Source: Daphnia pulex (Eukaryota; Arthropoda; Branchiopoda; Diplostraca; Daphniidae). From it: DNA of 64,000 bases. Under the pieces are notes generated by a model, which had not been told where the DNA came from, did not search any database, and was given only the letters and a program-made list of their open reading frames with translations. A program made the position numbers and the translations under genes. Location of the stretch: the NCBI RefSeq assembly GCF_021134715.1, contig NC_060025.1:2976001-3040000 (forward strand), given 5' to 3'. Below are positions 1 through 64,000 of the stretch, piece by piece (the first letter of the stretch is position 1; every line of letters starts with the position of its first letter).

Positions 1-302
1 TCTTGGGAACAGTTAGCCGGGGACACACACAAAAAAAATAATTGTTCAGACAGAGTAGCTGTTAGCTGTGCGTACAGCTGGGCCCATAACCTGTTGATAT
101 AGAAATTAACACGTGAACCTGTTTGCTGCAAAGAACGCTTTGTATTGCTACTCGCCTAGCCACAATCGTCAACAGCACTGAGTCCCCCTCTCTTATTCCT
201 TTGTCTGGGTAGGTCCTTCTCCCCCTCTCTTCTTTCCTGGCTATCCTGCGTTGCCGCACTGTCCAGTTTGTTTATCTTTTATACTCAACAAACACAACAG
301 CC
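1..302. other. upstream region of the first cuticle gene
   Basis: No gene is supported here. The last part is the 5' leader of the plus-strand cuticle gene that starts at 303. Unlike the other cuticle genes of the cluster, no clear TATA box 60-120 bases before the start codon is visible (only a weak TTTATACT near 277), so the transcription start may lie further up or outside the window. Confidence 0.5.
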
Positions 303-793
303 ATGATGAAGGTAAGAAAATCCCATGTTGAAAATTGAATTTCACAGTAACTAAAACGTTGATTTTAATTTTGAATCGACTGATGTTGAGCAGTTCTTGA
401 TTTTCGCCACTCTGATCGCCGTTGCCATGGCCGGTTACGAGCCTGCCGCCAAGGCTGTTGAGGAGGCTGCTCCAGCTGAACCCGTATTTAAACTTGAACA
501 ACTTTGATCCCGAACCGTATACAGCAAATTCCTACTCATTTATTCATTAGGCCCCTCAGCCGTACAGCTTCGGCTACGGCGTAAAGGACGAAGAGACCTA
601 CAACGATTTTGATCACGCTGAGAACGCTGATGGCGAAGTCGTCACTGGATCTTACCGCGTCGCTCTCCCCGATGGCCGCACTCAGATCGTCACCTACCGA
701 GCTGACAAAAACGGATACACCGCTGACGTGAAATACGAGGGAGAGGCCCAATATCCCGAGTACGTCGAACCTGCGCTCAAAACCACATATTAA
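303..793 (+). CDS. RR-2-type cuticle protein, 113 aa
   Basis: Structural protein of the chitinous exoskeleton; the RR domain binds chitin outside the cell. Exons are 303-311, 394-483 and 551-793. The first coding exon is only three codons (MMK), the second completes a signal peptide (FLIFATLIAVAMA) and a short acidic linker, and the third carries the RR domain, starting APQPYSFGYGVKDEE and continuing through [20 protein letters not shown] and NGYTADVKY to a short tail ending in TTY and TAA. Splice donors are GTAAGA and GTATTT; acceptors are GAG-CAG and TTAG. At 113 residues it is a typical minimal RR protein. NCBI-style names for such crustacean proteins are often 'cuticle protein' or 'pro-resilin-like'; there is no resilin repeat, so I keep the general name. 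The family is certain; the exact subtype (RR-2) is inferred from the [20 protein letters not shown] core. Confidence 0.92.
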
Positions 794-3115
794 AAAAGGA
801 TATTTTTGTCTAGAATTTAAACCCCCATTTCTTTTTATCTATCACAATTATTAATTATCCATTCAAAAAGATATTTAATGTATTATCAATACAAAACGAA
901 TTTACACTGAACTGAACCAAAGTTACAAACTTACAAAAGTCCAGTCACTTACATCATTCTTCGATGTGAGTGACTGAAAAGTTAATTTTTCCAAGTAGAT
1001 TCTTTGTAAATTTTACACCACCACACGAAAAATTTTAGCTAAAAGAAGGGAAAGTTTTGATTGGTAGTTGCTCAATATCGGCCAGATTTTTTAAAACTAA
1101 TTTACTTTGAGGACGTTTGTATGGTTGGACACTGGTCTGCCTATTGTAGCGCCTATGCGACAGAAACATCTCTCACGGTTTAGTTGAGTGGTATTTTTTC
1201 CGGAACACTGGTGGGTAACTCAGTTAAACTTCTAGAGTAAGACAGGAATCCGTTTTATTTTTGCAGATTGCTGATTTGTTAGAAAACTTGGCGTCCAGTC
1301 TTTTTTCAACAGTGGCAGATAGTCGGGATAAACTTTGTAATCGGTTTAACCTGTGGAATGGATCAAGCATTAATTAGAAAGTCGAGACGTATATTTCATA
1401 ATTTTTTATTTGTACCAGTTTCTTTGAAGATGGTCAGAGATCGAGCAAACTGCAGCTTCATATGCTGTCGAAGATTTGTGTCCACCACTTTCTTCTCGAT
1501 GTTTTACTTCAATTAAGTCGTGTCGTGCACCACTGCAGCTCCAGGCACATAAAATACCGGGTTCCAATTTAACTCTCAAGGCACTGCTTGTCCGGCAGAT
1601 AAAAATCGACGTTAACGGAGAATTCTTCGTTGAATTCTTTAGTCATGAAACAGTTAACAAACGAACAGCACCTCTGAAATGAAAAGTAGACAGATTGCAT
1701 TAAAATTAATTAATTTTCTAAATGTAATTGAATTTACGATTTTAATGGGTTTTCGTATTCCGGACTAAACAGCAGCCACAGAATTTCTGGATGGCAGAGA
1801 CGATTTCAGTATGGGATGACGAAGAAATTGGAAAAATCCTCATCTAGCTGCTCGCCAGTCAATTGCAAGACCTTGAGGACATCTTTCAGTTCGAATCCCA
1901 TGGGTTGGAATGTCAAGCTGATATTTTGCCCATTTTTCACCATTGTTCACCTGAAAAAATAAGTAGTGCATTCCATTAAAGCATAAAGAAAATGCTATTC
2001 TTACTTAAACAATGCACAACAATGCACACAACTAGAAATCGCCTAATCCTTCCTAAATGATCACATGGGCTCTTGCTATTTTTGTATTCTACCTGGTATT
2101 CATGTGAGTGAACAGAAAATCAGCTATTTCCTATCCGTTGAAGCCTGGAACATGTAGTAAAAATTTGGTCTTGCACTTTTCAGTACCAAAATTCTCTTCA
2201 CTGGTTGGTAATGTTCTTTAACAATAACATTTTCTTCTCTGATGTGGAATGTTCAGTGGTAATCAACGTGTGTGTTCATGTTCAGTTGGAACTTAACAAT
2301 TCAGGATGAATGTGGCTGACAATGAACACTTCAATTCAGTCCATCAGTTGTTTCTTCATTATCAGTAGCAGTAGAAACTACTTCAACTTGCTGCACTGTA
2401 CTTGAAAGGCCTTGTTGTATTTCAGCAAAGTGGTGGTGTAACACTGGCATGAAAAAGGTACACGGAAAATTTTCTTCTTGCAACACCCATCCCTTTATGC
2501 TTAGAGAGATTAAAATCCATTGCTGGCTTTTCTAAACTACTTAAAACTACTTCGAACTACTTCGTGTTAGCTGTTAGAACAGTAACGGATTAACCGATGT
2601 AAATTCGGAGCCGAATTTGTTTATTGTTTGTTTCAGACTGTCATAGACTCACAGTGTCACTGTCAGTGTGAGAACTGGGAAGCCAGTGTTGCCTATTTAA
2701 AAAACTCGACGCATTCTAATAAAATGTTTGACAAATATTTGTCAGCAAATATTATAATTATGAATAACTGTTGACTGAAATTAATTCCTATTATGTTTAA
2801 ATTCCTGCACTGAAATTTGAAAAAAAAATCTCTTAGATTTACTTAGGAAAAGGCCGCTAGATGACTCGTGAAGAGTTGTTTGAAACATAAATACATCTGC
2901 TCTGCTGATCTTTTACGAAATTACCATTAAAAAAGTTCACAACTCGCATCAAATTGTTGTTAAATTATAGATTTGATCTGTATTCATTTTCTGACGTTTA
3001 CAGTTATGAGCCTAAATTTCCATTGGTATAAAGTATTATGTATAGACAGGAACTAGAATATGTCAACCGCATCAAGTCAACGTGAATCCTATCGTTGAAT
3101 TCTATAGTTGAATTA
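794..3115. other. intergenic spacer, no supported gene
   Basis: AT-rich spacer between the divergently transcribed first and second cuticle genes' 3' ends (the two genes converge here). Only short open frames occur (for example 46 codons on the minus strand at 1806-1943), none with recognisable protein features. No repeats of note. Confidence 0.5.
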
Positions 3116-3693
3116 TTAGTACTTCGCGGGGTAGGCGGCCGGGTAGGCTGGCTTGTAGGCCGGTTTGTAGTCGTAAGCCTTGATGGTTCCTTCAGTTTTG
3201 ACGGTGGAAATCAAACCGTAGCCGTCGTCCTTGTAGGTGACCACCTGAGTGCGTCCGTCGGGAAGTTCGACGCGGTAGGATCCGGACACGACTTTACCGT
3301 CGGCGGCCTCCTGGTGGCCAAAGTTGTTGTAAGATGGAGCATCGTTGACGTCATAGCCGAAAGTGTAGGGTTGAGCGGGCTGTAAATTTATTTATACATC
3401 AGAGAAAATTATAGTTTGAAGGAATACAAACTTGCGAGTGAAATTAGTCAATTTTCTAATAGAAAAAACGCTTACGTAATCGTAGGTCTTGCCGTAGGCC
3501 GGAGCAGGGTAAGCCGGAGCAGCTGGGTAAGCCGGAGCAGGGTAGGCCGGAGGAGAAGCAGCTGATGCAACAGCGACGAATGCGAGGATAACCAAGAACT
3601 ATAATAATAATACAAATAAGTCGCAAATAAATACAATCGAATAGAAATGATCAAAAAGAAGATTGTACTATTTTCGAAATAACTTACCTTCAT
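3116..3693 (-). CDS. RR-type cuticle protein with Ala/Pro/Tyr linker, 130 aa
   Basis: Secreted chitin-binding cuticle protein. Exons on the minus strand are 3693-3688 (ATGAAG only), 3598-3476 and 3379-3116. Exon 2 encodes the rest of the signal peptide (FLVILAFVAVASA) and repeated PAYPAP/PAYPAA units, exon 3 the RR domain (PYTFGYDVNDAPSYNNFGHQ, then GSYRVELPDGRTQVVTYKDD) and a tail of PAYKPAYPAAY type. The second half of the RR domain differs from its neighbours: GYGLISTVKTEG replaces the usual NGYxADVKYEG, so the chitin-contacting surface may be altered. A TATA box lies about 90 bases before the ATG. Adenine-plus-proline-rich Tyr repeats are usual in proteins cross-linked in cuticle. Confidence 0.92.
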
Positions 3694-3778
3694 GTTGGGA
3701 TGGGGGTGGAGATATTTAGTTGTTGCTGGAAACAAAGTCGAATGGGCAACTGATGCTTTGACAATATCCAGGCCCGTC

Positions 3779-3786
3779 TTTTTATA
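3779..3786 (-). promoter_or_regulatory. TATA box of the 3116-3693 cuticle gene
   Basis: On the minus strand the sequence reads TATAAAAA, about 86 bases before the start codon at 3693, a normal distance for a TATA-driven arthropod cuticle gene with a short leader. Confidence 0.7.
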
Positions 3787-5669
3787 CCCGGCAAAAGTCT
3801 AGTGGCCATCCGCTCGGCGGAATCGTTCAACCGTGAGCCCGGGCGGGAGAGCGTTGGAAAAAGAAACCGCAGAAAGTGAATCGTGTGCTAGCAGCAACAA
3901 TCTTTATTGGCCTGTTATTATTACAGTTTAGCCCAGTTCTATTTTTCTTTCCTTTCGAGACAATCATCATTTTCTCTCCCAGACGGTAGTAGGCTATAGC
4001 AGTAATATTTGGCGCATGTGGTGTGTCTCTCTCTCTTTCGCCATTATATTTTTGGGCGTTGTTTCAATCTTTTCTTTTTTTCCCATTTTCATCAAAACTA
4101 AATCGTTCGCTCGAATCAAACATTTTTCTTTTTAAAATGTTAACATTGCAATATTGTATGACTGGAAAAAATGAAAAAGTAAACTGGGTGATGACGTGAT
4201 GGGTACGACAAAAATCGACAAAACGGGAGACATTAAAAAACATATGCGGAAACTTTTGAGACTTTTGGAAAAGTTGGTCTTCTTCGCGTCCGTGTTGCGT
4301 TCAAACACTTTTTCCTTGTTCAATTTTCTCAAACTTTGTTTCTCTCTTTGTTTTCGTTTTTTTCCCACCTTTACATTTTCCTTTTAATTTTTTAAAACTA
4401 GAACACACACAGCAGCATCAAAATTTCATTTAAAAAAGGAGCGCATCCGCCGCAGCAGTTGCTGGGCCCTCCGCCACTGCAAAGTTGAATTTGCGGACAT
4501 GGTTATAATATGCATTTCGATGCGGGTGAATGTGCTGTGTATAATACAAAAGTCATTTGCATTTGAAATGGGCAGCAGAGGCCGTGCGGAATGAGAAATA
4601 AATAAGTAGCGACGCCGCCGACGCCTCTACATGTAACATGCGAACTTGGTCTACATATAAGTATATAACTATATATCCACTATACACACACATTCGAAGC
4701 TCGCGGGCGGTGCGAATTAATCCAAAAAAGGTAAAAGTTGGCTCAACTTTTACCTTTTGGACCCAGTAATGCGTGTGCCGGCTCAGCTGGTTCCGTGAAA
4801 ATGGTGCAACAATATCACGCGTGCCGCAGCAGTTGCTGCTGCGCCCGCACGAAATATCATTTGGATTGGGGGGTGCCCAAGCGGGAGTCGTTGCTGCTGC
4901 ACGCTCGGCATTCAAACGACATGACCCGTGTTTGTTGTGTAATGTACTTATCGTCATTTCACCTGCTTCATACCCAGCACAGCAGCTCACTTTCTCGCTG
5001 TATCATACTACGCGTTCTCCTTCTTCTTCTGGGACATTTTCTCCCGACTTGGAATAATACACAGCGCACCTGATGATGATGGGCTCAAAACCTTCGTGAG
5101 CCGAAGAGAGACGCGCCCCAAATCGGCGCTGCTGGAAATGTTTGGACAGTAGTAGCTACAGCAGACGAAACGGACTTTGATCCTGTTATTATTTCGTATG
5201 GCGGATTTATATTGGCGACACACTTAAACGTTATATTATGTGTGTATTGTATAATAATATTTATACAGCTCAATAACGGTTCAACATCAGTTGTTATTCT
5301 TTCAACATCATACAACCATGCAGATAGATATTTAATTCATTTAAACTTGATGATAATAATCGGACAATAATAGTTGATTACATTTATTTTAATTTCATGT
5401 TTGCACAGTCGCAATTTAATATATGTTCCCGCTTTTCTCATCGCATATGAGTGCTGCTGGCTGCCGCTTCCAATTCTCTTTCCGTCCGAGCGGCCGTTCG
5501 TATTATATAAGAATTTATATGAAATGAACTTTCGTTCAGCTTTTGTGGGATTTAATTTCCGTTTTGCTGCTGCTGTATATACAGCTCCTACAGCAGCCAT
5601 ATATGGCTTTACAGTTTCTCCTGTGCTGTTAAAAATGCCTTGATTCCCATTCGGATAGCAACGATAGAA
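3787..5669. other. intergenic spacer
   Basis: No supported gene. It contains a near-perfect hairpin at 4722-4760 (listed separately) and T-rich tracts around 4060-4390. Open frames here overlap one another on both strands and lack protein-like composition. Confidence 0.5.
4722..4760. repeat. inverted repeat with 17-base arms and 3-base loop
   Basis: Left arm 4722-4740 (CCAAAAAAGGTAAAAGTTG) and right arm 4744-4760 (CAACTTTTACCTTTTGG) are reverse complements except for two extra A residues bulged in the left arm; the loop is GCT. No coding sequence surrounds it. It could be a structured transcript, a short MITE-like relic or a chance A/T palindrome. Confidence 0.75.
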
Positions 5670-5965
5670 TAAAAGTGACCACCACCGGATCTTAATAATA
5701 CCGGGTATGGCCCTGCTGCCGGACGGCCGCACCCAAATCGTCACCTAGCCTACAAGGCCGACAGCTAATAAGTTGGTACGGATCCTTAGCCAATGTCATG
5801 TGAGGTACGATGGCGAGTCCTACAACACATCGTCTATATATTATCCCGGCTTACATACAATAGGCCCAGCATCCCACGTGTATACAACAGAAATGCTAAG
5901 CTCTATCATCTTTTCCCTGTAGCCTGACTATCAACCCCCAGAACATGCCTCTATACTATTCTGGA
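5670..5965 (+). pseudogene. decayed RR cuticle-protein gene
   Basis: A broken copy of the RR domain is readable in shifting frames. Around 5672-5690 the bases read V-T-T-G-S, then stop codons TAATAA, then YRV, and in another frame [11 protein letters not shown] at 5713-5747, followed by a small insertion, YKAD, further stops and ANVM/VRYDGES-like remains of the usual [13 protein letters not shown] preserved-looking acceptor (TTTTCCCTGTAG) at 5913-5924 precedes PDYQPPEHA, which matches the PDYQP segment after the RR domain of the intact gene at 10593-11199. No signal-peptide exon or start could be found. Several frameshifts and in-frame stops mean it cannot make a cuticle protein. It is best explained as a duplicate of the 10593 gene or a close relative that has decayed. 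Confidence 0.7.
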
Positions 5966-8900
5966 TTTATACTGTAGGTGAAATTTTGAGCATTATATTC
6001 AACGAAGATCAAAAGATTATATAAAGACATAGCAGTGATGGAGGGGATTTGACTGGCCCGAATTATACATGTACAAAGAGTCTCTCTTGTATGAAATGAA
6101 ACGAAAACACACACATGCATTTTGTCCGACAATATTTATGGGCTGCCGTCTGTTTTGAGCTTTGGCCCATCATCATATAGAAAATCGCAGAGGAGGCAGA
6201 GCATCATCTAAATAGCTATAGGATATAGGATATTATTCCGGCTCTTTTGACGAGTTCCTTTTGACGTCGACGCTATTGAAGAGAGCTAGCTAGCTAGAGA
6301 GAGCAGTGAAAGACGATTTAGCTCAAGTGGCATTAACGTGGCTATTTATATGCGGTAGACATCTCTAGAATTTCAACCTATATATATTCTATATATCCAT
6401 ATACATGGCTGCGGTATATAATATACACAACAGCATGCATCTAGAGTAAAAAGCATTGATGGCCATCTAAAACCCAGCAGCAGACAGGCGTGGATATACA
6501 AGAGCCGACTATATCTATCTACTCTTTTCCAGCACTCTTATAATATATACAGAGTATTTATTTATATATATGTCATATAAGATTCGCAGGGAAAAGTAGA
6601 TAGAGTTAGATAGACGAGACAGTAATATAGCTCTGCTGGCGTGTGGTGCGGGCTTGTATATTGATATACGAATCAACGTAGAAGTTATATGCATGTTTCT
6701 CTTTATTCTTTGTTGGATACACATCTCCTCGTGTATATGATATGATATTACATCCTACATGCCGTCCTCATCATATAATGTAGACTGTGAGAGATGTTGT
6801 GTATAAATAACCGTACATATACACCAGCATATCCAGCTCTACTGCTCTCAGCCGACGACTATATACTGGATCATTCCGCTGGTAGCCGGAATTAAGCTTT
6901 CTACTCTTGTATTACATATATACATCCAGTGAGCCACTGTGCTGGGCTGTAGAGCTATACTTATATTGAGTCGTTTATACAGATATATATAGGTATATAT
7001 ATAGTCGAAAAAGCTAGAGAGACATTGTGTTGGCCTGGCTGAGTTGTAGAAACTACTGCCGGCTGGCTGGCCGGAATCACTTTTTATCGATCGGCGCACC
7101 CGCCCGGCCTAAATATCAGCCTGCTGCTGTGCCTCTCAATGCGACAAGGCCCAGTCTATGTATCACACAAGTCGAGACAATCAAAGCGTCAATGTGACGA
7201 GAGCAAGTTCTTCTTCCTCTCTCTTCTTTCTAGATTTTATATTTTCAAAAGAAGAAGAAGAAAAACAGAAGACACAAAAGGATCTAGCCTATAAACATAT
7301 TATTTGCACACAGCGATACATCTCTCTAAAAATAATAGATCTCTCGCAAACTTTTTGCCTCCCAGCATCGCCCCCATTACGTGTGAGCTAAAAGGGAATC
7401 GAATCGACATGTCTATAATAGACACACAGCAAGGCATATCAGCACAGCTATATACACACAATTGATGCTGCTGCTGCTGCTGTTGGCCTATATAAATGTG
7501 TAACAAGACATCAAAGCGCTTCTACATCCATCTCCCCATGTCTCATGCAAAAAGAGTCTAGTACAACTCTGTGTGTATACGACACAGAAGCGCAGAGAGG
7601 AATAAGTCAATCTCCTCGGTGATGTGCCTTTGTTGCTGCTCGACATATCCGCGCTCCCGATGCTGTAATGCATCCGCTCAAATCGTTACAACTTCCACGC
7701 AGATTTCCATCCACCAAGCAGCAGCCCAAAAAATATATACACAAGGAAAAATAAAGCAAACAATATATAGATCCCAAACACGTGTGGTTGGAGCTGTGCG
7801 GCTTCCTTATACACATAATACAACCAGAAAGAGCATCAGCATATAGGAGAGCAGCTCTTGCAAAGCCGTTGGCCGACAACGAAAACATCTCTCGGTCTCA
7901 TTAACGACTAATTATAAGCCCCCCCACCCGCGCTCAGCGTGATTATCTCTACTGTCGCCGAGTTTCAAACGCGACCCAGCACTTTCACGCCAATCTATAC
8001 AGACACTGGCTGATGCTGTGCATAGAGTAGTTTATCATATGACATATAAGACACAGCAGCATGGGTTTTCCCTAGATTTCCCTTTGTTACTATACATTCA
8101 TCGACCTCAATTAATTTTCTCAAAGCGAAAGAGATTCCCACCATTTGGTGTCTTTTCTATTTATTCTTCTATCGCCTATTATTATATATAGAAGGCCGAG
8201 ACTGTGTGTGTGCTGTTAGTGGGTGTCTATACATGGAAACCAACGATAAATCTGTGTGTAATATAACAATGGGAAAAAGTAAAAGAGAGAATAAGAATGG
8301 CTGTACTATATAAACACTTGCACACGTGAAAATTCACGCCGAGACCATCCGTTTTGATATAAACACACACACAACAGGCCGTCTGCGTGCTGTATAAATA
8401 CCAAGGACGCTGTGTGCTGTTCTGGGGCCGGCATATAGACTTGGAGATAGCTATAGTCTATATATTTTATTTGCTGGCCCTGGTAATAATCTAGCATAAA
8501 AGCCGGAGGGAAAAGTAAATACAATCGGCCGGGTGTGGCTCCTTATATTCTCCGCTATATTATTCGCTGTTGATGAGAGCAGAGGCGGTGTGGTGCTGGC
8601 CAGCAAGACACAGCAGCAAGTACTAGAAAATCGATGTGTTCACGCGCACACACACATGCACGGTCGGTGGTGGTGGTGGTGGTGGTGGCCTTTTTACAAC
8701 TCTTTTTATATGCCGAAAGAGAAGAAAAATATAAAAGAGAACCTTTTTGTGTTGTCTTATAGGCAAAAAAATAAAATGTCGTCCATGTTATATTTTCTTG
8801 TGGAATAAAACAGCGAAAGTTTGATATATATTATTATATTATATTCCTTTTGATATTATTATTGCCCGTGTACATATACTGTTATATATATATAGGATAT

Positions 8901-10482
8901 ACGTGTGTCTGCGTGATGGATGCGCCGGCTCAGGCCAATATCAAGAAACGGCCGAGTTATATCTTTGCCCCCCCTCTATCTCATCATATTTATGTACAGC
9001 TGTTGAATGCTAAATGAGAAGTCCAGCGCGGCGCCTATACATGTTCCTACTGTTATATGGCCTGGCTGGTTGGCCTGGCTGTGGTGCTGGGCCGGTGCGC
9101 GGTCATCCATTTATGACACTCTCCATCCGGTTATTGATGCCCGACGTGCTGTCCTTATCCTTTTGAAAGGAGAATAACAAATTGGCCAGCACACGGACAG
9201 ACGGGCCGGCAGTAGCAGCAGCAGCAGCCCATCAGCAGCAGTGGAATAACAAGAAAAGGAAATAAAAAAATAAGCGGACCGGATGATATGCTGGGCCGCG
9301 ACATCACCAGCACCAGCAGTATGAACGCGCGGTAATACGAAATGAGAGTGCTGCTGCTGGACCGTCTATATTTTATTTAAAAACCTTTATGCGCGCATAG
9401 ATAAGAGCGCACAAGCGCAATTGTAGCCTATATTTTGCGTTTTTCAAACGGGAATTTTCGGTCGAAATGTGTACATAAAATCAGAGGGAAAGTATGTAGT
9501 ACTATCTAGATATAATACCTATAGTACCTTCTATTTCGTATTAGATCCCATCACACGCCCCACCAATAAAAACAAGATAATAGAAATCGAAATTGTTTGG
9601 ATATTTATCGATTTTCGGGCGCGGTTGCTGCTCCTGCAACTGCTGATGGTCAGTGCTGTCTTGTGATTATTTCCCAAACGAAAATAGAAAAAAACAATAG
9701 AAAGAGATAAAAAAAAAGTGTCTGGGAATATCTAAGAAATAGAAAGAGAGAGAGGCCCTCACCTTATTTGCTATATATCGGCCAGCATGATGTAAGATGG
9801 CGATGAGGAATTTCTGCAATAATCCGACCGACCGACTGTACTGCGGAATGACTACGCGCGGATGAAATCGGATCCATTCAAACCTGCGCGCGGCCGATCT
9901 GTGAATTCCCAACTGGCTATTTCTTTTTCTTTCTCTTGATTCCAGTGGCCAGCAAAGAATAAATGTTATTACATAATACAAAGAAATGCAGCAATGTACT
10001 ACACAGCAATAGCTGATGGAATAATGAAAAGGGAAACGAAAATTTCAGACGATCCTCGCAGGAAATTGGCCAACAAACAACCAAACATTTTCGAAACTTT
10101 TTACATCGCAAGCGGGAAAAATACAAAGAATGTCTATATACGCTGTGAGTGACGGCCGAGAGCAGGAGGAGCACTTTGGCCGGCGGTTTATTGACGGAAC
10201 GTGACCTGTTCAGTTGGCGGGGGTCAGTCCACCGTCCAGCATATAGGCTACATACTAATCTGCGAGTCGATTCTTTCTTTTTCTTGTCTAGAGAAAAAGT
10301 TGTAAAGTGAGCAGGAGAGAGTCTAAAACTATATATCGAGAGAGAGAAACATTCGGGAGCAGCATAGCGCACTTTTGGATCTATAGTACTCTAGGCTATT
10401 CCTCACGCCGCCCACCTAATAGTTCACTTTCGACTCTCAATTGTCCAGCAACAGCAGCCGGACGATATAAAGAATTGGTCCG
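5966..10482. other. long AT-rich intergenic spacer
   Basis: About 4.5 kb without a supported gene. It is dominated by TATATA/ATATATA stretches (for example 6375-6425, 6960-7010, 8820-8900), short CTG/CAG runs and very frequent CCAGCA/TGCTGG motifs, plus a (GGT)n microsatellite near 8666. Cis-regulatory sequence for the flanking cuticle genes is possible but cannot be shown. Confidence 0.5.
8666..8688. repeat. (GGT)n microsatellite
   Basis: About seven and a half uninterrupted GGT units in non-coding DNA, preceded by a CA-rich stretch. Confidence 0.9.
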
Positions 10483-10520
10483 TATAAATACCAAGGGACT
10501 TGACTCGTATCGACATCAGT
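10483..10520 (+). promoter_or_regulatory. TATA box and initiator of the 10593 cuticle gene
   Basis: TATAAATA at 10483-10490 is followed 26 bases later by an arthropod-type initiator TCAGT at 10516-10520. The start codon is 73 bases downstream of the initiator. This is a textbook TATA-Inr spacing. Confidence 0.75.
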
Positions 10521-10592
10521 TACTTGTTCTCCACCGAACCGGCACTAGTATAGTACAGCAGACCCAAAAACTCATTCCTTCTTATAGCAATC

Positions 10593-11199
10593 ATGAAGGT
10601 GATTGAGCACCACCACCAGCATGCAGCCATAATATAACACAGAGTCGCTTTTTATTTTCTTATATAAACATTTATTTGATATTTTTTGTCCTGTTCGATA
10701 TGTTATAGTTGTTCGCTTTCGCCGCATTGATCGCCGTCGCTGTTGCCGAGTCCGCCTACCCATCAGCAGCTACTTATCCAGCAGCAGCCTACGAAAAACC
10801 CTCCTACGATTACGTCAGTTGTTCATTTCTTTTTAATTATTTGAATTAATCGACTGGTAAATTGTTGATAAACATCTATAGGCCCCTCAACCGTACAGCT
10901 ATGGCTATGCTGTGAAAGATGAGCCTTCCTACAACGACTATTCTCACTCGGAGACTAGCGATGGCAAGGTGGTCACCGGCTCCTACAGCGTCGTTCTCCC
11001 AGACGGCCGCACCCAGATCGTCACCTACAAAGCCGACGCTTACGGCTATGTCGCCGATGTCAAGTACACCGGTGAAGCCAAGTACCCCGACTATCAACCG
11101 GCGGCTTATGCTGCCCCAGCTTACAAGGACGAGGCCGCCGCTTACCCAGCAGCTCCTGCTGCTGCCTATCCTACTGCTGAGCCGGCAGCAGCTTACTAA
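10593..11199 (+). CDS. RR-2-type cuticle protein with Ala/Tyr/Pro tail, 142 aa
   Basis: Secreted chitin-binding exoskeleton protein. Exons are 10593-10598 (ATGAAG only), 10709-10813 and 10882-11199. Exon 2 completes the signal peptide ([15 protein letters not shown]) and encodes [20 protein letters not shown]; exon 3 opens [15 protein letters not shown] and contains the RR core [20 protein letters not shown] with [17 protein letters not shown], followed by a low-complexity tail rich in [11 protein letters not shown] ending in AAY. The donor of intron 2 is GTCAGT. A polyadenylation signal AATAAA lies one base after the stop region, and a TATA/Inr pair lies upstream. The segment PDYQP after the RR domain links it to the pseudogene at 5670-5965. 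Confidence 0.93.
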
Positions 11200-11200
11200 C

Positions 11201-11206
11201 AATAAA
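11201..11206 (+). terminator. polyadenylation signal of the 10593 cuticle gene
   Basis: AATAAA begins two bases after the TAA stop codon, giving an unusually short 3' untranslated region if it is used. Confidence 0.55.
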
Positions 11207-14200
11207 AGACAATTTCCCCAATGATCTAATCCTGCTGCTGGCTACATAAATTATTTCCAAAGTGACTCTTGTATTATAATATAGTCTACATAATACACAA
11301 TTTCCTATATTTTATGTCTAATGAAATTTTCATCTGCCGTCCATTTTGTTCCTTTTTTCTTTGGCTATAAATTTGATTGGCATCAACTTATATGTCTACG
11401 CGGACGATGGGCCGTCTGCCAGCAGGGACTTGAATAATTCCATTTCCCAGTAGTAGCAGAGCTCATTCGTCATTTGCATACATACAAGTACATTATACAC
11501 TGGGCGACGAAAGACAGCAGAGCACAAGAGGCCTCGCCTTTTTCCCTTGATTGCATTTCCCCCCGGCCGGCTCGGCCCAGTTTCAACTTCTTTACTCTTT
11601 CAAATGGAAAATGGGCGACACTTATTGACGTACGGTGAAACGCAAATTTATTCCATTGGCCATTCAATTTTCATCAGGTCGCGAGGAAATAAAACAAATA
11701 AGAAACGGTCATCACGAACGACAGCATGTAATATTTAATGCGGGTTGAATCTATAAGATAAAGGACCCCCATTTTTCTATATATTGCTCAGCTATTCATT
11801 GTTTTTCACAAAAGATTACAACAATAAATAATCTCGACCGCAGTTGAAAAAATTATAGCCATCATATTTTATTTGATAGGGCCTTCTCCGCTCCCTATCA
11901 AATGGCTTTTTTTCTCTGATATCTCCATTTGCATAATATGATTTATATTTTAAGAGCTCTTTCCTGCTGCGTATTATATAGCTGCCATATATGCCTCGAT
12001 GTATGTTTATTTAGAGAGAGAAAATAAGGGCGTGGATATATAAGATCAACGATACCGGTTGGCTTTCGATCATTTCCCCTCCCCCCACGCTCGGCTGATC
12101 TTTCAAAAATAAAAAATAAAAATTTCGGGAAACTTCTGAGAGATTTTCATTTCGTCTGCGAGACGAGAAACACACAGACATATATAAATAGGACTCGTGT
12201 ATAGGCCTATAGGCTATATATATAAGTGATTTGATTGTGTTTGATGTAGTAGTATATTATTATTAGGGCCCCCGTTTTTTATTTCTACGTTTTTTAAAAA
12301 AGTATAAAAGCTTTTCTCGTTCCGCCGTCTTATATTATGATGAAATAGATTCCCTATCATTCACGCTCTAATGGCCATGTGCGCTCGTGACATATGCTAT
12401 AACCTGGATGGTCGTCGGCGTCTTTCCCATCTCTCTCTATTAGTGCGGAACTACGAGGGCGTGTCCTTATTTTTCAAATGTCAACCCGAGAGTGATGCGC
12501 GGGATGAGCTAATCAATTCTCTTATATTGCGTAACGATTGAATCACGATTGAACTGATAAATAGTCCGTTTTGCCGGCTCCAGCACATCCTGATGCATTG
12601 CTGTGTGTACCCCCCATCCTGCTGTATATATCTTACCTTATAATCAGCTGATGCTGCTGTGCTGCTGCTGCTGTGCAGAGAATTAATGAGATGCAACTCG
12701 CCCAGCAGCCGCCATCACGCCGCCGTGTGGTTGATTCAACTGGAATTTGCAACGCCCGCCTGATATCACAAGTGTCTCCTGCTTTTTGTAATAGGAGTGA
12801 AGCAGCAGCTAGTGCACTTGGTCTCTTTTGTATGGATGACTGGGCGTCTGATCAAAAGAAAAACCCGCCCAGCACAGCACAGCAGCCCTGCTGAGATGCT
12901 GGCCAAAAGAATATAATATATACACCCAGTATAGCATCCAAGAACCTTCTTTATTATTCAGCCGTGAACTCTTCTATGTGCAAAGTCGCGGTGCACCACC
13001 ACCAGCAGCAGCCAGCAGATAGAAATGCTCTCGTTCACGCGGGAGATTAGACATCTCCGTCACGCACACGTAGAGCTCGGCAACTTTGACGCTTTGAAAA
13101 AGAATCAAACCGCCGCCAATGTATTATTAGCTTCACGGAGCCGCCTATATACTATAAGATGTGTGTTTAATGGCGAAATAAAAGCTTCAAACAAAAGACA
13201 GCCCTTTATATATAGTGTTGGGTAATAGGTCTTTAAACATCAACACTACACCCTTTTTATATATTCAAATGATTTCAAAAAAAGACTTTCGGCTGCTGTT
13301 ATTTCATATTCTATATTATATAACAGATATAGGCCGGAGAGGTGTATTATAGCAGTCAGTCAAACGTTATTGGGCTCATGCGGAGACGCAATATAGAACG
13401 TGAAAGTGTTTTGCAATATATATAAGAAAACTTTTGAGAGAAAGGATCTCCACTTCATAGGATATTGGGTCTTTTTATGTACTTGATACCGGTACTATAT
13501 CAAAAAATGTGTATAACTGTCGTCTTTCTTGTTAGTGGCAATACGATGACTGTGGTCATCGCAGCAGAGAACAAAACAAATCTAACGCTATCTAAAATGA
13601 TTTGGTGTATGTGGTCATTTCAACATCAACGATGGTCAGCCCCGCTCCTCTCTCTTCCAGCCGGAAGTGCAGTCTAATGTATAGTCCTTATATATAACGT
13701 TGTATATATAACAAGGCATATAAAGAGTTCACAGGGTTATTTTTGTAATTTTAAAATCAAACAAAATATCCAGCAGGCGTTGGGGGGCCAAGTTTTCTGA
13801 TCGGGGATAATTCAATTAAACCTCCACGTGTGGCGGTTGACAATTGGCGAGACATCTACTACACAAAAAAATAACGGAACAATCTTTTGTTAAAAAACAG
13901 AAATTCATTTCCTATAGGCTCGAACAATCTTTGAAATATGATTTAAAATGAGAATATCGCTAGACGATAGTATTTTTCTCCGCGTAACTTTCATCAGAGC
14001 GCACAAGTCGATTTCCAGGGCACTCAGACATATATAAGAAAATGTTGTGTATTCAAGGGTTATATAACACCACACACCATTTGAAATCGGATCTCTGTGA
14101 GAGAAGATGACGGCCGCCGAGCTGTGCCGGCCTCGTCCTTTTGTTTGATCTGCAAATGGCAACGCACAACCAAAATTGTACCCAACATCATCCACTCTGC

Positions 14201-15351
14201 TCTGCTCTCTTTATTCTTTTTCCTTCTCCATTAAGAGATTGTGTATAGTGCACAACATCACAGCCTCGTACAGGAACCATCTATATACCTGGGATCGGAT
14301 AACCAGCAGCAGCCAACGTCAATCGAAATGGATTCCAAAGTTGATATATCTATACGCACCAAAATCATTTGTCTTCTAATAGCTATGGCTATATACCGAC
14401 AAGATCTTTAAACATTTTCTTGGCGTTTTTGGGAGACCCAGTATAGCTCACCACCGCTCCCTATTTTCTATCCTATATTGAATTATGACGTCATGTGTCA
14501 CTTGGTGAGAGAGAGAGAAAAAACTCTCTTGATTAATCCTCTCGTGCCCGACAAAAGCCGTTAGTGAGAGACTATGAGGCCCAACTTCTTTTTTTCCGGG
14601 ACTAACTTATATATCGTCTACACACATTTTATTGGAAGTCGTCCAGCAGCATCCAGCAGAGCAGCTCACGTTGAAAAAAAAAGGGGGCGACTATGTGCGC
14701 TGTTAATTGCTCTTTGCAGACGCTCAACTTTACCAAGGGCTTCAAAAAATTCCCTGCAGGCGAGTGATTTCAAGTTGAGAAAATAGAACGTTTTCTGGCC
14801 CCACACCCCGAGACCATGCAGCCAAGTTTTCTACTACTTCTCGTTAATAGTAGACTCACGCGTTCACCTTTTTTTTTTCTTTCCTTCTCCATTTTGTTCG
14901 TTTCTCGTTTTTTTTTTTTTTTTTCAATTTCTTTTTATTATAGAAAATGTCAGTCCGGTTTGACAAGTTCTCCATAGAATATTAGACACACAAAAAGGAG
15001 AAAGGAATTTGCATTTCTTCTTTGTTTTTTCCACGCGGAGAAATCACGACCGACAACTTTATTATACGAACAACAAGGTCCAACGCTGAATATAATGTTA
15101 AATCAATTTCTCTCCAATTCGACACTTTGTTTCAGCTTTAATTTCATTTAAAAAAACACGTTTGAAAAATTTCTCTTTTTTTTTTTGTTTTTGTACATTT
15201 TGTTTTATTTGGAGACAACAAATGAGACAATAGATTTCTGTGTTTGCTCAACAATTTGGCTAGCTAAAACTCTACAAACATCTAGCGACGATATACTATA
15301 TCATTCGAATGAAATCTAAAATGGTGTTGCGCAAGAATTAATTCGCGCTCA
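11207..15351. other. intergenic spacer
   Basis: About 4.1 kb between two convergent cuticle genes. No supported gene. It holds TATATA stretches, CTG/CAG runs (12650-12690, 13000-13020), T-rich tracts at 14870-14935 and 15175-15210 and many CCAGCA motifs. Confidence 0.5.
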
Positions 15352-15357
15352 TTTATT
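15352..15357 (-). terminator. polyadenylation signal overlapping a stop codon
   Basis: On the minus strand the stop codon and signal overlap as TGAATAAA. If used, the cleavage site would be only some 15-25 bases after the stop. A second AATAAA on the same strand lies about 150 bases further downstream, so this one may be fortuitous. Confidence 0.4.
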
Positions 15358-16580
15358 CAAACGGCGTCGTCGGGCCTGAAGGCCAGCGGCAACGGCAGCG
15401 GGAACGGAAGTATATCGTAATCGATTTCTTCGTCGTCGGTGGAATTCCCGGCCGCTGCAGCAGCATCAGGATGATCGGTCTGAGATTCAACTTGGTCGTC
15501 TGGAACAACAATTTCAGTCACCGATGAAATAACTTCTTCGACTGTTGGAACAGTTTCAGTAGTTGGAATAACTTGTTCTTCTTCAACAGGAGCGGGAGTA
15601 ATAGCGTCTAGAGCTGCCGAAATGTCCGTCTCGCTCCAAATGTCGATGGGCGATCGTTTGCCGTAGCCCGATCTTAACTGCCCATAAGAATCGACGTGAT
15701 TGGTCCTGAAAATGAGTGGAACCAGAGGCAATTTCTCGTCGGATGAATCATCTTCTTCATTATTATAATCAGACGGAGTAGTGCTGCTGCTGGGCGATGG
15801 AACAGGTGGCAATGCTGGGCGGCGATGGTGGTCGAGTTGATCGTAAGCGCCGTAGGCGTTACTGGGCCCGTGGTAAGGAGCGATACCTGGAAATTCATAA
15901 AGAGGATAATGCCTGTAAGGTAAAGGCTTAACTGGAGCAGGTGTAGTTGTCGTTGGGCTGATGCTGGGCCGAGTCCGGTAAAAAAGTGGTTCCGGTGCAG
16001 CAGTAGCCGAGTGCTGGTAGCTGGACGGATTATTATGGTGCTGATGATAAGCCGGATGAGTGTAATAGTGATGACTATTAGCCGTTTGCTCATAAGTCAC
16101 TTTGGCATTGTAGCCGTTGTGATCGGCCCGGTAAGTGACGATCTGAGTCCGTCCGTCGGGAAGTTGGACGCGATAAGATCCGCTCGTCACTTGGCCGTCA
16201 CTTTGCTGTCGGTGGCCAAAGTTGTTCTGCCCGTCGTTGACGTCATATTCGAAGCCGTAAGGCATCGGCTCCGAATACTATAAATCATATAAAACAGCAG
16301 CAGCCAGCATATATATAAATATGGCCCTATTACAAATTCATTTGGCGATCATTGGATTTTTTATTAGAATACTCACGTCGTCAGTATCGTCGGACTCTTC
16401 GCTCTCGAACTGGACGTAGGAAGGCTCGTAGCGGTTGTAGGCCCAGGCGCCAGCCAAAAGAGCCGCGAAAATCACCAAAATCTAAATTCAAATTCAAAAT
16501 TAAAATTAAGGAGCTATAGGAAATGAGCGCTTTTGAATGTATGAATAGAGCGATCAAAAGTGCTAGACTACCTTATTCAT
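15357..16580 (-). CDS. long RR-2-type cuticle protein with acidic C-terminal region, 344 aa
   Basis: Secreted cuticle protein. Minus-strand exons are 16580-16572 (MNK), 16481-16377 and 16277-15357. Residues 1-16 form the signal peptide (MNKILVIFAALLAGAWA). Exon 2 encodes an acidic linker with SEESDDTDD. The RR domain follows at about residues 42-100 ([52 protein letters not shown]). After it come about 240 residues without known domain: a His/Tyr/Pro-rich part, an acidic Thr/Glu/Val-rich part, the sequence PLVPLIFRTN, a basic GYGKRSP that could be a proprotein-convertase site, and the end LPLPLAFRPDDAV. The PLxFR-type motif recurs in the next gene (17551-19531). A TATA box lies about 115 bases before the ATG. 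The RR assignment is sure; the role of the long tail is unknown. Confidence 0.92.
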
Positions 16581-17550
16581 TTCGAGGTGCAGAGGAGCGA
16601 AATGAGTTGGAAATGAATTTGCGGGGGAGTAGTAGTAGACACAAGTTGGCTGATGGTAGAACTGATGAATGTCTTAGCGTCCGGATAATCGGCTTATATA
16701 TGCTCAGCAGAATAATCCCGCCTGCTGGAAAGAAAAAAAAAAACTCGGAAGCCGGAACAGGGTAAACCGGAAACATCTCTCAAACTCTCCTCCCGATTTG
16801 AATTTTTTCTTTCTATTTGAACCGGATAATACCCAGCGCACTAATGAAAAGTGAGAGTTTTTTGATATTAGATAACAGCATACGCCAGGCGTTTATTTAA
16901 TTAACGGCCCAGCAGTTGCTGTACATACTTCCCTGACAAGAAATCAATCCAGTTAATCATTTTCTCCTTTCATTTTCTTTTCTATATTCCGGAATAAAAA
17001 TATGTGATCCGCGAAGCCATCTGACAGCTTTCAATGAGCGTGACAAGTTATATGCCGATCACATCCAACCGGACGAGTTTATTAATTTTTTTCAAACTTT
17101 TACACAGCATCGTCAGATTTGTCGAAATTTAAGCGCAGATTTGTTCAACCATACACTTTCAATTTTGTATAGGTACAAGTTGTAATTATACATAATCGTA
17201 CCCATGGTAGGATATAATAATTACTGAATTTAATCTTTTACGTGAAGTAATCTATTTTCATCCGTATATCCGGACTGTGGACTCGCTTCCGCAAATGAAT
17301 CCTTAATTAATGTTTTACACACCTCTCCATCAGTCCGAGTATAAATCAACAATTAATCAAGATTACATTTTAAATTTTTTTATTTAAGACTGCAGTATAT
17401 GGAACATTCGAGCGATTATGTACAAAGCAATTGTTTTTTTTTTACTGCGGATGGAAAACAATAGGAATAATCGTCAGCCGGATTTTTAAAAAATTAATAA
17501 TCATCATCCGGTGATGACAACTGAAAATGGAAGAGATTTCCTGATTTGTT
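16581..17550. other. spacer between two tandem minus-strand cuticle genes
   Basis: Holds the leader and TATA box of the 15357-16580 gene and the 3' region of the 17551-19531 gene, with a minus-strand AATAAA near 17380. No gene is seen. Confidence 0.55.
16693..16701 (-). promoter_or_regulatory. TATA box of the 15357-16580 cuticle gene
   Basis: Minus strand reads ATATATAAG, some 115 bases before the ATG at 16580, consistent with a start site near 16665. Confidence 0.65.
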
Positions 17551-19531
17551 TTAAACTTTTCGCTGTCTAAAGATGAGAGGTGATGGCAATCTGGAATTAG
17601 AAGGGGCCGGAGTAGTGGCAGCGGATGATCGGTCTTGGGTGGGCCGGAATGCCGTCCAAGCGGTCCAGTCCGGAGTGGAAGAAACTCGCCGGGATGAGGC
17701 GGCGGCGGCGGCCGGACGTGCTTTATTATTTCCAGCCGATGCTGATGATGAAAATCGGAAGGCGATTGGCGGTTTGTAGGTGGTCGGAGCCACGTAACCT
17801 TCCCTGGCGTAAAACGGAACGGGTTTGATCCGATTGGCAGCCGGCAACTGCCGGAAGGCTGACCATGGGGCAGCTCCGGCCGGAACGGCGTCAGTCGGAC
17901 TGTACGTTTCCGTGCTGGGCTTCTCCGGCTCGTAATAACTAGTAATTTCCGGAATTTTTGGTGCAGAAGGAGGTCGGATGGCCGGCCTGACGGGAGGCTG
18001 GACACTATAGGCCGGCGTAGACGGCCCTGGAGAATCTGCATCCTCCGGTGTGGCGATTTCGTACTGAGGAGAAGACGGAACCGGTTCCACTCTGTGAAAA
18101 ATATTTCAAATTTCGCGTTTCCGGTTAGGATAAATATTACAACAAATCAGCGGGTAACTCAATAAGATCTTATATATAACCTGTAAGTTTGAGTGGAAGG
18201 TGCTGCTTGATAAGGAGTGGTGCTGGTTGACTCAACTTCCCCATATGCTGGACTGATCCGCACGTCCTGGCTGCTGCTGCTGGACTCTGCCGGAATAATT
18301 GCTGGGGCTCTGTCGTTGACGTAGGACTCGGATGCTGGACGGGGTTCACTGGTACCGTAATCCGTTTCCGGAATAACTTGATAAACAGCTTTGGCTTCGT
18401 AGATCGGAGCCGAAGTGTCTTCATCCGCCACTTTAAAGGCCGTCCACGCCCCGGAATCGACTATTGCATCATCCCTGGATAGATCAAAATATTATTTTAA
18501 AAACGATTTAAATTAATTTGATATTCTTTCCTTTTTATTTTGGAATAAGAAAATTTGTAATAGAATAGAATAAACTTCCGACCTTTCAGCAGTAATAGGT
18601 GCCGGAGTGGTGGTGGTGGTGGTGCTGGCCTGGTATTCCGTCGTTGCTGGATTTTGATAGTAAACCGGAGTCGTCGGATCATTGTCGTAGGCGTCAATTG
18701 GCTCGGCTATTACGTACGACGGAGTGGTGGGCGTGGTGGGTTGAACATATTCAATTTCATTTCCATCCAGCGCTTTGTAAGAGCCTGCCGGGCGGCCAGG
18801 GCCGTCTTGAATAACCTTCGAGCCGTAAGCGGCAATCAAATCGGATTTGTACGAGGCCCTTTTGGCGGCTGGTTTGAATTGAGTAAAGGCCGTCCAGGCT
18901 TTAGGGCTGCCAGACTTGGCCGGCACTTTGTAGCTCGGGGCTGGAGCAGCAGCAGGTGCTTTATTGCTATAGGAGCTGCTGCTGCTGCTGGACGGCTTGA
19001 AGAGGGACACCTCGTATTTGACATCGGCGACGTATCCGTTCTTGTCGGCCCGGAAGTTGACAATTTGCGTCCGGCCGTCGGGCAGTAGAACCCGGTAAGA
19101 TCCGGTAGTGACGCTTCCGTCGCTTTCCTGCTGGTGCCCGTAGTTGTTGTATCCATCGTTCACCTCGTAGCCGAAGCTATAAGGTTGAGGAGCCTAATAG
19201 AATTTTACCAAAATTTTAATTTGAACGTCAATTAAATTATTAAGATTAATTATATACTGACGTAAGAGCGTTCGTAGTAATTGTCGACCCAGGAAAGAGC
19301 TTTGTCCGGGGCGTAGATGGCGGGCTGGGCACGAGTAAAACGCTGCCGGACAGCTGGATAGTTCGGATGGAAGGATTGCTTGTAATTTTTGACTTGGTCA
19401 ATCTTGGCCCAGCTCAGGCCCAGCAGCCAAAGAACAGTCACCACGATTACCGTCTAAAAAAATTAATTTGAAGTCAATTTTTAAAAATATATTAAGAAAT
19501 GACGACATTTATGAATCCAATTTACCTTCAT
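17551..19531 (-). CDS. large RR-2-type cuticle protein with repeated W-T-A-F motifs, 547 aa
   Basis: Secreted cuticle protein, five coding exons on the minus strand: 19531-19526 (MK), 19453-19262, 19193-18583, 18474-18181 and 18091-17551; all phases agree. Signal peptide is MKTVIVVTVLWLLGLSWA. The RR domain is at about residues 67-125 ([51 protein letters not shown]). The remaining 420 residues are Ser/Pro/Thr/Tyr-rich with a five-residue motif [APT]-W-[TS]-A-F around Trp 166, 280, 444 and 513, and PIAFR and PLIFR near the C-terminus, the latter shared with the neighbouring 15357-16580 protein. Exon 4 uses an atypical donor, GTTATA. The length is several-fold that of the minimal RR proteins in this cluster. 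The function of the repeats is unknown; a role in protein-protein interaction in the cuticle is only a guess. Confidence 0.9.
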
Positions 19532-19643
19532 TTTATTTCTTTTTAAAATTGAATTTTAAAAAAATGGCGGGCTAAAACAATTCAGTTGCGACTAGACGGG
19601 CAAAATGTTGGGAACTGATGTGCCGGTCATCGCCAATCCTGGC

Positions 19644-19652
19644 CTTTATATA
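19644..19652 (-). promoter_or_regulatory. TATA box of the 17551-19531 cuticle gene
   Basis: Minus strand reads TATATAAAG about 115 bases before the ATG at 19531, the same spacing as in the neighbouring gene. Confidence 0.7.
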
Positions 19653-22600
19653 CTTTCACGTCAGCACTGCTGATGCGGCTCTGGCCGGCCCAAAAATGAA
19701 CGATGCTTATACCCCATCATGTCTAACATAGTGCCGATCCGGTTTCCGGGTTCAGCCCCTGAGGCTCTTTTTCTCCAAAAGATGAATTCGTTTTGAAAGA
19801 AAGAAGAAGAAAGAGAAATTAAAAGTGAGAGTTTGTCCAGCACACGTTTAAGGGGGGGAAAAAAAATCTAGCACAAAGATTAACAGTGTGGTTTCCCATC
19901 CATTTCGGTGTTGGTTGTTGCTGCCGGCCAGGGGTTGAATGTCTAAGGCGACAAAAAAGATTCTTTTGGGACGTGCTGCTGCTGCTGTGCTCTCCTTTCT
20001 CCTTGGTGATGCCTCGGCATGGACGGACAAATATGTGTCCAGCATACTTTCACCAGCGCAGAGACGGCCGCCCAGCCAGCCAAGAAAAACTGGATCGCCG
20101 ACTTGTGTGCACTTTCCCCTCGCTCCTATAAGGTTCGTGACCCTTTCGAATTGTTCGAGTGGCAATAGTCATTCAAAAGTCAATGATTTCACGGGGTAAT
20201 ATCAATCAAATAGACTATATCTTTATTTAAATGATATCAAACGGCGATTATTACAGCATACTTTGATTGGATCGGATGCGGGTTGTCTAGCTCGTTTATT
20301 ATATCCTCCACTTGTTTGGCAATTTGTTTGGACATTTCCAGCATCACGGCGATCACATTGCGCTCGACTTTTCCCTCCGTTGATATTGTGTCTTGCCATT
20401 CCTTTCCAGCGGGAGAATTTGAATGTGAATCTAAACTTTCACCATTTGATATTGTTGCGCGCTCCTATATCATGGGCTCATGGCAGTTGATGAGGCCGCC
20501 AACAAAGGAGCTTCAAAGTCATGCACAAACGAAGCCGGTCTATCTGCACTGGAACATGTGTGCGTCAAAAATTTTTGACGCGTGACATCCGCATCTTTGA
20601 TCTGCTGTTTTTGCTATTCAAACATTCATTTCGGTTGATGATGTATGTACAAAAGAGCTGTGGCTGGGCTGACTACATCTGACTAAATAATAATAATATT
20701 CCGGTTTCTACACACCAAAGTCGTGGAGGAGAAAATTCGTTTTCTTTCTCTTGATTCTTTAGGTGTGTGCAAACAAGACGGTCAGTGATCTTTCATCTGA
20801 AACTGTCGGTCGTGTTTTCAGATAAGTAATGAGACCCGTTCACTTTGCCAGTCACCCCCCCGGCGATCGGTGTTAAAAAAAAAAAAAATTCAAATTTCGC
20901 GGGGAGAAATTTCGAATTTTGAAAATCATTATTTTTTCTTTTTTTATCGCATCAAATGTAAACGGTGCGGCGCAATCACAGCTCACGATTTCTCCATTGA
21001 AAAACAACTTGTGTCGAGCTTGTACATGTTCATATACCGAGAGGGCCATCATGAAAAATGGCGTCATTCTTCCGGCAGAAGAAATCATCAAATTGGGGCC
21101 ATCCAGTTTAATAGAAAAGATCAAAGTCAAATTGCAATCCGCCAATTTATTCCCGGTCATTAAATCTTTAAAAAGAAAAAGAAAAAAAGATTCAAAAAAA
21201 AAACACTGAAACGATTACTTCATTTTTCGCTAGTCTACACACACTCTAAGAAGTTGTTAAACGCGCTTAATTAATGTAGAAAGGGGGGGGGGCGAGGATG
21301 GTTATCGGATGCGGCAATAATTAGACCGGACGCGCCTTTCATCAATATCTCTCTCTCTCTCTCGATTACAGTTTTCTACATTACATGACCGTCCATCGGA
21401 ATATGAGCGAAAAATAAAGAAGAAAAATATGGTGATTACAGAGTTGAGCTTCACTCCTCCAGCATCCAGCGCATGTGACACGGTTGAAACTCCATGACCT
21501 CCTCCCACTGCTGCTGTCGAGAGTTGCTTTAGTGTATAGCAATTCCCCCCCCCCCGGTGCGCTAGTATATAGATTATTCATTCGTGAATAATAAAGAAAA
21601 AAAAGCAATCTACCTATATTCTCCCGGTCGTACTAGATGCATATACGTTATTATTATTACATGCACCGAGTTGATTATCAGTTCATTTCTATCCGCCCAG
21701 CACGGAGATGTGTGGGTCTATCTGGAAAAGCCAAAAGGGTCGTTGGGGGGGGGTTGACATTGTTTTCAAATGTATAATCAACGGTTAGTATCATTCGACG
21801 GAATTCCGATCAATATAATCTAAAAAAAATCCTACGGATTGAGATTGGCTTTGTATATGTTATAGAGTTGACAAATCATTTCTGCCAGGGAATATTTTTC
21901 TTTTTAGTATAACGACATGCGGAGATAACGATCGCGATCGCGGAGACGTGCGATACATTTTTAATGGGTCTGGCGAACGTGCCGTCAACTATTATCCAGT
22001 CATCAAATCCGATCCTTTCTCGATTTTTTCCCATTTTTCTATTTAAAAATAAAATGTAAAATCAAATTTCCCGGTTAAATTTTTCCTTTTCAATCTTTTT
22101 AGAAAGTTTGAATTTCAATTGATGGCGACGACACATAATAATAAACAGGTCTTGATGATTTGGATCGGCGCCTTGATTGAATGCATATTTAACATCATTT
22201 GGCGCCTTTTCTATAAGGCGGGAATTTCAAATCGATTTCTTTTCAAATGGCAATATACAAACGCTTGTTTGCACTACATACATGGCGGACGGGCTGTAGA
22301 GGCCTCATCACGGCCTGGGCAAAGAGAACAATCTGGAGGGTCGACGACGGACGTCATCAGTCGATTATATACCGGCGGGCGCCGGAAATGTCGCCCCCGA
22401 GTAAACGGCGACTAAATATCCGCAGCAGCTCCTTCTATGTATGCATTTACCATTCGCCCAGCAGCAACTCTTTCGTCTCGGTAAATATTCCCGAAATATT
22501 TGACCTCCCAAAATAAAATAAAATACAAAACGTCCGTCCCAGTGTACAAAATATAAATAGAAACAAGTTTAAGTCCCAGAGCGATCCAGCACTCTTTATT

Positions 22601-25600
22601 ATACAGACGGACTGATGTGATCGCGATCGATGGTGTTGTTGTAATATCGGAGAGCAGCTTACACAGACCATCAGTCCAGCAAAAAGGACGGACTTGTATA
22701 AAAGTGGGGTGCCGGCCAAAAAAAAGTAAAGAAAGGAAAGTCAGTTGTTGTTGTCGTCGATTTCCCTGGGCCAGCCGCTGTTGTGTGTGTGACAAACTGC
22801 TGGACTCGGCATGACAAATACAATTTCCAATATAGATTGACGACATTTACATTTGATCGTTCATTTAAAATCGTCATCCCCCACCGATCTATATAATGGG
22901 AAGATAATCATTCCGGCGCTCTCTCAGATGGCCAGTTGACGTGTGTGACGGACACAACTTTCGGGATATTATATACATGTCCGTTCCATCACACGCCAAC
23001 CATCCATGAGACATTAAATATAATTCAGCTCCGATAATAATAAAAATAGCCAATCAAATATTGAAAACAGTTGGAAACTTCTTTTTTAAATTTTTATTGG
23101 GCCGTTTTTATTTTTTATTGACCGGGCAGCTGGGCCGGCAGTATACTGAATTACTGACGAACGTTTCATTACAGACACACACAATCAAGCAGCATTTATT
23201 CACGAGTCTTTCAATCAAGGCGGGGCGCCGGCCGTATTTACCATCAACTCTCACGGGACACACACAGTCGAATATCTAAAATTCTAAGATTTCTCTACTA
23301 GTCACGAACCTTTTTTATTTTTATTTTCCCTGATTTGTCATTCAAATCGTGGCTCTCCCACCTGTCAAATTTTTAGGTTTTTCTTTTTTCTCTATACAAG
23401 ACGATCGTTTATCACATCGCAAATATATTCAGCCTCGCCCGCGCTCAATAATAAATAGTTGGCCCGAATAGTTCCCTGTCCGTTTTATGCACAGTCGAGT
23501 GGACGGACGTCATCGACGTTCGACGGGTCCGTCTATAAATTCCCGAATTTTCAATAAATTTGGATGAAAAAAGTTGCGCAACTTTTCGATATGAAATCAA
23601 AAACGAGCGCAGAGGATAGAATGAGCCACTCGCTCTTTCACGGTTGTCTGGCAGCCAAGATTCCTGCCCGTCATCACTACTAGCCCAGCAGCAGACACAC
23701 ACACATTACCATCACCCAAAATGTTGTACATCACATCCAGCAGCGCGGCGGTGGCTGCTGCTGCTGCTGCCGGATCGATAAACCCACCACCCCATACACA
23801 TCACACAGAAAACTGGTCCAGCACAAATCTATTTGGCCCAACTTTGGGATCGTGTATACGCACGCACTAGACGAGGAGAGAGTGATGGGCTCTAGGTGAT
23901 CCTTGGCAGGAGTTGTTGTTGTTGGCCAAGATGATGCGGAATAATAACAAACACCTGGACAACAACAATGCAATCCCCCTCCGACCGGATATAAAGTTGA
24001 GCAGCACTGGTGTAGTAATATAGCCATCGAGCCAACAACATATTATTAGCTAGCAGCACCTGATGAGCTTCCCATCAAACGATCCAGCCATTATCGATCC
24101 ATCTCTCTACTAGGGAAACAAAAAATACCAAAAAAATACAAAAAATGAGCGGGAAATTTGAATTTCAAAATTTTTGGAAGCGGATTACTAACGTCGCTGA
24201 TCACAATAAGACTTTCTGTTTATACTAATAAGCGTGTTAGACTGGCAACTATTGAAACATATTCAAAATATCCCACGACTCCTTATATTTCTTCCCCCCG
24301 GATCGGCCCAATACGGAATGTACAGACTGTGATGCGGATTTCAATCCATTGATTTCCATGAGATTATCATGCTGTGATGTGTGCTGGACATTGTGCAGAT
24401 CGGCTTAAATGGTTCTATACATACCATTACACAACAGCCGGGAGGGTTTTATTGATTCGGTTGTTTTTCTGTTTGTATTCAAGTGTAGAAAGTGGATGCG
24501 ACGATTGTCAATGCGAGATGGATGGAAATCGACGCCCCCGGCTCTTTTTCAGACAGCCATACATACACAGAGAGAGACTGAAGTGAAACGTGTCCGGAAT
24601 GGATCTCCATAGCTCAGCCGCTGCTGGGAAATGCGCGCACACATAAATAAAATAAAATAAAAAAAAAGTTTTATTTTTACCAATTTTTATTTGATTTGAT
24701 GGATTACATTTCTCTCCTCTCGCTCTCAATAATAATTCCGGATTGTGAGTTGTTGTGTTGTGCTTCCGCACCCGCATTCTCACACTGGAACTTTTCTATT
24801 GAAAAGAAATCCCTCCGCCGGCTGCTGGATAAATGTTTTGTTTATTTGATATCATCAATTGAACGTCGAGCGTCTCTATTAATGGCCAACAATGAATCCA
24901 CGTTTGTTGTTTTATTTTTTATTTATTTGTAGTTTTTTCCCTTCTCTCCCTGGCAACGCCGGGCAGCTTCCATTAAGCTTCCGCACACACACTCTATAAA
25001 TGTCTGTGTGTGTGTGTGTATATAGGCCTTATATCTTTTTCTGTTCCGTCTTGATCATCATTTGTTTTTGTTGTTGTTTTTTTTTCGTCTGGGTTTTCTT
25101 CATTTGATTTGATTACACTCTTATGCAGTTCCCCCGACGATTGATTCAATTTACTCCGCTCTGTTGGGTCTTCCCTCCCTTCTCTTCCGCCCTGGATGCT
25201 GATTATGATTCTCCACTTCCCTTCCTTTTGTTTCCCCCCCCCCTTCCGTATACTACTACTACTACTATAATATCCAGCAGCAGCGCACAAAAGAAAAAGA
25301 GCCGAGATCTTTTTTATTTTTTCGATAACTATTCCGGCGCCCATGTCATATATATAATAGACGCGTCGAAAAGATATATCAATATATAATATCGAAACAA
25401 TATTGTTTCGGTGTCCGTATCGCCATCTCATCCAGTTGTATATAGGATATTCGAGATATTTTTATGCTGGCCCTGCTGGATATAGATATATATATATTCT
25501 AATGCCCAGCTCAAGCGCCCGTGTCTCGATTGACATTTAATGGAGTTGTCATCTATCGATCCTGCTGTGCCCAGCAGTTGGGTCTCTCTCTCCCAATTGT

Positions 25601-27069
25601 CTATTACACATCCAGCACACAACGTATAACAGGCTAGTAGGTACACACAGCACGGGCAGTCCGTCGTGTAATAGTCGACTGGATATTGTGTCCTTCCGGC
25701 CAAATGGAGAGAGTATACGATCCGTGTAGTTGCAATTACAAAGGCATCGCATGATATGTCAAACGGATAGTCCAACTAGATAATGCGACACAACCCATCC
25801 GCCCGGCAGCAATTGCCCAGACACACACAACCAATTTGTCTGTGACAACTCGACTTTAACCCCCCCCACTCAACTATATCCAGCCGCTGGATGTTATACG
25901 CGGAAGAATAAACTTGTTTTGACTTTTTGGATTATGATACGGAGCTCGCAAGGAAATAAATAAGCGCTTCCGGGAATATATCCAGCAGCTCAATCTGGTT
26001 TCAATCGCAAACTGCGCCCGTCGTAGACGGGCCACAACAGCAGCAGCCAACTGCTGGATATAATATAAAAGAAGAGAAGTTTGCCAGCCATCCGCGCTGC
26101 GGATTCGTTTACATGTAAACATATTACGCTGCTGTATAGATCCATCCAGCGCAGTGCAACTGCGGATCAACTTTGGATTCCTCTGCTGTACATGCACCAA
26201 CATTTGGTTTTGATTTGCCCGTCTTGCGTATACTATAGACTTGTATTTTGTTTTCTTTTTCCTTCCGGCAAAAACATCCAGACCCCCGCCGGCGGATATA
26301 ATTCCGGAATTCCGCCGGCGATGAAATAACGAACCCCTCCTGCAAACGCGTAAGCAATTTCTTGTGTTGTACAACTTTTAATGATTCTGCTGCCGGATTA
26401 AATTTTTTTGTTTCCATCATCTGGTGCGCCGGAATAATACGAAGAAATGCCATCGGCCCAATTTTTCCTACTAAAAAACAATTCATTTGAAAAATGTTTT
26501 TTCTATTCCCCCGCATTCTAATCATCGAGATAACTCAGACACAATTAATTCAATCGACATAGATCAGCCAAATTCTTCCGCCTACTCAAATTAAGAAAAG
26601 GAAAGATCTGCTGCTGGAATTTCTTTCTTTTTTTTAATAATCAAATGATTATATGGAAAAAAATAAATGTCCAATTAATGAGCTGCTAATTAGACAGTTG
26701 GAGTGTTTCATTTCCCCCAAGGGTGCGGGGTGGATGGGGGGCAATTAGCTAAACACGAAAAGACTTGGTCAATATTACAAGACAGACTCTCTGGCATTCT
26801 TGTAGCTGCTGGGCTATTAAAAAACCGATTAAAAATATGGTTGAAAATGATTAAAAAATATCTTCGTTTTAATAATTATATTTATTAATCAGCATTTTAT
26901 TTATTATTTTTTTAAATTATTTTGTTAAATACATCCATAAATACTTTTTTTTTGGAAGATCAAAAAATTAACTCGGGTTAGACGATCATTTGATATTTAC
27001 AAAATCAAAACTTAAAAATTTAACCAAAAATTGATTAAATTTGAATTCATTTCATTTGAATTTTTTAAT
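19653..27069. other. long intergenic spacer between cuticle cluster and K2P genes
   Basis: About 7.4 kb without a supported gene. It contains G or C homopolymers (21282, 21546, 21745, 25239), simple repeats (CT at 21350, GT at 25005, ACT at 25250), many CCAGCA/TGCTGG motifs, and a GC-rich nested palindrome at 26287-26320. The part nearest 27069 is the 3' flank of the first K2P gene, with minus-strand AATAAA copies near 26897. Confidence 0.5.
26287..26320. repeat. nested GC-rich palindrome
   Basis: Arms CGCCGGCGGA (26287-26296) and TCCGCCGGCG (26311-26320) are perfect reverse complements; the 14-base spacer itself contains the perfect palindrome ATTCCGGAAT (26301-26310). Confidence 0.8.
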
Positions 27070-29228
27070 TCAAGAGAATTGACGAGTGGGCGACGGGTGA
27101 TAGCAGTTGGCGGTGGTGGTGGCCGACCTGGTGGGAGTCCTTGCGGCGTCGGCTGGGCCGATGCTGGCCGATCGGGTTTGGCTGATGTTGTCCATCAGGA
27201 CGGTGAAGGACGACGACAGGAGGGTCGTGCCCAGCAGGATGAGACAGGCGACGATGATGAGCGAAATTTGAGAGCCGACGCCCTGCGGGTGACTGCGCGA
27301 GCCGGATGGGTCTTCCGGGCCGTCCCCAGGGCTGGCTTCGGCGCTCATGCCGGGCAATAAATTACCGGCAAAGCCTAGCGTCATCAGCAGGTTGATGGTC
27401 AAGTGGAGACTGCCGGAGAAGCCCAGCTGCGGCTCGAAGAGGACCAGCAGGAAGCTGGCCAGGCCGACGAAGATGGCCAGCAGTCCGGCGCAGACCAGCA
27501 GAGGCACTTGAGTCGTGTCGGGCGAGGCTGAGCAGCAGGCGGACGGCGAGGAGGCCAGCAAGCTCCTTCTGCGCCCGCCCGCCATAGCCGCATCGTCTTT
27601 GAACGGCTGCCCGGCACCGGCCGTCGATCCGCTTTCCTGCTGGCCACCGGCGTGCCCGTTGCTGCCGGCCCCGCGGAACGACATGGGCTGCAGGGCCAGC
27701 GTGACGTCACTGTATTGTCGATAGGCACCGAGTCTTCGCCGACCGCCTGGCCGGCCACTGCCCGTCTGGTTCTCCTCGTCGTCCTCGTCGTCGCCGGAAA
27801 TGACGGCCATGTTGTCGTTGCAGCAGCAGCAACACGACAAAGTCATCCGGTTGATGATCCTGGCCAGCCGCTCGCCCACCACCGACAAGTAGAGCAGAAA
27901 GAGCGGAATGCCCAGCAAGGAGTAGGCCGTCGTCAAACTTTTGGCCAACAAAGTCGTCGGCGTGTAAAATCCATACCCTGGAAAATTGAAAATCAAAATT
28001 CAAAAATTCAAATTTAGCGCCAAAAAATAAAATCAATCAAATCGCGGGGATTTTAATTATTGAAAGTAGACGGGCCGGAAACTTGTTTGCCTTATTTTGA
28101 ATTAACGTCAACTCTCATTAACTCGAGTCGAGGATTGTCGGATTCTCCTTTGATTTGATCCCAGTCAAAGGGGAAAAAACCAAACGGGCAAACAACAAAA
28201 AGCTCTTAGCTCTTGTATTACCCAAAGGCAAACGGCTGCTGGCCCAGCTGACTGGATCGACACACTTTTTATACACAGCCGGTCCCAATATATGTGTTTT
28301 TCAGCAACTAGGGGGGGATGGCGACTATTTTTTGGCTGGAAAAAAACAACAAAAATTTTTGCGTCGGGGATTATTAACGTCGTTGTACGTAGGTGGCCCG
28401 TCCCCGGTGGCCCAGCCCAAAACAAAAAAAATAAAACAAATCCACTCTGCTGGTCTACATACACATTCCAGAGCGGAATATCCTGCCCGTTTGGGGATTA
28501 ACATTGACGCCAATGCGGACCTGCCCAGCAGCTCCGAAAAAATAAACCGCCGATCGATTAAATAAATGGCCGGCCTTACCGATGGTGGTGATGAGCGTGA
28601 GAGCGTAGAGGAGCGACATGGGGAAGGTCCAGGTCTGTCGGAAGGAGTAGCGATCCTCGAGCATCATCTGGCGCAGGGTGCGGACGATCTGGTCCTGGTA
28701 GTGGCGCATCTCCACCCGGGCCAAATGGGTCCAGTTGTCCCTGTACAGAATGTTGAGATCCTCCGTGATGGACCACAGACGGTCCACCGTGGCCAGCGTC
28801 TTCTCCAGGAGCCGACCGTCAGGATCGGCGTAGTGCAACTGCTCCTGCTGATGGTGCGGATGGTGCGGATGGACGGCCATCGCCCGCCCAGCCGCCTGCT
28901 GCGGCTGCGGCTGCTGCTGACCGGCTGATTTCGGGTTGGGGTGGACGTCCTGATTGCCCAGGATCATGAACATGACGGCCCCAATGATCAGGTAGGCCAG
29001 CAAGAGGATGGACACGCCCACGGCCGACGTCAGCCAAGTGCAGCCGGCCGTCCAGCATCGAGTGCAGCAACTGCATCGCTGAGCGGAGGAGGACGCTCGA
29101 CTGCCCGTCGCCCGCCCAGCATCTTCCGCCAGCGCGTTCCATTGTTGATTGTGATGATTGAGGCCGGCGGCGGCGCCCGTGGACGGCCCGCCGCCGCAAG
29201 TCGCGTCGATCTCGAAATCGGAGCTCAT
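27070..29228 (-). CDS. two-pore-domain potassium channel-like protein with degenerate second filter, 518 aa
   Basis: K2P channel subunit of the plasma membrane; such subunits dimerise so that two P1 and two P2 loops form one potassium pore. Exons are 29228-28580 and 27977-27070, joined inside the first filter (ATC G / GG TAT GGA). Visible order: cytosolic N-terminus with a Cys cluster (51-63), M1 66-90, extracellular cap with His/Gln-rich part and glycosylation sequon NWT (165-167), P1 loop about 202-224 with TTIGYG, M2 232-251, a loop with five consecutive Cys (265-269) and acidic/Arg-rich parts, M3 374-397, P2 about 403-426, M4 454-478, short tail. P2 reads TLGFAGN instead of the usual T-x-G-F-G-D, so the filter's second glycine and the following Asp are missing. 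It lies in tandem with the K2P gene at 35391-39315. K2P family membership is strong; conduction is doubtful. Related to arthropod TWIK-like channels by overall pattern. Confidence 0.9.
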
Positions 29229-29648
29229 TTCTGGCCGCCAATCATCTGCCCAGCATCTTCCTATAACATCAAATCAAATAAAATTTCAATTTCAATTTCC
29301 AAAAATAGACTGGGAATAATCAAATGAAATCGATCCTGGCCGTCGAATGAATTTCTATTTGCGCCTGGTAAATTGAAACGGACATGAGAATGTGCTGGGC
29401 AAAAAAAAAATAAATAAATACTCGAAATAAATAAAAAAGGTGGCCGTCAGTTGCATCAACTTGTCAATTCAAGACTCTTGTGTCCGTCTCTCATCCGCAT
29501 CCCGCGCTCAACCTCGCCCGGCAATCATTGAAATGGAATGGGGAACTTTATTTCTTCTTCTTTCCTGCCCAGCAGCAGCAGCAGGGGAGAGACTTTATAT
29601 ATAGCAATACCTACCCCAAGTGGGTCTAACCCAATTACCCAAAGTGAC

Positions 29649-29673
29649 GTTGTTGTTGTTGTTGTTGTTGTTG
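29649..29673. repeat. (GTT)n microsatellite
   Basis: About eight GTT units in non-coding DNA upstream of the first K2P gene. Confidence 0.9.
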
Positions 29674-31299
29674 GGACTCCGATTTCCACCCATTTCTACG
29701 GATAACACGCAGCAGACGGAACAGCCGTATTATCATCCGGGCAACCGACTCAAAATCTTCCCCCCCCCCCTTCTTCTTCTTCTTCTTTTCTGGCCAGCAA
29801 AGTAGAAAAGTAACGAGGGCCGGGCCAAAAAAAGGAAATTCACGGCTGCTGCACGCGACAGTTTCGACGGCCTCAGCAGCGCATCAGCACGGCCATCGAT
29901 TTTCCTTTCGGGAGAGAGAGAAAATGGGCGTCGACTATCTGCTGACTACGACCGGAAATAATAAAAAAGAAAATGGCAAATGAACCGGAAAATAAAAATA
30001 TTTTCAAGCCCGGGAATTTTGAAAAAATAAAAATTCCTGGGGGGTTTTGATATCAAAACCTTGACATTTATTAATACAAAAAAAAAAAAAAACCCGGAGG
30101 GGCTGTCATGGCAGCCAGAGTAAAAGTAGGAGGAGCCACACCAATCATTGTAGATTGAACGTGCTGATGTCCTGGTTGGTATTATAATAGTGCACAATGA
30201 AGCTCTTGATTATTATATCTATCCAAAATACGATCCAGCACACAGCAGACTGCTGGTCATTAATCCTCTCTTCAAATAATCCAAATCTATATAACAAAAG
30301 ATTCTAAATATATGTATTGAAGAAATCAAATTATTATCGAGATCCTGTTATTCGTTCGTTAGCCATTTGTCTTTCTCCAACCCCCCCAACAAAATCTTTG
30401 TTCGTGATTGATACGGAATTGTTAGCTAGCCGAGTGGAGAGATGATGGATGGTGGTGCTGGTGCTGGGCTTGTCCGCCCTCCCCATTTTTATGGTTATTA
30501 CCACCACAGCAGTTGCGGCTAAACTGCTGTATATATATATCTATAGTATATATATATTCTTTTATATTATATAATATATTATAATAATATCCATGTTATT
30601 AGATGCTGTGATGGGATATAGTCGAGCGTGACTTCTTCCGTTCCTCTTCTTCACGTGTTTAACGACCCGATGTTGATGCTCTCAATCATTTCGCGTCCGG
30701 GCCGTTGTGGATAGATATATATATGCGCCAGCCGGACTTGCCCAACCAACTTCAGCGTGATCTTTTATATTTGGCATTTACCCCGGACTGGTTAGCTGGC
30801 TGCTGCTTGGCTGCAGTGGTCGGATAACAGTAAATTTCCATTGCATCCGGCGTGTGTCTGTGTGTGTGTGCTATCTCTTTCTCTCTAGCTGGGCATTATA
30901 ATCGGCAATAATAAGGGCCGGCCAACCAAGAGAGAGAAGAGATATATATGTATTTATCTTTGCGCCCCTCCGGCCATTTATCGCTTGAACATATTTCCGG
31001 GGGTTTTTCTTTTTATTTCTTATTGTAAAAGAAGTGGGGTCATCATCTATAATAATATACCACAATCTCGATTATTATAGAGACCTCTAATCATGATGTG
31101 TAATAGCAGTTCGATTATAAAAAAAGATAATTGCAAGTTTGACCGCCAGGAGAATTAGCAGCCGACGCCAGAGAATGACAGGTGTAAATAATGTCGATAT
31201 TTCTCTTATTCGTTTTCTTGTCAAACTATTTTTTCTTTTGCGCCAATAAAAGTACTAGTCATAAATTACGTTAACGTCGTACTGTACGCCTTTGTCAAA

Positions 31300-31365
31300 A
31301 GACTTTTACTGGTAGACCGGGGAACCACGTGGGCCGCCATTGCAGTGAGTATGCAGTAAAAGTCT
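31300..31365. repeat. 12-base inverted repeat flanking 42 bases
   Basis: AGACTTTTACTG (31300-31311) and CAGTAAAAGTCT (31354-31365) are perfect reverse complements. The GC-richer spacer includes CCGGGGAACCACGTGGGCC. No flanking direct repeat is obvious. Confidence 0.75.
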
Positions 31366-34300
31366 AACCTTTCTTGTTCTTTTTGCTTTCGCTGTTTGGA
31401 CAGCCAACTTTTTCTAGACTAAAGTTTCCTCCAGACTCTCTCTGGCTGGAATATGTACTGCACAAGTTTGAGTTTAACGTGATTTATCCCAGACCCTAAA
31501 TAACAGCAGTTTAGATAATGTGGTGTTCCATGTATTCCAGATTCTTGATGGCAAATGTATCGGAAACATCTCTCTCCCAGGCCTCTGCACTTGACATGAC
31601 CCGGTCCTGTGGGCTCGACACCAGCCCAAGAAAAGATCTGAACACAATTCAATAACGCCACCAGACAATTTTTTCGGTTCCTGCCTCCCCCTTGCATGGT
31701 GGATTTATTACAGCCATTATCGTTCATGCAATCACCGAAGAATGGGGAGCCTGGAATTCCCCCCCAAAAAATGTGTTGGAGAATGTACACCAGGCCTGGT
31801 TACTCGCTCCCACAACCAACAAGATGTGAAGATTTATCACACAATCCCGACCGCAGCCGCAGCCAGCCAGCAGCCAGCATCAGGCAAATAATCAATAACG
31901 TTTATAACAACTCGCTGATTGGCTGATTTTCTTTTTCCCACCCTTTTTCTTCTTTTTCTATCTTGATCCTTTTCAATTGGAAAGGGTAAGGGGTTGGGGG
32001 GGGGGGACTATAGGAGGGAAATGTTAGACGCCGACTGTTTGAAATCAAATAGCGTAGAGCAGAGAGAGAGAGCAGCTCGAAGGAAGAAGAAGAAGAAGAA
32101 TCGGAAGAGAAAGAGAGATGAGAGCTAAAGGGCGGAAGTAGCAGATGTTTGCCAAGAAAACGGGGTGGGACTTTCTCTCGTAGCAAACCGGGGAAAAAAA
32201 AGAGAAAAATCAAATCCTCCCGACAGAGAAGGAAACTGCCAACATGTTCTATATTTACTAACAATACAGACACAAAAAAACGTTTGGGAGGATAGTAAAG
32301 AAAAGACAATTTTTTGAAATAAATCAATAATATCAACCCCCCCCGGTGGCGTATCCGTCGCACCAAAAGCTCCCAAAAAACCGGAACTTGATGGCATGTA
32401 CTACTAGTAGAGATCTAGGCGAGATTACTCACAGCTAATGAATTGACGTCAGCTCTTCCAAGATTCCCGTCGTCCATTTCCCGTCGATGTATTATATAGA
32501 CGGACAAAACACAAAAGCAGACGTGTGGCAATGTATAGATAGATGTCTAGAAAATGGGCCGTTTTCCTCTTCCAAGTCGCTGGGCATTTTTCTCTCTCTC
32601 TATTTTGCCATGGCTTCTTCTTCTTATTCTTCGTCTGCTATATTATCTGAATAAATATATTCCTTCTATGTATATTTATATAGTAGTAGTAGGGCTCTCT
32701 CTAGCTCTCTCTTTCTCTCTGCCCAGCTGTTGTTTGGTTTCCATCAACATATTCCCAGTCGGCTGGCAGTCGGTCGGCGGAGTTGCTGGAGAGATCTGAG
32801 GACGCCAATTGTCAGGCCCAGGTCACTATTGTTCGATTGTTATTTAACAGTGCAGAGAGAGAGAGAGAAACTGGCCATTGTAGTACAAAAGATATATATC
32901 CCCATGGATATATATATATAGTATGCACAGGCCGGAAATCGATATTTTATTTATATATATTTAGACATGTATGTTGAAAGCCCGGTTCCTTTTTTATTTC
33001 TGCCAGAGAGATTTATAGATTCGATAAAATATGGACAAAAATAAATTAAATCGAACCTGACAGAAATATTGAGAGATGCCGGGCAAAATAAAAAAAAAAA
33101 TAAAAATTGACGGCCCAGTTATATTATTTTATATATTTGAAAGAAAAAGAAACTTTTCTGTCCATCTTTTTTCCGTTTCTTTTGATGTTTTGATAAAAAC
33201 TTTTTTTCCCTGCGTCGCTATGTTTATAATGTCATTTTATTTATTTTTTCCTTTTTATTTTTTTAATAAAAATCTGGCAAGAGATAAAGTTGATCAAGAT
33301 TGACTTTTGCAGCTCCTTCATCTTCTTCTTCTTTTTTTTTTTTGATTTGGCGATTAGATTTGCGCTGGAAAAAGAAGAAAACTGCAAAACTCTCTTCGGG
33401 ATCAAGTCAACAGCGATAAGAGAGAGGTGTGTGTATATGGATGGGTGGGCGGGAGCGAGTCCCGCCGGGATTGGTCGGCTTTTTTATTTTTATTTTTTTT
33501 AGATTTTCTTGTAATGCCAAAAAATAAAGAGACGAGAGAGAGAGAGAAAACCACTCGCTATGTGCGGTTGTGAGTGTGTAGTAGACGTTATTTATATATT
33601 GCGGTGGCTGTGCTGTTGGCAGTCACGCGTTCTCTCGGATTACCAGTCTGCCATCATCAATCGTTTGATAGCATCAAAACAGCCCATAGTGTATAGCTAG
33701 AATAGTGTACACTAGATTATATGTGTTGTGTAGCTGCTGCTGTTGCTGCTCTGTTGTATACTATATATAATATCGCCGATCCATTAGACTTAAATAGACT
33801 TCGCTATAGCTGCCGACTGACTATTCATTCTGACCAATCATAACAGCACCGGGGGGGGGGGAGGTGGTCGGGATATGTAGTACGTACACCACGTCACATC
33901 TCAATTGTTGGTTGCTCGTGTTCGTACCTCATCTAATAAAGGGAGAAACCCGATGGCCACCAGAGAATTAACAGGGTGGTACCGCTGGTGGTGGTGGGGG
34001 GTGTCCTGTTTGGTTGTTGATTGGATTTATTAGGGCCGTCCGTATAGAACATAGGCCGCAAACTTAATTAGGTCTCACCACTCGTATTGAAATGTTTTTT
34101 CATTTATTTATTTATTTGATTATTTTTTAAAAATTATCGATCGAAGAATTCGGCCAACTGTTTATTGGACGGAAGGGTGGGAAATTTCCGTTTCGATTCC
34201 CGTTTGATATCGGCCAAAGCTTCTTTTGCCCAGTTTTTCTATTTATAGAAATAAGATATATAGAGAGAGAGAGACGGGCAGGAGAAAGCCCTACATGTGT

Positions 34301-35390
34301 CTATGGATTTTTATAAGCCCGTCGAAAAAATGTGACAAAAGTTTCGAGTCTCTTGTTTCGTCGTTGTTTTCAGCCTTGCCGGGCATCCCTTCGATTGGCC
34401 GTCGGTTGGCGCAGCTTAGAAATGTGTCGGGACAACCGACGACATTTAGACACGAGTATATAAGAATAAGAAGGGGGGGGGGGAGATAAAAAAAGTGTCC
34501 AACCCGAGGTTATTTCGATAATAGCATTATTATTTTCATGTTAAACAAATCACATTACCCGGCAGCCAATGACCCCTGTCTTCTTTTAATCAGATAATTT
34601 TTTTGAGTCTTTTTTTTTCAAACCAAATAACGGCGCCAAATTTGAAAATTTGAAAATTTTTTACCTTTTTTAACTAAAATAGTTTTCAGACGTTGATAAT
34701 CCGGCCGGAATTCCGATTAACTGCCTCTTATTTCAATGGATATCCACAGTTAACTTTTCCCTTTTTTAAATTCAAATTGGCTGAAATTTTTCCTGCACAC
34801 ACAGTAGTCAAATGACGCCAACACAAATTTTTCCAAAGGCTTCTTCTATCCTTAATATTTCCGGTTCAATTCGAAATAAAAATGTCCGTCCACACTTTTT
34901 TTTCACGGTCGGTAAAATAAATTTCTCCCGAATGCCACACGCTATAAAACACCCAGCAACTTTAACGACAAACTAAAAATCCCAGTCCCCTCTATAATAA
35001 TAATCACTTCAAGTTGAATAGACACACACACACACCCGCAGAGTCTACCGTCTTTGATGGCGACCAGATCGCTACTGTCTGTCTCACCACGGCCGATGGC
35101 GGGTTGTTCCTAGCCGTTGGACCCGGGTGCTGCGCCCCTCGATCCCGCGTTTGCGCCCAAGGATCGTTACAATTTAAAAAAAATGAAAATGAATTTAAAA
35201 ATCGTAAAAGTGGCCGGTGGGGTTGTTGATTGTGTGTAATAGAACATTTAAACATTTTTTAAACAATTCAACAAAAAATTAATTAAAGAAAAAAAAAAAA
35301 AAATTTTTTTTTAACAAAATTTTTCTTTTTTTGAAAATTGAAAATTTTGTAAAATTTTTTTAAAGGGACGGTGGTGGTGGTTGGTTGGTT

Positions 35391-38300
35391 TTATTCTTCG
35401 CCCGGCTTGATGCAGCCCAGGGACTGGCCGAGTTTCCTGACCTTGGCGATGACCTCCTCCTGCATGAGGTTGAAGCACATGGCGATGAGGGCCATGCCGA
35501 TGATGAGGTACATGGAGCAGAAGATGAGCGACAGCTCAATGCCGGACGAGCTGTTGATCTTGTCGCCCGGCACCAGGTCGCCAAAGCCCGTCGTGCTCAG
35601 ACTGATGAAGCAGAAATAGGAGCCGTCCAGGTAGTCCCAGTCCGTCTCCCACTGCTGGAACAGCACCGCACCGCCCACCATGTAACTCACCATCACCGTC
35701 AGAGAAATGGTGATGGGCACAGTGGCCGTCTGGTAATCCGGCTGGGCCGGCCCGGCAGCTGCAGCCGCCTGCTGATGATGATGGACGGACACGACGTCGT
35801 AAGGACCTCCTCCTCCCACTGGATGTAATTCGACGTCGTCGAAATCGGACGGCCCGCCCGGTATCCGTCGATGGTGGATGGAAACGACTGGATCGTATTG
35901 CTGCTGCTGCTGGACGGACGTTAAATCGGGTCTGGCTGTATTAGCTGGCGCCGATCTCTGGCTGATTCTGCGTCGTGACCCGCGCTGGGCGTGATGATGG
36001 ACGGGCCGGCTGAAGCAGGTGCATTTGCACAAATTGACGTAACCCCATCGGAAGCAGGTGGCCAGGAAGTCGCCCATGTTGGAGACGTAGAGGAGGAAGA
36101 GCGGCATGCCCACCATGGCGTAGACGATCGTCACCATTTTGCCCATCACCGTCCGCGGCGCAATGTTGCCATAACCTGCGCAAGAAGAGAAAAACGGACG
36201 GACGGACCAACCCAAAAAGAAAAAAAGTAAAAAATTGACGTTTTGAATTATTCAGGGGGAGAAGGAGAGATGGGCGCCCAGCGAACGGGCGGCGACGCCC
36301 ATCAAATCTCATGTTTCATTCAACAATTGAACATTGGCCGCTTGGGTCGCTTTTGTAGTCCAGACGTGTGTAAAATCTGACATATTCCAACTCCACCACC
36401 ACCCCAAGTTCCTCGTACTCTGCTAGCCGGGCACTGGTCCCGAAAAAAATCCCTTTGAGGATTCTTGCTGGGCGAGCCCAGGGAGAAGAAACGAACCGCG
36501 TCCCGTCGCGCATCTGCGGTCGCCCGCACGGAACGACAGCGGCAGCAGCGGCCAGCCGCCGGGAATTGAAACATGAAACGTGTCTGATGTGTTGTGGCAC
36601 AGCAAATGCACCGAGAGAGACGGACACACACAAAAAAAGAACCCAAACTTTTTTTTATTTTTATTTGTCCGTCACCCACTGGCCGGAAGTTATGGAGAAG
36701 AAAAAAAGAAAGAAATTCGTGATTTTCGCTCTGCTGGCCTTACACGCGCCTTTTTGGGGCTGGGCGATAAACTGATTCCCGTTCGAGGGTGTCGACCCCA
36801 CTCACTTGCAGAGTTTCTTGATTGCCACCACCACCAGCCGGGCAAAAAAAGAAAGAAAGAAGAAAAAGACTCTCGACTGTCCCTCACACGGTGGGTGGGT
36901 GGGTGGTAAAACTGTCCCCTCTCGCCCAAGTCGTTTGGGCGTGGATATACCGGCGTCGGCGGTTGCGGGCGTCCAACCAAAAAGTGGGGAGAGAAAACAA
37001 ACAAACGAGCAGGAGAAAGCCAGCGGACCGCGCCGGCCAGCTATACAAGAATAAACCTTTCTCTCTCTTATATGTATGTGTACACTGCCGCTAGACACTC
37101 TGATGAGACAAAGACGTGTGTGGGCAAGTGGGCGGTGTATATGTACATGGGGCGGACGGGAGCGGCAGTTGCACGTTCTCTTTCTTTCTCTCCGGCCGGC
37201 AGCAGCATGAACCCAACGGCGTCAATGAATCACGCGGGAATAATAATATTCGCCCGCGGCGTCGTTTTCAAACCATCGATCCAACTGGCAGCTCGGACAG
37301 ACCAGGAAACTGGACCCTCGAGGGCCGCAATGGAAGAAATCGATCGCGACCCCGAATATGTCTACAAAAGGCCGGCCCTGCCCGCCTCCCGGCCCAGCAA
37401 CGTTTTTTATTTTTTAAATTTTATTTCGTGATTCACCATCAAAAGGAGAGATATAGTCTATAATAATACCTTTGATGTAATACTCTCTGACGCCAACCTT
37501 TTAATCCAATCAGGTTGCTGGCCGGCGGGATAGTCACACCTTCAGAAGCTCCCACGGACATCTCCCGCCGACATTGCGCGGGATTGATCATACCAATGCC
37601 GACCTCCCATTGATCTTGTGCCCGTCCGTCGGTCAAACATTGTCATCCCCTCTCATCCACTCTCATTTCACGTTAGGTTATTAGTAGTTTTACTTCCGGC
37701 CAGTATTATTTTAAAAATATTTGCCCTGGGGGGTGATATAATTTGCGTGAAACCAAACACCCAAACACACACACACGTCGGTCTTATTTTGTGCTTTGAT
37801 TTATTTAGTAGCGGATGATGGAAGACGACAGAGTCAGCTGATGAACAACAAACTCCTCCGCCGGCAGTGGCGGCTGGGCTGGACTGGGTGAATCATCCGG
37901 CCCGTCTATTTTGACGTCCGTGTCCCGCCTGCTGCCCGTCTCGGCACAAGATACCAGACCCCCTCCCCCCCAAAAAAACTAACCGCGTCCGTCATCAATT
38001 CGGCTTTAATTCCCTGCACGTCTCTATTAACCTTAATTGGATCAACTTTAATTGCATCTGAATTATTCAGAATCAAATACGAATTGGTGAAGATCCAATT
38101 CAATATTGATTGCTGGCATCAGCCAGGCGTATATCTATACAAATGACATAAGCTCCTTGTTTCACATTGCAGATGGTCTAGTATTACATCAACACTCGGC
38201 CGGCTTCTCCGCCTTTGCCCAGCTCAACCCCCCCGGCGATATTATAGGACCTCAAAGGCCGTTTCTTTTTATTCCACTGGCTTCCAGGATCCGCCAGGAT

Positions 38301-39315
38301 CTTATATTTTTGTTGTTGTTGTTGCTTAAATTCGAATTTCATTTCTTATATTTTCCTTCCCAAGTAGCTCTATAGCTCCTATAGAGATATATCAAAGGGT
38401 TTCACTAAGGCGTGTGCCATCAGTCGTCCCAGCTGGCCCCCCTTTTTGTTAGACGACTGACCTGGTTGACCCCAACACCTTCGGCCGACAAATTTAAACC
38501 CAAGAAAAAAATACATCAGGAGCTCCTATAGTCTTATCTAATAATATCCATCGATTCCTATTACATTTCAGGTGGAAACCCTACAGCGCCAAATAGTCGG
38601 CTGGCGTGAATAAAGCCGGACAAGTGTTGTTGTTGTTCTATTTCCAATTATTAGAAAATGATATACCGATGGTCGTGATGACTGTGAGGCAATAGAGGAA
38701 AGAGGCGGAAAAGGACCAGGCGCCGGTAGTGGTGGCAGCGTCGCCGGGCGTCGGTTCTCCGCTCCCGTCCGTTATTTGAGATCTGCTGGCCACTAGCGAT
38801 TGGTTGACGTAATTCTTGCCGTCGTAGCCCTCCATGACGAACTGGACGATCTTCTGCTGGAAGAGCTGGACCTCGATGGAGACGGACTCGTTCCACTCGT
38901 TGGGGTACAGGACGTTGAGCTCGTGCGTGATGTTCCACAGGTTCTGGATGGTGGCCTCGCGCACCCGCTCCACGTCGGCGTATTGGCGCTTCTGGTCCTC
39001 CGACTCGATGGCCATAAAGGCGAACGCCCCCATGATGATGTAGCCCACCACCAGGCCGCAAATGCCCACGTGGCCGAACAGGAAAGCGATCAGTTTGCGC
39101 GTAAATTCCTTCACTTTGTACCACCACGAGTCCGTGTCAGGAGCCAACGAAGCTCCTGACGGGTGGTAGCCACCACCCCTATCCAACCCACGTCTATTAC
39201 CCCCACGTAGTTGCTGGTGGTCCCTTGGATGATGGTGCATCACCTGATGATCCCGCTCACGCACCGACATGGATCTCTGGTGCTGCTGGTGGTGATGGCT
39301 CCTGATGTCCGCCAT
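35391..39315 (-). CDS. two-pore-domain potassium channel, 477 aa
   Basis: K2P leak channel subunit of the plasma membrane. Exons are 39315-38667 and 36175-35391; the 2.5 kb intron splits the first filter after ATC G, exactly as in the paralogue at 27070-29228, and the first exon has the same 649-base length. Visible order: His/Arg-rich cytosolic N-terminus (1-65), M1 about 83-103, extracellular cap with sequons NIT (128), NES (142) and NQS (171), P1 with TTIGYGNIAP (214-223), M2 about 228-250, a 120-residue cytosolic loop with Cys, polyQ and His-rich parts, M3 about 366-388, P2 with STTGFGDLVPG (410-420), M4 about 429-452 and a short basic tail ending PGEE. Both filters are canonical, so an active potassium channel is expected. 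Ortholog assignment to a named insect K2P was not possible by eye. Confidence 0.95.
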
Positions 39316-42300
39316 TTTGGTTCACTTTAGCAGACGACGTTTAGTTCAAAATTGTTTTTGTATTTTAAGAATTTCCCGCCACACACTGGCCGTTGAAAGA
39401 AACCACAAAGAGAGTTGCCGGCCCGGATGTTTACACGTTCTAAAAGAGCCGACTGGATGTGATCCTTGTTGCCCACAAGTCGCCAATGACGACGCAGGAT
39501 CTGATTCTTTTATTGTTGCCACGCTTTATTCCCTTGGCTGTTGTTGAGCTCATGATTCGTCGCACCAAACCGAAAAATCGCAGCGCGGCTTTGATTTCAA
39601 CTCGAAACATCACGGCGATCCTGAGCCGATCCCGATCCTGGCCGCCATCTCATCTCTCTCTAAAATAACAAAAAGAAACATCCAAAATTAAATCTCATTA
39701 CAAAAGATTGTATTCACATCAATTGATTAGATTGCAATTCAGGATCGGTAGGAATGCGCTGTACGGGCCCAGGATAGAAATCCCGATTTCTATTTTTTGA
39801 CTGATGATTCGAGAAATGAAGTTATTTTCTTTCCGAGCATTTCTCTCTGCTGAATAATTTGATGGATTCACCCGGAGGGGGATGAGACACCACACACGAT
39901 CCTGCGTACTCTCTATACTGGTTGTTTTTTCTATACACAAAACCCCAAAAAGAACAAAAAGGAGCGCAAAGGAGAAAGGAATGTGTGCTCCTTATCTCCT
40001 TTCTCTTTTGTGGCTTTTTTACACTCGCGCTCACGGCACAGCACTCCCGCCCGCCCGGTGTGTGCATATGTAATACGAGAGAGAAAAGAAAGGAGACGCG
40101 ACCTCGTTGGCTTTTTTCCTCCTTCTCCTCACGACGACGACGACGACTCTTATTATAGAACGCGTCGCGACGGCGGCGACGTCGGATCGATGTCTCCTTG
40201 CCTCCCTTAACAAATTATTTTATTTTTTCGAAAATAAAAGAGAGGAGCGGGGATCAAAAATAGGGGGGGGGGGGAGAGGTCGTGAGAAACTTGTCAAGTG
40301 TGTGTGTCATTGTCCGGCGGTTATATATTTTTGCTGCGGCCGTTGGCGTTTTGTGTAGTAGTAGTAAGGTCTCATTATTTAATCGGGGAGGCTCCTGAAC
40401 CCCCTCGGGGGCGCAGCGAAAAGATGAAGTAGCCCTCAGGCAACATTATTAACAAGGAGCCCGGCGTCTGCTCTATACTATACTATTCACAAAAAGAAAG
40501 AGAAACCCAGAGAATATATATATATATAAATAAATATATAAAAAGGAATGCCATTGTTATTATTACATTATAGTTTGTTTCTTTCTCTTTTGGGTCGGCC
40601 CTCCACACACCGCTCACGAACGGTTTTTTTTTGGGGTCCGGCTGCGCCTTTTAATGTGTTTGGTCTACTGCGCTGCTGGACGTGGATATAATAAAATAAA
40701 AGTTGGGAACCCGGAATGTGTACAGTCCTGTCTGGATCCTATTCGGCCCTAGTTCTGTTTTCCTTCCAAACTTTCAACGGACGAATCTATTTAATCCTCA
40801 AGTTTTGTAATTCGTTTCATTGAAAACCATGGGGGGAGAAAGGGAAAACCCCGGACGACGAAATCACAGCCGAAGCCCAGCAGTACGGCCAACTGATGTT
40901 TGCCCGGCCTGTTTTGATATTCCCGCATTTTTATGCAAACAATTCAGATGAAAAAGAAGAGAATAAAAAGACTTTTAAGAAAAAAGAATACAAAACGGAC
41001 CAAAAAAGAATTTCTTTTTCTTTCCGTTGTTGTTGTTTGGCCTCTCCTGGAAAAAAGCCAAACTGGGAAAAATGAAAAAAAGAAAGAAAAGAAATGTTTT
41101 TTCATGACCAAGTCGGATGGCATCCGCAGCTTCCGCTTTTTTACAATATCTCGAGACTTCCTGCGATGGAAAAATTCCGTTTCGCTTGTTTCTAAACACC
41201 GCAGACGGGCTGCTGCATAGCCCAGTGTGTTGTTGTTGTTGTTGTTGTAACGCTAGCTGCTGGGAGAGTATAGTGTAGTTGTACAGTATAGTTTATATAC
41301 CTCGGGACTTGCTGCTGCTCTTTTCAGGATCCTCTTCCGGGGGCCCGACGGGACGCGATGGACGTGAGAGATACAAAACAGCAACTTCTTCTCTGTTGCG
41401 GCCTATTTTATTATAACCGGGAAACACATCGACGCAAACACTGGAAAAACAAACTTTCCCCTTATCTTTTATATAATAATTCCCTTTGAAAATGAAACAA
41501 AATACAGCAGTTCGTGTACAAGCACCCGCAGCACGGCAACTTCCGGTCAATCCGCACTTCACTCGGCTAATTCGTCACGTTTTCACGTTTCTATTTTCTC
41601 AAATCGATCAAATTCGCTGATAGAAAAAAAATCAAATCGAATTGAAAATAATTTGAAAGGAAAGACGTCTGGTGCACAGGCCTATATAGCCGGGAGCGTG
41701 AAGACGCAACGTTGCGCCGGCACCGGTTACTCGAGCTAAACTGGGAAAAGGCGCTTTTGCTGCTCCTGTGCTGCTCCAGGAGCATGCAGTCTCTCTCCTA
41801 CATTCATTTCTCTCTTTGATTTTTTCTTTTTCTTTCTTTCTTTCTTCTTTCCATTCGTGTGGCCCCCGCAAACGAACTATTTTCAGCCAGCGTGCGGTTT
41901 CAGACATTTCTTTTTTCCTCTCGTGTGATGGTCCGGGAGTCACGCCGGGAGTCACGGCAGCCGCCAGCCCAGCACAAGCGATCCCCTCTCACCTCGTTAG
42001 AAAAAATCTCTTGAATTTAGCTTTCATCATCAGAGTTGGGAAACATGTACACACACACACACACACCGCAGCACGACGCGGGTGTGTGTATCTTTATTTC
42101 GGTGTCATCTTCCATACTCTCGCCTTGGAGACTTGTTGTCAATGGCGTGAATCTACAGTATTACACACGACGGCCCCTTTTCCATCTCAATCAACGCTCA
42201 AATCGGAAAAATCAAGTTGCGAGACTGCTGCTGGCCTGGATTCTTCATACATCCAGGCAGCTATTTTTTGAATCGAATCGAAAATGATGGAGGAGCACAG

Positions 42301-42462
42301 CGACAATTTCTTTTTCCCGATTTGACAAAAAAGAAGAATTTTGATCGATTGGAAAAACGTGACAACGTTGTGATTGTTTACTCATTTTCTACTGCTTGAA
42401 AAATTGACGAACGACTTGAATATTTAAATTGGTGACGTGGAATCGTTTTTTTCACTATTGGA
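39316..42462. other. spacer between second K2P gene and GDPGP1
   Basis: About 3.1 kb. It should hold the divergent promoters of the minus-strand K2P gene and the plus-strand GDPGP1 gene. No coding sequence is supported. A TATATAG-like site on the minus strand near 41680 and a possible donor near 41302 could belong to an untranslated 5' exon of the K2P gene, but this is a guess. Simple repeats: TATATA at 40517, GTT at 41231, CA at 42047. Confidence 0.45.
42047..42066. repeat. (CA)n microsatellite
   Basis: Ten AC/CA units in non-coding DNA upstream of GDPGP1. Confidence 0.85.
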
Positions 42463-44235
42463 ATGGAGTTCCATTTCGACGACGACGATTTAATATGGAA
42501 CATTTCCAATGAAAAACCCGTTCACAGTCGGTTTGATAGTCTTTTGAAAAATCAATGGGAAATCGCTGCAGAGGCTGGTGTGTGCCGGTATCGACTCACC
42601 AACTTGCAAACTAAAATTCTTCCGGGGAAATATGGATTCGTTGCACAGGTATTACATCACTAAATAACCTATTCAAAGTATTCATTTTGCCAATGTTGCT
42701 GACCTATTCTGGCCAACGTGTAGCTGACACACACTTATGTGCATGAAGTTGACGAAAAGTTTGTGGTCATAAAACAATTGCAGCTCCACACACACCCAGG
42801 CAGACACGAGCAAAAGGACTGAAGGAACAATAAATTTAACTCTATATTGTCTTTCCCGATATGAATGCAGCTGAATTCAGACAGGGCAACCCAGCGGCGG
42901 CTGCCCCAAAACTTGCAGAAAGTCAACAGTCCTTTTGATGGCACTCTATTCAACTTCAACAAAGTTCCTGCCCAAGAGGTTTTGTTGAAGCCTGGCAATA
43001 AAGCAGCAGCAGCGGCAGCAACTTCTGGCAAAATAAAGGACAATGAGGCTACTGATGCTGTTGTCATAATCAATGTCAGTCCTTTGGAGTTTGGCAACAG
43101 TCTACTTGTCCCTAATGTGACAGCAAACATCCCTCAGAGAATCACCCAAGAGGGACTTGATCTCCTTGTGAGGCTAATGCTCCTGAGCACTGATGTGTGA
43201 GTATATACAAAGCCATTCTAAATATACCACTCGTCTGTACACAGGCAAACCCCCACCACCACCACTCAAGCCTCAATAGGCTAAAGTAAATAACGATTGT
43301 TTATTAAAACGTTTTCTTCCCTTTTATTTTTCGTCCTTTTACGTGCAGGAATTTGAAGGCCGGTTTCAACAGCCCCGGAGGATATGCATCTGTCAATCAT
43401 CAGCATTACCATCTCTATTATTTGCGTGAGAGGCTCTACCTGGAAACAGCGGTATGCCATTTGATTTCCCATTATAATTGTTTAATAAACCCCCCCCCCC
43501 CCAAAAATAATTGGTTTTCAATAGGCTGTGGAGCCAATCGCTGGGCCTTGTTTCGCTTTAACTGATTTCCCATCGAAAGGTTTCGCATTTCAGCTGACGG
43601 ATAACGATCCAGCACTCCTCGCCAAGTATACATATCGAAAACACTTTTCATCGTTGCGATCGATAATTTATTGCTGCTGTTGAATGGCCATTGTTGGAGT
43701 GCAGGAACGTGTTTACTTTGGTCTCTTACCTTTGCGCCAACGAGATTGCCCATAATCTGTTCGTGACTCGAGGGAAACGCTTCGGCGGAACTCTTACCAC
43801 CGCCGATGTCTACGATACGCTGCGCGTGTTCGTCTGGGCCAGAGAACCTGCATTCGGTAACATGGACGTGTAGAACAAAAGAGAGAAAATATAATACTCA
43901 GATATAAATTTCCAAGTGGCGCAGCGTCCCTTTTAACTGGCATTTTTTCTCTCCCACTTTTTGCCCGCAGGAGTCAAAGAAGAAATAGGATTCAACCCTG
44001 CACTTTGCGAGCTGGCCGGCCACCTTTTGATCAAAGGTGCGTTTAAACTTGTGAAGAATCAGCATAATTTCTTCGACTATAACTGTCTTGAGGTCATTTT
44101 GCATTTATTTCAGAGCCACCAGCCTACCAGGTCGTGACGGAAAAAGAAGCCGCCCAACTGCTGGACAGCATCACGGCACCCTGGTTCGAGCGCGTCGGCG
44201 CCCAGATTGCCCATCTCTTTGCTTTTGCCACGTAG
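42463..44235 (+). CDS. GDPGP1: GDP-D-glucose phosphorylase 1, 351 aa
   Basis: Cytosolic enzyme of the HIT/GalT superfamily that breaks down GDP-D-glucose with phosphate to glucose 1-phosphate and GDP, a clean-up reaction preventing misuse of GDP-glucose in place of GDP-mannose. Seven exons: 42463-42648, 42871-43196, 43349-43451, 43525-43625, 43705-43856, 43971-44036 and 44114-44235; phases agree throughout. Family marks seen: CRYRLTNLQTKILPGKYGFV near the N-terminus, RRLPQNLQKV, FNFNKV, VVIINVSPLEFGNSLLVP, PQR, the HIT-like histidine triad HQHYH at residues 188-192 preceded by NSPGGYASVN, EIAHNLFVTRG, VFVWAR, and ALCELAGHL. The Ala run AAAAAA at about residue 112 is a low-complexity insert. 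The length (351) is close to the animal enzyme's (about 385). The start at 42463 is the first ATG that fits the family; an upstream leader exon cannot be excluded. Confidence 0.93.
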
Positions 44236-44661
44236 TCAAAAACGATCGCTCCCAGTTGACAGATGACTGACGTAAATGACCCTGTTGTAATTAAATCGCG
44301 CCAGCTTTTTTCTCTCGACCAGCTCAACTGGTTCCGTGAGGTTGTGCACAGCACAGACAACAGTAACGATTTTTCGGTTTATTTCGGTTTGCATCAATTT
44401 TCATTTGGAGCCGGGCCACGTTTGGCTGGGTTGAAACAATTTCAGGTCGTTTGCTGTTTTTGCCTTCGTTGTCTCTTACAAAACGCTGACCAGTGAAACA
44501 CAGTTGTTTAAACTATTTTAATTTTTTATTCTGGGGGGTTTTTGTGTATATTTCATCTTGACGTGATAATTATGTTGTCAACAAAACTACGATGATAGAT
44601 TCGCAGGGGGAATTCTAAAGGGCTGGAATTCCGGTAATTTATACCCCCCCCTCCCCCATTC

Positions 44662-44692
44662 AACCATCATTTGACAATGTCAAATGATGGTT
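44662..44692. repeat. perfect palindrome, 15-base arms, 1-base centre
   Basis: AACCATCATTTGACA (44662-44676) and TGTCAAATGATGGTT (44678-44692) are exact reverse complements separated by one A. It lies between the 3' ends of two convergent genes. Confidence 0.9.
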
Positions 44693-44886
44693 AACGCCGT
44701 AAAAACGCCGTAAAATTCTGTTCTGTGCTGGTCACGACCGTCGTGATTCTGTAGGTTAACCGCAGTTACACTAGACATATATGTTAGAAATGATTTCTAC
44801 CGTGATATTAGAGGTAGAACTAATATACTACGTTTTAATTAAAATAATTGAAACATGAAATGAAGTGAGTGAAGTTGAACTTGAAA

Positions 44887-44892
44887 TTTATT
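44887..44892 (-). terminator. polyadenylation signal of the phosphatase-like gene
   Basis: AATAAA on the minus strand, about 95 bases after the stop codon at 44986-44988. Confidence 0.6.
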
Positions 44893-44985
44893 TGATGAAA
44901 TTAAATCGTCATACGTTTAAATCCAGACATGAATAACATTTTTTAGTGACGTACGGATCTCAATTGGTAGCTGTTCCCAACTCGT

Positions 44986-46080
44986 TTAATTCCGGATGAC
45001 CGAGTCTCTGTAACTGGCGGGGGGATTTTCATATTCCGGCGGCAGATTCGGGTAAATGGTCTGATACACATTTTCTGTTGCTTCTCCTGTTGTCGTTCCT
45101 GATCCTGTCGTCGCTGGAGGTTCGTGCAGAGTAGGTGTGGGGGGTGGTGTCAGGTTTGTGGTGCTTTGGCCAGATTGGGCTGCGATTTCATTGTTAGCTG
45201 GAACGTCATTCCAGTAACGTGGAAGTTTTGGTTCTTTTTTAGTTTTCGTCCAAAATCTATCCACTGCTAACCACACACAAGCAACAGCGCAGCATTTCAG
45301 GTAGCCGGAAACCAGTTCTTGGTCGAAATTCGCCAGATTAGGCGAGATGACGTCAAAGTATCCAATTTGAAAGGTGAAGACTGGACCCATTATACCGAAA
45401 AGTCTTTGGACAATTTTCATTGCAGAATCATCCTCTTCCTCCCACTTCCAGTAGTAATCCATTTGCAATAATGTTGCAAACATAAGGTAAGCCTGAATTG
45501 CCGCTAGTGTGGGCAGCGCATTGGATAGGGCGGGGATCCACATTTCCGGAGGTGTTGAACATGTGACCCAAACAACCGGATTCCCATCGAGATGATTGTC
45601 GGGACTGCAAAGCACATCAAGTCCGTTCGGTTTGCAGGCGGCTAGAAAGTTTGGAGCCAGAGTTTCAGTTGGACCGTTGTTCACCCATAGCCAGACGAAA
45701 ACACCTCCAGTAATCAACGCTACAATCCATAGCAGAAGTTGAAACAACACCAGCAATATGCCTGCAGAACGGTTTGATGATGAAACAGAACGGAATCTTT
45801 TCTTTGCGAGTAGGATGCCTGACATCAAGAGACTTACACAGCAAAAACATGTTCCTTGTAGAAAACAGACACTGTATTTTTCTCTCGGGTTACTGGATTT
45901 CATCGGATAGTTAATTTTATCGTACTCGTTGCATGTTATTTTTATTGGTTTTCCATTAATGTCCGGTTGATTAGGAGGTAGTTTGACAAAACAGATTAAA
46001 AATGTCCACACAACGATAAGTGTAATCACGTATCCGATCAGGTTTGAAAAAGCTTTTTTCCCTTTTGCGAATTTCGTCAT
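44986..46080 (-). CDS. intronless lipid-phosphate-phosphatase-like membrane protein without catalytic residues, 364 aa
   Basis: Six hydrophobic segments (about 13-33, 71-92, 107-130, 184-206, 225-243, 257-274) match the fold of PAP2-type lipid phosphate phosphatases (LPP/PLPP). Between segments 3 and 4 the family sequence PNFLAACKPNG and a Cys-containing loop are clear. However the three catalytic motifs are replaced: C1 (K-x6-RP) reads NGPTETLAP at 135-143, C2 (PSGH) reads ALSNALPT at 184-191, C3 (SR-x5-H-x3-D) reads FDVISPNLANFDQE at 242-255. The arginines and both histidines are absent, so no phosphatase activity is expected. The C-terminal 80 residues are Pro/Thr-rich and cytosolic, ending in PYENPP-like tyrosine motifs. 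It is a single uninterrupted exon while all neighbours have introns, suggesting a retrocopy origin. A TATA box lies 54 bases upstream. Nearest known concept: PLPPR (LPP-related) pseudo-phosphatases. Confidence 0.82.
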   Translation of the reverse strand: MTKFAKGKKAFSNLIGYVITLIVVWTFLICFVKLPPNQPDINGKPIKITCNEYDKINYPMKSSNPREKYSVCFLQGTCFCCVSLLMSGILLAKKRFRSVSSSNRSAGILLVLFQLLLWIVALITGGVFVWLWVNNGPTETLAPNFLAACKPNGLDVLCSPDNHLDGNPVVWVTCSTPPEMWIPALSNALPTLAAIQAYLMFATLLQMDYYWKWEEEDDSAMKIVQRLFGIMGPVFTFQIGYFDVISPNLANFDQELVSGYLKCCAVACVWLAVDRFWTKTKKEPKLPRYWNDVPANNEIAAQSGQSTTNLTPPPTPTLHEPPATTGSGTTTGEATENVYQTIYPNLPPEYENPPASYRDSVIRN

Positions 46081-46133
46081 GGTGATATGAATCGCTGTTT
46101 AGTTTGATGATTATCCGCTTCGTCTAGCGGTCG

Positions 46134-46142
46134 TATATATAT
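46134..46142 (-). promoter_or_regulatory. TATA box of the phosphatase-like gene
   Basis: ATATATATA on the minus strand, 54 bases before the ATG at 46080, in otherwise mixed sequence. Confidence 0.65.
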
Positions 46143-46301
46143 CATTCCATGGACAGAAACTTGCTCTGCAGTTGTTGAACCGGCAATTAATCGTAAATTT
46201 CGGGATAATCAACTTGGATTTTTATTTTTTAAATTTCGTTTTTCGTTAACTTACATTTTAACGAATAATGTTCAAAAGAAATTACGAATATGCGACAATC
46301 C

Positions 46302-46526
46302 CTTATCTCGTAATTTGTATTGTCAAAAGTACACTTGGCTTGAATTTGACACGAAAAAGAAAACATTCGAATCTTCGTTTAAGTGGAATTTCAAATTTCA
46401 TACAGTTCTCTTCGATTGTTGACTCATCTTATCGAGTTTTTTCTTAAAGCAATTCACTTCAACATTAGAAAGCACGCTCTATCATTCCTTGGGCGTAGTT
46501 AACGATAACTAAGTCGACAAGATAAG
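46302..46526. promoter_or_regulatory. cluster of GATA motifs
   Basis: Four GATAA-type sites lie within 225 bases: CTTATC at 46302-46307 and 46428-46433, GATAA at 46504-46508 and GATAAG at 46521-46526. They sit between the TATA box of the minus-strand phosphatase-like gene and the start of coatomer alpha. Site clustering is seen directly; a GATA-factor role is inferred. Confidence 0.4.
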
Positions 46527-46618
46527 ACTCGCCTACGTTGACTTCGTTCACCAACACCAGAAGAATTTGGCAATTCAAATTAAAAAAAAAAAAACTAGCC
46601 AAATCCGCACTGAACTAT

Positions 46619-46670
46619 GCCATCTAGCGTGAAGTACCTTCATATTATATGAACCTATCGGTAGGTGGCG
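46619..46670. promoter_or_regulatory. pair of CTCF-like motifs upstream of coatomer alpha
   Basis: GCCATCTAGCG (46619-46629) and GGTAGGTGGCG (46660-46670) both resemble the CTCF core (CCASYAGRKGGC) in opposite orientations, 106-157 bases before the coatomer ATG. A similar pair lies in the TAK1/SMCR8-like promoter. The match is by eye. Confidence 0.35.
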
Positions 46671-46763
46671 TTTATCTTGACTACTTCAGCGACGTGGCTC
46701 TTCTGTCATTTCATTATTCCGGAGACTTGTATACTTTATATTTGGTGACCGTTCACCGGTTAA

Positions 46764-51343
<4,580 letters not shown>

Positions 51344-51605
51344 ACGAAACGTTCGTGTCCCTTGATAATTCCAGTATCGTTTATTTTATCAACTGGCCGA
51401 ACCCCAGTCTTTTGATCAACAGTTTGTTATTTTTCTTTCGCTATTTGCTATGTTGGTTTGTTAATTTTGGGGTACTAGATACATTGAAGTTATACAACAA
51501 ACACCTTTGGAGAACCAGTTCTAATTCAAGTATAAACTATAAAGCTATCTTCTAAACATATCCGTGTTGCTTGATTTATTTTCTGGAATTCTCGATACAA
51601 ACTGA

Positions 51606-52467
51606 TCATAATATAAAACTGTTTAATTGAGACATTACAGCTTTAAAATCAACATTATCGGGGTTTACGTTGGTAAACAAATCATAAGTTGAACAAATCA
51701 CCTTTGGGTCCAAGATCTGATCTTCCAGAGGTCTACAGGTTATTTTATACACAAATATTAGACCTGATATCACAATTGAGATTCCTATGGGACAGAGCAA
51801 ATGCCATGGCTTAAGCTTCTTTTCTTGATCCCCTAATTCAGGTTCTGGCTGAGTTAGATGATTCCATTTGTCAAGCAGACTAGTGATAGTGTTGTTCTCC
51901 TGTCAAGGATCAAAGAAATAATACTTGTAGGAGGTCAAAGTACAGTAACTGTTGTCTACCTGTACTCCAACATCCTGTCCTAAGCTCCCCATCCACCTCA
52001 TGTTTGCATTTTTCAATATTTGGGCAGACATGTTGAGAACATTGAGGATTTCATTTTTCAGACGATAGAGCTTGGTCTGATTTTGAGTGATGTAAGCTAT
52101 GCAAGAAGGACGCACACCTCCTCTTGCCTGAGAATCCTTCAAAGTAAAGTAATGAAGGATGGCATGGAAATTCTGAATGATGTTGGTCCGAATGCAAGGC
52201 ACATCAGATATTTCATCCAACTTTTCCCTGTGGGATTAAAATAGTATGAAATAACCCAAAGAATTTTTGAATAATTTAAAATAAATACCCTGGAAAATTC
52301 TGATAATCTGTTGTCATTATGTAAAGAAGAAATTCATCCAGATTGAAATTCTCATTGTTATTCAGATGAGGTAGAACAGCTGGGATAGTCAAAACACAAC
52401 GAGGCCCTTCGACTTCACAGAATTCGCTTATTAGAATAAAGTCTCTAATCGTTTGGCTACTAGCCAT
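51606..52467 (-). CDS. short SMCR8-like longin-domain protein with C-terminal membrane segment, 246 aa
   Basis: Minus-strand exons 52467-52289, 52227-51960 and 51899-51606 join in phase. The N-terminal 140 residues resemble the longin domain of SMCR8, the DENN-type partner of C9orf72 in autophagy and lysosome regulation: DFILISEFCEVEGPRCVLTI near the start, FNLDEFLLYIMTTDYQ, then HYFTLKDSQARGGVRPSCIA followed by YITQNQTKLYRL. SMCR8 of vertebrates is over 900 residues; here the DENN core is absent. Instead exon 3 gives a short linker, a hydrophobic stretch at about 183-200 (WHLLCPIGISIVISGLIFVY) and a 45-residue tail ending SFIL. It would therefore be a tail-region-anchored membrane protein. 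It is convergent with coatomer alpha (262 bases between stops) and head to head with TAK1. The gene model is well supported by phases; the SMCR8 relationship is from remembered family pattern. Confidence 0.75.
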
Positions 52468-52791
52468 GTTATTATTGATTATTACAAAGACTTTTCATTA
52501 GGCTGTACAAGCAATTTAACGTGCAAATATTTATTTAAGTTACCCATACGAAGTAAGTACAATGACAATCACATTAAACCAACATTGTGTTGATTTTGAA
52601 AGACGAGTGAACTTTTGTCTTGGTGACAGTCCAGCAGGGACGTCTGCTAGGTGGTTCGTGGTGGTGACAAAATTTGTTGCTAGATGGCAGTAAAGAAGGA
52701 AGATCGGACCAGACGAAAAGTTTGATACGAAAAATTTTGTTTAACAAAACTTGTTTTTGGATTTGTAGTTGTGTAAATATAATTTGTAATC
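52468..52791. promoter_or_regulatory. shared promoter of SMCR8-like gene and TAK1
   Basis: The two start codons are 324 bases apart and face away from each other, so this segment should drive both. There is no TATA box at a suitable place. Two CTCF-like motifs, CTGCTAGGTGG (52644-52654) and GCTAGATGGCAG (52679-52690), lie near the TAK1 side. Confidence 0.6.
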
Positions 52792-55700
52792 ATGGATTCG
52801 TCAGAAACATTTTCTGGCGACTTAAAAACAATACCAGAAGACTTGGAAATAGATATAAGTGAAGTCGAAGAATTGCGGGTTTGTAACATTCCATTATTAA
52901 GTACTGATTTTATTTACACTAAGATTGGCTGCGTATCGTGCAGGAAATCGGACGAGGAACTTTTGGGGTGGTATACAGAGGTGTTTGGCGATCCAAAGTT
53001 GTGGCAGTTAAAAAAATTAACACATCAGCTGAACAAAAAACCTTCATGATTGAGATAAGGCAACTGTCAAGAGTATCACATCCTAATATAGTAAAGCTGT
53101 ATGGAGCTTCCACAAAGAGAACAGTTTGTCTTCTCATGGAATTGGCTGAAGCTTCATTATATGATGGTAAATTCCTACAGTTTTTTACACTAGAACTTTA
53201 ACTACATTACTTGAGTCTAGTTCTACATTGCCGCTCCAAGATATCTTATACCTTCCATCACGCTATGAACTGGGCTCTGCAGTGTGCAAGAGGAGTAGCT
53301 TACCTACATGGTATGAAGCCTTGTGCCATCATTCACAGGTGTTTTTTCTTACATTTAACTTCATTGGTGTGTAACTAAATTAATTTCATTGTGGGGGTGC
53401 TTACAGAGATCTTAAGCCACCAAACCTCCTATTAATGATGGAGGGTAGAGTTTTGAAAATTTGTGATTTTGGCACTGCATGTGACATGAGAACTCAAATG
53501 ACTAATGGGCAAGGTAGTGCTGCATGGATGGCACCTGAAGTTTTTGAAGGTAACACTTAAGAAGATTTGCAAATTTCAAAATTATTGGCTCAATTTTCTT
53601 CTTTTCTAGGCAACCACTACACTGAAAAATGTGATGTGTTTAGTTGGAGTATCATTTTATGGGAGTTACTAGCCCGTCAAAAACCGTTTAGTCACATATT
53701 AGACTCGGCGTTTACCATAATGTGGGCCATTCACACAGGCAAGCGTCCCCCTCTTATAAAAGGCTGCCCCGTTCCGTTAGAGAACATAATGACCAGGTAA
53801 TGATCAACCACTTTGGTGGAATGCTAATTTTTCAATCCATTTCTTTCTTTTTTTAAGTTGTTGGAATAAAGATCCAAACAACAGACCATCAATGGAGCAA
53901 GTCGTCAAAGAAATATCGCATTTGTTTCAATTCTTCCCTGACGAAATTCCACCCCTCGAATACCCTAACCAATCGGATTTGATCGAAGCTGGTGGTAAAA
54001 TATTTTGCGAATTAATTGTTATTACCTTTTATATACATTCGGGACATGTTGAACAGGAGCCAGCTTGGAAAGTTGTGGCAGTGACCCCAGTTTGAGCAAC
54101 TCTTCTTGTTCCAGTGCAGTTTTGACATCACTGCCTGTTCCTAGAACAAAGTACCACCATTCACCCGCTCGTCCTGTCACTCCCGCCCATCGAGAAGAAA
54201 CAGACAGCTTACTGCCAGCTTTTAACCAACTGCTCAGCGAAAAGGAAAACATGCTGCAGCCAGGTCGTTCGCTTGTCACGCCCAGTAGCCTCAAGCTGCT
54301 TTCACCTAGAATAATAGGAGGCACTAGCACTGTTAGCGAGCCACTGCACCTAATCATTGGCGGAGAAAGCGACGAGTCAGCCGAAGGCTATGCCATACCG
54401 CCATTGGGCGAGGATTTCTTACAGGGTGGTCTAGGAAGAATGCAGTCACCTTATCAGCCACAGATGACTAATACGGCCAACGAAAGTATAGGGCAACTAG
54501 GGCCGTTGGAAACTCCCCGTCGACCTCAGCAATTCGATCATCCGTTCAAGAGAAGATCAGCGGAATTTCCTCACGTTGACATATGCGTCCCTACGTCTCC
54601 AGTACCGTCGTTTCCAGTTCTTCAACCCTATTCTTCCGGATGGAGCGGAGCAGAAGCTAGAAGAGTAGAAGAATCCGCAAATGTGAGCGTCATGGGCCAC
54701 CGCAGATCCTCTTCACACGGGAATCCTTCCCAATTATGGACTGGTGTCACTCCACAGCAATCGATGCCTTGCATTTCAAATCTGCCTGGTCAACGTCATA
54801 TTGGTGAGTAAATGTTTGAATCTATCCTGGTCAAAAATTACATGTCATGCAATCGTGACAGGTACAGTGGTACTTGTTGGGTCAATGTGCCGTGTAAAAA
54901 TGTGACTCAGTTCCTAGTACGCAGTCGTTTGCATACTTAATGCGTGCGTCAGCACTGTGTGCATCACCCGACCAGTAGTTGGAACAGGCCGGAGCGTTGA
55001 CACATTAACCCAGGAACGAAGAAAAAGAAAAGAAACAAATAGGAAAAGAAATGGAACGAACTAAATAGAGAGAGAGAGAGAGGAAATAGATAAGAGTTGG
55101 TATAGAGGCGGAATGCGATGCGCGGGTAACTTGGTCATGTTGCGCAACTATCGAAAAAATTCTTCCCGTGCAGAAACCGTAGTCGGTTGTTGTTCCAATG
55201 CGGATTTCGGCCGCAGACTTTTGTTTATGTGTTAAAATGTTGGTCAATCAGCATTCGATTTATTTTCCCGAGAAAATTCGATCACGCTTGCCCGATCAAA
55301 GTATTTGTTTAGAACGCTGGTGAAGGCTCGCGGTGATGATTCACACGAACACGGACAGGATGCGCACGCGGGATATTTTTAACGCACACATTTGCTATTA
55401 GCTATCGGACCCCCTCCGTCCTGGCCTTTTTTTTCTACAGTCGCTGCGCTCTTCTCCTTCTCTCTCGTCGTGTGCGGGAGAAAGAGAGAGGGAACCCAAG
55501 GTCTCGTTGGAAAGGGTCCTTCAGTCAACACGCTGGTTCGAACACGGTGAGCCGAAATCTGACCGAATTCTCGTCGAATAAAACCGCCATGCAAATGGCT
55601 TTTAGTGATCAAATGGCGGAATTTCTCATGGCGGCGATGGAGTCGGTTGCGTCGCAACTCGGCGACGAAGTGACCGACATTGAAATCTTGTGCTGGCACT

Positions 55701-56300
55701 ATTGGTGTTTCCTCTATTGTACGTGAGCTGCCTCTTTTTAGGCATCAGATTACTACGTCGTGAAGAGAAAAAAAAACCTTGCGGATATTTTGGCAGCCTG
55801 AAAATTCGCCTCACTGGATTTTTGTATTGTTTTCTTTTGAATTGCAGGTGAAACGAATCATGTCATTGGAGAGCAGCCCATTGACGAAATCTTTTTCCTG
55901 TTGCATCCCTCGCTGAGGCCTATCCCACCATGCCCGACTAGTCAAGTATCGATGAGGGTCTACGAAGAACATCGAAAGGTTGGTCACATCAATCCCGGAA
56001 TTGTTTTCCGTGACTAACATTGTTTTGTCATGAAATTTAGATGGCAAAGGAATATTTGGAAGTGCAGAAAGAGCTGCAGTGGATGACCAAATATTGCAAC
56101 GAGCTGGTTGAACATTTGGAAGAGACAAAGAAACAACAGACGGAGCAGCGGCGAACTAGTCAACAGCCGCTTGAACAGTCGGAATTGCAGCGATCGGTGG
56201 AAGAATTTGTCCGGCTCGAAAGTGAAAAAAAGAGCCTCCTCGAATTTCAACGAAATCTTACAGAGCAGCTCAGCAAAGTTCATCGAGAACAACTCCAAAT

Positions 56301-56335
<35 letters not shown>

Positions 56336-56482
56336 GACAAGTTCCACAGCCTAATGATCAATCAAGATCGTCTCCTTTGCCTGACGATGGTTGGGTCGTT
56401 CTTTCGCGTAAAATCATTTCTATAAATTTTTTCTGACTCGTCGTCAAATTAATTTAAAATTTTTCTTCCTTTAGGTATTTGA
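52792..56482 (+). CDS. Tak1: MAP kinase kinase kinase 7 (TAK1), about 715 aa
   Basis: Ser/Thr kinase that, with TAB adaptors, activates JNK/p38 and NF-kappaB (Imd-type) signalling in response to stress and microbes. Exons: 52792-52878, 52944-53166, 53221-53338, 53407-53549, 53610-53796, 53858-53994, 54057-54803, 55848-55978, 56041-56407 and a last exon of eight bases 56475-56482; without the last splice translation stops at 56436. Kinase marks: glycine loop GRGTFG (32-37), VAVKK with Lys 52, HRDLKPPN with Asp 144, DFG 163-165, activation loop [33 protein letters not shown]. The diagnostic TAK1 features are the exact loop sequence and the C-terminal TAB2/3-binding part, [12 protein letters not shown] followed by [20 protein letters not shown] and a Gln-rich coiled coil with 11 Gln in a row. 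The middle region (exon 7) is Ser/Pro-rich. All introns are short except 54804-55847, which contains a possible alternative first exon. Confidence 0.94.
55589..55718 (+). other. candidate alternative first coding exon within TAK1
   Basis: Inside the only long TAK1 intron, an ATG in good context (AAACCGCCATG) at 55589 opens 43 codons rich in Met/Ala/Glu ([20 protein letters not shown]...) and ends TAT T at 55718 directly before GTACGTGAG, a strong donor. Its phase (one base left over) is exactly what the next exon at 55848 needs, so splicing would give a protein of about 211 residues holding only the TAB-binding coiled coil. No transcript data are available. Confidence 0.4.
56302..56334 (+). 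repeat. CAA/CAG repeat coding for polyglutamine in TAK1
   Basis: Eleven consecutive CAA/CAG codons in the TAK1 C-terminal coiled coil; the mixed codons suggest purifying interruption of a pure CAG tract. Confidence 0.9.
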
Positions 56483-56972
56483 AAAATGACGGTGCCGAGT
56501 TGGTTCTGAAAAATTACTGTTATTTTGTCTTTCACTGTTCTGATATATTTATCGTGTAAAACCGTTCCCCATTTCATCCATACTTTATTGTTAGATGCTG
56601 TGTCAAGTTCTTTTCCCAAGTCACCCGGAAATATTCGACCGGGGGTTGAGAGGGTTTTCTGCGGATGCCGCCAAATTTTTCTTGTGGCCTTATAGGTTTG
56701 GCTTGAGACCGGCCACACTTTGGCTAGATTTAGCTTGCAGTTAAGGTGCTGTTTGTGTGAAGTGTGCGATGGACGACATATATCCGCAGCCTATCGTCGC
56801 CCCAAGGCAAGGATTACGAGATCCCAAATCTTCTTCTTCTTCATTTCTTTTTTTCAGTTCCAGTTTTTAAATAACCTCTTTTCATTCGAATATTTCGCCC
56901 ACGAGACTGTTGACTATAAACAAAATCCATCCATGATAGGTGCCGTTCAGGACGAGACGAAGACGAAACATA

Positions 56973-56978
56973 AATAAA
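56973..56978 (+). terminator. candidate TAK1 polyadenylation signal
   Basis: AATAAA about 490 bases after the stop codon; no earlier AATAAA on this strand was seen after 56482. Confidence 0.4.
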
Positions 56979-57609
56979 CATGTTTGTTTTTATCTTTCGA
57001 AAAAACGAATTCAATGTCCAAAAGTTGTCATGAATGTCCGCTTGAAATAGAATGGAATTCTTGGATGCTTGAATTGTCACACAAATTAAAAGAGTAAATC
57101 CTTCGCTAAATGACAACATTTGAAAGTAAGCCAAAACATTTTTTTTGGTTCGGGAGACTTAAAGGTTCCTCCTTCGTTGGCGCCAAACTTGGCAGAGCGG
57201 ACATTCTGCACCATGCAGATGAAAGTTTCGGGAAAATATTTGAAAACAAAAAAATATAATATTTTAAATCAAACAACTATAAAGTCCTTGATCGAATCGT
57301 TAAAGCGTGAGAACAGCTGCCAGCAGTTATTAATATTTAAAAAAATATATTTGTTGTTTTGTTTGCATGTCCGTGTAATTAATGTAGGAAAAAAGCAAAC
57401 TGAATTAGCTTCTTTCATCGCATGAGATTTCTTTCGTTTTTTACGCCACATTCGTCATCGCGGTTTCTCCAGACTGTGGGCGGTTACACTTCAATCGTCA
57501 CATATGAAAGTTCTGCTACTACCTTATTAACCAGCGACGGCCAAGGCGACGGCGATATATTTATCGTGTGCGTCAGCGATATCGTTGTCAACAATTTTTA
57601 AAAAGTATA

Positions 57610-57625
57610 GTTGCATGCATGCAAC
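57610..57625. repeat. perfect 16-base palindrome
   Basis: GTTGCATGCATGCAAC equals its own reverse complement; it contains overlapping half sites of POU/octamer-like type (ATGCAA). Confidence 0.8.
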
Positions 57626-58044
57626 CATCTGATTAAATTATATTTGAGATAGCCTAGTAGAATGTTACGCCTAATAATAAAAAATAAGGGCCAAAATAAG
57701 ATTCATAATATTTACATTCAGTAGTCTCATTTTCTCATATAAAGACTAGCTTTCTTTTAGCTCGAATTTCTTTTGCCATATAATAACCTATATAATCCAT
57801 ATACTTTCCCAGCATAAAACTTTATCGCCTTTGATATCATCTTTAAAAAAATAGGAAAATAAATACCAGGAAATTCTTATATGGTCGATTCAATTACCTA
57901 GAACGACACCACTGTAAACAGAAATCTAGTGGGCGGTAATTCCTATGAATTTACTCATTTAGCCTTGCAGCTGATTTAGTACAATAAATAGGTTAGTTTC
58001 GTATTAGATTTCTGATTCACACAGTTAATAGTTACGTGGCTATC

Positions 58045-61000
58045 ATGATGGCCATCATGCATGTCGTAACAATTCTGTGTCTAGTTTGTAGCTGGATAAA
58101 ACTTGGAGAAAGTGTGTGTTATCGTTCGCCAAACGTAAACAAAAATTTCTCTGCTGCTCTCTAGAAGATGTAAACAAAGTTTTGTTTGACATTTGCATTT
58201 ATTTTCAGGCTTGTCCACAAACTGAAAAAGACTTTTTGAATGTTCATATTGTCCCTCACTCTCATGATGGTAAAACATAATTACAATATCTTTTGATATA
58301 ACCTTAATGACAGCATGTTCTCACACGTCAAATTTGGGTAAATTTGGATTTCATTGTGTGCCCCACCTATAGATGTTGGCTGGTTAAAAACTGTAGAGCA
58401 GTACTATTATGGAAGTAAGTTACAAGTAAAAGAAAATGGTTAACCTTTTAAACTTATATGCTTCTTCCTTTACTAACTTGTGATATAGCTAACAACTCGA
58501 TCCAGAATGCTGCTGTCCAGTACACATATGATTCAGTCTTGGAAGAATTATGGAAAGATTCAGAAAAGAAATTTGTCAGTGTTGAAATGGAATTTTTCTC
58601 ACACTGGTGGAAAGAGCAAACCTCTCATGTCAAGAGGAAGGTCCACAAAGTGGTAGAAAGGTATTTACGGGGGGAAATGATTTTAGTGTATAATACTCTT
58701 TCAACATTTTTTAATTTTATTATTTTGTCTGCTCTACAGAGGACAATTAGAATTTGTTGGAGGTGGTTGGTGTATGAACGATGAAGCTGCCGCCTCGGTA
58801 TTAATTTAGCACAACATATATTTTTAATAATTTACCGCAACTCTATTTGTTGTTATCTAGTACGTCGACATCATAGACCAAATGACTATGGGATTAAAAT
58901 TTCTCAACGATACGTTTGGTGAATGTGCTGCTCCAAAAGCTGTCTGGCAAATTGATCCATTTGGCCACTCAAAAGAACAAGCTAGCATTTTTGCGCAAAT
59001 GGGTTTCGAATACCTCTTTCTCGGGCGGATTGATTATCAAGATAAGGCTTTACGGATGAGCAACGGAGAAATGGAAATGATGTGGGACGCTTCTGAAAGT
59101 TTGGGCACAGAGATCTTTACAGGAGTGTTATACAACACGTACGGCCCTCCACCTGGATTCTGCTTTGACGTTCTCTGCGGTGATGAAACTATAGTAGACG
59201 ACCCTGATAGCCCCATGTTCAACATTGACCGCCGAGTATGTATTTATAATCTCAAGTTTTCTGTTGTTTTTTTCTAAAAGCTCTTTGTTTGCAGTCAAAA
59301 CAATTGGTAGCCTATATTTTGGAGCAATCAAAACACTATAGAACTAATAATATCATCCTCACAATGGGCGAGGACTTCCACTATCAATATGCTCACGCCT
59401 GGTACAAGAATCTCGACAAACTAATCAAGTAAAAACAAAAGAAATGTTTGTTTATATCTATTCTGAAAATAGGCCGTAAATAACTACAACACGGAATATT
59501 GGTCAATTCTCTAGGTACATAAACAAAGTCTACTTTAACAGCCAAATCCGCCTCTTTTACTCCACACCTTCGTGTTACGGCCAAGCTGTGAAAAATGCGC
59601 TCGTCGAAGCGTTGCCACGCAAGACGGACGATTTTTTTCCGTACGCAAGCGACCCACATGCCTACTGGACGGGGTATTTTACCTCGCGCCCGACTTTTAA
59701 AGGGCTCGTCCGTCAGACAAGCAATTTGCTTCAGGCCTGCAAACAGATTCAAGCGGTTACCGTCAGAAGGCGCTCCAACGTCCTTAACCAATTTCAACGA
59801 AGCCAAGCCATCGCCCAACACCACGACGCCGTAACCGGTACTGCTAAGCAGCATGTGAATAATGATTACATCGTCCGTCTAGACCAAGGTATTCGCGGCT
59901 GTTCCGGGGTATTTTCGGAATCGTTCAACCACCTGCTGTCTTTGAATGGATCGACATTGAACCAAGAGTATTGCGCAATGCTCAATATCAGCCAATGTCA
60001 AACGACCGAACAAAATTCCCCGTTTATCGTCACGCTCTACAATCCTCTCGCCTTCCGCTCCAGCCATACTGTCCGCATACCCGTCACCGATGGATCCTAC
60101 GCCGTTACTGATCACGAAGGAAGATTGGTTGCGTCACAGATGGTACCAATCGCCGAAGCCGTATTACTTCTCCCCGGCCGCAACAGCAATGCCACAAATG
60201 AACTGATCTTTCGAGCGGAAGATCTTCCACCTCTAGGCCTTCGATCCTATCATGTCAAGACTCCCGAGGGAAAGCCTGGCAAGCGGATGCTTCGTTCCCG
60301 ACCAAGAACAATTCAGCTTCCAAATAAAGAAGATATCCTCGTATCTGCGTACGGTTTGTCGTTGAAATTCGATCGTCAGACCGGCCATTTGGTACAAATA
60401 GGCAATGAAAGCGTCCAGCAGCAACTGTTGTTTTATCCAGCCATGGCGGGCAACAACAGCCGGTTCGAATTTCGGGCTTCGGGAGCCTACATCTTCCGAC
60501 CGAACGGCACTGACGCTCTTCCACTGGAGCAGCCGGCCACTAAATTAACAACTATTTTCGGTCCGGTCATCACTGAAATCCGCCAACAGATCAATACCAA
60601 TACGATGCAAATATTCCGTCTTCATCGCGACGAATCTTTCATCGAGCTGGATTGGATTTTGGGCCCGATTCCTATCGAGGATGGAATTGGGAAAGAGTAC
60701 ATTTCACGCTTCACTGCTCCCGAAATCCGAAACAACGGAACGTTTTTCACCGATTCCAATGGCAGAGAAATGTTACAGCGCCAACTGAACCATCGGCTGA
60801 CCTACAAAGTCAACGTAACTGAGCCCACAGCTGGAAACTTTTATCCAGTCAATTCATTCGCTTATGTGGAGGACAAATCGACGAGAAGTAGGATGACAGT
60901 TTTGAACGATCGAGCTCAAGGGGTGTCTAGCTTGCTACCCGGATCCCTCGAGTTTATGGTATGGTACCGTTAGCATGATATGAACAAATGACACTATTGT

Positions 61001-61724
61001 CTATCCCCCTAATGTGAACAATTCTCAACAGATTCACCGACGATTGTTGCATGACGACGCATTCGGCGTTGGCGAAGCTTTGAACGAAACCGCGTATGGT
61101 GTCGGCTTGGCTGCCAGAGGATCTCATTGGCTTGGCGTGGAGAATTCCCGGTCTGTTGCAAGATTTTTAGCACAACGGATGGCTCGTTCTCCTATTCTTA
61201 CATTCTCTCCCACGACATTATCAGCAGAAGAATTCCGTAAATCTTACCGGATGGAGGTATAAGGGGTCGTGATAGGGAAATTTTTTAAAAAATAAACCGT
61301 TTATAGTACACGTCCCTTGAATTTTTTTCCCCTCCATGTTGCTAATTAAGGTCGCCTTGCTCAACCGAGACCTTCCGCCGAATGTAAATCTTCTGACATT
61401 GGAACCATGGGACGACCAAGGCCGCATTTTAGTCCGTTTTGAACATTTTTTCGGTGTCGGTGAGGACGAAACATTTTCTCAACCAGCCAGCATTTCTCTC
61501 AAGGTAATTAGTTACAATCGACCCAAAAATACCGGAATTTTCTCACAAGTATTTTTCCTCTTTTTATTTATTTTTAAAAATAGGGGCTTTTTGCAACGCT
61601 GAACATTCGGACCGTGGAAGAAGTAAACTTGTCGTCTAATCGACCCATTAAGATTCTGGACACTGATGAGTTGGTGTTGAAGCCCATGGAAATCCGGACG
61701 CTGATTTTATCTACCCAACAATGA
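58045..61724 (+). CDS. lysosomal alpha-mannosidase, 964 aa
   Basis: Glycoside hydrolase family 38 enzyme that removes alpha-linked mannose from N-glycan fragments in the lysosome; the orthologue of MAN2B1 or its arthropod relatives. Exons: 58045-58134, 58209-58269, 58373-58414, 58489-58660, 58740-58797, 58861-59235, 59295-59428, 59515-60958, 61032-61256, 61351-61503 and 61584-61724, all in phase. The first exon supplies a signal peptide ([13 protein letters not shown]). Zinc-site motif HSHDDVGW lies at 47-54; the nucleophile motif WQIDPFGHS has Asp 173; QHHDAVTGT, with the further zinc histidine, lies in exon 8. Several sequons fit a glycosylated lysosomal protein, and a basic RRPRTIQ-like stretch ([12 protein letters not shown]) near mid-protein resembles the region where mammalian enzymes are cleaved. 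The C-terminal [22 protein letters not shown] and the closing [11 protein letters not shown] are typical of the family. The last exon ends 265 bases before an AATAAA. Confidence 0.96.
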
Positions 61725-62070
61725 ATAAGGACACTTCCATTTGTTTTTAAGTACATTTCTCCATCCAAATTTATTGAAGCCATCAAATATCTGTCAGAAT
61801 TGGGGACCAGCCCCTGTCTGAGCTTCTCAAAAGAGCATCGCACAACACTCATTCGTTTATAATTTACGTTATTAACTAGTTAATAATGGGGGTTTGGTTT
61901 TTTGGGGGGAAGGTGAGATAGATGGTAATAATCATAATTACTAATTCGAGTCAACAAGATAAAAAGATAATTAAAGCAGGCGAGAACAAAATAAAGCAAA
62001 AATTGTCATAACAGTATGGTTGAAATTATTATTCCAGTGTGAGCTCGGTTTTGTGTGTGTTTGGTTGGTC
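61725..62070. other. convergent 3' flank
   Basis: Short spacer between the stop codons of alpha-mannosidase and the convergent minus-strand gene; it holds the mannosidase polyadenylation signal and nothing else recognisable. Confidence 0.6.
61990..61995 (+). terminator. polyadenylation signal for alpha-mannosidase
   Basis: AATAAA in the sequence ACAAAATAAAGC, 265 bases after the stop codon. Confidence 0.5.
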
Positions 62071-64000
62071 TCATTCGGCAGATGCGATTCTCTTTTGCTG
62101 GATCCTCCTGTTGCCCAGCATACGTTCACGGGCTGCTGCACGTCTCTCAGATAGCGAAGTGGCGGAAGTGCTGATGCTGCTGATGTTGGAGCTGCCGGAG
62201 TCGTCGTTCAATTTGGGAGCAGCCGATTCGGATGACTCAACTGGTTTCGGTTTGTTGGCTGCATTTGGTCCTATCATGATTTAATTGTTAGTTTCATTTC
62301 TTTATCATCAGGAGTAGCACTTATTCGTTTATTGTGGTGGTGGTGGCTCTTACTTCGGAATGATGGGCGACGTTGAAATGATGGTGCATCGACCGGAGCG
62401 GAATGGTTGCCTAGATCAGGGTCTTCAACCGCCGAATCCGTTGACTTAGCCCCTGGCTTTTGCACATCCTCTTGGGTTGAGTCAAACGTCTGGGAGAAAA
62501 AAAACAAACAAACAAACAAGAGCCCCGGAATTACTTACAAATTCGAAACCACAAGAGTGAAACCAAGCATTACGGGAGAGTTTCTTCGTTCGCCATAGTT
62601 GCTGCGCTGTCGAGATTGGAGTCTGTTCAAACTGGACTGTCCGCTGCTGCTGGCCAAAGAAGACCTGTCTGAATAAGGCCTGATGACGCTGGGTTCTCCG
62701 TTGCCGGCCGCGGGGCCCGTCCTGGCCCTCGACTGCTGCTTATTTTTGGGTCGGTTGGGTCTTCCACCAAAGTCGCTAGAGAACCCGGAAGGCTCTTCGT
62801 CTTCCCTCGGCCACGGGGCGTCTATACATAAAACCGGTAATTTATTATCCATTCATCTTTTTTCAAAGACGTTTGCTTCTTTTTTTCAATGTGTCTGATT
62901 GATGATGAATGACTTACCACCAAAGATTTTCTTGAACTCGAAAGGACCGTAAGTGTCTTCGCTGTTGACGCGGCTGAAGAACGGATCGTCGCTGATTTGG
63001 ATCTTGTCGTTGGGTGCTGTCCGGTCTCGCTGCTCGGCTTGATCTCTCTGTTCCGGTCTGAATCTTTGGTTGTTGCTAGGGCGACGGCGGCTGGCAGGTC
63101 TCTTGAATGGTGTTTCCTCTGCGTACCGGCCTTCCTGGGACACTTCCGGCTCGACATCTGGTTCTCCCGAATTGAAAGATGGGAAATCAGTGGTCTGAGC
63201 TGGATCGATATTCACAGGGGAACCGCTGTTGGCCTCTTCTTGGGGAATATCCGCAAATGGAACCATTTGATCCGAATCGGAAGACGGTGGGAAATCGCCA
63301 AAACTGGGTGGTGCCTCGCTTTCCTGGAAGCCCTGGAAATCGGCCGGCGACTCTTCGGGTACCTGTTGGGTTTCTTCTGGCACTTCATCCTGTTCTACTT
63401 GTTGCTGGAATGGCTGCTCAGGTTCTTGTTGAGGGAAGGTTTCTTGTTGGGGGAAAGTTTCTTGTTGGGGGAAAGTTTCCTGCTGGGGGAATGTTTCCTG
63501 CTGCGGGAATGTTTCCTGCTGTGGGAATGCATCCTGTTGGGGGAATGTTGGTTCTTGTTGAGGGAATGCATCCTGTTGAGGGAATGAGGGTTCCTGTTGA
63601 GGGAAGGGGGGCTCCTGTTGGTGGAATGTTGGCTCCTCTTGTGGGATTTCTGGCTCCTGATGAGGGAATTCCGGCTGTTGTTGGGTGAATTCCGGTTGCT
63701 GTTGAGAGAACTCTTGTTCTTGGGCGAATTCCGGCTGTTCGACTGGGCTGGGATCGGCAATGGGACCCTGATTCACTTCCTCCTGTTGGGGCTGGGCTTG
63801 TTGAGGGCGTTTGCCAAAGGTCTGGAACTTGACTGGCAATTCATCGTTGGGGTTGTAGTTGTGGTAAGGAGGGAAAGCCGGATAGGATGGATACGTAACC
63901 GGGCGTTCAACTGGTAGTGGAGTGGTCGGTGGGGCAATGTACGATGGTGTAGTCACTGGTGGTGGACGAGGAGCTTCAGTGGTGTATGGCGGAGGAGCTG
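62071..64000 (-). CDS. Gln/Pro-rich repeat protein, C-terminal part (5' end outside window)
   Basis: Minus-strand exons: from beyond 64000 to 62918, then 62821-62574, 62489-62354 and 62270-62071, with agreeing phases and stop TGA at 62071. I do not recognise the family. The visible 5' part is Pro/Thr-rich (APRPPPVTTPSY, PYHNYNPNDELPVKFQTFGK), followed by tandem FPQQET/FPQQEP units (DNA 63420-63620), an acidic part, then Arg-rich RRRPSNNQRFRPEQRDQ and EFKKIFGGDAPWPRED, and a Ser/Arg/Asn-rich end (SLSERRAAARERMLGNRRIQ) finishing SAE. There is no RR domain, membrane segment or enzyme motif in the visible part. Composition suggests an extracellular, cuticle- or matrix-associated protein, but this is an inference; a signal peptide and any domain would lie upstream of the window edge. 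Confidence 0.75.
63420..63620 (-). repeat. 18-base coding tandem repeat (FPQQE[TP])
   Basis: About ten imperfect 18-base units encode FPQQET, FPQQEP or FPQQDA. The central copies (about 63430-63520) are nearly identical, while those towards the protein's N-terminus are degraded (FPHQEPEI, FHQQEPP). This is a coding minisatellite. Confidence 0.85.

Follow-up and report, generated by a model that had tools for sequence, protein, structure and literature searches.

In the K2P pore, each of two subunits contributes two of the four filter strands. In KCNK7 the second-loop (P2) filter is degenerate, reading GLE, which is a substitution lesion. This subunit (also K2P7.1 or TWIK-3) has been termed silent or non-functional when expressed alone (PMC6377628, PMC8616229, PMC11339754). 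TASK-5 (KCNK15, K2P15.1) was reported as non-functional in 2001 and shown in 2024 to work through heterodimers with its conducting relatives, being silent by itself (PMC11364637). A common TASK-5 variant, G95E, turns GYG into EYG, and in the same account the silence of the wild-type protein is not caused by its filter (PMC11364637). Silent K2P-type subunits are therefore already known, the ones described in the papers we met being mammalian.

Here we describe a K2P-type gene of Daphnia pulex, gene A, that may be likened to both. Like TASK-5, it would be silent alone and would act through conducting relatives; unlike TASK-5, it carries its lesion in P2. It differs from KCNK7, a vertebrate gene, in that its lesion is best described as an inserted residue.

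A K2P-type gene with a disrupted second filter

Gene A is encoded on the minus strand of the window, by which we mean the whole 64,000-nucleotide stretch of D. pulex DNA analysed here. Its parts are as follows.

29228-27070, minus strand: gene A, K2P-type with two exons, from the ATG at 29228 to the stop codon ending at 27070; 518 amino acids
28580..29228, minus strand: exon 1, an open reading frame (ORF) with the ATG and splice donor ATCG/GTAAGG; it holds the start codon, N terminus, M1, extracellular cap, first pore helix and P1 filter as far as TTI-G
27978..28579, minus strand: intron, GT-AG, phase 1, within the first Gly codon of the P1 filter
27070..27977, minus strand: exon 2, an ORF including the stop codon, with Pfam Ion_trans_2 over its P1-M2 part only; it holds the rest of the P1 filter (YG), M2, cytoplasmic loop, M3, second pore helix, P2 filter, M4 and C terminus
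28959..29015, minus strand: M1, residues 72-90, hydropathy peak 2.79
27874..27930, minus strand: M2 with a GIP motif, residues 233-251, hydropathy peak 1.74, one of four overlapping peaks
27442..27498, minus strand: M3, residues 377-395, hydropathy peak 2.73
27382..27417, minus strand: second pore helix, residues 404-415, placed by alignments
27361..27381, minus strand: disrupted P2 filter, T416-L-G-F-A-G-N422, from translation and alignments, with an extra Ala420 between F and G
27211..27267, minus strand: M4, residues 454-472, hydropathy peak 2.37

Upstream of it lies gene K, a K2P gene with intact filters.

38667..39315, minus strand: gene K, exon 1
35391..36175, minus strand: gene K, exon 2, with the P2 filter TTGFGD at 35594-35577

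Gene A starts 6.2 kb downstream of the K stop codon, in the same orientation. The two genes have in common a cap motif (LWxITxxLNxLY, found by alignment also in gene B, described below), their topology and a phase-1 intron in the P1 glycine codon, at a position identical in A, K and B. They differ in that K keeps TTGFGD, so the original prediction was right that this paralogue, spanning 39315-35391, retains its filter.

Much of the K2P architecture of gene A can be recognised directly. The hydropathy profile rises in four regions, which correspond to M1 to M4, and two pore helices are placed by alignment. Read across the splice, the P1 filter is an intact TTIGYG, as had been predicted. GIP is a conserved K2P motif in M2 (PMC6377628). 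The cap is without cysteine, as are those of TASK-1, TASK-3 and TASK-5 (PMC4726246). Pfam Ion_trans_2 recognised the P1-M2 part of the exon 2 ORF (26.4 bits against a cut-off of 22.5) and gave no match over its P2 part, whereas the same model matched two stretches of the K exon 2 ORF; the exon 1 ORF of A alone scored 16.7, below the cut-off. Similarly, a solved-structure search with exon 2 matched K2P chains over P1-M2 only, the best being KCNK6 (E 0.00043, residues 6-56). AlphaFold2, given exon 2 with K exon 2 as the only other row, returned a low-confidence model (mean pLDDT 41.0, pTM 0.23) with helices at M2, M3, the second pore helix and M4. The pore helix, M3 and M4 had been called intact, and all three are kept; the helix has the same length as in K.

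Positions 27352-27417 of the minus strand translate as SGSLHLTINLLMTLGFAGNLLP, so that the P2 loop at 27417-27352 is SGSLHLTINLLM-TLGFAGN-LLP, the disrupted reading originally reported. In the 518-residue spliced model the alanine is indeed residue 420 (27367-27369); G421 (27364-27366) and N422 (27361-27363) follow it, and T416 and G418 precede it. The codons are ACG CTA GGC TTT GCC GGT AAT TTA TTG CCC in A and ACG ACG GGC TTT GGC GAC CTG GTG CCG in the matching stretch of K.

Between the first filter Gly and PG, the A loop is one residue longer than that of K, and pairwise alignments set GF-A-GN-LLPG against GF-GD-LVPG. MAFFT alignment of A with K places the gap opposite the alanine. The gap falls at the same residue when hhalign compares A alone with a profile of five canonical M3-P2-M4 blocks (probability 70.4, E 3.9e-05); a group profile of A with genes B and C opens a longer gap there and favours neither placement. 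The filter glycine had been thought replaced by alanine; from the first two alignments, an inserted Ala together with a D-to-N change and a synonymous change at Gly fits better and would be simpler, and we rejected a pure Gly-to-Ala reading on the MAFFT and single-sequence hhalign gaps. Whichever description holds, the TxG[FYL]GD signature is absent from P2. Given TLGFAGN at this site, we class gene A as a K2P-derived subunit and not as a K2P channel.

Codon usage around the lesion is also uneven. From Leu417 to Leu424 (27355-27378, minus strand), three of eight codons end in G or C, compared with 81% across gene A, although this stretch was picked post hoc and the difference may be chance.

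Two further genes with broken second filters

We searched the genome (133,188,837 bases, 13 contigs) for Ion_trans_2 and obtained 57 matches. K2P and other potassium channels were told apart by reading each loop and its flanks, and many of the matches were judged to belong to the latter. This recovered 18 K2P-like second loops. Fourteen carry [T/S]xG[F/L]GD and one, on contig C12, carries KIGMGD, so GxGD is kept in 15; the remaining three, in genes A, B and C, are broken. The genome may hold further genes of this kind, since a broken P2 is hard to find by profile and the best candidates alone were scored. By comparison, a 2013 paper gives D. pulex five K2P members (PMC3879215).

Contig C7, 11935388-11933061 (ORF limits), minus strand: gene B, two exons, intron placed as in A
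Contig C5, 11778111-11778920, plus strand: gene C, exon 2, an ORF

Gene B has lost both filters. Its spliced P1 reads TTLG-SC where A has TTIG-YG, leaving GSC for GYG, and its P2 reads TTTGIPDAHS, with GIPD at the filter. Gene C keeps GYG in P1, after a weak-looking acceptor (the acceptor side alone was read), and its P2, SLILISPPLV, has no filter glycine. A scan of the 3.1 kb upstream for a phase-1 G/GTRAG donor following at least 40 open codons gave a single frame for C exon 1, without a transmembrane segment, and exon 1 queries from A and B gave no match on contig C5. Gene B adjoins a canonical K2P gene, K7, which lies tail to tail with it on the opposite strand, with about 290 bp to the last K7 ORF. 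Two of the three broken genes, A and B, thus have a canonical K2P gene as neighbour, an arrangement that could reflect shared regulation or partnership.

The census turned up several other unusual loci. Contig C10 carries six decayed partial copies of C exon 2 with stop codons, near 10.59, 10.71-10.75 and 8.58 Mb; three of them (10.724, 10.738 and 10.751 Mb) are spaced by about 13.6 kb and have identical scores, which suggests recent tandem amplification. The odd K2P gene on contig C12 (7087199-7087872, minus strand) has CKIGMGD in P2 and a P1 exon ending in FTMIG. Canonical K2P exons that are nearly identical occur as two pairs, one at 0.574 and 1.781 Mb on contig C1 and one at 9.346 and 9.798 Mb on contig C2, and are apparently recent within-contig duplications.

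Gene K also stands out among the intact genes. Its P2, TTGFG (35577-35594, minus strand), has Thr at a position occupied by Ile or Val in the other 13 intact loops and in the C12 gene; gene B has Thr at this position and gene A has Leu. In TREK-1, the second-loop mutation I267T, a Thr-for-Ile change at the matching place, gives a sodium-permeable channel, and TWIK-1 has TTGYG in P1 (PMC5376757). By analogy, K itself may be a less selective leak channel.

Relationships among the broken genes

To place the three genes, we used a tree of 11 of the 18 K2P-like genes with the filter columns removed (13 rows were aligned, two were dropped as too short and five genes were not entered). Its seven canonical rows (K7, C1a, C12, C5a, C6, C2 and C4) are ORF pieces whose exon joins were guessed by eye, and these may carry a few intron-derived residues or miss some. 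A, B and C fell on one side of a branch with support of 90/93, which is not starred, and the clades tested were named after the genes had been seen. Within the group, B+C had support of 65/37, an A+B pairing was not rejected (p-AU 0.388), and C sits on a long branch (1.87).

The tree also speaks to the neighbouring genes. A constraint uniting A with K was rejected (p-AU 0.0167), and the pair share 33.5% of 203 aligned residues; the close tandem-duplicate tie to K assumed in the original prediction was dropped on these two results. Uniting K with K7, the two canonical neighbours, was borderline (p-AU 0.0485). Because K and K7 are not sisters in the tree, the A-K and B-K7 pairs need not descend from one duplicated block.

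Direct comparisons gave a mixed picture. With A exon 1 as query, B (E 1.8e-6) came ahead of K (2.3e-4), and with B exon 1, K (E 1.8e-7) came ahead of A (6.1e-6). At E up to 10, the hits with A exon 2 were A itself, K and three further canonical genes, with neither B nor C among them; B exon 2 did not return A, and C exon 2 returned itself and its decayed copies only. Identity between A and B is 34.0% over 200 aligned residues, not meaningfully above that between A and K. A search of viral contigs with A exon 2 gave 58 pattern matches and no relative.

In one hhalign comparison, the combined M3-P2-M4 profile of A, B and C matched the canonical profile with a probability of 97.3 (E 1.9e-11), which argues that the pore domain was inherited and its filter eroded. 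Against solved structures (E up to 10), the combined profile gave ten matches, nine named as potassium channels and one as 'Transporter'; the best was KCNK6 at E 0.34, and six of the ten span just one helix. A, B and C are probably a small subfamily with a different lesion in each, and we tentatively favour a common origin for them. It is also possible that filters were lost independently within one part of the K2P tree, because direct searches with A exon 2 miss B and C.

Substitution patterns bear mainly on gene C. Omega was 0.682 and 0.672 when C was compared over 215 codons with two of its decayed C10 copies; comparing the two copies with each other gave 1.412, on 11 changes. This hints weakly that C has been kept under constraint and has no direct bearing on A. 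A and B differ most often at codon position 3 (0.610; 0.515 and 0.430 at the other positions). A and K lack this excess (0.468 at position 3, against 0.498 and 0.340 at positions 1 and 2), probably because both have high third-position GC (GC3).

A candidate silent subunit and its alternatives

We propose that gene A encodes a K2P-type subunit that is silent alone and modulates a canonical partner, much as TASK-5 does, and we put the probability of this reading at about 0.55. The predicted protein retains the parts that would be needed for folding and dimerisation: the cap, M1 to M4, both pore helices and an intact first filter. A homodimer would combine two good filter strands with two broken ones. 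The subunit would be silent by itself and would pair with a canonical K2P subunit, lowering the partner's surface number or current or altering its gating, as TASK-5 does. As to the partner, the linked gene K would be our first guess. Dimerisation and silence are inferred here, as is modulation, by analogy with the known silent subunits. The pore domain is otherwise maintained, as seen in the open frame, GC3, transmembrane segments and M3-P2-M4 profile match. The case for a silent partner is stronger because B and C, in the same genome, also lack a P2 filter.

The main alternative, though a less likely one, is that A conducts by itself or together with a partner and that the selectivity or gating has changed. 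TLGF is kept, and G421-N422 might close a filter one residue longer than usual; P1 is intact, the pore helix has kept its length, and a Gly and an Asn follow the extra Ala. Small P2 changes can indeed leave a conducting, less selective pore, as TREK-1 I267T does (PMC5376757). A residue inserted into the filter is, however, a larger change than a substitution. Moreover, B, with GIPD, and C, with no glycine, have lost more, and if they are kin of A, this suggests that filter geometry is not under selection in the group.

It is more doubtful still that A is decaying, its filter lost because the subunit was no longer needed. Decay could account for a second half so diverged that Pfam does not see it, and the stop-bearing C10 copies show that at least one such gene sheds pseudogenes. 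The coding evidence runs the other way. Under a first-order Markov model of the same composition, the full 518-codon sequence of A stayed open in 1 of 20,000 draws and the length of exon 2 in 113 of 20,000 (0.00565); the other five frames of exon 2 have 2 to 12 stops each. GC3 over three successive parts of exon 2 was 0.80, 0.822 (the part with the P2 filter) and 0.785 (the part with M4), so the bias runs through both. The GC3 excess was 0.21 and 0.25 for the exon ORFs of A and 0.26 and 0.28 for those of K, while none of the remaining 41 ORFs on the list of 45, many of which are chance frames, exceeded 0.20. Two AATAAA signals, 165 and 184 bases beyond the A stop codon, carry little weight in their AT-rich surroundings. 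Finally, A and B have each kept an open frame and four transmembrane segments at the low identity given above. Because of the open frames, both splice sites and third-position GC, gene A is unlikely to be a pseudogene.

An assembly or sequencing error at the filter is scarcely credible even with evidence from one assembly, since the difference amounts to one whole added codon and further codon changes, the frame being kept on either side; as was noted at the outset, a single sequencing error does not explain it, and the same kind of loss occurs in B and C elsewhere in the genome.

Implications for the K2P family

Among the papers listed by our literature searches (titles, beginnings of abstracts and passages), we recognised none on an arthropod K2P whose P2 filter is broken, and none on several K2P genes of a single genome whose filters are broken in different ways. 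Tentatively, and with some doubt, we suggest that branchiopods, perhaps arthropods more widely, have a dedicated subfamily of filter-broken K2P genes, some linked to canonical K2P genes, whose products would be regulators and not channels. If this is true, gene B, which has lost both filters, would have the K2P fold without being any kind of channel. With three genes whose P2 filter is broken, two of which adjoin canonical K2P genes, this genome would offer natural tests of how complete a filter must be in a modulatory subunit, and of whether selection can keep the K2P fold without a channel role.
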